A stretch of 64,000 nucleotides of DNA from Branchinecta lynchi. Taxonomy: Eukaryota > Arthropoda > Branchiopoda > Anostraca > Branchinectidae. The stretch covers positions 3,386,561-3,450,560 of the forward strand of contig JAKZAP010000003.1 in NCBI GenBank assembly GCA_023053575.1, written 5' to 3'. A program made the translations under genes and the position numbers. The first letter of the stretch is position 1, and the number at the start of each line of letters is the position of its first letter. The notes beneath the pieces were generated by a model. That model was given only the letters and a program-made list of their open reading frames with translations. It was not told the origin of the DNA and made no database searches. Shown here piece by piece: positions 1 through 64,000 of this stretch.

Positions 1-818
1 CAATCGGATGTTATGGCGAGGGGTTTAGTAGGCCGGACATGGATTGTAAATGTCCTTAAATACAGTCTTCGAAGTCAGGACACCCTAGGGCGTCTGGTGG
101 CCTACTACACTTGCAGACTTCGAGGGTTCATTGTGGATTCCCCCGATCGATCCACACTAAGGTTTGCGTACCGAACCACAATAGGCTATAAACCACCCAT
201 CATATACTAGGCCGTACAGGCCAGCCCACTCTAAGGAGCTTTAAACAAGACTCATAACAATGACCTAAGGTCCGTTTTATTCTCTGGTATGAGCTGTACT
301 TACAAAATAAAAACAACCTTCATGTAAAAAGGCTTGTTGCCCGGTCAAGCCCCGGAAAAGAAGTATATAGAAGGTGACTCATGCTCGCCCCATGAGTCAT
401 GGAGTTAAAAAATAATGCAGAAGCCTCGACAGTATAAAAGATTAAACAAACCGAATGCAAAAGGAGTCACGCTGCCTAACGGCGGCAGAAGTTATCATTG
501 CGGGGTGCAGATGGCACCACCGTAACAAGTGTCGGATAAATTATGTCGGAATACTAGACAGTCGTGACGTAAATGGTGGCGTCATATGATGCGGACCTAA
601 CATAGTGATTTGGTTTTCCCTAGGACAGTTTATAAATGCGAACGTGACCAGCGCTTCGCTGAACGCTCGGCTCTGTATATATATAAACTCAAATATATTC
701 ACCGATAGAAATAAACTTACAATTTTTCGTGTTCTACAACCTCCATTCATACGATCAAACTCAACGATTTTTGTCCTTGGATGGTACGTATCTTTTTATC
801 CCTAGAGAATATCTTTTA
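1..818. other. no gene recognised
   Basis: AT-rich sequence with only short open frames on both strands. I saw no splice-bounded coding block, RNA gene or repeat shared with the rest of the window. Confidence 0.5.
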
Positions 819-1260
819 AAGCACAACTCTTAATAAAAATGATCTTTCCCCTATAGAATGGATGAGAAAAAAGGTTTTCGAAAATACCATAACTTTCCAC
901 CTCAAACTAGCGATTCTCTTGTTAGCGCTTGTCGATTGTATCCAGCCGTCCTGCTCTCCGACGCGGCGGCTGGGCGCAAAAGATTTGAAAACTGAACTCG
1001 CATTGATTAAAAAGTGGGAAAACTAAGCAAATAAAAGAAGTAATAAACAGAAGATCTTCACATCCTTATATGTGAAAGAGTTGTCAGCGGACGATGGAGA
1101 TTCTGGTAAAGTTTTCGTTGGGTGACGGGAAAACTCGGAAAGCCCGAGAATGCGCTAAAATTCATAGTTACGAAACGAAATAATGGAGAAAGGTGGGTAT
1201 TTTAGAAGCTTATAGTTCTATTTGGGAGCTAAGTATATTATAAAAGGCAGAATAAGCAAG
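819..1260 (+). repeat. interspersed repeat family A, copy 1
   Basis: This block is similar over its whole length to 42204-42626. Shared landmarks include TTGTTAGCGCTTGTCGATT, CTCCTGCTCTCCGA followed by CGGCGGCTG, and the end TATTATAAAAGGCAGAATAA. A short piece also recurs near 26389. Neither copy has a sustained reading frame. The class is unknown; a non-autonomous element is the simplest reading. Confidence 0.7.
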
Positions 1261-1499
1261 AGGAGTCCTTTAAGGACCTCGCGACGTTAGATACTGGTGC
1301 TACCAAACGTAATCTGAGTTAAGGCACGTGATTCGTGATTCGGCGGGTGCTGTGGTAAATATGGAACTAGAGGAAATCAAAGATGATTAAAAAAAGGTTG
1401 AGAGCTTCGAATAAAAAGTCTAGTAGGTTTGCTTATTACCTTAATTACCTTAAATCGCACTTCCAGCGAGATAAGGTGGTGTTAACCTCCTGTGGAGTC

Positions 1500-1632
1500 T
1501 CTCGCTGGTTGTCGGCTTGATTGTCAGATCGTTGTTGTAACATAGGCTCACTGGCACTCCAGTGTAGCCGGCATTGATTGGTTGGTAGATGTTGTTGTCA
1601 CATCGGCTCACTGAAATCCCAGTGACAGCAGA
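1500..1632 (+). repeat. diverged local tandem duplication, unit about 54 bp
   Basis: Two adjacent units share the core TTGTTGT followed by ACATMGGCTCACTG, once ending in CTCCAGTG and once in TCCCAGTG. No coding role is apparent. Confidence 0.5.
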
Positions 1633-1639
1633 CAATCTG

Positions 1640-2195
1640 ATGCTCTTTCAAACCTGCTCTCAAAGTTTTGAAAGATCTTTTCCAAAAATAAAAAAATCGT
1701 TAGTCAGAACCAATTTTCATTTGATTTTCAAGCCTTTTTGATTGAAAAGATATTTACCACTTGATTATCGTTTTCCAGACCTGTTAGTGAACTTTCAACT
1801 AGAACTCTGCTATTATACTTTTTATTATTATTTATTATTTTATTATTTTATTTCTTCAACGACCAACAAGGGCCATACACACAAAAATAACGACAACAAC
1901 AACATAAAAGCAAAAACAACAGCAAAGAATTAACTCTCTGCCGGGACCGCATAAAGCACATGTGTCCACTCCATACGTGTTCCACATATTCTTTCAGCAG
2001 AAAATAGGTGAGAACGTCCCTGATAATGGGAATTTTGCACTACACTTCAGTTTGAAAAATGAATCCCTGCTCATTAACTAATGGATCTGTTATACTATAT
2101 ATGTGTGATGTAAGCTGATAATGAAGTGAGGGCGGACAAACAGAGACTAATCCGCTTGGAGGACTGATATTTCACTTCTGTGTCAAGTAGACGAA
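1640..2195. other. AT-rich spacer, nothing recognised
   Basis: The block holds an AT-rich stretch (1800-1860) and a CAA/ACA-rich stretch (1880-1930). No feature is supported. Confidence 0.4.
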
Positions 2196-2619
2196 CTTTA
2201 AAGTTTAACTGAAAATGCATTACTTTGTTGCTCCACTATTTGCGAACAATTGATTACTGGATTTTCCCTGTCGGATTCTTTGTACCTATCTGCGCTTGCA
2301 CCTGTACAGACGGAAAATGACAAAAGGGATCAACTGGGGTGAAACTGAAAATGAAGTGATTGCCATTCGTCCAAATACATTTGGGCCACGGTATTCACCA
2401 ACCTCACCACTGCGGCTCTGAAAGCCGCGGTTGTATTGATATTCAAATTTTCCGCGTCATAGTAGAACTTTCCGTTGTGAGGACGGCCGTAGAGATATTG
2501 AAAATCACTACTAGGGCATTATAGTGAAAAATAAAAGAATCGCTTAACACAATCCAAATAATTCGGTCTGTTCAGTTAAAGGATACGAAGATAAGGTTGT
2601 TTTTTAGTAAAACTTTAAG
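2196..2619 (+). mobile_element. MITE family B, copy 1 (diverged)
   Basis: The left end reads CTTTAAAGTTTAACTGAAA and the right end AGTAAAACTTTAAGG, which are imperfect terminal inverted repeats. Interior blocks match 35811-36259: the GTTGCTCCA segment, the CAAATTTTC..GTCATAGT segment and the TCCAAATAAT segment. It has no coding capacity. The superfamily is not assigned. Confidence 0.6.
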
Positions 2620-3483
2620 GACTTTTTTCCATCCGTAAAACGCGAAAAAAAAACATAAGGTCGAGTTTTCCGTTGGAAATCGAAGATGATGCACTTGATG
2701 TAAGGATTTATCTTATTCTTGTCATTGAAAGTACACAAATTGCATGTCTTGAGATATGAGACTCAATCAAGCAGTCAATTTGATTTTCAATCCTAATAGC
2801 AGTAGGCTACCACGGGCGGGAATTAGAAAAATAAACACTCTCTAAAAATAAAATAAAACACAAACTAACAAACAATAATAAAATACGAACATAAATCATG
2901 AACAGTTAAAATATTTAGTGAAGTTCCGAAACCACGGATTTAAACAGCGGAAATTAAAACTGTTCTTTAAGGAGTTTGCGGTTAACTGATATCCATTTTG
3001 ACTCCCTGGCGTGCCGTTATGAGAATCATTAATAAATATATGTTTTCCAAAAGTGGTGAAAAAATTAATAGAGATTCATTCTTGTTGTTTTGGCACGCAA
3101 AATTTTGTTCGGAGTAAAAGTTAAAATTGGCAGGTTGCAATACAATAACAAAAATAGCTAACAGGTAGGCAGGGCCCGGATTCCAGGGGTGACATTTTTC
3201 ACGACATCTGATAATTTTGTCCTGTGTGTTATATCACCAAATTACTCAGTATTTCATGATTGTCACATCAAAAATGACAAAAACGCCGAATTTTCAAATA
3301 TTTCGGGCGGGTTTGCCACAGTTTCTTCTTTTGTTGATTTTTGGCTGATTTTTTTTTAAGAACGGGTGTCTTTTTGTGTCTGGCGAGGCAACTCTTCATG
3401 TAGGACTTTTATAGAGCTTTGTCGGCAAATTCAAAAGTTCGATTTTCACTGCTTATATAGGGTACGTTCTGACATTTTACTAA
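2620..3483. other. no gene recognised
   Basis: AT-rich spacer with scattered homopolymers and no supported coding block, RNA gene or shared repeat. Confidence 0.4.
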
Positions 3484-3788
3484 GGTCTTGTTCCACCCTA
3501 CTTACCATAATTACTACGCAGGACGTCACGTATCCTGGGTTCTTGGCGCCCAGGCTGGAACACATTTTTCTATTTTCGGGGAAATACCTTGCGACGGGCT
3601 AATCTGGCCAATCATTTTACAGAGATTCGTGGTTACCATGCTAACTACGATCCCGAGTATGCTAAGCAAGTAGTTACTATTAGTTAGTATTTGGAAAAGG
3701 TTGGAACGGTCAGCCTAGTAACTTTCTACGAGGTTGAAACGAAAATAGTAACTAATGGTTACTGTTGTTAGAAGGGTGGAACACGCTC
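3484..3788 (+). mobile_element. Harbinger-like MITE family H, copy 1
   Basis: This 305-bp element ends in GGTCTTGTTCCACCCTA on the left and GGGTGGAACACGCTC on the right. It is flanked by the 3-bp direct repeat TAA (3481-3483 and 3789-3791). Internal marks are GTAACTACGCATGACGTCA-like and TAACTAATAGTTACTAT-like palindromes shared with the copies at 28826, 40549 and 58638. A 3-bp TWA target duplication is the habit of the PIF/Harbinger superfamily. It carries no transposase. Orientation is opposite to the copy at 58638. Confidence 0.75.
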
Positions 3789-3950
3789 TAACAGTCGCTA
3801 AGATCTGCTATAGTTCTCAAAACATGCCACTATACAAAATGTTCTATCCTTTCCTAATAATTACTACCGGTAACGTTTTTAACCACCATATCCCGGGGAA
3901 TGGCAGAGGGCGGGGATTTAAAAACCTGGGCTTGAATTTGAAAAATAAGA

Positions 3951-3956
3951 AGCATG
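3951..3956. repeat. left target-site duplication of the 12-kb palindrome
   Basis: The hexamer AGCATG lies directly outside the left arm and recurs directly outside the right arm (15948-15953). The identity extends two more bases (AG) because the element itself begins with AG, so an 8-bp duplication with asymmetric ends is also possible. Confidence 0.75.
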
Positions 3957-4839
3957 AGTAGATTATAGGCGCTAAGATACGGGCACATTTCCCTATGTCC
4001 ATCCGTCCGTCTGTTACCAAGCCAAGGTGCTTCCCTATCCCTGACCCTCCAACCATAGCCCCGGCTGGGCACACGCGGGATCCGGCCGCCTCCGTCCGTG
4101 CGGTGGTGGTCGCGAATTCGCCAAACACATTTTCCAGGCGGGACGGGTGACCTCCGGGCGAGAACGCCGCACGCGGAATCCGGCAGCCTCCGCCCGAGCG
4201 CGCGGTAGTCCGGATTTCCGCCGCGAAACCGCACGGGATTGGCTGTGAGGAGTGTTTGAAGGAAACTCCTATGATGAGTGCTTTAAGGAGATCCCTATGA
4301 TGAGTGCTTTAAGGAGATCATATAATGTGTGCTGTCAGTAGTTTTTTATGAATGGTAGTTGTTTACCGATTTGGATGTTGACATTGTTAATCGTTCGCTG
4401 GGATTCGCAATTTATCCGTGGAAATGACGTAATGTTTGGACATGCATGCGTAATCAGATAGGCTACCCATATTGCTAGAGGGGGTCTAGCAAGGTAAAGA
4501 CAGTAAGGGGATCTGAAAGAGACACCCAGTGAAAATACAGATTTTAGTTTCATCAGTGAGTTTAGGATAGGAACTATGTCCTAAGGGCTTGAGGGTTTAC
4601 AAAAAGGAATTTTGAAATTATAATTTTAAGCCTACAGATAGGCTATGCAAACAAGAAACTTAAAAATAAAGCTGTTTGCGGTCAACATCATTCAAGCAGG
4701 TGCCAAGGATTACAGTGAATGTGTTTAGGGCATAGACTTGTTTACCGGGAGAGCAATAATTACCCTCCCCACCCACTTTCCTACTATCTCTATCATACCA
4801 ACCATCCCTATCTCCATTATAGACACGTACCTAAATGAG

Positions 4840-6260
4840 TAGATTGCTTGGGTTTTCCCCAGACACATCCATAAATAGAGAGCTAAAAATAGAACAAGTG
4901 GGTTTTTCCCAAACATACCCAGGAAATGAGGTGGGAAACAAACACGTTAAGGCAAGTTCAAGAGATGACGCAATAAGTGGGGGAGCGTACCGAGTTATAA
5001 ATAGATTTTCTGGGGGGTTTCCCCAAACCTATCCGGAAAATTAGGGGCTGAAATAAACACGTTCAGACAAGCTAAAAAGATGACGCAATAAGGAGGGGGA
5101 GCGTCAACCAATCAGAAGGTCAGTTAGAAACAGATTTTTTGGGTTTTCCCCAAACAGTTGAAATGTCTTTTTGGGTCGGGTCAAATATATTAAGGTGCTT
5201 TATAGGCTACATTTAAAAGTCTTTGTTTAAATCAATAAATGAACAAGCAATTGAGTCTGGCGATTTAGTGATATTTGGAGAACTTTAAACCAGAATAATA
5301 TAGAACATGTGGGTTTTCTTCATACATGTTCGGAAAATTAGGGGTGGAATAAACAAACCGCACGCGATTGGATGTGAGGAGTGCTTTAAGGTAGCATCCA
5401 TGACGACTGGTTGAAGAAGATCGCTGTGGGCTATGAAGAATGTTTTAAGAGGCAACCTTTGATGAGAATTTTTGTATGAAGTGGTAATTGTTCACCGATT
5501 TGGATCTTGACAATGTTAATCATTAGCTAGGATTTCGCAATTTATCCGTGGGAGATTATATAATGTGTGGACATCCGTGCTTAATAACATAGTCTACCTG
5601 TATTGCTAGAGAGAGGGGGGGGGGGGGCTAGCAAGGTATAGCCAGTAAAGGGCTACGCTCCTATCCTGTTTGTTAGTCGTAACTCTCTCATATCAGTTCA
5701 ACACCACACGGAATATCCATTGCACAATGATGCAAGATGTAGAACATATTAGTTTTATAGGAGATTGAAATATCTACACTTACCCTTTAGTCAGTTATTG
5801 ACGGACCCATAAATAGGAAGCCATAAATAGGTTGTCTGGGTTTTCTCCAAACCTATCCATAACTAGGAAGCTAAAAATAGAACATCAGGGTTTTCCCCAA
5901 ACATGGCCAGAAAATCAGGTGTGAAATAAACATGTTCAGACAAGTTCAAGAGATGATGCAATAAGTGGAGGAGCGTAGCGAGTAATAAAGATATGTTCTG
6001 AGGATTTTGCCAGGCAGATCGGGAAAAGAGCTAAAAATAGAACATCTGGGTTTTCCCCCGACCCGTAGTAAAAATAAACAGGGCCACACATTCAGGCAAG
6101 TTCAAAAGATGACGCAACAAGGAGGAAATGTCAAACAATCGGAATGTGAGCTATAAATAGGTTGTCTGGTTTTTTTCCCACAGAAGCCAGTTAATAAATA
6201 GAACATCTGGGCTCGAACATGTCCGGAAATAAACAGACGTAATCAAGTTCAACGAGATGA
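4840..6260 (+). repeat. tandem array of about 50-180-bp units carrying GGGTTTTCCCC
   Basis: A core close to GGGTTTTCCCCAAAC recurs near 4851, 4901, 5015, 5140, 5311, 5838, 5889, 6048 and 6168. Many copies sit next to AAATAGAACAT or ATAAATAG and are followed by CCGGAAAATTAGG. A second module, GATGACGCAATAAG, recurs near 4965, 5080 and 6108, with a GATGATGCAAT variant at 5957 and 6255. The cores resemble NF-kappaB-type and bZIP-type sites, but that role is inference. Confidence 0.75.
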
Positions 6261-6297
6261 TGCAATGAGGGGTGAGCAGCAACAAGTATAGCCTAGA

Positions 6298-6800
6298 CGA
6301 AAACAGATCTAGTATACCAAAGACACCTATACTTGACTAGTAGACTACCTCCCTTGTTTTAAGTCCCTCCACCATGACAACCCAACAGCACCAACACAAA
6401 ATCTATCCAGAGATGTATTTTCCCATCGTCCGACAACCGTAGGCTCAACTACTCTCAGTTGTTTGAAAATCTCTATGTCTCACTAATAAGGGTTGTTGTG
6501 AACCGATGAGGGGGTGTAGACTTTAAATGCATAAGATATACCTTCTGGATGTTATTAGACGAAAACAGATCTAGTATACATAGCACACCTGTACTGGACT
6601 AGGAGGACTGTTTCACTGATGTAGGTCCCTCACCCACACACTACCAACGCGGAACCTATTCAGAGATGTGTTTTTTCCAACGTTCGACAACCATAGGCTC
6701 GACAACTGTCGATTTCCATGTAAATCTCTATGCTTCGGTAATGAGGATAGTTTTGAACCAATGAGGGAGCGCAGACTTTAAATACAAAAGGTATACCTTT
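6298..6800 (+). repeat. direct duplication, unit about 250 bp
   Basis: Two units start with ACGAAAACAGATCTAGTATA (near 6298 and 6557) and end in TTTAAATRCAWAAG followed by GTATACCTT. Each unit carries an inverted pair, CAGAGATGT and AAATCTCTATG, around the CGACAACC..TAGGCTC segment. Confidence 0.75.
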
Positions 6801-7579
6801 TCGGACGTCATGAAATACTGTCCCAACTTACGATACTTACTGAGAGGATGCTACTGTCCACTTCCGATACTTACCGATCGATACTATCCCCGCTCATTTC
6901 CAGTACTCAGGTAAGCATAGACATGTATACGAGCTCAAATAACATTCATACAAGTCTATGAAAACATGCAAAAGTAGATTTCTTATCTCCTGACGGACCA
7001 AAACCCATCCATTCTTTCTTGCATACAGAAGGGTGTCACACTCTCATTCCTGTCGCTTATATTTATGACATGTAGAAATATCAGGAAAGTATGCAATCGG
7101 GCGATAGGTTAATTATTTGCTTTTTCTTTATGTTAAATTTACCTTCGGTGGGCAAGCCTAAACCAGTTGAAAGATGAATATTATATCCCTTTGAACAGCC
7201 TAGACCTGTCCCCAGATATAGTTACAACAAAACAGACCTGTCCCTTTAGCTTAGTGACTCATGATTGTTGACAAAAAGCTGGTCAATCTCATTGTTGCAT
7301 AGCATGAATTCACCAAAGACCACGTGTTTATTTTTTATCCTGACAGATCCATTAATTTTTATGAAACTTGCAGTCCTTGGGACAATGGATCCTTCTTTTC
7401 GAGGATTTGTGATTTGAGTGCGGTTGGTGGGCTGGATGGTCAAAGTATGTTATGAACGACTGATTTCAATTCGAGTACCAGTTGACTGTTCATAAAGACT
7501 ATATGTCTGATACAAATATTTGAAGATGACAACAAAAATGCATCATCCTTGAGGTGAGTACTTGAAATTCTTCGGAAGT

Positions 7580-9938
7580 ATTGGAACATGCATAGCCATG
7601 TTTCATGGGTCACGAATCACGATGCCCACACTCCATAGTTCTTATGTTCATCCTGATGAGTTTCACATTCCCAAGGTTCGAAAAATATTTCCATCCCTTG
7701 ATGATGGGTTTCTACAACAAATTCGCTAATGTCTTGTCACATGGATCACTGGAATGCTGTGTTTTGATCGCTGACTACGAAAGTTGAATCACCTTGGGAC
7801 TCCGTTTTCATGGTTCAGTCGGCCTTTCAACAGTTTCAACTTATTTTGTTCTGTGCTATCCAATTTGTGGCATAAAGTCCACAGTCGTGTACACTTGCCA
7901 CGCTCTTCTTGGGACATACCAGGGTTTAACAGTTTCCGACAAGCTGATTGGCCGAAAACAGCGATATCTTTATTTTATCCTGTAGATAACAGGAAATTCA
8001 ACCCGCTATTGTGTACACTTGCCACGTTTTTTCTTGAGACGCACCTTGATTTCAATGTTTCCGACAAGATCATTGGTCGAAAATTCCGCTATGATTTTAT
8101 GCATACTGTGGATTACAAACAAGAGACAATGGATTTAGAGAGCTGAATGTCTATACTCCATAATGTATCAAAGTAACCTAAATAGTTTCCCTTTTCATAC
8201 TTAGGAACAGATTTCATTCAAACGAGGGTGGGTTCATACGGCTCGTCTGCTAAGGGTTTGCCAGAATGTTCACTGGAATGATGTGTTTTGTCACTAACTC
8301 TGAACGTGGAACCCTAATCAGGCTCATTTGTATGACTCAGTTGTCCTTTCACCTAGTTTTATTCTAAATTATCCAGTTTGTATCATAAAACCCACAGATG
8401 TGTAGGCTTGCTACGCTCTGCTTGAGACGTACCTGGATTTTAATGTTTCTGACAACGTCATTGGCCGAAAACAATTTGGATTACAAACAAGAGACCATTG
8501 ATTTAGAGAGCTGAATGTATATACTCCTTAATTTATCGAATTATAACTGACTAGTTTCACTTTTTACAGATTTCTTTCAACCGAGGATGGATTTCTACGG
8601 TTCGTTTTGCTAGTGGTCCGACAAAATGTTCAGTAAAATGCTCTGAACATGGAATCATTGTGAGACTAATTTTTATGATTCAGTTGTCCTTTCATCTAGT
8701 TTTGTTCTGATATGTCCAATTTGTAGGATAAAGTCCACAATTTTGTCCACTTGCAACGATCTTCCTGGGTCATACCTGGACAAAGACTGGAAAACAACGC
8801 TAGATTTTTTGTATACTGCAGATATCAAACAAGAGACCATGGATTTAGAGTGATAAGTGACTATGTTCATTATTTTTATCAAATTAACCTGACTAGTTTC
8901 AAGCTTCGGAACCGAATTTAGTCAACCGAGGGTTGGTTTCTATGGTCATACTGTCTAAAATTTTAGTTTTGTCATAGTCTTCGATAGACGTGGCACAGTC
9001 CCGCTCACTATTTCCAGCGATCTCATTGGTCGAAAATAACGATATCTTTATTTAATCCTGTGGGTGTCAGGATTCTGAAGTTCAAACTCTTATTCCTTTT
9101 GGCGTAGTCTTCTTGAAACATGGTTCAGTCCGTTCACTATTTCCACTGATTCTATTGCTGGATTTCTTGATTTTATCCACTTTGACTGGGAATTGTGTAC
9201 AATTGCCACGTTTTTCTTGAGACGTACCTTTAATTTCATTGTTTCCAACAAGCTCATTGGTCAGAAACTACGATTTTTTGTGGTATTGTGAATTACAAAC
9301 AAGAAACCATGTATTTAAAGGGTTGAATGTCTAACTACTTAATTTAAAACATTAACCTGACTAGTTTCAATCTTTGGAAGCGATTTCATTCATCCTGGGT
9401 GGGTTTCTACGTTACATACTATTACATTTTTCGATTTTGTCATAGTCTTCGATAGACGTGGCAGAGTCACGCTCAGTATTTCCAGCGATCTCATCTGTCG
9501 AAAATAACAAAATCTTTTTCTTATCCTGTGGGTGACAAGTTTCTAAAGTCAAAACTTTTTCTTTTTGCTGTAGTCTTCTTGAGACGTAGTTCAGTCCCGT
9601 TCACTATTTTCTGGCGATCTTATTCGTCGATATGCTTATTTTTTCCGCTGTGACGGTGAACTATGTACAACTGTCACATTTTTCTTGAGACATACCTTGA
9701 TTTCATTGTTTCCGAGAAGCTCATTGGTCAACAATACCGATGCAATTATTTGTGTTCTTGTGGATAACAAACAAGAGACCATGGGTTTAGAGGGGTGAAT
9801 GTCTATACGACTTAATTTACCAAATGAATATGACTAATTTAAAGATTCGGAAAAGATTTCAGTCAACCGAGGTTGAGATTCTACGGTACATTTGCAAAAG
9901 GTTTGACACATGAATCAGTGGAATGCTGTGTACTGATC
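7580..9938 (+). repeat. diverged tandem array of 360-450-bp units
   Basis: About six units share ordered landmarks: CATTGGTCGAAAA, CTTGAGACGTACCTTGATTT, ACAAACAAGAGACCATGG, AGCTGAATGTCTATAC, CCTGACTAGTTTCA and CAACCGAGGGTGGGTTTCTA. The short open frames inside are not conserved between units, so this is satellite-like DNA, not a gene. Confidence 0.75.
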
Positions 9939-9965
9939 ACTGATCTGAACGTGGAACAATATTGA
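9939..9965. other. 27-nt asymmetric centre of the palindrome
   Basis: This unpaired spacer separates the arms. The left arm ends in GATC and the right arm begins in GATC. Compared with an equivalent unit near 8640 (GAACATGGAATCATTGTGAGA), the spacer reads as a plain continuation of the left-arm repeat. So the left arm runs on to about 9967 and then turns back onto itself. Confidence 0.85.
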
Positions 9966-12324
9966 GATCAGTACACAGCATTCCACTGATTCATGTGTCA
10001 AACCTTTTGCAAATGTACCGTAGAATCTCAACCTCGGTTGACTGAAATCTTTTCCGAATCTTTAAATTAGTCATATTCATTTGGTAAATTAAGTCGTATA
10101 GACATTCACCCCTCTAAACCCATGGTCTCTTGTTTGTTATCCACAAGAACACAAATAATTGCATCGGTATTGTTGACCAATGAGCTTCTCGGAAACAATG
10201 AAATCAAGGTATGTCTCAAGAAAAATGTGACAGTTGTACATAGTTCACCGTCACAGCGGAAAAAATAAGCATATCGACGAATAAGATCGCCAGAAAATAG
10301 TGAACGGGACTGAACTACGTCTCAAGAAGACTACAGCAAAAAGAAAAAGTTTTGACTTTAGAAACTTGTCACCCACAGGATAAGAAAAAGATTTTGTTAT
10401 TTTCGACAGATGAGATCGCTGGAAATACTGAGCGTGACTCTGCCACGTCTATCGAAGACTATGACAAAATCGAAAAATGTAATAGTATGTAACGTAGAAA
10501 CCCACCCAGGATGAATGAAATCGCTTCCAAAGATTGAAACTAGTCAGGTTAATGTTTTAAATTAAGTAGTTAGACATTCAACCCTTTAAATACATGGTTT
10601 CTTGTTTGTAATTCACAATACCACAAAAAATCGTAGTTTCTGACCAATGAGCTTGTTGGAAACAATGAAATTAAAGGTACGTCTCAAGAAAAACGTGGCA
10701 ATTGTACACAATTCCCAGTCAAAGTGGATAAAATCAAGAAATCCAGCAATAGAATCAGTGGAAATAGTGAACGGACTGAACCATGTTTCAAGAAGACTAC
10801 GCCAAAAGGAATAAGAGTTTGAACTTCAGAATCCTGACACCCACAGGATTAAATAAAGATATCGTTATTTTCGACCAATGAGATCGCTGGAAATAGTGAG
10901 CGGGACTGTGCCACGTCTATCGAAGACTATGACAAAACTAAAATTTTAGACAGTATGACCATAGAAACCAACCCTCGGTTGACTAAATTCGGTTCCGAAG
11001 CTTGAAACTAGTCAGGTTAATTTGATAAAAATAATGAACATAGTCACTTATCACTCTAAATCCATGGTCTCTTGTTTGATATCTGCAGTATACAAAAAAT
11101 CTAGCGTTGTTTTCCAGTCTTTGTCCAGGTATGACCCAGGAAGATCGTTGCAAGTGGACAAAATTGTGGACTTTATCCTACAAATTGGACATATCAGAAC
11201 AAAACTAGATGAAAGGACAACTGAATCATAAAAATTAGTCTCACAATGATTCCATGTTCAGAGCATTTTACTGAACATTTTGTCGGACCACTAGCAAAAC
11301 GAACCGTAGAAATCCATCCTCGGTTGAAAGAAATCTGTAAAAAGTGAAACTAGTCAGTTATAATTCGATAAATTAAGGAGTATATACATTCAGCTCTCTA
11401 AATCAATGGTCTCTTGTTTGTAATCCAAATTGTTTTCGGCCAATGACGTTGTCAGAAACATTAAAATCCAGGTACGTCTCAAGCAGAGCGTAGCAAGCCT
11501 ACACATCTGTGGGTTTTATGATACAAACTGGATAATTTAGAATAAAACTAGGTGAAAGGACAACTGAGTCATACAAATGAGCCTGATTAGGGTTCCACGT
11601 TCAGAGTTAGTGACAAAACACATCATTCCAGTGAACATTCTGGCAAACCCTTAGCAGACGAGCCGTATGAACCCACCCTCGTTTGAATGAAATCTGTTCC
11701 TAAGTATGAAAAGGGAAACTATTTAGGTTACTTTGATACATTATGGAGTATAGACATTCAGCTCTCTAAATCCATTGTCTCTTGTTTGTAATCCACAGTA
11801 TGCATAAAATCATAGCGGAATTTTCGACCAATGATCTTGTCGGAAACATTGAAATCAAGGTGCGTCTCAAGAAAAAACGTGGCAAGTGTACACAATAGCG
11901 GGTTGAATTTCCTGTTATCTACAGGATAAAATAAAGATATCGCTGTTTTCGGCCAATCAGCTTGTCGGAAACTGTTAAACCCTGGTATGTCCCAAGAAGA
12001 GCGTGGCAAGTGTACACGACTGTGGACTTTATGCCACAAATTGGATAGCACAGAACAAAATAAGTTGAAACTGTTGAAAGGCCGACTGAACCATGAAAAC
12101 GGAGTCCCAAGGTGATTCAACTTTCGTAGTCAGCGATCAAAACACAGCATTCCAGTGATCCATGTGACAAGACATTAGCAAATTTGTTGTAGAAACCCAT
12201 CATCAAGGGATGGAAATATTTTTCGAACCTTGGGAATGTGAAACTCATCAGGATGAACATAAGAACTATGGAGTGTGGGCATCGTGATTCGTGACCCATG
12301 AAACATGGCTATGCATGTTCCAAT
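9966..12324 (-). repeat. mirror copy of the 360-450-bp array
   Basis: Reverse complement of 7580-9938; the same landmarks occur in reverse order. Confidence 0.85.
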
Positions 12325-13103
12325 ACTTCCGAAGAATTTCAAGTACTCACCTCAAGGATGATGCATTTTTGTTGTCATCTTCAAATATTTGTATCAGACA
12401 TATAGTCTTTATGAACAGTCAACTGGTACTCGAATTGAAATCAGTCGTTCATAACATACTTTGACCATCCAGCCCACCAACCGCACTCAAATCACAAATC
12501 CTCGAAAAGAAGGATCCATTGTCCCAAGGACTGCAAGTTTCATAAAAATTAATGGATCTGTCAGGATAAAAAATAAACACGTGGTCTTTGGTGAATTCAT
12601 GCTATGCAACAATGAGATTGACCAGCTTTTTGTCAACAATCATGAGTCACTAAGCTAAAGGGACAGGTCTGTTTTGTTGTAACTATATCTGGGGACAGGT
12701 CTAGGCTGTTCAAAGGGATATAATATTCATCTTTCAACTGGTTTAGGCTTGCCCACCGAAGGTAAATTTAACATAAAGAAAAAGCAAATAATTAACCTAT
12801 CGCCCGATTGCATACTTTCCTGATATTTCTACATGTCATAAATATAAGCGACAGGAATGAGAGTGTGACACCCTTCTGTATGCAAGAAAGAATGGATGGG
12901 TTTTGGTCCGTCAGGAGATAAGAAATCTACTTTTGCATGTTTTCATAGACTTGTATGAATGTTATTTGAGCTCGTATACATGTCTATGCTTACCTGAGTA
13001 CTGGAAATGAGCGGGGATAGTATCGATCGGTAAGTATCGGAAGTGGACAGTAGCATCCTCTCAGTAAGTATCGTAAGTTGGGACAGTATTTCATGACGTC
13101 CGA

Positions 13104-13606
13104 AAAGGTATACCTTTTGTATTTAAAGTCTGCGCTCCCTCATTGGTTCAAAACTATCCTCATTACCGAAGCATAGAGATTTACATGGAAATCGACAGTT
13201 GTCGAGCCTATGGTTGTCGAACGTTGGAAAAAACACATCTCTGAATAGGTTCCGCGTTGGTAGTGTGTGGGTGAGGGACCTACATCAGTGAAACAGTCCT
13301 CCTAGTCCAGTACAGGTGTGCTATGTATACTAGATCTGTTTTCGTCTAATAACATCCAGAAGGTATATCTTATGCATTTAAAGTCTACACCCCCTCATCG
13401 GTTCACAACAACCCTTATTAGTGAGACATAGAGATTTTCAAACAACTGAGAGTAGTTGAGCCTACGGTTGTCGGACGATGGGAAAATACATCTCTGGATA
13501 GATTTTGTGTTGGTGCTGTTGGGTTGTCATGGTGGAGGGACTTAAAACAAGGGAGGTAGTCTACTAGTCAAGTATAGGTGTCTTTGGTATACTAGATCTG
13601 TTTTCG
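13104..13606 (-). repeat. mirror copy of the 250-bp duplication
   Basis: Reverse complement of 6298-6800, recognised by TATACTAGATCTGTTTTCGT at 13326 and 13590. Confidence 0.85.
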
Positions 13607-13643
13607 TCTAGGCTATACTTGTTGCTGCTCACCCCTCATTGCA

Positions 13644-15064
13644 TCATCTCGTTGAACTTGATTACGTCTGTTTATTTCCGGACATGTTCGAGCCCAGATG
13701 TTCTATTTATTAACTGGCTTCTGTGGGAAAAAAACCAGACAACCTATTTATAGCTCACATTCCGATTGTTTGACATTTCCTCCTTGTTGCGTCATCTTTT
13801 GAACTTGCCTGAATGTGTGGCCCTGTTTATTTTTACTACGGGTCGGGGGAAAACCCAGATGTTCTATTTTTAGCTCTTTTCCCGATCTGCCTGGCAAAAT
13901 CCTCAGAACATATCTTTATTACTCGCTACGCTCCTCCACTTATTGCATCATCTCTTGAACTTGTCTGAACATGTTTATTTCACACCTGATTTTCTGGCCA
14001 TGTTTGGGGAAAACCCTGATGTTCTATTTTTAGCTTCCTAGTTATGAATAGGTTTGGAGAAAACCCAGACAACCTATTTATGGCTTCCTATTTATGGGTC
14101 CGTCAATAACTGACTAAAGGGTAAGTGTAGATATTTCAATCTCCTATAAAACTAATATGTTCTACATCTTGCATCATTGTGCAATGGATATTCCGTGTGG
14201 TGTTGAACTGATATGAGAGAGTTACGACTAACAAACAGGATAGGAGCGTAGCCCTTTACTGGCTATACCTTGCTAGCCCCCCCCCCCCCTCTCTCTAGCA
14301 ATACAGGTAGACTATGTTATTAAGCACGGATGTCCACACATTATATAATCTCCCACGGATAAATTGCGAAATCCTAGCTAATGATTAACATTGTCAAGAT
14401 CCAAATCGGTGAACAATTACCACTTCATACAAAAATTCTCATCAAAGGTTGCCTCTTAAAACATTCTTCATAGCCCACAGCGATCTTCTTCAACCAGTCG
14501 TCATGGATGCTACCTTAAAGCACTCCTCACATCCAATCGCGTGCGGTTTGTTTATTCCACCCCTAATTTTCCGAACATGTATGAAGAAAACCCACATGTT
14601 CTATATTATTCTGGTTTAAAGTTCTCCAAATATCACTAAATCGCCAGACTCAATTGCTTGTTCATTTATTGATTTAAACAAAGACTTTTAAATGTAGCCT
14701 ATAAAGCACCTTAATATATTTGACCCGACCCAAAAAGACATTTCAACTGTTTGGGGAAAACCCAAAAAATCTGTTTCTAACTGACCTTCTGATTGGTTGA
14801 CGCTCCCCCTCCTTATTGCGTCATCTTTTTAGCTTGTCTGAACGTGTTTATTTCAGCCCCTAATTTTCCGGATAGGTTTGGGGAAACCCCCCAGAAAATC
14901 TATTTATAACTCGGTACGCTCCCCCACTTATTGCGTCATCTCTTGAACTTGCCTTAACGTGTTTGTTTCCCACCTCATTTCCTGGGTATGTTTGGGAAAA
15001 ACCCACTTGTTCTATTTTTAGCTCTCTATTTATGGATGTGTCTGGGGAAAACCCAAGCAATCTA
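13644..15064 (-). repeat. mirror copy of the GGGTTTTCCCC array
   Basis: Exact reverse complement of 4840-6260, with the cores appearing as GGGGAAAACCC. Confidence 0.85.
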
Positions 15065-15947
15065 CTCATTTAGGTACGTGTCTATAATGGAGATAGGGAT
15101 GGTTGGTATGATAGAGATAGTAGGAAAGTGGGTGGGGAGGGTAATTATTGCTCTCCCGGTAAACAAGTCTATGCCCTAAACACATTCACTGTAATCCTTG
15201 GCACCTGCTTGAATGATGTTGACCGCAAACAGCTTTATTTTTAAGTTTCTTGTTTGCATAGCCTATCTGTAGGCTTAAAATTATAATTTCAAAATTCCTT
15301 TTTGTAAACCCTCAAGCCCTTAGGACATAGTTCCTATCCTAAACTCACTGATGAAACTAAAATCTGTATTTTCACTGGGTGTCTCTTTCAGATCCCCTTA
15401 CTGTCTTTACCTTGCTAGACCCCCTCTAGCAATATGGGTAGCCTATCTGATTACGCATGCATGTCCAAACATTACGTCATTTCCACGGATAAATTGCGAA
15501 TCCCAGCGAACGATTAACAATGTCAACATCCAAATCGGTAAACAACTACCATTCATAAAAAACTACTGACAGCACACATTATATGATCTCCTTAAAGCAC
15601 TCATCATAGGGATCTCCTTAAAGCACTCATCATAGGAGTTTCCTTCAAACACTCCTCACAGCCAATCCCGTGCGGTTTCGCGGCGGAAATCCGGACTACC
15701 GCGCGCTCGGGCGGAGGCTGCCGGATTCCGCGTGCGGCGTTCTCGCCCGGAGGTCACCCGTCCCGCCTGGAAAATGTGTTTGGCGAATTCGCGACCACCA
15801 CCGCACGGACGGAGGCGGCCGGATCCCGCGTGTGCCCAGCCGGGGCTATGGTTGGAGGGTCAGGGATAGGGAAGCACCTTGGCTTGGTAACAGACGGACG
15901 GATGGACATAGGGAAATGTGCCCGTATCTTAGCGCCTATAATCTACT

Positions 15948-15953
15948 AGCATG
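15948..15953. repeat. right target-site duplication of the 12-kb palindrome
   Basis: AGCATG, identical to 3951-3956. It is followed by unrelated flank (AGCTGGAGAAC), so the inverted symmetry stops exactly here. Confidence 0.75.
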
Positions 15954-16142
15954 AGCTGGAGAACAGTTTACTGCTTTTAACTTTTCTTGAACATTAATTA
16001 ATCATCTAATGTAATAGGTAGCCTTAACTGACAGAATTTCTATAGAGAACTCAAATATTCGAAATCTTTATGTCTACTTTGGTTTTCTCGCATCGAGTTA
16101 CCATCGCTTTCCAGCCTTGTCCGTTTTCTTTGTGTCGACGTC

Positions 16143-16616
16143 GGAGCAAAATAAAAATAGGGAGTAGCGCCAAGATGTGGCAAAATGTACACACATTCTA
16201 TTAGCAGCGATACCAGCACCACTAGCGATAGAGAACGTCCCTACTGAAATTCATTCAGTAGTTAGCCAGAACAGAGCAAAACAACACTAGGGAGTAGCGC
16301 CATGACTTGAAAAAAGTGACTGTGACACTAGCACCACTAGGGATAGCGAACGTCCCTACTAAAACTCAGTTAGTCGTGAACCAACGCTGGCTCCAATAAC
16401 GTCATATTCTGAGCACAGCAAAAAAAAGATACCACCTCCCCTGTGTCTTCGATGTGTGCAGACTCCATCTAAGTTTTACTAGAAATGTCTAAACCGTCGA
16501 GTATATCTCGCTTTAAATTCCACAAGCATAGTTGGTGGCGCTAGAACTATGGCCCGATTGTGAAGCATGGAAAAGATGGGTCTTGTCGCTACTCTCTAGT
16601 GTTATTTTGCTCTGCT
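16143..16616 (+). mobile_element. TAGTG-family DNA element with terminal inverted repeats
   Basis: A left end CAGAGCAAAACAACACTA starts at about 16271 and a right end TAGTGTTATTTTGCTCTG stops at about 16615. A second, partial left end precedes it (16143-16264, GGAGCAAAATAAAAATAGGG). Subterminal GGGAGTAGCGCCAAGA and its complement continue the inverted repeat. The interior (GATAGCGAACGTCCCTACT; TGCAGACTCCATC) recurs at 22410-22680. It is non-coding. Confidence 0.7.
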
Positions 16617-16998
16617 CCAGAGCTGTCTCCGATAGCTTCTAGCCTATACACGAGGGACAACATAATCATCATAGAGAGGAGAACAAATGCTACAGTATAT
16701 TTTTATTTTATTATTTTTGCCGCGTAGTATCTTTTCCGTTCTTCCTGTCCAATATGATTTTGCCAGGTCACTACGCTTCCACTTTCCCTCGGTGACGCCA
16801 ACGGTCTTGTCATCTAATATTTTATATTATTATTATTATTTTTTCAATGACCGACCTATTTAGCGTCACCTACACTTTCCTCTATCTCGACGTTTAGTTT
16901 CTTAATATTTTTTCGTATTTCCTCTTTCACCGTTATTTCTCATTTTACCATTTTCTTCACATCTTTAAGACGTTAAAATTTTCTTTATTTTTTCCTTC

Positions 16999-17473
16999 CT
17001 TAAAGTTTAACCGAAAAGGGCTAAGATACGACAGTCTAGTTACCCATCACTTGTTCGCTTAAATAATCTTGAAAACCCGATGAAAAAGCGTTAGTTTGTT
17101 TTTCTGATATTTCCAATTAATCGATTATCCCATTGTGCTTGCCGCTCTTCCCGTTTTTGTGATATCTCTATGGTGCCTAGAACATTTGGCAACAATACCA
17201 GCAGCAAACGAGTAAATAAATTGTGTATCAAATAAACAAAGAAGTGTCTGCAGTCTGCAGTGCCAAAAACTAGTGCTAGCTAGTGCTAGTGATAGTTTAG
17301 TGATTTTCGCGGGCGAATTGTGGACGGATTCACCATGGGAAAGCGTCCACATTCCCAACGTCCCTACTGAAGACTACTGTGGACAGAATGAAAATCCCCA
17401 ATAGGTGTTGTAATAATTCAATGTATTTGAATCTAAGATGTAAAAATAAGTTGCCTGTTCAGTTAAACTTTAA
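16999..17473 (+). mobile_element. MITE family B, copy 2
   Basis: Ends are CTTAAAGTTTAACCGAAAAG and GCCTGTTCAGTTAAACTTTAA. Following the left end is GGGCTAAGATACGACAGTCT, a diverged form of the repeat module at 34360, 34455 and 35828. The interior holds a TAGTGCTAGC microrepeat at 17270-17295. No coding capacity. Confidence 0.65.
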
Positions 17474-19440
17474 TATCTCCTTTGCTACAATTATAAAATG
17501 CTTTGCATTATACAAAGCACAATACGCTTTACCAGCTTTTACGAAACTTACTCAACATAGTTTATTCCCCGTTACTATTGAGTTACAGAAGTATGGGTTT
17601 GTGATTGGCTTAAGTGGTTTTCGCCTTGCTGGATAATCACGGAAAGAATACCTGCAACTTATTAGCCTTAAGAGACTTTAATGAGCGGAAGTTAGGAAGT
17701 TTCAGCCATGGCATACTTGGCTACCGATACTATCGTTAATTGCTTTGCGGAATTACTATAATTATAGTCAATAGCTTAGTGCCCTTGGTGAGATTATGTT
17801 TCTATCTAAGCTATGACACTGAATTGAACTATTGAATCGGAACCGAAAGTACAAATAAAGCCTTTCCTGGCTTGTGTCACCTAACTCAAAGCCAGGCTTC
17901 ACCTTCCCGACTTTCAGAAATCCGGAGCATCCGCCGAGTCAAGCCAATCGGAGTTTGGTGAAAATGATGATAGCTAATTTTACTATTCTTCAACATTTGA
18001 TAGATAGCCTACCCACGAAATGTCTTTAGCCTCTCAGTCACGACCGTCAATCACTCTTCCTTTTTCGGCTACCCAATTTGTGTGCATGTTTCTTGGGTTT
18101 CTGGAATACTGCCTCTGTGACACCCATCCGGATTCCGGAATCTGGAGTGCCCAATACCTCGGCCTGCTGGAAGGTTTGACCTAAGTTCACCTTCTCGATC
18201 TATCTGGACGAACACGGTTGTGTAGAATTCCGAAGAAGAATCTGGAAGCTGAAGCCACTTAAGGCTCAGTTTGAGGCTAAGAATTTATCCTTATTAAGGG
18301 TGTAATAAGGTCGTTTTGTTGTGGATAATTGTTGTAGGCCGTAGTGAATTCATGAAACCCTAACCATTTCCTCGGTATAATTGAAGCTGTTTGTGGGTTC
18401 ATGATAAACTTTTTGGTTAATTGAGATGCCAACCAATTTTTTTGCTGTTGCTTCAATGAAAAGGTTGCTTCACCTTTTCATGGAATAATTTTTTTGTTTC
18501 AAATCCTGTCAGAATGTCTGTTATTCAAGTTGCTCAGGTGTAAGGAACAAAGCAATGACCTTGAGAACGTGCAGAAGCGAGGTTCGTGTGATATTGGGCC
18601 AGGAGTACACGAATACGTTCTTCATAAAACCCGATGACGAATTGCCGCCAGACGCGCTAGAGGAACAATAACAATCACACGTGAGATCTGGCGATAAGTT
18701 ATCTGACGGGTGAATAAGTGATTAGGCTTTCGCTTCATATCGGGTCGCGCATTAGCTCCGTGGAAAAGCCAGCCAGCAGTTAGCACTGAACTCGGAGGCC
18801 AGAAATGACAAACTTGATGACGCTTGACAGAACAGAGTTGGGTAAAGCAAAAAGAGAGGAAGAGGCATTCTAAACAGTTTTAAACACAGTTAGGCCTAAG
18901 AGGAATTGAAAATAGCAAAACAAACTTGGATAAACGTACATCAAGAAGTAACGTGTCATTGTTTTCCTTGATAGCGCACCTAGCGACCAAAAAAGAACTA
19001 ATCTGAGAGGAATTTTATGAGGGGCGTATTATGAAGAAGGTATAAAGCTCCTTAGTATAGAAAGCCTTGTTGCCCGGCGTCACCAGCTTACTATGACATG
19101 CGGGAATAAAATGCTAGAATCCAGTAAGCATCGTGATTTGCTACCGGAACCGGCACGAACCGGATATAACACGAGGCATCAAAATAAGTTAGAGCCCTGC
19201 AAACCATCACCTTCTAACCGGTATAGATCTTCTTTTCGTCAATATTTTGTAAAGCATTTTAATGAGTAAGTGACAGTATGTTTTATCATTTATTGATTGG
19301 GTTAACTATTATGTTATTTGACCTAATAAATTCGTATCGTATCGTAAGTGTATGTCACTCGCCGCAGATTTCGTGATTAAGCAGAATCGGAAGCAGATAT
19401 AGAAGAAGGGGACTCTAAGTCTCAGTCTCAAATTTCGTTA
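17474..19440. other. non-coding stretch, probably DAAM intron
   Basis: I found no exon that fits the DAAM armadillo region here and no repeat shared elsewhere in the window. Short open frames lack splice borders. If the DAAM N-terminus lies upstream of the window, this is intron. Confidence 0.4.
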
Positions 19441-19454
19441 AGTAGTATAATTAG

Positions 19455-19980
19455 CTCTCCTGTTTCAATGTGTTAAGATGAAATCATTAATTCGGACAAG
19501 ATTTGCTTATGTTGTGTTTCTTAGAGAACTACCTATTTGGCTTGCCCACCATTTGGGCTTGCATAGAAAGATTACCCTTGTTTCTTCTGTTCTTATTTTT
19601 CCCGAAAAAAAAATCTTATATTCCCTTTCTGCCACCAGGGCCGTCACTGATGGAACTCGCTCTTCTTCTAGACGATCGTCAACAATCTCGGTCGTACCCA
19701 CCGCAGCTTCACTGATCTTCACCTCTCTTCCGTTTCAATGTGTTAAGATGAAATAGTTAATTCGGACAAGATTTGCTTCTGTTGTGTTTGTTAGAGGACT
19801 ACGTATTTGGCTTGCCCACCATTTGGGCTTGCATAGAAAGATTACCCTTGTTTCATCTGTTCTTATTTTTCCCGAAAAAAAAATCTTATTCCTTTCTGCC
19901 ACCAGGGTTGTCACTCGCTCTTCTTCTAGACGATCGTCAACGATCTCGGTCGTACCCACCGCAGCTTCACTGACGAAGTC
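19455..19980 (+). repeat. tandem duplication of intron plus exon start
   Basis: Unit 1 (about 19460-19732) and unit 2 (about 19733-19980) run in parallel: TTTCAATGTGTTAAGATGAA, TTGGCTTGCCCACCATTTGG, CCCGAAAAAAAAATCTTAT, GCTCTTCTTCTAGACGATCG. Unit 2 ends in the functional DAAM exon start. Unit 1 carries a copy of the acceptor and the first 50 or so exon bases, then breaks off (GCTTCACTGATCTTCACC) without a donor. Confidence 0.85.
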
Positions 19981-20211
19981 GCCCTCAAAACCGCTGTAAT
20001 GTGCCTAATCAACGCGGTTCTCAACTACGGACCGGGCGAGGAAAGCCTTGAATTCCGGCTTCACCTTCGTTATGAGCTGGTAATTTTGGGGATCGAACCC
20101 GTCCTGGAAAAACTAAGGCGGCTGGAGAACACAACGCTGGACAAACATCTTGATTTCTTCGAAATGGTTCGACATGATGACGAGAAGGAGTTGTCAAGGA
20201 GATTTGATGAG
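19930..20211 (+). CDS. DAAM: DAAM exon (armadillo/FH3, DID)
   Basis: 94 codons, read from codon position 1 after the acceptor TTCTTCTAG. The product begins [12 protein letters not shown] and continues through [36 protein letters not shown] and HLDFFEMV, ending RRFDE. These match DAAM FH3 helices block for block. The donor is GTTCGT, a weak site, directly after GAG. An in-frame TAG three bases upstream of the exon start supports this acceptor. Confidence 0.93.
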
Positions 20212-23200
20212 GTTCGTTCGTTTTTTTAAAGCTATAAGAGTAGACTTATAAAACTGTGGTTTTATTTCTCGCTATCGACTTAGCGATGAGGCGTCGACCA
20301 CTTGAAACTTTTAAAATGGTGCATCTAAAAAAAAAACTCCTCAAGGAAAGTGATGATACATTCCTTAATCATCGGATCGATGTCTATCGTTCAGCTGTTA
20401 ACCTTATAACTTTATTTTGATGATAGCTGAAGAACCTACAAATACCTACGGATAAATGAAACAATCAGCGACGGAATATTCACAACCAATTTGGCACTTT
20501 GAGAATGCAAACGACGTGCACGCTCGTTGCGAGAAGAGTAACTAACATTTAACAACATTTTCTACAGTTTTTATTTGATGAAAAGAAATTGTCAGAAAGT
20601 TTTCATGAGGTTGGTTCGTTTTTTGGGATCCCAAAACGTAAGTGGAGGGATACCTATGACATCGCAAAAGTTGTCCGTCTGTTCGCACGATAACTCCCGA
20701 AAAGATTGAGATATTCTGATGGAACTTGGTGGGAGGATCCCTTGGGTCAAAGTACAGGTCAAGTTTGAAGATGGGCTCTGTAGCTCTATATTTGAGGGTG
20801 GGGGAGGGGTTTCAAATCGAGGGGAAATATTTTTTTTTGTTGAAAGCCATATGGCGGTGCAGTGGCTCATACCCATCCCATCTCACAAGGAACAGCCCCT
20901 GCCATTTGCCCCAGCCTTCCCTAGGGCTAGATAGGGGATACCAGTAATACCAGTTATCGTCCGAACCAAACTCTCAGAAAAAAAGAAGTGCTTCAAAATG
21001 CAGTTTTTCGTATCGATGAAATTCACGATTCTTAAACAGTTGAATGTAGTACCATTAAAGTGTTCCTGAAAGATTTGTGGGTGAAGAAACCTTGAATGAG
21101 CAGAATGTCACCTGGTTGACATTCAGTTTCGGATTAAAAGATTCCTCAGAAATTTATGGAGACTAAAACCTGTTTCTTGCGTCCACATTCATATTGTTTA
21201 TAAAGGTTAACTTTCGACATCGAAGTTGATATAGGAGAATAACAACGAGACGGTCATTGGCTCGGTAGGTTATGAAAAATATCTACCGAGCCGAAGGCGA
21301 GGTTCACATTTATAAATAGCCATCGAGGATGTCATTCCGATATCAAACAAGATGGAGTTGTGTTAACTATTATAGCTTTTTCGAACAGAAATCAGCTCTG
21401 GAGGCTGATACGATTTGATATTATCCTCTCGTATCTACCGTTGACTTTCTCTCTGAAGGCTATCGTAAGATAACTGACCGTGGGTAATATGATGGTATAC
21501 ATTGCATACCTGTTCGAGAAAAGTTATTAGTCTATATTAAAAACAGTAATAGTTTCTGGTCATCTTCGTCGCACAAAAGAATATATAATGAGTACTCCTC
21601 ATTATATATTCTTTGAGGGAAATAAATAAATGAATGAATGAATGAAAAGAAAAGTCATGCCCCCAGCCCATTTAAAGCCTTTTTTTGTTTCAGATGTCCC
21701 TTGATATTAAGAGCGCCTCCTCTATGTTCGAGTATCTACGCAAACGGCTTACGCATACCCCAGCCTACCCGCATTTTCTGTCTATGCTACAACACTGCCT
21801 GCTGCTCCCACGTAAGGGTTGTTGTATATCTTACTGCCTTTCAGCACTGAAGGTTCCGCATCTTTCGCTTTTTATTGTGAATTTTCCAGAGCAAAATAAC
21901 ACTAAGGAGTAGCACCAAGACCTATGCTTTCCATGCTTTGCAAATGGGCAATATTCGTAGCGCCGCCCACTACGCTTGCAGCATTTAAGGCGAGACAAAT
22001 TTGCGGGCTTAGAAATTTGGTTGGGGTTTTTGATCGAATGTTCGCCGTTCGCTGAGCCGGTTGCTTAATTTCAGTTTTTGAAAGCCGTCGAAGTTCACCG
22101 TTTGCGTAATTAGTGTTTTTACGACTCCGGCGATCCTTGCCAGGTCGACGTTTCTTCGACGATTCAAGCAAACTTCGAACTTGCTAGCGCACGAAGTTCG
22201 ACGGTCAGAGTTTGAAGGACGAAGGAACTGTGACCGGTGACCAAAAACAGTATTTAAGCAGACACCTTTGAGATTGAAGGTAACTCCAAACTTCGATCAA
22301 AAACGCAACTAATGAAGGCTGTATCATTTTTCTGTAATGTTCAGAAGATGAAGTTTTTGGACCAAGCGTTGGTGAACAACTGAGTGAGCTTCATTTGGGA
22401 CGTTCTCTATCGCTAGTAGTGCTAGTATCGCTGGTATTTGAGCAGAGCAAAAGAACACTAGTGAGTATCGCCAGGACTTGACAAAATTGACACACCCTTG
22501 CATAGCAGCGATACTAGCACCACTAGCGATAATGAACGTCCCTAATGAAACTACCAGCGCTGACTCCGATAACTTCATATTCTGGACATAGCAAAAAAAT
22601 GATGTGGTCTCAATTGTTTTCTTGGTGTATGCACTCCGCACCATTTCTTTACTAGAAATTTCCAAACCCGTAAGTTTGTCCTAAATGCCGCAAGCGTAGT
22701 GGGCGGTGCTACGAATATGACCCGTTTGCAAAGCATGGAAAGCATAGGTCTTGGCGATACTCCCTAGTGTTATTTTGAAAGAAATAGAAAACCGTGATTT
22801 TCGGGTTAAATATAAATTCGGATATTTCGGTTGCACTTCCGGCAAACCGTCCTCAGCGAAAAAACACAAAAAACTAAATCATAAAATCCAACACAATACC
22901 AACAGAAAAACGATGCGGAACCAACAAAACATACCACGATATGTAACTAAAAACCAGAAGAACGATGCGGATTGAAACGACAAACAAATTCAAATAAAAT
23001 AACGAATATTAAAATGTGCGTGTTAAAAGTGTATATGTACGAATCTGTGATTATTTTACAATTCTGAATTCTGTGTCTATTTACAATTTACCAATTCCCT
23101 GGGAAAGCGCAGAAGCTTTCACCCAGCACTTATGTAAACCTTAGTTTTTCCCATCGCTGTACAAATAATTTCACAGAACTGGGTTCTGTTCTGTACAAAT

Positions 23201-26159
23201 AATTTCACAGAACTGGGTTCTGTTCTGTGAAATTATTTTTTGTTTTTTCGCTGAGAACGGTTTGCCGGAAGTGCAACCGGAATATCCGAATTTATATTTA
23301 TCCCTCGCACGAGATAATTAGCTGATCAAGAAAAAACCCCGAAAACCACGGTTTTATATTTCTTTCGTAATGAATGGTCAGCTTGGCTTCAAACCTTCTA
23401 GTGTTATTTTGCTCTGACTTTCAAAACCTGGACCTACGTATTGTGATCCAATCTTCAGCGTCTGCTTGATACTAACTTACCCTCTTTTGTGGTTCCCGAT
23501 GAAAAATGTATCTCAAAATATTACTATGAAGCAGTACGAAAGAATTGCATGCAGTACTAATGATGCTACTACATACTTCTACTTCAAGGCTACCGTGTTA
23601 CTACATACTACTATATGCTACTATTAGCAAGACTATGATGCTACTATGGCAAGACAGGATGCTACTGGGGTACTACTACACAAGATTGGACCAGTCTGAG
23701 GCACATTAAATGATAGTATTCTTTGTTATTACATAGTATTACATGCAACGTTTTCGTACTACTACCATACGACTAAGCAGGCTACAAATTTTTCATCGGG
23801 TTCGGCATCCATGCCAGCAAAGATTGCAGGTGCAAAATGTTTTTGTCCTGCAAACCAACCACTTTTTTAGCAAGAACGTAAATAAAATAAAAAGATATTA
23901 AAAATATTCGCAAGGTCGAGCTTCATACTTGCTAATATTTGAAAATCCCAAAAATTACAATGTTAATAATTCAGATAAGATTCATTATGCTCATGAAGGA
24001 AATTAAGAACTCCGGCGTCTCAGAGCCGTATCTAGTTGGTGTTATCCAGTTGGAGTAGCAACCTGTAAAAAGTTAATGTATCCGGCCCGTATCTAGGAAT
24101 TTATTTCGGGGGGGGGGGGGGGGTGCCTTTCGTGTTTTTTTTTTGCCTGCCGGTCGGACAAAAACACGCAGACCATAGGAAAAAGCCTATAAAACGATTT
24201 TTTTTTGTATGTTTCGGGGAGGGGTTTCACCCCCTAACTCCCCCCCCCCTAGATACGGCCTTGACGTGAGGCTTACACACTTTCGTAAAAGAAAAAGTTT
24301 GCTGGTACCACGATATACAGAGCGGAGTTTGTTTCAGAAATAGCGTATTTTGAGATCGTCTTTGACTTGCGAATGTGCTTGTAGTTGACTACGGCTCCCA
24401 CCCTCAACACTGGCTTCTTTTCGACCGAATAGTGCAGCAGATTGTCCTTCAGAGCGAAAGCGGCGAAGATGCTGACATCAGCCCCCTGGACATTAATGTC
24501 CGAGAGGTGATTCACCTGTAAGTAAAGCCTATTTCCTCCTCCTACCGCCCCACACTCACCGTCACACTTATACCCATGTCTTACGCCTTCGACTGTGTTA
24601 AACGGATGCTTCAGCTGAGTCCTCCTAAGTGTGTCTATTCGCCCTCCCCTCCCGTCTTCCGTGCGTCGGTCCGAGAGAAACACTAGCAACCAGTTTTCTC
24701 CACATCCTGCTAGTTCCTCTTCCCAATTTTTACATAGTTTAATTCCATCACTTATTTCTGGTCAAATCTTTAGTTAATTTGTTGGGTTTTTATGTAATTC
24801 GTAAATATTTGTTCCTCTTCTAGTTTTGAGCTATTTGGAAATAAATTAATTTAATACTAAATAATTAATAATAAATATGAACCTGTGGCTCACAGATGAT
24901 TTGTGTTGTTTAGAATAAAAACGACTGAGTTGTTAGTGACAAAGTGTCATACCGGACAAGCAGACTCCAGAATTCAATTTTCCAAAAGAAGCGGAGTCTG
25001 AATTTTTGCAGGAAATGCGGTAAATGACCCACACGACAAACCTGCTGGCCTATCAAGTCTATCAAAAGTAAAACCCAAATTTTGAAGCTTAATTCTATCT
25101 TGCCCTTCTTTCTGAAAGAGGTGTCTGTGAACCTTTATGTTTCTGGCGAAGTTTGCGCTCCTTGACTGGCAACCTCGGCTCGGTCGAAAAAACGTTAAAA
25201 AGTTCATGTTGAACAAAAAACAATGACAAAGAGTGTGGATTTCTATAGCTGATAGCCAGGAATAATTTAAAAGTCAGAAAAATACGAAGGATCCTTTCAG
25301 TTTCTTTAAATCAACAATAAACTGTTTAACAATACAAATCAATCACTGGAGGCCGGCAGCGATACTACCTCTTTAGCTCGGACCCATATTAAAGTATCAC
25401 AGTAAATAGAAAATGAGTGAATTGTTCTTCTAATTAAAAAAATGAAGAAAGATTTGTTCCTTGCCGCAGCTCGCGTACTGGGCCACGTGTGGTCTGAGTT
25501 TAATCCTCACGCCATACCATACTCACCAGCCGATATAAACAAAGTTTAGGACCCAAAACTGAGAGTCTATGCATGACCGGGGATCCCTTTCCGTTCCGTT
25601 ATTTGTTTATTTATTATTTCCATCAGAACTGAGGAGTACAAAATATATTGTATACAACAGAACTGTGCCGAAACCATCTGGTCCCTTCAATGACATAAAT
25701 ACTATAAAAAATACATTTAGACAACTAAATTACAATCGTTTACGTTGGAGGGCTACCGAAGCTTTTTCATGAATGCCTGTCGTTTACCTCAAACGGTGAT
25801 GGATGTCAGCCCCCCCCCCTCCCCCTACCCCATACATCCTACTAATGCACAGGACAGTTAATAGACGATGTTTTGCAGTCTCGCCACCGAAGAAGAGTTA
25901 CTGGCCGCTCAAAGTCGGGCTGAAGAGTTGGAAAGGGAAAACGTTGATCTGGTGACGAAACTTACAACCCGTGAGCAGGACCTTGAAGCCAAAGTTCAAG
26001 AAAAGGTAAGTTGCCTGTTTATACTAAACGTCCTCTCGCGTTTCGCATCCTGAATTTGTACGAGGACAGTATTTGTGTTGAAGGGAGACTCGTTCATACT
26101 CAAGCAGATGCTATCGCGAGGAGTATAGCAGGCTGAAGATGAAGACGGTGGGTAACAGA

Positions 26160-26194
<35 letters not shown>

Positions 26195-29100
26195 CCCCCC
26201 CCCCCCCCCCCCTCCCTCCCTCCTGCTGCAGACTGCAAGCACTTAAGGTTTTTCCCTAGACACACGAGTTGAATATAAACGCGCGACGGTGGCTCTCAGG
26301 CTGCTCGCCTCTATATTATATACTTTCCATAAAAACATATTTTTATTTCCAGTATATTTGAACCAGGAATTCCTGGTGTTGTACACATTCTCTTGTTAGC
26401 GCTTGCCGATTCTGGCCAGGCTATACGCAAAAATACTTATTTTTTCTCGCGAAAAATTTAAAACCAATATGCGCCATGATGAAGTACTGAGAAATCGTAG
26501 CGAACCTCGGCGCCCCCTCCGCAGGTGTCGAGGAAATCAGAGCCTCGTTTTTGTTGCAATAGTGCTGCCGCATCGCTGCCGCAGCACTTCTTAGCTTCTG
26601 CGCAAGATGCGTTTTAGGATTCACTGCCTGCAAGATTTCGTCTTGGTCGGTGAGCAAGTCCGTAGCCTCGTTTTTGTTGCATGCTGCAGGTCCAATTCTC
26701 GGCCGATTCCTGACTGATTGTTTCTACTGCAGTGCTCCCAAGGAAGACGGCAGCGCTTCTCAAGAATCACGGACTTGCTCACCGACCAAGTCCGTGCTTC
26801 CATGCAAGGTGCTGCAGCGCTGCCGCTTCAACCAAGAAGAAAGTGAATAAAAAAACGCATATTGTGCAAAAGCAAAAGTGCTGCAGCAGCGATGCGGCAG
26901 CGCTATTGCACAAAAACGAGGCTCGTGATTCTCGAGAAGCGCTGCCGTCTTCCGCCGAAGCACTTCAGTGCAAAAACGCCATTTAGCACAAGCGGCCGAG
27001 AAGTGGACGTGCAGCCTGCAACAAAAACGAGGCTCAGGTTTGTCAGCGCCTGCTCGCTTTCGTCCCAAGGTGGCGGGGAGAAGCGAAATTCAAATAAAGC
27101 GATTCAGAAGTATACTGAAAAGAGGGAGACTTAAAAGACCAGTGGATCACGTAAGGCGCCACTGAGGGTGTGAAAACTGTAAAATAAGTTCGAAGTCAAA
27201 TAAAATAGAAAAACGAGATTTTCGGGGGTTTTCTTGATCAGCTAGTTACCCCTCAAAAATGATGAGGACGGTTTGCCAGAAGTGCAATCGAAATATCCAG
27301 AATTGTATTTATCCCTCGCACATCATCTTAGAGGGGTAACTAGCTGATCAAGAAAAGAAAAAAAAACGAAAATCTTGTTTGTCTATTTTATTTGAAATGA
27401 ATGATCAGTTTGGCTTCAAACCTTATAGAAGTTCGAAGTCAGGTCAAGGAAGATCGAAGCGCTGCAATATAAGGGTAGAAAGGGGGCGGGGCAAAGCAAT
27501 TTAGGCAAAGTACGGTGTACAAGTAACGACGTATCCATTACTTAATAAGGTAATAATCGTGACCCAAGTTTGGCTGCCGAATCTTTTGGACGCTGCAGAG
27601 TCAACCTGATTCCTCTCCCTAGGCGAGGCCACCTGTCACTTATCACCGTTTGTCTCCACCCCAGAGGAGGAGCCATTGGCCAATCCTGGGCCTCGCATCG
27701 AACTCGCTTTAGGAATGTCAATCATCGAACCTTGCTCCGACCCTGACTTTGGGCTAAGTCAAATTTCAATCAACAAACCCGGCTCCGACCCCGACTTTGG
27801 GTTTTGGTCCGAGGGGCGCTAGAGGATCCAGTTGATTAATAGGTGGCAGGGCGGTAGACTTACAGTCTCATAAAGTGAGGTTAAACTACTCATTTATTGT
27901 AGGAGGACATTGAGAACGCGCTGGGTCGTGTGAAGGAAAAGCTCGAGCGGGAAACACTCGGTCACCTTGAATTCAAGCAGAAAGCGGGTGAACTGGAATA
28001 CCGTCTAAGCGAAATGAACGAACAGCTCGGCTCGGAGAGGTCCCGAAACCAAAGGCTTGAGCAAATTATTTCATCTGGGAGTATACCAGATGACGCGAAA
28101 GCTAGAATCCCTTCACCCACTGGAATTGCCCCGCTTCTGAAGCTGGACGTGCCCAGACCACCTCCCCCTCCTATGATGGGAGGTAAGGATCTTCCGTCAG
28201 TTTGTGATTGCACAGTTAGGTTAAAGAGTAGTGTGATGGTTCCTATGCAGAAGAAACTGGGCCGCATCCAGAAATTTAGTTAGCCCTCCTCTCCCCCCCC
28301 CCCCCCCAGCCCGCTGGTCGAACATAACACTGAAACAAAAGCATAGATCAGAGGTTAAAGCCTATGAAAACGATTCTTATGGATGTTTCAGGGGGGTGGG
28401 CTAACTCCGTGGATACGGCCTTTAGTTGAGATATGCCTCTTGTCAAATTTCAAATTCGTTTATTTCCATGATGTCTTTTAACAAAAAGAGTGCTGGATCG
28501 TCATACATGGTCGACATAGTCATAAATAATCATATATATGTTACAATTTTAAAATGTAAAACGTTCTTGCCTCCGTTTGTGTGGTAAGCTACTTTGATGG
28601 TAAGTTAACCGTTAATAGTGCCATTTTTATCCGTTTGCTGTGATATAAGTCAACTAACAATCAGCCAAAGTATAATATAATAATGTAATTGCACCAAAAG
28701 GCTTTCGCCTCTATAGATTCTGTAAAAGTATAGCTAAGTAAAGGCTCTTAAGAATGCCTGAATGGGTGTTTCGGATTTTCACTACTACCATTCAGGCCAA
28801 AGCTGTACTGATCAAGGTTAAATAAGAGCGTGTTCCACCCTTCTAACAATAGTAACTAATAGTTACTATTTTCGTTCCAACCTCGTAAAAAGTTACTGCG
28901 CTGACCATTCCAACCTTCTCGAAATAGGACTATTTGCTTACCTTGCTCCGGAAGCCTAGTAACTACGCATCTCTGTAACGTGATTGGTCAGGAAATGCGA
29001 GAGTTCGTGACGTCATGCGTAGTAACTACAGCAAGTAGGATGGAGCATGCTCTAAGATTCAAAGAAGCATATCTCTACTGAGTACCTGTTTTTAACTTTT

Positions 29101-32100
29101 CCTATTGTAACGCCCAACTCTGTTATGACTTCACGTGTCATGTTCGTAGATACTGTGTCGTACAAATACTGTAGTGGTAGCTAAAACAGAGATATTTAAT
29201 ATCAAACGTCTGGTACAAAACTCAACGCCTACACTGAACGAAATATGTCTGGTCTAAACCAGGTTGACAATGAAGAACATTGACAAAGTCTACACCGCTA
29301 AATTCGCTAACCTCTATAAGTGCCATATTCTCTTAGTGCTTGCAAAATAATCATCCGTCACAACTTTTTTCATCCATTCTTTATCCAATTTACAATCCAT
29401 GCAGTTCTTTGTTGCATTCCTTTAGCGGTCTATACTCGTAATATAAATTAGCAATTTCAACCATACACACCCGATGAAAAATTTATCTCACAATAGTAGT
29501 ATGAAGTTGTACGAAAATTTAGCATGCAGTACGAACGAATGCTACCACACGCTTCTATGTCAAGGCTACAGTGTTACTTCATTCTACTGCATGCTACTAT
29601 TAGCAAGACTGGGTGCTACTATAGCAAGACAGGGTGTTGCTGGATACTACTGCTTAAGATTGGCCCAGTCTGAGGCACATTAAATGATAGTATCCTTTAC
29701 TATTCCATATCACACATTCTAGTTTTTCATACAACTACAGGAAACCTGTTTTAACACTACCTCGATTGTTGCCGCGAAAATGTTAAAATTAAATGTATAT
29801 GCTTTCATGACAGTCAAGAGGCAAAATATGACTTTTTCAACAGTCGTGTGTCCAAAGGTGTTCAAATTGTGTGCCTTTTCTTTGTTTCGAAGCTGCTTTG
29901 TTGTCATCATTTTGTAAGTCAATCGAGGTAAGGTTAGAATGAAGTGATCTTGGTTGAAAAGAAAAAGATGTTCAACTAGAAATATTAAAGCATTTTTATT
30001 TATCTAATATGTAAACCATTCAATTAACATCAATCTAGAATGTTCCTGATATTTGTTGGTTTCTTTTTAAGCCAGATAGATTATTCTGAAGGAAAGACTT
30101 CTCTGGAAATTTGAAATCTTGTCTGAGGTTGGATGTAGCCTCCTGTACGCAGGCCAAAAAAAATTTCATGGGGCAACATCTATACCCCGATATCTGTACT
30201 AATTTCTAGGACCTCCCCCTCCACCACCACCCGGTGCGCCCCCTCCGCCCCCTGGTGGCCCTGGATTTTTCCAGTCGGCTGTGAAACCTGTCATAAAGAA
30301 GGATATACCCGCGTCATCCGCTCCGCTCAAATCCTTTAACTGGGCGAAATTGCCAGATCACAAGTTGAGTGGGACCGTTTGGGCGGAGCTTGACGAGCAG
30401 AAGTTGTACAGGGTTTTGGATCTGAAGGATTTTGACCGAATGTTCTCAGCGTACCAGAAGAACGGAGTGACGGTAAGACGTCTCTCGACTTTAAAGGACC
30501 CCTTGCACTATTTACTCTTCAACTAATAGTATTTTAGAATATTTGAATCAGAGATGGGTGAATCCGAATCCGGGATTCGTCCTCTTGGCTGGATTCAAAC
30601 CTTCTGCTTGTCAGGCTGGATTCGGATTCGGACTCGGATTCCAAACCCTCAATCTTACGAATCCGCTCAAATTTCTACTCTACATCCTTTCAGTTTCCGT
30701 TTTCCAGATTTGTACACAGTGTACCTACTAGCACTTTGGTAATCCATCTTTTTGTCTCCACCACCAACCATCCGAATACTTATCACGTTTTCTGATTACC
30801 TTAGACATCAGTGCATTTTGTCACCTCTGTTTTTTTAACTATAACCTATGTACATGATGTACATGAACCCGGATTCGATTCCGGATTCGAATCCATAGCA
30901 CGAAATGGAGGATTTGGAATCGGATTCGTACCTAGACCTGGATTCGGATTCGGATTCGAAATCTTTCATGATCGGATTCGCCCATCTCTGGTATGAATAC
31001 TTTAAAACTAAGCTGTGCTTTCAACAAATAACCCACGGTTTTGGCTGTTTTCAGCCTTTTCCGAGACCCGTTGACTTGCAGCAAAAACAGGAAAAAATTT
31101 CCATAACCGTTTTTTCTGATGGAAAAACTTCTCGTAGACAACCGTCAACAGCGTGATACACATCGAAGGTAGCAACACACGGCAAGTGAGAAAACCAGCG
31201 TGGTTTTATTAGAGGGGTTAGAATGTACCGTAGGAAATTGGGGTCTCCGGGTTTAGAGATATATGTAGTGATTATGGAAGTAGCTTGCATTAGTAGTATA
31301 GGTAAGACAGGTCCTTTAAGACGGATTAGCCTCGTTTTCGTCGTTTGGTTTGCCGTTGCAGTCGTCGTGTTACTATAAGCGTTTTTTTATGACGCCGTTT
31401 TCAACGGCGTTCAACTGCCGAAAATATGGTTCAGTTCAGCTGCCGATTCATTAGTTGTTCATGAAACGACGAACAGAGGCGGAAAGTCAGTTTCAGTCTC
31501 TCGGTTTGGTAATTAGGCACGAATTTTCAAAAATCCCCAACAAACAAATTTAACTTGTAAGCCAAGTTTAAAAACTGTGGGGTTGTTATTCTGAAATCCA
31601 TTTCTGATTTTATTTGTAGCTGCTGTTGTAAATATTAAGTTAGCTTGACTTTTAACGTTTTCACACCTAATTCGTTCGTGGAAAGACGTTCATACGTACT
31701 GCCAAAAAAACGCTGATATTTAAAACGACATTTTTCGTATCGACAATGACGAACGGCGAAAACGGACGCGGCTATTTTTCCACAGGAATAGTAATTTAAA
31801 CTCAAAAGGCATAATAAGGACGAGGGGTCGTTTAAAGACGGGACGAGAAGAAAATGTGTCATGTAAGTGCTCTCCCCCTTATAAGCAATTTGAGAGGGGC
31901 AGTACAAATTTGAAATCCCACTTCGAGGAGAAGGCTACCAAGGGGAATATTATGGCCAGTTTGTCACATTTGTAGTTCTTAAATATTTTGCTTGCCTATG
32001 GACGGTTTCTTCTGGGAATAGTCGTAGCCCCACCATTTGTTGTATTTTTTCCAGATACACACACAGTTATTAATAGCTCCACCAGCAGGCTCTCCAGTGG

Positions 32101-35100
32101 CCCACTCTCTAAAATCCACTGGGTTTTATCTCTCCACTGCAACGAGCCCTCTTGGGTAAGGTCGTTTGGATCCCCGTTAAGCACGATCCAAGTGGAAATT
32201 GTGGTCGGATTTGCCAGCTTGACTGTGTAGTCCCGCTCTTCATTGTTGTGAATTGGTAATAACTCTGAGTCAACGCTTCTGCAGCTTCGCTAAGCATTCA
32301 ATCCTACCCAAACAACTTCTGGCTCTTGGGCTCCGACCCTTCGCAACCCTTTCGGCCTGTGGTAGGTTGCTCTTCGTAGGTCGATTACGAGGATTTTCGC
32401 TCGTTGAAAAATTGATAGCAAGAACAGTTGCTTTGGAAGCACATGACCAACCGGGACTGCACCACCTTTCTTCAGGTGTCCGATACCCTCGTGCATGTTG
32501 TTCTTCTGTGTCTCACTTTCCTCTTCCTTTCTATTGAAGTCGGTATATTCCTTCGATGCGTTTTTCAGCTCTTCGACCTTCACTTGAAACGCCTTCTGTA
32601 GTTGTTCGGTTTGGTCTTGGCTTTTCTTCAATGCTCTTTTCAACTCAGCCTCCTTCCCTCTTGTGAAGTTGTTCGTTATTTCTTGCTCGGTCAAGCAAAA
32701 CTGCTACAACATCTTGCATCGTTTGAATCCTTATCCGGAATGCCTCTGTCTGTTTATCATTTTCCTTCTTTGGGTTCTTCAGCTCCTGCTCCTTAGCCGC
32801 AGTGACGTTTTTTAATTGCTCTTCTATGTCGTTATTTTCTTTCTTTACGTTTATCAGCTCTTCATCCTTTCTTTTAACTTCCCTCTGCAGTGTCTGGTGC
32901 AGCTCAGCGGACTGCACTGTAACTTCCGCTCTGCAGCAATCCTCCCTTTAAGTGGTCCAGAGTCTTTTAGTTCGCCGAGCTCTTTCAGCATTGTATCTAG
33001 GTCAACGACCAAGGAGTATGAGATGTGCCCGATGTCAAGAAGTTCGGTGATGTGCCTGGCTTTTTCCTCTGAAGCAGTTGCTATGCTCAGCTTCACAATT
33101 TGCCACTTCTTTTATTTGTATAATCAGGTTTCTTTTGAGAAGAGGATCGAGATCGTGGCTTCATCTTGGGTCTTGGGTGCGGGGGTTCTAGACGTTGCAA
33201 GTGCTAGAATGCTTATGATATAACTCCTTTAAACTTTCGTAGATTAATCCTCCCTTTGAGCGGTACAAAGTCTTTTAGTTTGCCGAGTTCTTTCAGTATT
33301 GTATCTAGGTCAACGACCAAGGAGAATGAGATGTGTCCGTTCTCAAGATGTTCGGTGATGTGCTTGGCTTTTTCCTCTGAAGCTGTTATGCTTAGCTTCA
33401 CAATTGGTTCTGGGTTTTCGAACGTCTTCTCGAGCCGGCACTGTTTGTGGAAATTCGAAGGATCCTTGATAATCCCTGATAGTATCAGGTTTATTTTGAG
33501 AGAGGCAGGGGTAATACATTTGCTTTCCTGATTTACTGTCTCAACGTCGTTTTCAGTGCGTTGTATGCAAGATCTTGCACTTCGCTATTACTTGTGCTAA
33601 GCAACAGATGGCGTTGTGCCTGGAAGTGGCGGGGAATGAGGGGACGGGATTTGATGGGAAAATAATCTGGTTGTCTGCGATTGGACAAGGAAAAAGGGCG
33701 GGTTCATAAAAAATATCCAGCCACTCACGGTCGAACTAAAGTACTTTTCATTTCCTTGCCACGACCAGATCCGTAGACGCTTTCATGAAATTCAAACGTG
33801 GCTGTTACTCGTTGATTGAGGGTCAGCTGAGTTTCGTCTAATTTCTCATTTGCAGCTACTGAGGACAGGGCAAAAGTAATAAACAAAGACTGTCGTAGTA
33901 GAATGCCGAAGGAATGAAAACCTGCAATGAAAAGACATGAAGTACCAGTCTGTCTCTTTTACTTTTTGTTGTTGTTCCTGCTTTAAAACAAAATTAAGTT
34001 AAGGTAGTTCAACTAGGTCGATCCCAAAGAAAAATTCGCGCTGCGTTAACTTTATCGTCAACCGCATAACAAGATTTCGGATGTCGCCTCCAACTCTCCC
34101 GTATTGGGTATCGGGTCCCTACCGTATCGGGTAGGGACGTGTAAACAAGACAACTAGGACATGTGCTCTTGCCAACTGTCAAGTTCGAGTCAGTCCCCCT
34201 AGATTGTTGTATACAGGAAGTACCGAATTCTATTAAGCCTCGTCAGTTCCCTAATATGCCTGGCACGTCCTAGCCTATCTAGTAGTACACCCTCCAGCTG
34301 TGATACCGGATACGATCGCTGTGCCGCACAGAGGATCCGGCGTGATTTTTGAAAGCTCAACCGAAAAGGGCTGAGGTGGGACAATCTAGTAACCAATCAC
34401 TAGGTCTATTACACGATTTTTTAACCAATAACGATTTTTTAATGCTTAGTCGAAAAGGGCTGAGGTGGGACAATCTAGTAACAACCACTATTCTCACGAT
34501 TTTTAGTGGAGTGTTCCTTGGAACAATCCACTATTACGAGTGCTGTAGCAGCTTTCGGTTTCCGGTTTTCGGTTTTCACCGTATTTTGTGGAGCTCATAA
34601 CTCGTGAACCAGTGCAAGTATCAACTTCAAGCTTGGTACACCTGTGGGTATTGGGGTCTAGTTGTGCCTTTTGGGGGTCCCACTCCCCACCCCAACCTGG
34701 TTCAGGGGCAAATGGGCCCAGATTGCCCAGCGACTAATGTTCATAACTTGACCAGAACTGGACATAGGACGATGGAGTTTCTTGGACGTGTAGATCCTAG
34801 GGCTGGGAAATGGATTTCAAAGTTACACCTCCCCCACCCACCCCGTTCATGGGCAACTTGGACCAGATTGCCCAGGAGTAAAGTTCGTTACCCCTGACAC
34901 GAATCAACAGGTATCAAGTTGAAACTTGGTAGGATTGTGAGCATTGGGGTCTCTTTTTACTTTTTGTGGCCCCCCCCCCCCCCCACTTGGTTCAGGGTCA
35001 ATTGGATTGTCCATTTTTTAATGTTTTTAACTTGACATTAACTGCAGATAAGGCGATGACATTCCTTTGTGCTTTTGGATTATAGGGGTTGAGGAGAGTT

Positions 35101-38100
35101 GAACCACCATGACAAAAGTTTTTTGACCCGTGACTGGAATCTAACTCTAAGCTGGTATACTTGAGGAAAAAAAGGTGCAAATACGCATTTTGATGGGTCC
35201 CGACCCCCGCCCCCCTCCCGTCCATTGACAGCTGGGCCCAGTTTCCCATGAGTTAAGTTCGTCGAAGACAGGTCTCAAGTCCAACTCTTGTATATTTGGG
35301 AAGACATATCTATGGATGAGGATTTGGTTTAACAGCAACAAATAAGACGACGCGACATACTTTAATCTCTAATGAACAGTTGGAAACTTGACTGTTTTGT
35401 CATGTGATCGATGATATGCCGTTCTTAATGAATCGTGACAAAGCGGGCATTAGGCTGCTACGATTCGGTTTATTGCACTTGTTATTACCTTGCTAATGGG
35501 AAAGAGGTATAAAGGGTGGGACTGGCTGGCAGACCATTCAGTGCAAAGAGTATCTACACCTGATTCAGTGTTCGAACTAATGCTATTCGTGCAAGATCTT
35601 CAACATTTCTTTGGATTTATACTGGCGGTTTGTTTACATTTTAAGCTTTTAAAGTTGGATGATTAGAAATTAGGTTTTTTCAGTTATTGTTTGGTTACTG
35701 GGGATGATAAATGTCTTGGTTCTGAAGCTTTCTGTATTTTAAATGTGATAAACATTTTACTTTTACACTCCACGTCTGAACGCTTGCCACTTGTTTAAAC
35801 CAGATTTTTTAAAGCCTAACCGAAAAGGACTGAGATGGGACAATCTAGTAACCTATAACTTTTTCACTTAAATAGGCTCGAAGACCCGGATGAAAATATG
35901 TAAAAATATGTTACGTCGTTGCTCCATATTCACGAAAAATCGATTTCCATATAGTGGACTTTTCCTGCCGGATTTGTGGTGCCTTTATGCACTTGTACAT
36001 GTGTTAAATGCTTAACGAAAACGATTTACGAAAAATAACTATTCACGCAGTGCTGTTCACTTCAGCGTCCTGATCACTGGCCACTGAAAAATCGCGTTCT
36101 ATTGAGATTCAAATTTTCTGGGTCATAGTTGTACTTTGCATTGTAAGGTCGACCGTAGATTTTCTGAATGTTATAGTAAAAAAAAAAAAAAATCCAAATA
36201 ATGCCATGTATTCAGTTAAATGATACAAAAATAAGTTGGCTTTTCAGTTAAACTTTAAGCGCTACATCTAAGGCTTAAGACTTGTTCTTCCCACCATGCT
36301 CTGACTTATCGGCTCTGAGCGTATCACAAGATTTGGGACTAGGGGATTTCGGACTGTGGGGTGGGGGGGGGGGCTTCTGTATTCAGTTGGGAGCCGAGTT
36401 CGGACCCCCTCAATCTCGATCCCCGAATCGACAGAGCCTCGCCGTATCAGCGAAATCACACGCGAGGGAATCCAAGTGCTTGGGGATCGCGGCGGTTGAC
36501 CGAGGGTAGACCTCAAAAGTTACGACTTGCTTATGCCCGGCAAAGCTCAAAAAGTCCTCCGGGTAGAAACAAGAGACAAGAAACACAAGCGAAAAATCTT
36601 ACCAATTCCAAGGAACTGAGTCTTATAAAGAACCGATTTTAAGTTTAAGCAAAATGCCATGCAGAATAACAGGAATTCCAGCATGCACATTATTTGAGCT
36701 TTCGCTGGAGAGAGCGAAGTCCTGGCAGTAGCTTCTAACGACTGTACAAAGCTAAACTGAGCGTTGCAGGTGAAATCTGTTGAAAATTTCACCCCCAGCC
36801 CCCCGTAGAATGCAAATACAGGGTAAATTAGAAAGTCTTATTAAAAAGTTTGGACGCACTTACGGATTGACTAAGTAAACGCTCGCTTCTCTATATACTT
36901 CAGAAAAACTTTTCTTCGTTGATTTTTTGTGGTTTCAGAAAAATGTATCTATGGGGGCGAGGGGGGGTAGGCCGTAACCCAACCTCGATAACTCCCTAAC
37001 GGTGTGGGATGCTGGGAGTTGACATATGGCACTCCGCTCGACCCTTTTCGAAACAAAAGTTGGCCATTGGCCATTCTGATTAGATTTATTTTGCACCAAA
37101 ACCCTGTGAAATTATATGTCGCAGGTAAAGATTTCGAAAATCAGCATGTTCTGCAAAAAACAGGGATTTGGGTACATAACCAGATATTCTGGCAAGGTCA
37201 GTACACACGACTGTCATGTTCTGCAAAAAACAGGGATTTGGGTACATACCAGATCTGGCAGCACACACGACTGTCTCGTTCAGTGCGACAAGAAAATGTG
37301 TAAGCATACGATTAGAAACAACTCATTTGCCAGCGAAACTCAAGATTTTGTGACTGCCTTTATGTCATTCTGGAAAGTTCAAGAAATACGACTGTCGTTC
37401 TGACAGTCTCGAAACTTTAGCCAAAGTGAAATGATGAGAACATTTTCAAACTGGATTATAAACACGGAATAAACTTCTATGAATATCTAAGTACACATCG
37501 AACTATTTACTGTTTATATTCAAAACTATTTCAATATGGCTTTGGCTGTTTTAAGCCTTTTGCAAGGTCCCTTGACTTCTAGCACTACGTCGGCAACATT
37601 TAGATAACCGGTTTTACGCATCAACAAGTGGAAATCTTGATAAGTGGAAAGAACACATGCCTCACATGGCCCGTTTTAGTCGGGACTGGATCCGACAACT
37701 GTGTGGAGTTAGAGGGGGCACTGGAAATATCGTGACACGCCTAGAGTGGAGGGATCGGGATGAAATTTGATGGGAAGAACAGTCGCAGATCAGGGATACA
37801 TCACTGACAAAACCGGATTCACTGTATGGGGAGTCGGAGGGTGGGTTCCGGAATTCCGGTTATCACGGCCTTGGGGGGGGGGGACTTGACAGTTGGAAAG
37901 AATTCAGGTCCCGGATGTCCCGTTTCGTTTCGTGGACTGGATCCGATAACACTGAGAGGAGGGATTGGAGGGGACCGGAAATATTGGGCAGGATAAGAGC
38001 GGCACTCAGCACCAACGAGATTCGAACCAGCGACCCTTCGCTTGGGAGTTTGGCGCGCCAACTCATTCGACCACGGACGGACGGAACAGATCACCAGTGC

Positions 38101-41100
38101 GAAATTTATGCACTTCTTAAGAATTCGCATCCACTTTCCCCAGAATGGCCGAAAAATGGAAGAGACGTACTGAATTTGGCTGGGTCCCTAATATGCCTGC
38201 CAAGTTTCAGCGTTCTAGCACATTTGGAAGTACCCTAGCTCACGATAGCTGACGAAAAAAAAACACAACACAACACAACTAAATTTCTGTTTCTTCTAGG
38301 ACGGATCCGTTGAAGACTTGCGTCAAGTTATTCGTACAAAATCGAAAGCCCTAAGCCTTATAGACCCTCGTCGAGCGCAGAACTGCAACATTCTCCTCTC
38401 CAAACTGAAAGTGACCAACGACGAAATCATCCGGTTGATTTTAAGCATGGACTCCTCCGAACAAATGCCGCTCGATATGGTTGAACAGCTGCTGAAATTC
38501 GTCCCGACCGCAGACGAGCGGGCGCTGCTCGATGAGCACTCGGACGACTGTGATTCCCTCTCGCGTGCGGACCGCTTTCTCTATGACGTTTCGCGGATAA
38601 CGCACTTTGAGCAGCGGCTTTCCGCCCTGTACTATAAGAAACGGTTTCCAATTCAGCTGAATGAGCTCTGGCCTCGCGTTTTAGCGGTGCTCGAAGCTTC
38701 AAAAGAAATAGTGCGGAGTAAGCGGTTTAAGCGCGTTCTTGAGCTTATTCTGGCTGTGGGTAATTATATGAACAGAGGCGCAAGAGGAAATGCGATTGGG
38801 TTTAAGCTATCGAGCTTAAATAAGATGGCGGATACCAAATCCGGCACCACGAAGCTGACTCTGCTGCATTACGTTGTGGACACAATGGAGACCAAGCTGA
38901 AAGATCTGTTGAGGGTTGAAGAGGATCTGCCGCATATTAAGGATGCAGCTAAAGTGAGGTGAGGATTTCATGAACTCGAGACAAACCATATGATGTAACC
39001 GTAACCATCATTTGGTTTCTGTCGGGTCTGTCGTTTGTTCTTCGCCAAACGGTTGCCGGAAGCGCAGCCTAAATATTCGAACTTGTATTTATCCGTCGCA
39101 TAACATCTTAGAGGGAGAATTAGATGATGAACAAAACCCCCGAAAATTTCGTTTTTTTGCTTGTATTTTGAATGGTCGGCATGGCTTTAAACCTTATAAT
39201 GAATCGCAGTCAGCTTGGGCCGAAGGAATACGTATAATGAAGTCTGAAACGACCTTTTATGGCAATTCAAGGACCCCTCGCCCTATTTACTCTTCAACTT
39301 AGAGTATTTTAAAATATTTGAATACTTTAAAACTACGCTGAGCTTTCAAGAAATAACCCGCATTTTTGGCTGTTTTAAGCCCAGTAAGCTTGGGCTGAAG
39401 GAACACTTACAGTGACGTCTGAAACGATGAGTGCTGATACCACAAAACTAGATTTGCATTTTGTGTTTTTTGCAGTTACAATGGTATCTGACACTACCAT
39501 TGCTTTGCAAAAACGATAATTGTTAAATTTGGGCTTTCATTCTTCCCAAAAGAAATACTAATGTCCATTTACATCACTAGTACCAACTTTTTTCCCACCA
39601 ATTTGACAAAACTCGGGCTCCCTTGTTAGTGATGATGAATTTTTAAAATACCCCGATCAGCTACCAAGGTAACTGGACAGATACCCCGGTAACTGCGAAA
39701 ACGATTTTAGACCGTGATATCAGATTCCACGATATCTTCAAAATCACAACTATTGTCTTGCTGTATCTCTAGCCAGTGGTTTTGTCAGTGCCTGTTCAGA
39801 TAGGTCTAATAAAGTGTAGTACGGCGTTTATAGATTCCTCTTTTCCTCAGGACGCACTGTAATAAGATGTATGAAGGAGAAAAGACCCGGGTTCCGTTTT
39901 GCCTAATGCAAAGCCAATTAGATCGCTTTGTTGGTTCCACCAGTGGACCGAGGAAAGATCAGCGTAGCCAGGGTTGCCACGGGAAGCAATAAAGTTTTAT
40001 TTTCTTGGAAGTTCAAGTAACAACTTTTCTTCAAAAGAACATGTTTTGTTCTCTTAGGACTGCTTACTGTTAGTTCGAGGCCTAATGCTGTCCATCCGTT
40101 AATTTAGTAGTTTTTTGTAGTACAATGGTCGTGAAGTTGTTCTCGTGTGCAGAGGCGTTATTAGCCAAATTTTTTTTTTTGGGGGGAGGCATTTACAGAC
40201 TGGTTGGTCATTTTTACCGACTGTTTTCAAGAAAAAAATGACAGTTTGGAGGGAAAAAAGTTGACTGATTTTCGGAAAAACCGACTGTTTTCATGAAAAA
40301 AATCAATTATTTTCCCGAAAAATCGCGGCGCCTCGCGCCCGGTTATTTTTTACCGACTGGCCGACAACATCGGAAGAACACGTTTTCTAATCTTTAGAAT
40401 CTCGAAAATTTGTATCAAGGTGGCAGCACTGAATGCTGCATTGATAAGAGCCGTTTCCTTTTGATTTGAACAAGGGTGTTTATTAAGACGTAAACGTCAC
40501 GTATAGAGCTATGCAGCTTGTTACACCCGTTTGAACAACGCTGGCCTAGGTCGTATTCGACCCATCTTACCGTAGTAACTACACATGCCGTCCGGCTTCT
40601 TTCTTTTTGGCGTCAAAGCTGGAATGCATTTTTCTATTTTCGGTAAAACACTCGTGCCACGTGCTCATTGCACCAAACTGCATCAGAGATCGTAGTTACC
40701 AAGCTTACAACGCTCCCGAGCACGGCACGCACATAGTTACGATTTCGAGAAGGTTGGAACTTTTCACGAGGTTGGAACGAAAATAGTAACTAATAGATAC
40801 TATTATAAGAAGGGTGGAACACACTCTTAGTCCTCCGGATCCACCTCGTCGAAAACAGATATCTGGGATCTGATGAAAAAAAATTTGGAAGGTGAAGCCT
40901 AGCTGTAATCCTGTCTCTTTCTTTTAGTTTGAGTGAACTTGAGAAAGATGTCATACAACTCCGCGCCGGACTGAGGGATGTCGAGCGTGAGATGGAGTTC
41001 CACCGGACGCAGCCAATGCCACTTCTGCCGGGTGATCGCTTCATTTCTTCTGTTCAGGAATTCCTGGCGTCAGCGACATGCCGACTGTCGGAACTCGAGG

Positions 41101-44100
41101 ATGCATTTAGCGACATGAAAGCTAGGGTAAGTCAGGGAAAATATTTGGTTGAAGTATAACTGAAAAGCCACGCATTTAGCGACATGGCAGCTAAGGCGGG
41201 GCAAGAAAATTGTTTCCTTAAAGTTTAATTGAAAAGCTGAACAGCTATTTTTTATTTGTTATTCATAGGATCTAGTAAGGACGTTCAGAATATGCACTAA
41301 TGGCCCATAAAGAAAAATTTCATCCCGACGGGGATAATATGAATTTTCACAGAAGCGTCCATTTGAATGGTTAAAGAAGCGAAGCTCAGGAAATGTTCAA
41401 TTCCAAAGCCTCGTTTTTGTTTCAACAGTGCTACCGCATCGCTGCTGCAACACTATTGTGCTTCTGCACAAGATACTTTTTTTGATCCGCTGCCTGGATG
41501 ATTCTTCGTGGTTGAAGCAGCATCTTGCAGGGAAGCACGGACGGAGCAAGCCCGCGATTTTATAGAAGCTCTGCCGTCTTCCTCGGAAGCGGTGCAGTGC
41601 AAAAACGAATATAGAAAGAATCAACCCGGAAGCGGCCGGGAAGTGGACCTGCAGCGCATAACAAAAACGAGGCTCATATCGGAAGGTTACTTCTGAAAAA
41701 AAAAAAAAAAAAAAATATTGTGTGTGACACGAAAAAGACTTTTTCGGCAATTGGTTCCGATGTAGCTGCTAAATATTTCAAGCACAAAGATTCTTATCCC
41801 AGCCCTTCCTTTTCAAACTTTAAGTGTTCTTATTCTCCACTCCGACTTTAAGACGCATATTTAAAACTGCTTCTGTGATTTTATGTGGTTTGTTTGTCCT
41901 TTTCAGTTTGAGAAATCCGTCGCAATGTTCGGAGACGATCCGGCCGTGACGACTCCCGACGAATTTTTCGGCATCATGGACTCCTTCCTGGCAGCACTTT
42001 CTGAAGCACGGCAAGAAAACGAAATCGCCAAAAAGAAGAGAGAAGAGGAAGAAAAGAGGAGGATACAGGACGAAGAGGTAAAAATGGCGATTTTTAATCA
42101 TTCAGTTGTTTGCTTTGAAAACACCAAGACAGGTTCTGTAAGACCGATACTTGGATACAGACTTTTACAAAAAGTCTGTCATAGCTTCCGCAAAATTGCT
42201 ATGTTAAAGCACAACTCTTACTAGAAATGATCTTTTCCCTACGAAACAGACAAAAAAAAGATTTTCGACAGCACCTTTACTTTCCATCTGAAATTAGCGA
42301 TTTTCTTGTTAGAGCTTGTCGATTCTATCCAGCCCTCCTGCTCTCCGATGCGGCGGCTGAGCGAAAAATATTTGAAAACTGAACGCGCCGTGGTTAAAAG
42401 TCAAAAAGAGAAGATTATCATATCCTTATATTTGAAAGAGTTGTTAACGGGACATTTAAGATTCCGGCAAACTTTGCGTTGTCTGACGGGCAAAACTCGG
42501 CACAGTCGAAAAAGTGCTGAAAATTCATAGGCACAAAACGAAACAATGGAGAAAGGCGGGAATTTTAGAAGCTTGTACTCCTTCAAGGAAGCTATGTATA
42601 TTATAAAAGGCAGAATAAGCAAGAGGGTATAGATATTACTCAAAAGCACAGAATATCATACAAATCCTAAATCATACGTATTGTAATAAAAGCTACAGCA
42701 TAACTGTAAGGTCAGGTCATAAATCTAAACAAACAGGTAAAAAAAACTGAGCTTGATCGTCATTATGAAAATTTACAAGGTATGGGACAGAACTCTTCGA
42801 TGATGATGATGAAATTTAATTTACGCACTTAAGAAGAGGAAAAATAGAGCAGTATATAGTATGCAAATCTCGGGTGGACACAATAGATTGATTCTAATTT
42901 TACAATTACGGTCTTTTCTATCGATTTTCAGGGGGAATAAGCCTATGAGCTTACAAGAGTGATGCGTCGGACCACCCGCCAATATGGCTGTTTTGTAAAA
43001 AAAAAATTTAGTAGAAAATACTGATCAAGTCCTTAAACTTGCTAAAATCATCTATTCTTCGTCTTAAGCTACCCAGGAATCCTTTGTCCTACATCTTCCA
43101 TCATCGTTTTCAATTATTTATTTTGTTAAAAAAGGATCCTTAAAGGACCCCTTGCCTATTTACTCTTCATTTTAAAATATTTGAGTACTTTAAAACTAGT
43201 CTGCGCTTTCAACAAATAACCCACGGTTTGGCTGTTTTTCCGAGACCCGTTGACTTTTAGCGAAAACAGGGAAACAATTTACACAACTGTTTTTTCTGAT
43301 GAAAAACTTCTCGCAGACAACCGTCGACAGCGTGATACACATCGATGGTAGCAAAACGCGGCAAGTGAGAAAATCAGCGTGGTTCTGTTAGAGAGGTTAG
43401 AATGTACCGTACGAAATTGGGGTCTACGGGTTTAGAAATATATGGAGTTATTATGGAAGTAGGTTGCGTTATTATTATAGATAAGACAGGTCCTTTAAAG
43501 CACTCTTCCTAGAAGTGGCCTTTTCACGATGAAATGGCCCAGAAATATAGTTTTGGTATCCCAAAACGTAAGTGGATGGGTATGTATGATATCTCCAAAG
43601 TTTTCCGTCTGTCCGTCCGTCTGTCAGCACGATAACTCTCGAAAGGAATGAGATAATTTGATTAAACTTGGTGTGAGGATTCTTTGGGTCAAGGGAATTC
43701 GTAGATGGGCTCGGTAGCCCCACACTTAACGGTGGCGGAGGGGATTCCAGTTAAGGGACAAGAACAGCTAATGAGATCGGCCATCAAGGGGCAAGAAGAC
43801 ATGCTGAACACGGTTATTAGAACCATTTTTTTGCCGGACAAGTAGATTGCCCGGAATCGGGCCAAAACCGGAAAGTTTGTCTATAGTAAAAGTTTTATTG
43901 GAAGTTGATTAGATGTTTGATTTTTGGGTAAGAAGACATGCTGATTACTTCTGTGAAAATCACTTTCTACCCGGACAAGTAGTTCTCCCGGAATCCGGCC
44001 AAAACTGGAAATTTTTTTAAAGCAAAACTTTGATCTGAAGTTGATTAGCTGTCCGATTTAGGGGTAAGAAGAGATGCTAAATCTGTATATGACAGTCATT

Positions 44101-46020
44101 TTTTACCCAGAAATATAGTTCGCCCGGAATCCGGCTGAAACCGGAAAATTTGTTAGAAGTTTTATTTGAAGTTGATTATAGGGGTAAGGAGGTACGCTGA
44201 GTTTTACTTTTGTCTTTAACGTGTAGGGTATAGGTAGGCTATGTGGTGAGATTTTATTTTCATTTGCGGCTTAGACTTGAACGGGGTTTAGACAAGTGAG
44301 GCTCTTGACAATAGTAAAGTGACACGTGAGAATGTCTTGAGCGCAGATGCTGGTTGTAAAATGTTCCAAAAATTTGTAAAAGCCTGTTACAGAGTGACAT
44401 ATCCTGATAATTGACAAATAAAGCAAATTTTTTTATCTGGAAGCTGAAATGAATTTCATTCAACATTGGCCCCTCGGTCAGTGGATATACTCTTAGCAAT
44501 TGTAACATGTGAAGACTTGCTCTCAGTTTGTATTTTTGTAGATAATAGAATATTATAGATATTGTTGTGCATCCACGATCAAGATATCAAAAAATAAAAA
44601 TATATATATAATAAATATATAAATACAATATTGTGCAATTTCATCATGAAGTCAACTTTTCCTTGTAGAACTGATGCTGGTGTCGGAATTCTGGCAAGAA
44701 TGATCCTGGTCACGGTCTGCTAGCATCACAATAGGGGGTAATAATATTTACCTATCAAAGGTTTAATGGCCAAAATATAGTTCTAATTAAATTCAGCTGA
44801 CGTATCTGTTTTGCACTGTCAAAGATTACTAGAATAAAACTTGGCTGACGTATCCGCTTCGCACCGTCAAATATAATTCGCAGTCACCTTGGGCTGAAGG
44901 ATTATTTAGGGGGTAATACTGATAATACAAGTTTTCGGCATAGAAAATAATTCTAGTTTGTTGATTTTACTAACGACCTTGACGCCATCACTTCCAGGCA
45001 ATTCTATGATCCACTGTTTTGCTCCACTTTCCACCTTTTAGCTTGTTAGTTATGAGAGTTAGCCTATGCTTGTGCTTAAAAGACCCGTCGTACATATATA
45101 TATATATAAATATCTGTATTTAAAAGCTATTAAGCCATGTACAGAACTTCACAAAACCATACTAAAAATAACCACAACTATTTTTCACATTCATAACTTA
45201 ATAAGCCTCACTATTTTTCGCATTCATAGCTTGATACCTACCTATCTACTCTCTACTAAACTAATCACTTTGTCTACCATAATACAAAAACAAACTATAA
45301 ATATAGGAGACGTGGACTTCAGAATACTTAGAATACTTAGAAAAAAATAGTACCTCTTATATTAGAAAGTTTTCACACCTCAAGAGAACATGGCCAGCCC
45401 CTCATCACTCGAATCACAAAAAGGATAAGGATACTGCGCTCCCGTGCCACAACTTTTCCTTTTCCAAAATTGTTTACCAAGTACTTAAACCTTTACTGCA
45501 CCTAACCTTTATGGCACCCTACATCCCTACTTGTTCCATCCATTACCCTTCCTAACATTTATTCAGCCCGTGACGACTGCCGATCAAAGTTGACTGCGCT
45601 CGCCGCTCAGACACTTTCCAGTTTCTAACTTAACCAAAATTTTCTACGACTATGAAAACTGCAAACTACATTTGGTGTCATTGCCGTACGTTTAGTAATA
45701 GTTTTAGCAATTTCTTTTACGTTTTTTCTTTCAAGATGAAGCAGCGTACGTACGACCGTCGATCTAGCCGAGACATGCTCTCAAACAACCGGATGTCGAC
45801 GTCCCATAACGGCACGATCAGCGGAACGACGCAGAAAGACGGAGAATTCGATGATTTAATTTCCGCTTTACGTGCCGGTGACGTATTCGGCGAAGATGTA
45901 GTGAAAATGCGACGAAATCGTCGCCGGATTTCGACGACGGACTCCCCTGTTCGACCGTCTAGTGCCAAAGTTCCGCGAGATGAAAGCAGGGACAGAGTGC
46001 TCAATAGCCCAAGGCGCTGA
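19930..46020 (+). CDS. DAAM: DAAM-family formin, 10 exons, 5' part not in window
   Basis: Ten exons join without a phase conflict into 2,517 bases, 838 codons plus a stop. The exons are 19930-20211, 21694-21811, 24385-24517, 25879-26005, 27903-28182, 30210-30472, 38300-38958, 40928-41126, 41907-42077 and 45736-46020. Domains in order are end of the FH3/DID armadillo region, dimerisation and coiled-coil segment, short FH1, FH2 with GNYMN, charged post-FH2 helix, and DAD with a basic tail. DAAM proteins nucleate and elongate unbranched actin; FH1 binds profilin-actin and FH2 is the actin-binding dimer. DID-DAD contact holds the protein inactive until Rho-GTPase or Dishevelled input. The domain order and the FINAVL-, KSAS..F- and EFDDL-type blocks fit DAAM better than Diaphanous. 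The GTPase-binding N-terminus is absent from the window. Confidence 0.95.
20562..20605 (+). pseudogene. echo of the preceding DAAM exon end
   Basis: After a good acceptor (TTTTCTACAG) the sequence reads [14 protein letters not shown] and then GTTGGTTCGTTTTTT. This parallels [11 protein letters not shown] and the following GTTCGTTCGTTTTTT of the real exon 350 bases upstream. The copy is 14 codons long and is not needed for the DAAM alignment, so it is either a decayed duplicate or a rarely used alternative exon end. Confidence 0.5.
20600..20935 (+). repeat. interspersed repeat family C, copy 1
   Basis: Shared with 43545-43775: GGGATCCCAAAACGTAAGTG, then a TCCGTCTGTYMGCACGATAA module, TGAGATAWTYTGATKRAACT, GGTGNGAGGATYCYTTGGGT and a G-rich end. 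These CTGTC..ACGATAACTC repeats recur in many invertebrate genomes. No coding capacity is evident. Confidence 0.6.
21694..21811 (+). CDS. DAAM: DAAM exon (FH3 end, dimerisation)
   Basis: The acceptor TTTTTTTGTTTCAG precedes [19 protein letters not shown], then [19 protein letters not shown]. This aligns gap-free with the KSAS..MFE..RKRLTH..AYPHF block of animal DAAMs. It is 118 bases, entering in phase 0 and leaving one base (C) before the donor GTAAGG. Confidence 0.95.
21887..22777 (+). mobile_element. TAGTG-family element with long terminal inverted repeats (about 130 bp)
   Basis: The left arm (CAGAGCAAAATAACACTAAG, ATGCTTTCCATGCTTTGCAA, CGCCCACTACGCTTGC) is mirrored by the right arm from about 22650 (GCAAGCGTAGTGGGCG, TTGCAAAGCATGGAAAGCAT, TAGTGTTATTTTG). 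The right terminus is interrupted by another insertion at 22778, and its remainder (TAGTGTTATTTTGCTCTG) lies at 23399-23416. The interior 22420-22680 matches 16270-16530. The 113-codon minus frame inside is not conserved in the sister copy. Confidence 0.75.
22778..23397 (+). mobile_element. family D element inserted into a TAGTG terminus, 14-bp target duplication
   Basis: The element is bounded on both sides by CTAGTGTTATTTTG (22764-22777 and 23398-23411). It starts AAAGAAATAGAAAACCGTG and ends CACGGTTTTATATTTCTTTC followed by GTAATGAATGGTCAGC..CTTCAAACCTT. Inner inverted segments are CCGGCAAACCGTYCTCAGCG at 22846 and its complement at 23249. Relatives lie at 27199-27428 and 39040-39200. It has no coding frame. 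Confidence 0.7.
23157..23236 (+). repeat. 37-bp direct duplication followed by an inverted copy
   Basis: CTGTACAAATAATTTCACAG plus AACTGGGTTCTGTT occurs twice in a row. Then CTGTGAAATTATTTTTT folds back on the second copy, giving a strong hairpin inside the family D element. Confidence 0.7.
23495..23800 (+). mobile_element. CCCGATG-family MITE, copy 1
   Basis: This 306-bp element has ends CCCGATGAAAAATGTATCTC and GGCTACAAATTTTTCATCGGG-type imperfect inverted repeats. They continue as ..AGTACGAAA and TTTCGTACT... The interior is built from ATGCTACTAC-like short repeats. TT flanks both ends. The sister at 49401-49704 is flanked by AG on both sides, so a 2-bp target duplication is possible. Confidence 0.75.
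24083..24261 (+). mobile_element. short MITE with GGCCGTATCTAGG ends and poly-G/poly-C shoulders
   Basis: CGGCCCGTATCTAGG at the left and CCTAGATACGGCC at the right bound a 180-bp block. It holds a 16-base G run (24108-24123) and, on the other side, a run of about 11 C. The inner segment AAAGCCTATAAAACGATTTT matches the relative at 28270-28425. It lies about 120 bases before a DAAM exon. Confidence 0.6.
24385..24517 (+). CDS. DAAM: DAAM exon (dimerisation segment to coiled coil)
   Basis: The acceptor TGTGCTTGTAG leads to two bases that complete the split codon from the previous exon. Then comes [20 protein letters not shown], followed by [16 protein letters not shown] and [12 protein letters not shown] proteins have WLLLDRIIQQIVIQ at the same distance from the HCL block. 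The donor is GTAAGT, and the exon leaves two bases (CT). The long minus-strand open frame over this exon is only its shadow. Confidence 0.93.
24530..25590. other. DAAM intron, nothing recognised
   Basis: AT-rich intron sequence between two DAAM exons. No repeat shared with the rest of the window and no supported coding block was seen. Confidence 0.5.
25595..25780 (-). mobile_element. possible LINE 3' tail (reverse orientation)
   Basis: Read on the minus strand, this stretch ends in GATGGAAATAATAAATAAAC, typical of CR1/L2-like 3' untranslated ends. No reverse-transcriptase frame is attached, so the call is weak. Confidence 0.3.
25879..26005 (+). CDS. DAAM: DAAM exon (coiled coil)
   Basis: After the acceptor GATGTTTTGCAG one base completes the CT left by the preceding exon. 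Then comes [20 protein letters not shown] followed by [20 protein letters not shown] and EK. Charged heptads match the region before FH1 in DAAM. The donor GTAAGT follows AAAAG at a codon boundary. Confidence 0.92.
26163..26212 (+). repeat. poly-A (30) then poly-C (18) tract
   Basis: Thirty A, then TG, then eighteen C followed by TCCCTCCCTCC. It lies 158 bases inside a DAAM intron, just after the donor. Length may be unreliable in any assembly. Confidence 0.9.
26480..27065 (+). repeat. family E repeat cluster (AAAACGAGGCTC / GCAGCGCT modules)
   Basis: Modules such as CCTCGTTTTTGTTGCA, TGCCGCATCGCTGCCGCAGC, GCGCTTCTC..GAATC and GACTTGCTCACCGACCAAG occur on both strands, several as inverted pairs (26539, 26667, 26760, 26885, 27008). 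The same modules recur at 41390-41705. The overlapping open frames on both strands reflect composition, not genes. Confidence 0.6.
27199..27428 (+). mobile_element. family D element, 13-bp target duplication
   Basis: AAGTTCGAAGTCA lies directly before (27186-27198) and after (27429-27441) this 230-bp block. It starts AATAAAATAGAAAAACGAG and ends GGCTTCAAACCTTATAG. Within it TTGATCAGCTAGTTACCCCT pairs with AGGGGTAACTAGCTGATCAA, forming a long hairpin. Confidence 0.75.
27903..28182 (+). CDS. DAAM: DAAM exon (coiled coil and start of FH1)
   Basis: It begins [20 protein letters not shown], continues through [20 protein letters not shown] and ends in a proline run, [11 protein letters not shown]. 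The acceptor TTTATTGTAG and the donor GTAAGG bound 280 bases, leaving one base. The KEKLE.ET..H segment is conserved in DAAM proteins. Confidence 0.93.
28270..28425 (+). repeat. relative of the GGCCGTATCTAGG MITE, degraded
   Basis: It holds a run of 15 C, the shared inner segment AAAGCCTATGAAAACGATT, a TGTTTCAGGGGG block and the end GTGGATACGGCC. The left inverted end is not recognisable. Confidence 0.5.
28826..29052 (+). mobile_element. Harbinger-like MITE family H, copy 2
   Basis: Ends GAGCGTGTTCCACCC and GATGGAGCATGCTC, flanked by TAA on both sides (28823-28825 and 29053-29055). At 227 bp it is shorter than the copy at 58638, consistent with an internal deletion. It sits in the DAAM intron before the FH1/FH2 exon. 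Confidence 0.8.
29470..29735 (+). mobile_element. CCCGATG-family MITE, copy 2, right end degraded
   Basis: The left end CCCGATGAAAAATTTATCTC and the interior ATGCTACTATTAGCAAGAC, GATTGGCCCAGTCTGAGGC and ACATTAAATGATAGTAT match the copies at 23495 and 49401. The right end stops at TTTTTCAT without the final CGGG. Confidence 0.7.
30210..30472 (+). CDS. DAAM: DAAM exon (FH1 rest and FH2 start)
   Basis: Two bases complete the split glycine codon. The product continues with eight prolines, GA, then a shorter proline run, then [20 protein letters not shown]. It then has [36 protein letters not shown] and [13 protein letters not shown]. The FNW.KLP....GTVW block is the FH2 lasso that wraps the partner subunit. 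The acceptor is AATTTCTAG and the donor GTAAGA, at a codon boundary. Confidence 0.95.
30489..31320 (+). mobile_element. family F MITE (CTTTAAAGGACC ends) interrupted by a hAT-like insertion
   Basis: The left end CTTTAAAGGACCCCTTGC and the right end GACAGGTCCTTTAAG are inverted. Without the 442-bp insertion and its duplicated target it would be about 382 bp, close to the uninterrupted copy at 43139-43500. Shared interior segments are CAACAAATAACCCACGGTTT, GACAACCGTC..CAGCGTGATA and GAATGTACCGTA. Fragments occur at 39259-39385 and 37540-37625. Confidence 0.75.
30549..30990 (+). mobile_element. hAT-like non-autonomous element nested in family F
   Basis: CAGAGATGGGTGAATCCGAA at the left and TTCGCCCATCTCTG at the right are inverted. 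The flanking 8 bases are ATTTGAAT and GTATGAAT, six of eight identical. The sister repeat shows the uninterrupted site (ATATTTGAATACTTTAAAAC). The interior is a run of GGATTCG-like hexamers on both strands. No transposase is present. Confidence 0.7.
31330..31995. other. intron stretch, nothing recognised
   Basis: AT-rich DAAM intron between the family F element and the antisense gene. No supported feature. Confidence 0.4.
31996..32278 (-). CDS. putative exon of antisense nested gene, C-terminal part
   Basis: After the acceptor GAAGCTGCAG one base enters, then the frame reads [39 protein letters not shown] and [16 protein letters not shown], ending at a stop at 31996. The composition (evenly spaced W, polar loops) looks like a folded domain, but I do not recognise the family. 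A GT donor lies within (TGTGT followed by GTATCTGG), so the true 3' border may be near 32060. Confidence 0.4.
32290..32694 (-). CDS. putative coiled-coil segment of antisense nested gene
   Basis: The frame reads [40 protein letters not shown] and [20 protein letters not shown], a charged heptad pattern, then degenerates. It is one base out of frame with the coiled-coil segment before it (32645-32930). Either a small intron joins them or a frameshift has broken the gene. Confidence 0.4.
   Translation of the reverse strand: MTEQEITNNFTRGKEAELKRALKKSQDQTEQLQKAFQVKVEELKNASKEYTDFNRKEEESETQKNNMHEGIGHLKKGGAVPVGHVLPKQLFLLSIFQRAKILVIDLRRATYHRPKGLRRVGAQEPEVVWVGLNA
32645..32930 (-). CDS. putative coiled-coil exon of antisense nested gene
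   Basis: The acceptor GGATTGCTGCAG precedes one completing base, then [39 protein letters not shown] and [18 protein letters not shown]. It is a heptad-rich coiled coil. The frame stops shortly after [10 protein letters not shown], where the neighbouring frame takes over. Confidence 0.45.
32940..33110 (-). pseudogene. second copy of the ITASEEKA segment (duplicate B)
   Basis: The frame [53 protein letters not shown] is about 80 percent identical to 33240-33410. The frame is intact and one codon longer. It could be a duplicated or mutually exclusive exon. I call it a duplicate because no convincing acceptor precedes it. Confidence 0.5.
33213..33573 (-). CDS. putative exon 2 of antisense nested gene (with duplicate A)
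   Basis: After the acceptor GAAGTGCAAG one base completes the codon left open by the upstream exon, then [80 protein letters not shown] follow without a stop. The frame closes at 33213; the real 3' splice border is not clear. The phase match with 33729-33921 supports a real gene. Confidence 0.5.
33729..33921 (-). CDS. putative exon 1 (or early exon) of antisense nested gene
   Basis: The acceptor TTTTCATTGCAG and the donor GTGAGT bound 193 bases. They encode [40 protein letters not shown] and [19 protein letters not shown]. The hydrophobic stretch [12 protein letters not shown] could be a signal peptide or a membrane segment. The exon leaves two bases, which exon 2 completes in frame. No start codon was identified. 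Confidence 0.45.
34336..34500 (+). repeat. two tandem copies of the CGAAAAGGGCTGAGGTGGGA module
   Basis: CGAAAAGGGCTGAGGTGGGA followed by CAATCTAGTAAC occurs at 34360 and 34450. Related left-end sequences lie at 17010 and 35819, and in reverse at 58600, so these are fragments of MITE family B. Confidence 0.6.
34590..35330 (+). repeat. diverged tandem repeat, unit about 250-300 bp, C-rich
   Basis: Recurring order: CTCGTGAACCAGT or GACACGAATCAAC or CCCGTGACTGGAA, then AAGCTTGGTACAC-like, a CCCC-rich block, TTCAKGGGCAA, CAGATTGCCCAG, and ACTTGACCAGAACTG-like. Roughly three degenerate units. Non-coding. Confidence 0.55.
35331..35810. other. intron stretch, nothing recognised
   Basis: DAAM intron sequence with no shared repeat or coding block seen. 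Confidence 0.4.
35811..36259 (+). mobile_element. MITE family B, copy 3
   Basis: It starts AAAGCCTAACCGAAAAGGAC and ends GGCTTTTCAGTTAAACTTTAA. Interior segments match 2196-2619 over most of the length. Confidence 0.65.
36260..37140. other. intron stretch with G-rich patches, nothing recognised
   Basis: Contains G runs at 36357-36371 and 36960 and no supported gene. The overlapping open frames on both strands show no family resemblance. Confidence 0.4.
37144..37276 (+). repeat. 68-bp tandem duplication
   Basis: CATGTTCTGCAAAAAACAGG then GATTTGGGTACATA..CCAGAT..CTGGCA and ACACACGACTGTC occurs twice, at 37145 and 37213. The second unit is a few bases shorter. Confidence 0.85.
37680..38230 (+). 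repeat. family G (G-rich GGATCCGG..GGGGGAG) repeat copy
   Basis: Modules GACTGGATCCGA, GAGTGGAGGGATCGGGATGA, CGGAATTCCGGTTATC and a nine-G run match the array at 49100-50640 and pieces at 61500-62200. Non-coding. Confidence 0.55.
38028..38092 (-). repeat. tRNA-derived (SINE-like) fragment
   Basis: Read on the minus strand it has a CGAATGAGTTGGCGCGCC segment like an A box region and GGTCGCTGGTTCGAATCTCG as a B box, spaced as in a tRNA. The acceptor stem does not pair convincingly, so it is a tRNA-derived repeat, not a tRNA gene. Confidence 0.5.
38300..38958 (+). CDS. DAAM: DAAM exon (FH2 core)
   Basis: This 659-bp exon is the largest found. It begins [20 protein letters not shown], then [20 protein letters not shown], then [36 protein letters not shown], and the hallmark [20 protein letters not shown] starting at 38759, then [19 protein letters not shown]. 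The acceptor is TTCTTCTAG. Of two overlapping donors, the one at 38959 (GTGAGG) is chosen because it gives the phase that rejoins KVSLSELEK in the next exon. Confidence 0.96.
39040..39385 (+). repeat. fragments of family D and family F
   Basis: 39040-39200 carries CCAAACGGTTGCCGGAAGCG, ATTTATCCGTCGCATAACAT and the end GGCTTTAAACCTTATAATG (family D). 39259-39385 carries GGACCCCTCGCCCTATTTAC and GAATACTTTAAAACTACGCT (family F left half). Confidence 0.6.
39390..40150. other. intron stretch, nothing recognised
   Basis: DAAM intron sequence. No coding block or shared repeat seen. Confidence 0.4.
40151..40375 (-). mobile_element. hAT-type element, diverged relative of 55666-55974
   Basis: It starts CAGAGGCGTTATTAGCCAAA with T and G runs, the reverse complement of the right end of the 55666 element. 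It then has repeated ACCGACTGTTTTCAAGAAAA-like modules and ends near GGCCGACAACATCGG. The second terminal repeat is not recognisable and no clear 8-bp duplication was found. Confidence 0.55.
40549..40826 (-). mobile_element. Harbinger-like MITE family H, copy 3
   Basis: The right end GGGTGGAACACACTC is followed by TTA. The left end GGTCGTATTCGACCC is diverged and its flank no longer shows a clear TTA. Internal CGTAGTAACTAC and TAACTAATAGATACTATT match the other copies. Inserted in the DAAM intron just before the exon at 40928. Confidence 0.65.
40928..41126 (+). CDS. DAAM: DAAM exon (FH2 end)
   Basis: One base completes the serine codon, then [40 protein letters not shown] and [20 protein letters not shown], ending DMKAR. 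This is the last helical part of FH2. The acceptor is TTTCTTTTAG and the donor GTAAGT at a codon boundary. Confidence 0.95.
41390..41705 (-). repeat. family E repeat, copy 2
   Basis: It shares AAAGCCTCGTTTTTGTTTCA, TACCGCATCGCTGCTGCAAC, GAAGCTCTGCCGTCTTCC and AACAAAAACGAGGCTC with 26480-27065. It ends in an A-rich run at 41696-41715. Confidence 0.6.
41907..42077 (+). CDS. DAAM: DAAM exon (post-FH2 helix)
   Basis: 57 codons: [57 protein letters not shown]. The PDEFFGI..SF..A..EA.QEN block and the charged helix after it are characteristic of DAAM. The acceptor is CCTTTTCAG and the donor GTAAAA, at a codon boundary. Confidence 0.95.
42204..42626 (+). repeat. interspersed repeat family A, copy 2
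   Basis: Full-length match to 819-1260; see the landmarks there. Located in the last DAAM intron. Confidence 0.7.
42627..43138. other. intron stretch, nothing recognised
   Basis: AT-rich DAAM intron. No feature supported. Confidence 0.4.
43139..43500 (+). mobile_element. family F MITE, uninterrupted copy
   Basis: It starts CTTAAAGGACCCCTTGCC and ends GACAGGTCCTTTAAAG. This 362-bp copy gives the intact reference for the element broken at 30549. Confidence 0.75.
43545..43775 (+). repeat. interspersed repeat family C, copy 2
   Basis: It carries ATCCCAAAACGTAAGTGGAT and TCCGTCTGTCAGCACGATAA, then TTGGTGTGAGGATTCTTTGG. It parallels 20600-20935. Confidence 0.6.
43790..44200 (+). repeat. tandem repeat, unit about 136 bp, 3 to 3.5 copies
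   Basis: GGTAAGAAGACATGCTGA-like starts occur at about 43790, 43927, 44063 and 44184. Each unit contains GACAAGTAG or AATATAG then TTGCCCGGAATC, GGCCAAAACCGGAAA and GAAGTTGATTAG. Confidence 0.8.
44230..45735. other. last DAAM intron, 3' part
   Basis: AT-rich, with a TATATA microsatellite at 45095-45110. It ends in a polypyrimidine tract and the acceptor CTTTCAAG. No other feature recognised. Confidence 0.5.
45736..46020 (+). CDS. DAAM: DAAM terminal exon (DAD)
   Basis: 94 codons and TGA. The Ser/Thr/Arg-rich linker ([18 protein letters not shown]) leads to [20 protein letters not shown], the DAD core, and the basic stretch [10 protein letters not shown]. The protein then ends with a polar tail. 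In DAAM the DAD helix docks on the DID and the basic patch adds to autoinhibition. An upstream stop in this frame does not occur for 28 codons, but the acceptor TTTCTTTCAAG and phase 0 fix the start. Confidence 0.94.
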   Translation: MKQRTYDRRSSRDMLSNNRMSTSHNGTISGTTQKDGEFDDLISALRAGDVFGEDVVKMRRNRRRISTTDSPVRPSSAKVPRDESRDRVLNSPRR

Positions 46021-47900
46021 AAGTCCGGGAAAGTCAGTGCCGAATTTTCCTTGGCGAAATCGCCAGAAACAACATCTCATATAGTGCCAGAGTACTGTGG
46101 TTCTTACCTCTACAAGCTCGTACTGCCAGGTTTTCGCGGGATGAAAGCAGGCACAGACTGCTCAATAGTTCAAGGTACTAAAAAGTACGTTCGGTTCGAA
46201 ATCGTCGCTAATTTTGTGCGACCGATTCGCAGTATGACAATATGATGCTAGAGTGTCCCAGGATGAAACTAGGGACAACTTTCTCTTGATAACTAACTGT
46301 TCGTGCCGACGAAGAACCGCCGTGCACCTAGCGGAAGAGCCGGAAGTGTCACCACAGCTGTCCCCAGTGAACGCCGGTGATTGGTTGACACATAATTTGA
46401 GTCGTCGTTTGACTGACGTTTCTCGTTCTTCCTGAGGTTCACTGGCGTGCTTTGGAGTATAGTCCAACGCGCTGAAGGTCAGATCCGGTCGAAGTGGTCG
46501 CCGGACGACAGATTTGCCAGAAAGTACGTCCGTCTAGTGCCACGGTTTCCCGGGATGAGACGATCGCTCGTCGCCGGATTTTATACGGCAGTACGACCGT
46601 CTCGTATAGTGCCAGAGCGCCGCGAAGATTAGGATAGAATGGTCAATCATCCACGGAACTGGAGTGTCTGGCCGATTCGGTGTCGTCTCAGAGTTGTGTG
46701 CGACGGACGGGCCAGCTCGATATTCCAAGGTGTCAGATCCGGTGGAAAGGTCACCGAATTGCTTAGTGCAGATTTGCCACTAGGAACGTGTAACAAGAAA
46801 AGCTGGAAATGAACCTTGCATGGCTCAGTCTCCTCTCCAATCCGGCAAGCGCGGTCGAAACGGTCACCGGATTTCTTGGACTGATTTGCGATTACCAGCA
46901 TCTATTTTAATCCCAGGGTACCGTGAATGAGAGTGAACACATTGCACAGTCTTCCAAGACTATGTTAACGTGTCAGGCGAATCAAAGTCGCGGGTCTAAA
47001 CTAAGTTGTATCGTTTTTCCATACAAAGGTGACGTCATACCCAACTGACCTATTTTACCTCAGAAAACGAAAAATTGTAGTTTATTCCGAGCGGCCAGCG
47101 AGTCCCCGGTCGCGTTTACATTTATAAAACGGACTAGGGACAATCAAATCCTATGTTCGGTCCTCAATCACGCCACGTCACTACGTACGTACGACTGTAC
47201 TAGATTTCGATACAATTTAGTCGACACCAAGTCGCGGCCGTATTTACTACGACCGACTCGTCAATATGGCCGTCTAGTGGAGCAACTTTATCGAATGCCA
47301 AATGCCAAATATTCCAGGAAGCTTTAAACAATCGATTTCTAAAGAAGTACGTCTTAGAAGTCAGAGTGTCATTTGGTGAGAGTAGCGATCGACGGCACAG
47401 TAGTCACAAAACGGTAGGCATCGACGGAAGTCTGTGCTTTCAGAATACTCTTGATGACTACCTCTCCTTGCCGATGCAAAATCTCTGGCCTCTCCGGGTA
47501 CTTAGTGGAAGAAAGGCAGAAGTGATGTCACAGCTGCTCCCAAAGATCGCCGTGATTGTTTGACACAGGATTTGAGTCGTTGGGTTTGAGTCGTTACGGA
47601 GACGCTTACTCCTTCTTCCTGATGATCACTGGCGTGTTTTGTCAGAGTCACTGGCGTGTTGTTTAGCCTACTGATGGATAGCACTCCGGAAACAGCAGTG
47701 GACACAGTCGCTGACGTGGTGCGGATGAGGAGGAACAGAGTTGGCATAATAACACAAAAATGGCTGCCCCCAAAATGGGAGCCGTGGATTCCTGCTAAAG
47801 CTTTGCCGGATGCAGAAGATAAAAGTTTTCTCGAAAACCGCAGAAGACGTTCTCGAAACTTTTGTCGTTCGTGAGGAATGTCATAATCCCCTTTATGTAA
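46021..47900 (+). repeat. decayed tandem array echoing the DAAM terminal exon
   Basis: The exon landmarks TCGTCGCCGGAT, GACCGTCTAGTGCC and CGCGAGATGAAAGCAGGGAC..GCTCAATAG recur downstream in diverged form. Starts lie near 46058, 46198, 46493, 46569, 46743 and 46858; several spacings are near 140 bp. 46330-46455 is itself repeated at 47504-47650. Near 47705 a frame reads VADVVRMRRNRVGIIT, like the exon's [15 protein letters not shown]. It could be 3' UTR, decayed alternative ends, or both. Confidence 0.65.
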
Positions 47901-48194
47901 GATTTGCATTCGAAAATGCCAAAGAGGGCCAGAACTACTCCGTTGCCCAAAAAGGCCAAGAACTACTCCGTTGCCCACCACTATAGTTGCACTGAAGAAA
48001 TCCGCGGACACTGGTATTGCAAGATGTTTGCGAATTGTGTAAAAAGTAAAAAGTATTAAACTAGGCCTATCTTTCTAATTTTTGAAGATGAATCTTACGC
48101 TCTCTATATGGAAAGTCTAGTCAGTTTGTTCTCGCCTGTTAGCGTTCTCTTTTTTCGGTAGATTTATATACGTCTATTCCGGAATATATTGTTG

Positions 48195-48200
48195 AATAAA
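48195..48200 (+). terminator. candidate polyadenylation signal for DAAM
   Basis: The AATAAA in GTTGAATAAACAAACTTTC is the first canonical hexamer I noticed after the DAAM stop, about 2.2 kb downstream. Nearer non-canonical signals cannot be excluded. Confidence 0.3.
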
Positions 48201-49099
48201 CAAACTTTCATATAGTTTCATATACTCGCTATACTGTATATTTTCTTTCGACTAGAATTCTACCTTACCGTTTTTCTGAAGGAAAAAAATAATAATAAAC
48301 GCACCAAGAACTTTGAGCGTTCGTTTTTTTTACCGCCGATTACAGCGCAGGTCCTAAAAAATACAAGTTGTAGTAGACACCGCTCCTGTTCCAATTCATG
48401 GCTCGTTTGAAACTGCTGGAGTTTTCAAGGATTATTAAAACCGTCCAGGTCGTTTTCAACGAATCACAGCCCGTTATTACTGACGGGAAAAATTTCAGAC
48501 TTGCAGAGCCGGTATGTTTGACCGTTAGGCACCTTGGGAACAGTAAGTGGGAGCCTGATCTGCCTCAAAAAGAGGAAAATTAGGCAAATTATAACAACAA
48601 TCGACGTAGGGTTAGGGCAGAAAAAAAGACATAGGAAGTTAAATCGTGGAAATGGAAGGTACGAGGGTAAATGGGGTACTAGGGTACGATTGGGAGACGT
48701 AGAGGGAAGCAGTAATTAAGGTAAGACGGGTACTTACGGTAAGACCGCTATCCCCCGTAACGGAAATCCATCCGTTCTACCCCCCAAGATTTTGATTTTC
48801 TTACGGTATAGTCCATTCTCCCGAGTGATATTTCGCTGATTTGGACAGGCAAAAGACTTAAATCAAGTTCAGGTGAGCCTTAACAATATATAGTGTTACT
48901 TTGCTCCAAGATCTTTGTTTTGCTCTGCTAATGAGGCATTGGCAGTCATTACCTCGTAAGCCATATACACTGGAATAGAGTAGGCTAACGATAAGTACAT
49001 AAGCAAGTTACAGTAACTGTTGTCGAAGCGACAGCTTGGAACTCCGATATAATGGTTTTTATGGCACTTGCTCTTCGGCCAAGTGCCATATAGTGATTG

Positions 49100-50640
49100 T
49101 AATTTCTGTCGGTCCCGGTTTTGCTAGTTCGGGCACTTCCAATAAGCTAGGACGATGAAACTTGGCAGGCGTATCAGGGACCAGACCAAATTAAAGTAGA
49201 AATAGTCGCTTCCCCGATTTGACCATCTGGAGGGGAGTGGAGGGAGGGGGAATCCGTGAAAATTAGGAAAAATGAGATATTTTTAACTTACGAACGGGTG
49301 ATCCGATCTTAATGAAACTTGATATATGGAAGGACCTCGCGTCTCAGTCGTTCCATTTTAAATCCAGGTCGGATCCGGTGACACTTGGGGGAGTTGGAAG
49401 CCCGATGAAAAATGTATCTCAAAATAGTACTATGAAGTAGTACGAAAAAGTTGCATGCAGTACTAACGATGCTACTACATGCTTCTATTTCAAGCCTACC
49501 GTGTTACTGCATACTACTATATGCTACTATTAGCAAGACCGGATGCTACTATGGCAAGACAGGATGCTACTGGATACTACTACATAAGACTGGACCCGTC
49601 TGAGGCACATTAAATTACAGTATTCTTTGCTATTACATAGCATTGTATGCAACGTTTTCGTACTTCTACCATACTACTAAGCAGGCTACAAATTTTTCAT
49701 CGGGAGGGGAAACCGGAAATCTTGGAAAACGCTTAGAGAGGAGAGATCCAGATGAAACTTATTGGAAAGAACAAGCACAATTCCTAGATACGTGAGTAAC
49801 ATAACCGGAAAGAATCCGCTCACTTTGGGGGAGTTGGGGGGGGGGGGGCGAATTTCTAGCGATCCCGCGAGTTCGGTGCTTCCTGGTGTGCTAGGACGAT
49901 GAAAATTGGCAGGCATGTTAGGGCCCCGACCAGATTAAATAGGAAATACTTACTTCCCCGATCTGACGATCTAAGGGGGAGTGGAGGGAGGGGGAAGACA
50001 AAAATTTAGGTATTTTTAACTTGCGAAAAGGGTTACCGGATCTTGATGAAAGTTGATATTTAGGAAATCTTAGGAAACACTTATACTGGAGGGATTGGGA
50101 ACAAGCACAAGTCCTAGATACGTCAATAACATAACCGGACCGGATCCACGCACTGTGGGGGAGTTGGGGGGGGGGGGGGTCCGGATTTTTAGTGACCCCG
50201 CGAGTTCTGCATATTTCTGTGCTAGGACGATGAAACTTGGCAGGTATGTCAGGGATCCAAACAGATTGACTTGAGAATAGTCGTTTCCCCGATCAGAAAT
50301 CGTAGGTGGAGTGGATGGATGGGGGAGTCCGAAATCTAGTGGCATGCATGAATTTTGAATGGGTGATCGGATTGGAATGAAACATGTCAGGTGGAAACAG
50401 CTATCGCCTCAGATGTTCAGTGTCAAGTCCGGGTCGGGTCCGATACCTGTGAGGGATGGGGGGGGGGCTCAAGATACACTAAAGCAGAGGGATTGGGACG
50501 GAACTTAACGGAGAGAACAAGCATTAAGCCTGGAAACGAAATTGACGGTTTCGGGGCTCTGTGGGGGGATTTGGAGGGGGTTTCCTGGAATTCCGGTAGT
50601 CGCGAGTTCGAATAGTTTCAGATGCTGTTAGTTCACGAGC
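49100..50640 (+). repeat. family G array, about four to five diverged units
   Basis: Units share CTAGGACGATGAAACTTGGC, AGGYATGTCAGGG, CGCTTCCCCGAT, GGAGTGGAGGGAGGGGGA, ATTTTTAACTTRCGAA, CCGGATCTTGATGAAA, ATAACATAACCGGA and long G runs (49839-49848, 50165-50179, 50457-50467). Starts near 49138, 49888 and 50220 are separated by about 330 bp once the MITE at 49401 is removed. No coding capacity. Confidence 0.65.
49401..49704 (+). mobile_element. CCCGATG-family MITE, copy 3
   Basis: This 304-bp full-length copy is inserted into a family G unit. The interrupted unit reads GAGTTGGAAG before and AGGGGAAACC after, so AG is doubled. It aligns along its whole length with 23495-23800. Confidence 0.8.
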
Positions 50641-50810
50641 CGACCATGGCGCACACTGCGGTGTCAGTATGATCGGGACCTGAAGGGGGCCAGCATTTCT
50701 CCTCACTGCACAGTGGGATGGGAAAACTTGACTGCAGCCGCACAGCTTCGTGCTGAATAGAGACACTTTGAGCCACTGGTGGCTCAGCGCTGAATAGAGC
50801 CACTGAGCTA

Positions 50811-50818
50811 CTGGTGGC
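50811..50818. repeat. 8-bp target duplication, left
   Basis: CTGGTGGC, identical to 52600-52607. Confidence 0.85.
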
Positions 50819-50969
50819 CAGGGGCGTCACTATGGGGGGGAGGGGGGGGACTCGCCCCCCACCCCAAAGGTCCTGAGAAAGTACTTTCGTCGGGCGAAGC
50901 CCGGCGAAAGTTCACTTGTTTGTCGGCGCGGAGCGCCGGCATACACAGAAGAAATAAAATTTTGTATAC

Positions 50970-51840
50970 TATTTGTCAGGCATCGGTCGACCCGTCTGCA
51001 GATCGGGTGTTTTTATATGCAAGAAATAAAATCTTGCAAACGTTTGTCGGGCAAAACACTGAAGAAATAGAATTCTGCATGCTTTTGTCGTGCCTCGGTA
51101 TTCTCGTCGGCACATCCGGTTCTTTTTATAGAGAAGGAATCCAGAAGAAATAAAAAAAAATAAGTTTTTGTCGGGCGTCGGCCGACTCGTCGGTACATCG
51201 GGTTCTTTTTATACGCAAGAAATGAAATCCTGCAAACATTTGTCAGGCGAAGCACTGGAGAAATCGAATTCTGCATGCTTTTGTCGTGCCTTGGGTCGTC
51301 GACACATCGGGTTCTTTTTACACATAAGAAATCCAGAAGAAATAGTTTTATTATGCTTTTGTCGGGCGTCGATCGACTCGTCGGCATATCGGGTTCTACT
51401 TATACGTAAGAAATCAAATTTTGCAAACTTTGTCGGGCGCACCCGGTAAGTTTAAGTTTCATCGGCACAAAGGGTTCTTTTTACACGTATGAAATCATGT
51501 TCTGTACAGTCTAGTCGAGCAAAAAACAGAACAAATCAAATGCTCGATGGTTTTGTCGGGCGTCGGTATTCTCGCCGGCACATCGGGTTCTTTTTACACA
51601 CAAAAAAAAATAAAGTCGAATTCTGTAACTTTTTATCGGTGCATGCCGAAAGTTCAAGCCTCGTCGGTACATCGGCTTCTGTTTACGAGTAAACATGAAG
51701 TTCTTTACAATTTTGTCGGGCAAAACACAAAAGAAACCGAATTCTGAAATCTTTTGTCGGGCGTCTGTATTCTTGTCCGCACACCGAGTCTTTTATACGT
51801 AAGAAATCAAATTCTGCAAACGTTTGTCGGGAGCAAATTT
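50970..51840 (+). repeat. higher-order tandem array inside the hAT element, period about 194 bp
   Basis: The strong start TTGTCGGGCGTCGG-like occurs near 50970, 51164, 51357, 51551 and 51752, spaced 194, 193, 194 and 201. Each long unit is two related half-units sharing CACATCGGGTTCTTTTTA, AYGYAAGAAATC and AATTCTGCAAACTTTTGTCG, the second half with GGCAAAACACTGAAGAAAT. Open frames on both strands come from this periodicity. Confidence 0.8.
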
Positions 51841-52480
51841 TTCTGGAAAAAATGCATATTTAAAAAAAATTCGCCAGCGTGTCTTGGTCAACTTGTTCTG
51901 GGTACAGTCGTTGGAAGCTTCGCTTCTTAGCAAAAGTTGAAACGAAAAGCCGAGTATGTGAAATTAAATATATGAACTTACATCAAAGGAAAAATCTCAA
52001 CTGATGCATTACAGTAAGTTTCACACAAAATTTCCGGCGCATTTCGTCGTATTCTCTATTTGGAAGAACGATGTATCATTTAGTTTTCCTTTTAGGATAG
52101 AAATTCTTGGGGTTTGAAATACGTTAAAAGCCGGAAATTGTACGATACTATAGCTGAATTTTCAGGAAAAAAATAGATCAAACAAATTTGCGGTGCATTT
52201 TGTAGTATTCTTTATTTAGAAGAACAGTTTTCCATTTAGTTTGGTGTTTTAGGCTTGAAATTCGCTGAAAGACCTTAAAAGCTAGAACTTGTATGTTAGG
52301 TATAGCTAAATTTTTCCGGAAAAAAGGCTGATTTAAAAAATTTCGACTGCGGCGCTTAGTTTTAACTTGTTCCTGGTAGAGTCGTTGGAAGCTTCGCTTT
52401 TTCGCGAAGCCAAATATGTGAACTTTAAAATACGAAATTACAACAAAGGAATAATCTCAACTGATGCATCACAGTTAGTT
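51840..52480 (+). repeat. direct duplication inside the hAT element
   Basis: 51840-52025 and 52308-52480 share TTTTTCYGGAAAAAA, TCGTTGGAAGCTTCGCTT, CAAAGGAAWAATCTCAACTG and ATGCATYACAGT. Between them, two copies of a TTCTTTATTTRGAAGAAC module. Confidence 0.7.
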
Positions 52481-52599
52481 TTACCCCGGTTTTATTCTGT
52501 GCTGGCGGGAAATGTCTTTTGTCGGCACATTTTTTAGTCCGTCGGCACAAATCGGACGTCCCCCTCCCCCCCAAACGTAAAAGGCTAGTGACGCCCCTG

Positions 52600-52607
52600 C
52601 TGGTGGC
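52600..52607. repeat. 8-bp target duplication, right
   Basis: CTGGTGGC, identical to 50811-50818. Confidence 0.85.
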
Positions 52608-52725
52608 TCAGGAGGATCTAAGGTAAGGTCCCATAGTTAGCATGTACAGAAGAAGCGATTTGACTGCATGTTCAGGACAGTTCAAAAAGTAATTCCGTGA
52701 TTGACCTGAAGTTGCTTGAGCAAGC

Positions 52726-53340
52726 TTTTTTTTTTTTTTTTTAGTTTAATACTCTTTATTATACAAACCAACTTTTACATGCTAAACTACATGAACACAC
52801 CTTTTTTACCACTCTTAACATACTTTATACATGTAGCTGACACTTCTGACTGCAGGAAAGCCCGAATGGGCCTGTGGGGGCAGTAAAAAAACAAACCTTC
52901 AGTTTACATTAATTTTCACATACTTTTTCAAAATAGAGAAGAAAACTGAAAGAGGAAGAACAAAAAGAAATGAAGGAAGAAAGCAAAGAAAAAAACAAAA
53001 AAAACAAACAGTGGGAAACCACGCCATCGTACCGAAATCAACTAATCAACTAAACAAACGAGGTGAAAATTTTATCAATGGTGGTCTGTCAAGAAATAAT
53101 TCGTTAGTCAGTCTTTAAACTGATCTAAACTTACCGCATTCTGGATTTCACAAGCAATCGAGTTCCAAACTGCGGTTCCCATATGCTTTAAGACAAAGCC
53201 CGAACGTGTAGTGTTTCTCGCTTGGCTCGCCAGTAGTTCCGCATTTCTTGTGTCATGATCATGATTAAACATGTTCCTTTTAAATAAATCAGAAAACACT
53301 TTTGGGAGAACTGCTTTGCCACAACTGTTGAAACATAGAA
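52726..53340 (-). mobile_element. LINE 3' end (non-LTR retrotransposon), 5'-truncated
   Basis: On the minus strand a frame (53299-53108) reads HDTRNAELLASQARNTTRSG, FVLKHMGTAVWNSI, like the conserved end of non-LTR reverse-transcriptase proteins (GP.IWNSIP). It is followed by a 3' UTR with AATAAAGAG and a poly-A tail, seen on the + strand as 17 T at 52726-52742. The catalytic domain is missing. Confidence 0.75.
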
Positions 53341-55395
53341 ATGTTTAATTACCACAGAAATACAGCGTTTGCGTCAAATCAAGATTGCCAATGAGAATTG
53401 ATGGTTGAATTGAGAGGAAACTGTTGTAAAACTTTTTACAGCGTAGAAGTAAAAAAGGTTAGCATGAGTCGATCAAAACTTCGATATTTACAAAAAAACA
53501 TTATTCCTTACCACTCTGAAAACACGCTTCACTACGCAATTTTTGTAATGAACAATCAATCGCTCTCGGTGATTTGTTGACGTCACTGCGCAAAACAACA
53601 AGTGAGCTGAGTTCCGGAAGTAAGAATGAGACTAACCCAATAGGCAATGGCCCTGATTGCTGAGACGAACACGTCTGGAATAATCCAGATCTGCAGTTGA
53701 GCTTTAAGCTTCGAGAAGCATGCGTTTCCTCTGAAGACCCTAAGGTTTTAAGAGAAATTACATATTACATGTTTTATTTCTCAAAAGTTTAAAAAAGTTA
53801 AAAACGAAGTAGAAGAAAAATATCGTCACGGTTCAAAGAGCGACACTGGAAGTCAGTCATCCTAGAGTTGATTGGTCAGTCGGTTCCGCTCCAACGAAGT
53901 TCATGATGGCTAACTGCATCTCCCTGGAGAAAAACGTATAATGATTAATTCCACAATTTTTATCCAGTTGCACTAGAACCATGTTCTAGTTTTCTTCTTA
54001 AGAAAGGATTCTTAAGAGTTGAGTAAAAGGAGCTCTGTTCTGGTGTAATTAATTATTCTTCATCTTACTTGACGAATTTCGACTCGGAAACTGGGCCAGT
54101 CGGCTAGTTTTCTCTCTAAAAGATCTCACCTTGTGTGTTCAGAGGGGGATGAAGGGAATGAATTGCAGGATCCTTGTTTTTGCAACGTTAACCTCTAATT
54201 TTGTCAACGAACAAAGCTCCTATTTTTTTGGAAAAATCTAGTTCTAGGTCTAGGTTGACTTTATTACACCACATGTCAATAAGAAGTCTGGGTACTAATT
54301 AAATTACAAGCATAAGTTCCACTGGAAATAATTCATATTTATGTAATCGCTGAAAATCAGTAAAACTTACAAAAAACCTATTAAATTAAACCTGAATTTG
54401 CGAACTGAGTAGCCTATTTCCTTCGACATTGTAGCAGTATAGCGAATTTTTAAAAGATTTATTTTACATATTTCCAGTGACAGAAGTACCGACCGGCTTC
54501 TAAAACTTCTCATTGAGCATTCCGAGGCGGGTTGCCTTTCAAAAGTTTGCTCCCAGACGACCCCCTTGCAGGACGCTGACGGACCCAAAACGACCCTGGA
54601 CAAAAATGTACCATGTTAAACAGTTGCATTTTGGTAGCCTATTTTGGGATTTCAAATTATTTATTTATAACCCATCAGCTGGCCGAAGCCAAAACGATGT
54701 AGTATGAAAAAGAACAAAAATAAATGAATGGATAAACAGACTGAGGTACACATAAATTACAAATTACAAATAAGCTCGAGTCATATCAGCTGCATTGGTA
54801 GCTCGTAGACCTCGTAAGCCCGATCACTTTCGGACAGAGTAAGCTCTAAGCAGGGTGTTCGGCACTCCCCCAATTGGCATACTTCGCAGAGGTTGAGGTT
54901 CACGGGCTCTCACGGCTGGACTCGTGACTCGCACCACGCTAGAGAATTTGACCAAGAACAAATAATCAGATAGAACCTCTGTATATGGTACCATGCAGCA
55001 ACTATGAATACTCCGACAAAACTGAGCTGAGATAGAGGTATTTACTGTAGCTTTTTACCGGTCTAGCCTACTTCCGTATTCGCCGTTGCTCATCGCAGAG
55101 AAAGAAAATGCAGGAGGGGACTCCACGCGCTGACCCGCTCTTCAGCGCGTCCAAGGAACCAATCAGCTTTGTCTTCCACTTTTCCTCAAGGTGGTTTCAC
55201 AGCGATATAGCTAACTGTACAGGTAACGAAACGTGATGTGGCGCGAAGCCGCTAACCTCCGCTCGCTCACAGCGGAAAAGGTACGCGGAAGTACTTGACT
55301 CCGCATAGTCATAGTACAGAGATAGGGAGACGGAGGTTGTTTCTGATTGTATGTTCTTGATTTGATGTTGTTCTTGCAGTCAGGTCAGGGGCCCA
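53341..55395. other. no gene recognised
   Basis: Mixed-composition intergenic sequence. Short open frames show no family resemblance and no paired splice borders. No shared repeat was recognised. Confidence 0.4.
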
Positions 55396-55665
55396 GTGAC
55401 TGAACTGTTGGCACTTGTAACACCGCTTTGGGGCATACATATACCTGAATATTACCCTTTTCCAAATTTCTCTCGAGATCCGGAGAAATTTTCACAGCAC
55501 ATTTTGCATGGTAGGTTACTAAAAAGAAGACGTCGTGAGAGAAGCCCAAGAAACGATTCGTCACACTTTCCACATGGACCTTGCAACATTTGCCCTGGTA
55601 GCAGCACACCAGAGAGAAGGCTGGTGCCTATTCGTGGATGCCCTGGGTGCCTCTGGTGGCACAGG
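55396..55665 (+). other. possible decayed coding fragment
   Basis: A frame reads HIPEYYPFPNFSRDPEKFSQ and, in another frame further on, VREAQETIRHTFHMDLATF then ALVAAHQREGWCLFVDALG. Composition is protein-like but frames change, and a hAT element interrupts the end. I do not recognise the family. Confidence 0.25.
55658..55665. repeat. 8-bp target duplication, left
   Basis: GGCACAGG, identical to 55975-55982. Confidence 0.85.
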
Positions 55666-55974
55666 CAGGGGCGTCACAGCTACGGAGGAGGTGGACGCCC
55701 CCCCCCCCCCAATGTTGTCGGACAGTCAGTAAAAGAGAGCTGAGTCGGCGCTAAGTGCCACGATTTTTCGTAGAAACAGTCAATTTTTTAAAATCAGTCG
55801 GTTTCTCTTAAAAAAGTCGATTTTTCCAAAAAATAGTAGTTTTTCTTAAAATCAGCCGAATTTTCGTCAACACAGTCGTTTTTTCTCAATATTAGTCGTT
55901 TTTATCTGCACAAACAGTCGGTAAATACCTTGCCCCCCTCCCAAAAAAAAACATGTTGGCTAGTAACCCCTCTG
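55666..55974 (+). mobile_element. hAT-type MITE, 309 bp
   Basis: The ends CAGGGGCGTCACAGC and GCTAGTAACCCCTCTG are inverted with few mismatches, and an exact 8-bp duplication GGCACAGG flanks them (55658-55665, 55975-55982). The interior is C-rich, then tandem AATCAGTCGGTTTTTCTTAA-like modules about 25-30 bp long. A diverged relative is at 40151. Its ends resemble those of the 1.78-kb element at 50819. Confidence 0.88.
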
Positions 55975-55982
55975 GGCACAGG
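55975..55982. repeat. 8-bp target duplication, right
   Basis: GGCACAGG, identical to 55658-55665. Confidence 0.85.
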
Positions 55983-57376
55983 AAGGTGGGTCTAAGGTAC
56001 GGTAAGACTACAACAGAGGTATGCTTATGTGAACGCCGTCTAATAGTGAATGGTCGCCGAAGAAAAACAAAAAAACAGGCATTTTTTTACTATGAAATAG
56101 TTGACAAAACATTCTTTCCGTTCATGTCTTGAACATTTTGCTGTTAGAGACTGCCATCTGGTTGTCCTTTCACATTTTGAATACTTTGCGAAGAGGAACG
56201 CACCTTCAACCAAGAAGATGGCGGTTCGAACCAACAAACGCCTCAAATAGACGAAGAAGCACATCTGTAGGTTCAACATAAAATAAAATTTACTTGAATT
56301 TCTACTCAAAGTTTTTGCCAGGATAACCCTGAAATAGTTGGCTATTGGCTGATATCAAGTTTGTTATTTTTCCTATCCATTTGACTGTTTTATAAAGCAG
56401 TAACAAAGCCAGGGTAGTAAAAAAGCTAGAGAAGTGTTCAAATAAACTTGCCTCTACTGTACTAGAGTTTGATTAGAGACGCTACGGAATTTGTGACATT
56501 TCTGCTATTAAAATATCATATTTCAAATTTTCCAAATTTCTCCTTGGGTTCCCTCTCTCTTTCAGAAATTCCCTGTTAGTTTCTGATTTTAAAGTAAAAG
56601 ATCCAGTTTTAATTTTGAAGAAAAAGCTGACAAACTTAAAAAAAAAAGTATCGGAAGTCCTCCAAACCCAGGACCTGTTCCCATTTAAAAAAAAAGTGAA
56701 TAGTGTAGTACGCAAAGAGTTGTAATATCGTTACATTTTAACACAGTCCTTGTCGAGAACGTTTTCGACTGGAGACGTTTCATCCGGGACATTTCATGCC
56801 AGCAATATTTCACAGGTCGGCTTGTCGTTCGTGGGAGCAAGAAACTGAATCCCAACATCCAATCAATCAATCATTAATTGTTACAAAAACTAGAGATTTC
56901 AGTACGTGCAGCGCAGTCAGACATGGTTCGCAGTCAGCTTAGGTTGAAGGAATACTTAAACTAGAGTAGAGGCCCATTTCTTTTAACAGTTATTTAACTT
57001 TCAATGGCCAGTTCACCCACTAGCCGTGGCGTTGGAGTGGAGTTGGGAGTGAAAATTTATTTTTACGAATAAACGTGAAATGGTCACTTTTGGTCGGAAT
57101 CGCCTCTACAAAAACGAAGCATCTTAATTTTATTTTCACAAAAAACGTGAAATAGTCACATCTTTTCGAAATCCCTGCTGCCAAGGGACACATTTGGACG
57201 TAATCTCAAATAGAGTGATTTTTATGTCCTACGTAGGAGTAGATTGACAATCCAAACTATCGTGCGACAACTGGCAACCCTGCGTTCTGGGTCTTCATGT
57301 TTCCACTCAGGCCACAACTGCACCATAGTTAAGTAACGATTCAAAGGCGCATGCCTCTACTGTAGTAGGCCTAACA
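55983..57376. other. no gene recognised
   Basis: AT-rich intergenic sequence with poly-A/T runs. No supported feature. Confidence 0.4.
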
Positions 57377-57491
57377 AGTAGTGAACTGATAGACAAAAAT
57401 GCTCCTCAGCCGGGGTTTGAACCCAGGACCAGGACAGCAGAGGGTCCTGGGTTCAAATCCCGGCCGAGGAGCATTTTTGTCTATCACTACT
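57377..57491. repeat. hairpin made of two inverted tRNA-like B-box segments
   Basis: Left arm 57377-57430 and right arm 57443-57491 are nearly perfect inverted copies apart from a short insertion in the left arm. Each contains a B-box-like GGTTCAAATCCCGGCC or its complement and GAGGAGCATTTTTGTCTAT. The loop is about 12 bases. tRNA-derived, not a functional tRNA. Confidence 0.75.
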
Positions 57492-57837
57492 TATAAAATG
57501 TTTCCATCTCAAGGGCGTCTTCCCCATTAAAATTATATATTTGGTTTTATTTGGTTTCCACCATGAGACCCTGTCTTGTGGGTCCTGGTTCGTCTACGTG
57601 GCTCCGACAAGGGAGTCCTAGACTTCTAAATTATATTCGAAAAGTTGTTTATGGTATTGGTCACGGTATAAGTCCCTTCTGTAAAGTGCCATCTATATGG
57701 TTGTGACAATTTTTGTTTTTCACTAAATGCTCTAATATGACGTTCAGAAAATCTACGGCCGTTCTCAAAACGCAAAGTTCTACTATGACGCGAAAAATTC
57801 GAATCTAAACACAAACGCGGCTTTTCAGCCGCCCTTG

Positions 57838-58513
57838 GTGAAGACTGTTCACTGCGTTAACACACATTTTTCATGTGTGTTACGAAGCTTCAAAACGTTA
57901 TATACATCGCTGGTAAGGCCTTTGGTGGAGTACAATTCTTCGGTTTGGTACCCTATGAATAAAACGGATAGATTACGCATTGAGAAAGTTCAAAGACGCG
58001 CAACAAAGCTTGTACCTTATTTGAGAAATCTGTCGTATCCGAGTAGAATGAAAAGTTTAGAGTTGCCTAGCCTAGATTTCAGACGTAAACGTGCTGATTT
58101 GTTGAATGTATATAGGATAGTGCGAGGAGTTGACAATGTTAACCCTGAAGATTTATTTATTTTTTCAAATTACCCGTCAACACGTCAGCACAGATTTAAA
58201 CTTTATCAGCCCAAGCCAAACCGACGTGTTGGCATTTATAGTTTTCAAAATAGGGTTTGCAAAGATTGGAACGCACTACCAGATGAAACTGTTATGTCGG
58301 AAAACGTAGATATTTTGAAACGATCGATTGTTTCGTCAACATTTTATTCGAGTGCTTATGCAGACCCATTTTTGCCAACTTAAGTTTAATTCAGTTTATT
58401 TTTCATTGAATAGATTTATTTGTATTACTAGTGCCTTATGTTCACATTGTATGTAGTGACAAGTCTTTATGACTTACCACTTTTGGTGATAATAAATAAA
58501 TAAATAAATAAAT
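57838..58513 (+). mobile_element. CR1/L2-like LINE 3' end, 5'-truncated
   Basis: The frame to 58383 reads LRSFKTLYTSLVRPLVEYNS then SVWYPMNKTDRLRIEKVQRR, then SYPSRMKSLELPSLDFRRKR, and further on FQNRVCKDWNALPDE. These are the thumb and C-terminal blocks of non-LTR reverse transcriptases. The palm motif is absent. The 3' UTR ends in tandem AATAAATA (58489-58513), the tail type seen in CR1/L2/RTE-like LINEs. Confidence 0.85.
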
Positions 58514-58637
58514 CGATTTCGTCAAGCCTACAACCTTGATACAACACAGGTACAAGCGCATAGAGGTACCAAATCCGACACGAAAAGTCAACAAATTGTC
58601 CGATTGTCCTATCTCAGCCCTTTTCGGTCAACATTTA

Positions 58638-58942
58638 GAGCGTGTTCCACCCTTGTAACAATAGTTACTATTAGTTACTATTTCCATTCCATCCTCACGA
58701 AAAGTTACTACGCTGACCGTTCCAACCTTGTCGGAATAGTAACTAATAGTTACTATTTGCTTACCATGCTCGGGAGCGTGGTAAGCGTAGTAACTACGCA
58801 TCTCTGGAACGTGATTGGTCGGATTCGCCCCTGGCGTGAGATCCTGCTGGAAAATAGAAAAATCGTTCCAGCCTTGACGGCAAAAAGCCAGAATTCGTGA
58901 CGTCATGCGTAGTAACTACGGTAAGTAGGATGGAACACGCTC
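58638..58942 (+). mobile_element. Harbinger-like MITE family H, copy 4
   Basis: GAGCGTGTTCCACCC and GGATGGAACACGCTC end this 305-bp element. TTA flanks both sides (58635-58637, 58943-58945). The interior carries TAACTAATAGTTACTATT and GTGACGTCATGCGTAGTAAC. This is the best preserved copy. Confidence 0.85.
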
Positions 58943-59123
58943 TTAGACGAACCAACAAGATGTGAACGAAAAGAAAACAATATATTACGAAGACTTATAG
59001 AACAAAATATTTAGTTTAAAGGAAAAAATATTTTGTATAAATATTTTGTACATAGACATATTCAACTTTGTGCCTCGTCAACTGGGTTTTACAGTGTTTG
59101 TTTTCGTAAATATTCTTTGAGCT

Positions 59124-59388
59124 ACCCACGAAAACAAATATTCAAACAATGTTTACAACGGATACGTCAGCTATGATTCTTCATCAGCGATATTTCGGCC
59201 CTTCTTGGCAAGGGTCCTCGTCAGGCTGTCAATCCTCTGGTTCAACTTCGGGGAAGGAAACCAACCTGTAATAATCCAAACCTGGACCCTACGAGGACCC
59301 TTGCCAAGAAGGGCCGAAATATCGCTGATGAAGAATCATAGCTGACGTATCTGTTGTAAACATTGTTTGAATATTTGTTTTCGTGGGT
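59124..59388. repeat. 97-bp inverted repeat with 71-bp loop
   Basis: 59124-59220 and 59292-59388 are reverse complements with one mismatch noticed: ACCCACGAAAACAAATATTC, CTATGATTCTTCATCAGCGA, TATTTCGGCCCTTCTTGGCA, AGGGTCCTCG. Small foldback element, no coding capacity. Partial GCTGACGTATC matches lie at 44798 and 44844. Confidence 0.85.
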
Positions 59389-59489
59389 AACTATGGGCCT
59401 GCTTGGGAATTCAGGGAGTAGCTGCCCCCCCCCCCCCACGTTAATGACCGTGTTAACTGACGTTACGAAAAGTAGTTTACCGCGCCGAT

Positions 59490-59730
59490 ACTGATACCGC
59501 ACCCTTACCACTTTCCTGCAAAGTTTCACGAAACGCTGAAGTTGTGTCATCTTCTTACTCAACTCGGCCTTTTGCTCTCCAAGCTTCTTCTTCAGAAGTA
59601 GTTTACCGCGCCGATGTGCTGCTTACCACTTACCTGCAAAGTTTCACGAAACGCTGAAGTTGCGTCATCTTCTTACTCAACTCAGCCTTTTGCTCTGCAA
59701 GCTTCTTTTTCAGATGCCTGACCTCATTGG
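59490..59730 (-). repeat. tandem duplication of an exon 3' end plus intron start
   Basis: Two units of about 115-130 bp (59480-59596 and 59597-59716 on the + strand) share GTTTACCGCGCCGAT, CTGCAAAGTTTCACGAAACG, CTGAAGTTG..TCATCTTCTT, ACTCAACTC..CCTTTTGCTC and AAGCTTCTTYTTCAG. The upstream unit (minus strand) has the donor GTAAGT; the downstream unit has GAAAGT instead. Confidence 0.85.
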
Positions 59731-59844
59731 CAAGATCAATATTTTCTTGTTCAAGTTGTTGCAGTCGCTCATTCCGGCTTGTAATAACAAGCTTAGCGTC
59801 ACACACAGTATCAGTAATACCATCTAGAATTCTTTGTTGGCGAC
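59634..59844 (-). CDS. exon 2 of a small coiled-coil protein
   Basis: Following the acceptor TTTGTTGGCAG the exon completes a glycine codon left open by exon 1. It encodes RQQRILDGITDTVCDAKLVI, TSRNERLQQLEQENIDLANE and VRHLKKKLAEQKAELSKKMT, then QLQRFVKLC. A clear leucine-heptad coiled coil. The donor is GTAAGT with two bases left over. The following exon was not found; it should lie at lower coordinates, possibly beyond the repeats. Confidence 0.75.
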
Positions 59845-60243
59845 CTGCCAACAAAAATGGACGGTTAAACGGACCTTGAAAGACATGCAGTAGTAGGTTG
59901 AGAGATTGAGGAGATTGAGATTTTTGGGGATTCAGATTTGAGATTTTAAGTTTCTGTTTTGCTGTGTAGTGGAGTCCTGCTGAAGTTGCGGTCATGTCGC
60001 TTTTAGTAGTTAAACGTTATATGGAAGGTTAACGTTTTTTTTGTTTGTTTTTTAATTTACTTAATTCACAAAAGAAAGAACGACAGTATTTACTACCTCA
60101 CCTGTAACTGTTGGGAGGGCTAAACAGATGAACAAGGGCTGGGCGCGAGAATAAGTGCGCGTAACTGAGGGTGAAGAGGTGCTAAGCGGGGATTCGTGTT
60201 TTAACCCTCTTACTGATCCGAAGAAAATCCGTATTAGACTTAC

Positions 60244-60550
60244 CTTCATTTTGCTTCTTGATAAATTCGATGAAGACTGTAACGCCATCTAGTCGTCGGA
60301 CAAGATCGTTCTGCATCAAGGCCGCGTCTACCAGGCCATCTTCCAAGTCATTGGAAGCGTATTCCTTTCCGGGTATTGGGCCTGTTTTAGAACTGGAAGG
60401 TTGAGTAGACGCTTTCTTGGGATTTCGAAGTGTTATCTCTGTAGTTGACGACGAATTTTGGAATATCCGTCGAGGTGAGAATTTCGGATCATCGTTAGAC
60501 TCGCATTCGCGTGGGGCAAGGCGAGTCCTCTGCTTGGCAGGAGGGCTCAT
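60244..60550 (-). CDS. exon 1 of a small coiled-coil protein
   Basis: It starts at ATG 60550: MSPPAKQRTRLAPRECESND, then DPKFSPRRIFQNSSS, a Ser/Thr-rich linker, then NDLEDGLVDAALMQNDLVRR and LDGVTVFIEFIKKQNE. The donor is GTAAGT after one base of the next codon. The intron to exon 2 is 399 bp. SPP and SPRR motifs suggest a phosphorylated nuclear or cytoskeletal protein, but I do not recognise the family. Convergent with DAAM. Confidence 0.7.
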
Positions 60551-62429
60551 AGTCTAGATGCTTTACGAACGAACTCGTCCAACCACTTCGATGCCTGAAA
60601 AAGAACCCTAGCAGGTATTGGCCCCTTTAAAAATACAAACAACTGATTAATTCAAATTTAAGTACCGTTTTTTAGATTCACTTCTGTTTCGTCAAACCTT
60701 GTAGTTTGGCTCTTGTTTTGTCTTACTTGCGTTTTATTGAGTTCTTGCTTCCGAAGCTCAAACTACTAGTCAAACTACATTTGCGAGGTAGTTTTTAGTT
60801 CTAGCTGAGTTGTTTCAGGTTCGAAACAACAGCAAATGGAATGAACAGATAAAACGGCATGAAGCAAAACCTTTATAAAAAAAAGCTGTTAAGCGAAAAT
60901 AAAACCATACAAACATAAAAAAAAGCCGCTTTACTACCAAAACAAGTGGTTAGTTACCCCCCCCCCCCCCGACAGGAAGCGAGGCCACTCGAAAGCTAAA
61001 ACATTCTTTCAGCAAGAAACGGGAGCGGTAGAACCTCTTCTTAAACTGGGTTGCCCCTTGTGGAACCCCTTAAGGCGTATTCTGGCCGATCCCCGAACAC
61101 TCCTTTTGAGGAGCCCCGTGTTTCGTATGTCCCAGAGACACACTTCCTGTATTCTGGCGAGTCCCCACGTATGTGGAATGCTACGTCAACAAGACCAAAG
61201 GTTTCGATGGGATCCTAAAAATGTAATATCTGATCCAAACAATTTGGTGTTGTAGATATCCGGTCTTCACCAGACTCCTTTAACATCTTTACTAATAAGA
61301 TTTAGAAACGGAAGAAAGTCAATGGCTAATCATCTGAGAAAACCAAGTTCAGATATGGATTCACAATGTGTGTATTTACCCCTAGGCTATAAGTCGCTAT
61401 GGTTCTTGCAGTCTTCGGTTGAAGTGCCATATAGCTATCGTAATGGTGATCCTTCTGGCTGACTTTTCGGTACATCCACTCGACGTAAGCTAAGACGTTG
61501 AAACTTGACATGCTTGTGAATGATCAGCGAAACCGTGGTTTTTCTGGATTACATCCACTCATTTGTGTGGTGATGGAGGGCGGGGGGATAAAGAAACTTG
61601 TGACCAGCGTGACCAATTCACAGGAGAAGAGCAATATTTCTTTCCTAGGCCGGATTGCATCCGACCACGGGGGTGAGGGGGGCTCCAAGAATTTTGGAAG
61701 GTTGCGATGGAATATAAGGATTCATATTTGGAACATGCGAACAATTTGTGAACATTCGTTACAAAGGAATGTTGGAACTGGGATGAAACTAGAACGGTAC
61801 AAAGATTATGGATGTCAGATGTAGGATTTTGAAGTCTGGACCGAATACTACCTTGGGGGGGGAGCTGGAAGGGGCGTACTTCGATTCTGGAAAAACTTGG
61901 TGGTTGCTCTAGATGCCACATAAAGTTTTCGAATCACATCCGACTTCGGAGGGGGGGGGGGCGGAGGCCCGGAAATCGTTTAACATATGTAGCGTCCAAA
62001 GGTCAAGAAACCTAGATTGTTTATAAGCAAATTCCCTAGATAAGATATGTACGTGTCCGAACCCCACGTGGACACGGTGGTGGTTGAGGGAGGTTCCGGA
62101 AATCTTCCGATGTGCATGCGGGTCAAAAGAAGAGAGTGAGAAACTTGGAAGACACACATGTTCATGTACCCGGATGTGCCATTTGAGGTCTGGAGTCTGG
62201 ACCGGATGCGACCTGAAACTACGTAGATGCAATACTACTCAAGTGACTTTACCGCGACAAATCAGCTCCTTTCTTTGTCACAGGAAAAGTCCCTCGTGTA
62301 AAACTCCATTTACTGTCTAATCCCATTACATGGGGATGTGAAGTGCTTAGATAGATTTCTCTTCGGCTGGGTCATTATTCCTTTGGCCTGCTTCTTCGTG
62401 ACGATTAAAGTGGTTTGCGAACTAAGTTC
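60551..62429. other. intergenic, repeat fragments
   Basis: Contains a 12-base C run at 60957-60968, and family G-like modules (GGATGAAACTAGAACGG, GACCGAATACTACCTTGGGG, GACCGGATGCGACCTG) between 61500 and 62220. A minus-oriented CGATAGCTATATGGCACTTC module lies at 61420-61437, related to 49060 and 63205. No gene recognised. Confidence 0.45.
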
Positions 62430-62505
62430 AAACGTCCCTCTGTACTTCAGTGATAGAGTAATCGCCTTGAAAGCCGAAGGTCCTAGTTTCAAATCCCGGC
62501 TTTCT
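62430..62505 (+). repeat. tRNA-derived fragment
   Basis: CTTCAGTGATAGAGTAATCG as A-box region and GGTCCTAGTTTCAAATCCCG as B-box region with tRNA-like spacing. The acceptor stem is not paired, so it is a SINE-like remnant. Confidence 0.45.
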
Positions 62506-62649
62506 AAGACCCATGACCGTTTCCGTGATGCACGCAGGTCCCACGGTCCCGGATTCCCCGTCTCTCCACCCACACACGGATGGTCGGATCCGGAAAAGAA
62601 GGTTTCGTTGATTATCGGTCAGGTCCTCTATAGTCGTTCATAGTCCTAG

Positions 62650-63135
62650 CTTATATATTCATTGGATCAACTTCATACAATTTCTATTTCTAATATTTGC
62701 CATGATTATCTATACAATAGTTTACCTTCAAATTTCTCTGGTATTTTTCCAACTAATTCCCAATTTCATAATTATCCAACCACTCATCGTTCAGATTTTT
62801 CGTGCGAATTTCGCCCTACGTCAAGAGCGAGTTTCAGCATCCGTCACACTGGGCCAAAAATCTGGAACTCAATTCCAGTATCAGTGCGAGAATGTAGCAA
62901 TAAGCGACAGTTTCTAAAATTACTGAAAAAAAATTTTACGACGCGTAGTTGAGCAATTTCTTTTGTTTTTGTTCTCTTTTTGTTGATGTCAAAATGTAGT
63001 TAGAAGACGGCTTTTTATTTTATTTTCGTTGTGCAACATTGTCAGTGCTAAAGTATGCCACCAGGCATGTGCACTGGTCCGTGATTTTTATCTATGTTTG
63101 TTGTAATTAAATACTACTACTACTACTACTACTAT
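62650..63135 (+). mobile_element. LINE 3' end with (TAC)n tail, 5'-truncated
   Basis: The frame 62662-62952 ends THRSDFSCEFRPTSRASFSI then RHTGPKIWNSIPVSVRECSN and QFLKLLKKNF. This is the conserved C-terminal block of non-LTR reverse transcriptases. The 3' UTR runs to a TACTACTAC tail at 63110-63135. Only the last hundred codons remain. Confidence 0.8.
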
Positions 63136-63820
63136 ATGAAAATGCTGGAACTAGGAAAGCTAGTCATACGGATAGACGAATCGACGGAGAGACATCATGG
63201 TCGCTACATGGCTCTTGAGTCGAAGGCTACAAGTGCCATACAATCCTTGAATATTTCAGCTGTACCTGCTGTGGTACTAACCATAAATAGAATTTGTTCA
63301 GTAGAGGAATTTCCAGTAATCGAGGCGTTTCTGGGGAATTTGGAATTCTCAAGCAATCGAGGTTTTGAAAGGAATTTCAAAGTTTACCATCGTTCAGTGA
63401 AACTACGCAATCTTCAAGAAGGAATGACAAGTTTTACCATCCTAGCTTGTCCGGACGTGTCTGAACTAGCAAAAGTTTGAGAGTGACGAACGGACAGGCA
63501 GCACGAATGGTATTTGGCACTTTGCTTACACGTTTTGGAGCCAACATACAAATTTTGGTGGAACTTGTCATTCCTGCACAGCCGCTACAACCGAAAACTT
63601 TTCTGTTAGTGCACTTGCTGATAAGCAAGAACAGAAGAACAACCTGGAGCCTAGGGAAGATAAAGCTCAATGGGAAGAGAATCCGATACATATCGACTCA
63701 ACAAATTTGACGGCAGAATTTTACCAGCGGGCCGCCACCGCCGACCCTAACGGCGGTGCGCCAAAATGTTTTCAGCCGCGCCGCGCCGCCGACTTTCGGT
63801 GCAGCTTCGGGGACTACTGT
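63136..63820. other. unassigned, open frames without family resemblance
   Basis: The frame 63125-63480 contains the repeat-like GGTCGCTACATGGCTCTTGA module and no domain I recognise. Adjacent frames shift. Probably repeat-derived. Confidence 0.35.
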
Positions 63821-63825
63821 AGAGT

Positions 63826-63870
63826 AGAGAAAAATAACACTAGGGAGCAGCGTCAAGACTTATGCTCCTT
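63826..63870 (+). repeat. TAGTG-family terminus fragment
   Basis: GAGAAAAATAACACTAGGGA followed by GCAGCGTCAAGACTTATGCT matches the left end of 21887-22777. The rest of the element lies beyond or is missing. Confidence 0.55.
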
Positions 63871-64000
63871 AAACGACTATCTCATTAGCTTATAAAACAT
63901 ACCTTATTTTAGCCTTAATTCTTAACGCCGTCCTCTGCCTCTAAAAACCTAAAGGACCCATCTACAACCTGGACTGTACTTTGCCAGTGAATCTCCATAC

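Follow-up and report, generated by a model that had tools for sequence, protein, structure and literature searches.

A near-perfect 12-kb palindrome with Maverick/Polinton ends in the genome of Branchinecta lynchi

A gene-less palindrome and its target duplication

The window analysed here is a 64,000-nucleotide stretch of the Branchinecta lynchi genome; positions follow the numbering of the whole window, and C-labels denote loci and elements elsewhere in the same genome. It contains a near-perfect palindrome of about 12 kb in which 5,980 of 5,982 arm positions pair about a mirror sum of 19904 with no indels (Table 1), the two mismatches lying at 5857/14047 and 7724/12180. The palindrome is confirmed as real: of 17 positions tested just beyond its ends, 15 do not pair, and in a control in which the mirror axis was moved by 1–40 bases in either direction, pairing was at most 29%. 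A first-pass annotation gave the termini as AGTAGATT and AATCTACT and AGCATG on both sides, all of which we read as given. It also called the palindrome perfect; the lack of indels stands, but two positions are mismatched, and the word is slightly too strong because the centre is a 27-bp non-palindromic spacer.

Table 1. Features along the palindromic element, in window coordinates
Feature	Position	Strand	Basis
Left target-site duplication copy, AGCATG, 6 bp	3951..3956	+	direct reading
Left arm, 5,982 bp	3957..9938	+	mirror pairing
Terminal Polinton sequence AGTAGATTATAGG..., common to coding elements	3957..4313	+	84% identity to both C16 ends
Promoter-like modules, repeated: TATAAAT, GGGTTTTCCC, GATGACGCAA reading inward	4840..6174	+	self-similarity
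Two diverged non-coding copies (75% identical) of an approximately 250-bp unit	6294..6799	+	self-similarity
Diverged-repeat array up to the centre, non-coding, TpG/CpA-rich	7673..9952	+	self-similarity
Spacer, 27 bp, putative fold-back loop	9939..9965		between arms; reverse complement is the C4 twin centre
Right arm, mirror of left arm with 2 mismatches	9966..15947	-	mirror pairing
Promoter-like modules, mirror copy	13730..15064	-	mirror of 4840-6174 about sum 19904
Right target-site duplication copy, AGCATG	15948..15953	+	direct reading

Within the tests applied here, the earlier statement that the element lacks genes stands. None of 46 stop-to-stop frames (44 of at least 50 amino acids in the left arm and 2 crossing its outer edge) matched Pfam at E 0.05, and the longest stop-free frame in the arm is 123 amino acids, the median for 200 mononucleotide shuffles being 109. 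No PolB, rve integrase, ATPase or capsid protein was found in the element, and Rfam returned no result at gathering scores.

Within the arm, the three promoter-like motifs occur on the inward strand only, and CCAATC occurs on both strands (one inward and three outward). In the coding elements C16 and C17a, homologues of these modules immediately precede polB, and the modules may have promoter activity. Outside the window, the array that reaches the centre is present at full length only in a twin element on C4, with fragments on C4, C6 and C20; no coding relatives of the array region were found. The left arm is probably the ancestral one: read inward across the spacer, three array units continue better from it than from the right arm (local scores of 72/43/75 versus 43/35/64).

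Coding relatives and other palindromes

The first-pass annotation had proposed kinship with Maverick/Polinton elements, and that the genome be searched for the same termini and for coding elements that carry this end and 6-bp duplications. Both exist. Using the first 344 bp of the element end as the query against the 576-Mb genome, we found at least 89 matches, and inverted pairs 11–15 kb apart are among the matches listed. A perfect 6-bp target duplication flanks 12 of 12 elements for which both ends were located. The window element itself combines a 6-bp target-site duplication (AGCATG), terminal inverted repeats of the 5'-AG, (AGT)n type (AGTAGATT at both ends) and ends that also bound coding Polintons of this genome. 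One additional AGT at one terminus of C7 and C16 fits the jumping-back initiation discussed for Mavericks in PMC8097293. A search of IMG/VR found no relatives by end motif or PolB.

C16 is a Polinton of 15.3 kb with ends of the window family. It encodes PolB (PF03175, E 2.6e-21), a protein with rve and chromodomain (the integrase) and an A32-like ATPase, the rve and A32 matches falling below Pfam cut-offs. Its 422-amino-acid protein is, on the evidence of modelling, a double-jelly-roll capsid protein (best PDB match mavirus MCP, E 9.8e-15); PDB sequence matching gave no result. C17a has an open PolB frame bounded by window-family ends, and the window ends are 83–84% identical to both C17a ends over 950 bp. 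Judged by sequence, open PolB frames of the same subfamily are present in the genome. No PolB was found in the window element, yet C16, C17a and, in truncated form, a palindrome designated C2 have one, so the window element is a derivative and not an autonomous Polinton.

Eight insertions of the window end family are palindromic, one of them partly obscured by an assembly gap. C7, C12 and C2 invert onto themselves through the centre, and C21a, C4a and C21b have large inverted arms. A second Polinton lineage, with a PolB 46% identical, also has palindromes (C3 and C6, checked at the DNA level), and two converging PolB copies occur at 5 of the 26 loci with a long PolB match; the converging pairs at C2:15573089-15582307 and C158:4378-12975 are candidate palindromes. 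The earlier reading, a relative of Maverick/Polintons that lacks genes, is palindromic throughout and inserted as a unit, is supported by the shared ends, the duplications and these other palindromes; that the element belongs to a family and arose by folding back formed no part of that reading.

C2 is the palindrome for which a parent can be followed. It matches the polB-side end of C16 at 99.9% identity over 3,520 bp and at 99.0% across the whole 5.5-kb match, which begins 33 bp inside the C2 end. The parent is followed exactly to a turn within polB, where CCATT meets AATGG over a 29-nucleotide loop. Alignment with C16 thus shows a junction of the kind expected of snap-back, with the parent known and a short inverted match at the turn, and a protein-primed polymerase may have made it. 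The window element likewise has one terminus duplicated as two inverted arms around a short loop. The loop is 27 nucleotides long in the window, 22 in C3 and about 10 in C7. The fold-back junction is shown for the sister C2 and not for the window element, because a parent of the window inner arm (arm positions 2338-5982, window 6294-9938) was not found in genome searches that covered this arm outside window 6180-7600.

The twin on C4 has the window arm and spacer at a different locus with different flanks, and its right arm breaks off at an assembly gap of 100 N (C4:22631125-22631224). The two elements have in common, in matching orientation, one arm-specific site (3768). A flip-flop inversion of the twin centre was considered and rejected; the inverted spacer reflects an element in the opposite orientation. 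C7 and C12 also have a common turn point at different loci, with different loop bases. Deletions were found at palindrome centres. One locus, L030 (C15:6663193-6673192), was rejected as the coding parent of the C7-type palindromes, although viral frames adjoin its fold point: these frames belong to copies of another endogenous double-jelly-roll virus that flank the half-palindrome on both sides, and L030 is therefore a deletion beginning at the palindrome centre. No homologues were found for the 357-amino-acid protein of the C7-type palindromes, and a firm argument for purifying selection on it was rejected (dN/dS of 0.69–1.13 on 17–21 changes versus C16); C2 versus C16 gave a dN/dS of 0.20 on 7 changes.

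Arms are far more alike within a copy than between copies. Within copies, mismatches number 2/5982 in the window, 2/6735 in C7, 1/5796 in C21a, 3/5839 in C4a, 0/5488 in C2 and, before an indel, 0/5959 in C12. Between copies, differences number 114/5596 for C12 and C7, 102/5500 for C21a and C7, and 14/5800 for C4a and C7. Most copies compared thus diverge by about 2% and the arms of one copy differ at 0–3 sites, which indicates that arms are equalised or remade in each cycle. This refines the earlier suggestion that arm identity came from recent origin or gene conversion.

Origin of the palindromes

We consider it probable that the window element is a non-autonomous palindromic satellite of endogenous Polintons, a heritable snap-back form replicated and integrated in trans. 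Protein-primed, strand-displacing synthesis would start at one Polinton terminus, and the growing 3' end would snap back where a short inverted match lies some tens of nucleotides upstream. Copying to its own 5' terminus, the snapped-back strand would form a hairpin and then a palindrome with two identical Polinton ends. Such a palindrome would have the end signals needed for the PolB and integrase of a coding Polinton to replicate and integrate it, creating a 6-bp duplication. Displaced strands may fold into hairpins, in which mismatch repair or a new fold-back would keep the arms identical as copies diverge. The window lineage would have lost its genes, leaving the ends and promoter-like modules as its recognisable remains. 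Of these steps, the junction is shown by sequence in the sister C2 and integration as one unit by the target duplications; we infer the others.

Not every turn looks alike, and break repair or end-joining fold-back would yield similar junctions. The turn of C15b has clear homology of only about 3 nucleotides and spans about 4.5 kb, and the centre of C6 fails to pair over about 600 bp; neither is a short loop. Both favour an extrachromosomal origin in which broken or displaced strands are united by end joining or single-strand annealing, in place of polymerase snap-back, and end joining is what the authors of work on AAV snap-back genomes propose (PMC8235507). C15b consists of two defective genomes head to head within one duplication, CTTATT, so joining events do occur. 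As the general account, however, joining is unlikely, since loops as short as the 22–29 nucleotides of C2, the window element and C3 are better explained by a growing 3' end priming on its own strand than by random joining. Under repair in place, an ordinary Polinton would have been inserted, suffered a break in its right half and been mended by gap repair or break-induced copying with the left half as template, via the terminal repeats, gene conversion keeping the arms equal afterwards. This would also retain the AGCATG duplication and give equal arms, and the central deletions suggest that breakage and repair act on palindromes. Yet arm, spacer and site 3768 are common to the window element and the C4 twin at separate loci, so this element appears to have been palindromic already when it moved; a single turn point recurs in C7 and C12 at different loci despite differing loop bases, and an in-place origin for all palindromes would need the identical turn repeatedly. 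Repair in place is already disfavoured for families with a shared centre, and for the window element we regard it as very unlikely.

An independent family of fold-back transposons of the FB/TU/Galileo kind, with its own transposase and a superficial likeness to Polintons, would account for long arms with internal repeats. We give it almost no credence: the ends are common to elements coding for PolB, integrase and capsid protein, the duplications are 6 bp, C2 itself contains polB, and neither a transposase of its own nor relatives with one were found, the coding relatives having PolB and an rve integrase. An assembly artefact, for instance from a long read that is chimeric and self-complementary, is just as hard to credit. 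Palindromes are difficult to assemble, and the C4 twin enters 100 N; however, a self-complementary read would have mirrored the flank too, and here pairing ends at both termini beside matching duplications and the arrangement recurs elsewhere with other hexamers.

Known systems and significance

The satellite reading places the element beside several known systems. With Maverick/Polintons it shares 5'-AG(T) ends, 6-bp duplications and sister copies with PolB, an integrase with rve and chromodomain, an ATPase and a double-jelly-roll capsid protein; it differs in being gene-less and a complete palindrome. FB, TU, Galileo and Tetris fold-back transposons have very long inverted repeats with internal repeats, like the window element, but their transposases and duplication lengths differ from those of the Polinton type. 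AAV, a hairpin-primed virus, has snap-back genomes (5'/3' SBG) in which one genome end likewise takes a self-complementary form; those are found in subgenomic particles, whereas the palindromes here are integrated, inherited and multi-copy, in lineages encoding a viral-type PolB. The 5' SBG form of AAV retains a promoter and has been proposed to permit double-stranded RNA (PMC8235507). Defective genomes of adenovirus and phi29-type phages with duplicated ends offer another comparison; a protein-primed polymerase would make the same product. Intact vertebrate Mavericks measure about 17 kb and carry eight conserved genes as well as terminal inverted repeats, with a reported (AGT)2 end motif (PMC8097293). 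Among the titles and abstract openings of part of the matching papers, we found no palindromic Polinton.

A broader proposal makes palindromic satellites a regular and inherited feature of the Polintons of this animal, recurrent from at least two lineages and near capsid-filling length though gene-less, with centre-facing promoters that would yield kilobase hairpin RNA matching the helper and so make the loci natural RNA-interference loci against it. We regard this as doubtful, though conceivable.

Virus particles of Maverick/Polintons had not been observed as of the literature surveyed in part, and Polinton replication has therefore been deduced largely from sequence data. Once fixed in a genome, fold-back junctions would serve as replication fossils that preserve the identity of the copied end and the site of the turn, and would thus be informative about the protein-primed mechanism. 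They also offer a natural example of kilobase palindromes whose arms remain identical and whose centres break. The palindromes suggest that Polintons, like other DNA viruses, have defective satellite-like genomes, here inherited through the germ line.

A gene-less palindrome with inward-facing modules

The window element (3951–15953) had been described in the first-pass annotation as a perfect palindrome. When each position p is paired with 19904 − p, 5,980 of the 5,982 arm positions match and no indel is found; the symmetry stands, but perfection does not, as there are two mismatches (5857/14047 and 7724/12180) and a centre (9939–9965) that does not pair as a whole. Alternative mirror centres up to 40 bases away reach at most 29% pairing. 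The AGCATG reported on both flanks adjoins the element on each outer side, and 15 of 17 tested positions just outside the ends are unpaired. The absence of genes was borne out: none of 46 frames (44 of at least 50 aa from the left arm and 2 crossing its outer edge) has a Pfam match at E 0.05, and the arm's longest stop-free frame, at 123 aa, compares with a median of 109 aa over 200 mononucleotide shuffles.

Each arm has a block at its terminus, a set of repeated modules, a unit present in two copies and an array of diverged repeats reaching the centre. Within the modules, TATAAAT, GGGTTTTC and GATGACGCAA are restricted to the inward strand; the arm has CCAATC in both directions, once inward and three times outward. 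Across the inner arm (7001–9952) TpG/CpA is raised (1.19–1.35), and CpG is lowered to 0.59 in 7001–8000 compared with 0.83–1.06 in the flanking kilobases, which may reflect methylation and deamination. Elsewhere in the window, 17304–63892 holds numerous dispersed short repeats and formin domains (FH2 in two and FH3 in one of 72 translated frames).

An end family with coding and palindromic members

The 576-Mb genome, in which the window is part of contig C15, contains at least 89 matches to the first 344 bases of the element, several per element, among them inverted pairs and many single ends. We sampled 11 matching regions and then four more (C15:6.66 Mb, C11 and two on C17), picked mainly for strong, paired ends, with the remaining single ends outside the sample; elements are named here after their contigs. 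The coding elements with this type of end and 6-bp duplications that the annotation had proposed to look for are present as C16 and C17a, both with a perfect hexamer. C16 encodes a PolB (PF03175, E = 2.6e-21, above the Pfam cut-off), an integrase (rve below the cut-off, chromodomain above it) and an A32/FtsK-like ATPase (A32 score below the cut-off). Among PDB structures, the best match to a modest-confidence model (pLDDT 67.8, pTM 0.65) of its 422-aa protein is the double-jelly-roll major capsid protein of mavirus (TM ~0.5). Of nine database relatives recovered for this capsid protein (L009:4691–5956), seven come from Artemia franciscana, a brine shrimp, with identities of up to 59–60%. C17a has an open PolB frame of 1,342 aa, and both of its ends match the arm of the window element, at 83–84% over 950 bp; the C16 integrase and capsid protein had no match in it. 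The window element is a member of this C16/C17a end family.

The family includes eight palindromes: C7, C12 and C2, palindromic through the centre by blast against the reverse strand; C21a, C4a and C21b, with asymmetric centres; and the window element and its twin, C4b. The right arm of C4b is readable for its first 680 bp and then enters a gap of 100 N (L026), which suggests that palindromes may be under-assembled and hence undercounted. Perfect hexamer target duplications, read by eye, flank all 12 elements with both ends located. For the hexamers of C7 and C16 to match, an additional AGT is needed at one end. Initiation of synthesis within a terminal AGT repeat, followed by a jump back, would be expected to leave such an end, and this mechanism is discussed for Mavericks in PMC8097293. 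On C14 (L027/L028, 3988233/3988234), two diverged Polinton ends lie head to head with zero bases between them. Ten of 11 measured elements (a set without C4b and C6) span 11.0–15.3 kb (mean 12.9, SD 1.1, without C14b); in a sample chosen largely for paired ends, this is compatible, as a hint, with a capsid or another limit on length.

Elements compared, with sequence lacking given in C7 coordinates (C7 centre at 6740.5 of 13,480)
Element	Location	Length (kb)	Arms or repeats	Arm mismatches	Lacking	Target duplication
Window element	window 3951–15953		5,982 bp	2/5,982		AGCATG
C7		13.5		2/6,735		perfect hexamer
C12		13.2		0/5,959 (up to indel near centre)		perfect hexamer
C2	C2:17.8 Mb	11.0		0/5,488		perfect hexamer
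C21a			5,796 bp	1/5,796	6735–7982	perfect hexamer
C4a			5,839 bp	3/5,839	6503–7643	perfect hexamer
C21b			~4,775 bp		6739–10192	perfect hexamer
C4b (twin)	gap C4:22631125–22631224					outside count
C15b (compound of two fold-backs)		13.8			1774–9224	CTTATT
C14b		2.3	674 bp			perfect hexamer
C16	C16:1207311–1222585		422 bp			perfect hexamer
C17a	C17:18840501–18853316		1.6 kb			perfect hexamer
C6	C6:3873550–3887607	14.1	6.7 kb	6 (9 gap positions)		AGCCCG
C3			~5.0 kb	1 (50 gap positions)		outside count
C14a, C11, C17b (broken or complex)						outside count
Half-palindrome	C15:6664193					outside count
Outside count: ends not testable or not located.

Fold-back junctions, arm equality and broken centres

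C2 and C16 provide a before-and-after comparison of palindrome formation. Their match is 5.5 kb long, beginning 33 bp inside the end of C2 and 75 bp inside that of C16; identity is 99.0% across all of it and 99.9% in 3,520 bp of its polB side. Read inward, their bases are identical through CTGTCCATT; C16 then continues in polB and C2 turns back, where its final CCATT can pair with AATGG over a 29-nt loop. C2 therefore carries two converging polB copies, each truncated near residue 1,100 of 1,241. A second turn, in C15b relative to a C16-like genome (~95% identical), shows clear homology of about 3 nt across a ~4.5-kb loop, so short loops are not universal. In C15b, this folded-back capsid/integrase end is fused head to head with a C7-type palindrome that has lost its centre, and a single duplication flanks the whole; the simplest reading is that defective genomes were joined before integration. 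In the window element, the spacer continues the left-arm array better (72/43/75 over three units) than the right-arm array (43/35/64), and the left arm is thus probably the original.

In the window element, C7, C21a, C4a, C2 and C12 (the last up to its indel), the two arms of a copy differ at three sites at most, against 114/5,596 substitutions between C12 and C7, 102/5,500 between C21a and C7 and 14/5,800 between C4a and C7. C7 and C12 have the turn point in common but different loop bases. Barring a repeat of that turn, it follows that an already palindromic ancestor diverged under a process that kept the two arms equal. In the arm, the window element and its twin differ by one substitution and one indel; a T at site 3768 in both the left C4b arm and the window arm of matching orientation, a single site, points weakly to transfer of a ready-made palindrome.

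Three of five broken palindromes have a deletion endpoint no more than about 6 bases from the centre; the nearest endpoints in the others are ~240 bp (C4a) and ~2.5 kb (C15b) away. Endpoints near the centre would be expected if a hairpin tip is cut. The half-palindrome on C15 breaks off at the centre, where the sequence of another virus takes over. At this locus (6.663–6.673 Mb) the half-palindrome, its right side lost at the centre, sits between copies of that endogenous virus (L030:1–1000, L030:7120–10000 and L031:1–196; 98.6% identical over 806 bp), which encodes a double-jelly-roll protein (PF21738, E = 6.6e-25).

A second lineage and the nature of the palindromes

A genome search with the C16 PolB gave at least 42 matches (37 of 1,386 candidates scored), and two converging copies occur at at least 5 of 26 loci with a PolB match of at least 900 residues: element C2, C6, C3, C2:15.57 Mb and C158. 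Beyond C2, the DNA-level test covered two of the other four, C6 and C3. The PolB of both is 46% identical to that of C16. C6 has ends AGTAGTTATG and ~600 bp of non-pairing centre; C3 has a 22-nt loop and a seemingly truncated left arm. Each arm at both loci (L037/L038, C3:3.403–3.415 Mb; L039/L040, C6:3.873–3.888 Mb) holds a complete 1,203-aa PolB frame. Judged from these sequences, palindrome formation is thus recurrent and not confined to one family.

No parent for arm positions 2338–5982 (window 6294–9938 and its mirror) was found in a genome search run without 6180–7600, and apart from the twin, the only matches to the array region are fragments on C4, C6 and C20. We interpret the window element as an old satellite lineage in which the ends and the polB-type upstream modules have been retained. 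What is established at the sequence level is common ends, integration as a unit, a fold-back junction seen by comparison with a relative of the parent, and equalised arms; a helper PolB and integrase would act on the palindromes in trans, and their cycle would include hairpin intermediates. No palindromic Polinton was found among the titles and abstract openings listed for the literature searched (palindrome, inverted repeat, fold-back/snap-back, defective interfering). In both arms of the window element the modules point to the centre, so a transcript would run on into its own complement, much as has been proposed in PMC8235507 for the 5′ snap-back genomes of AAV. Speculatively, the window element could in this way make double-stranded RNA against its helper.
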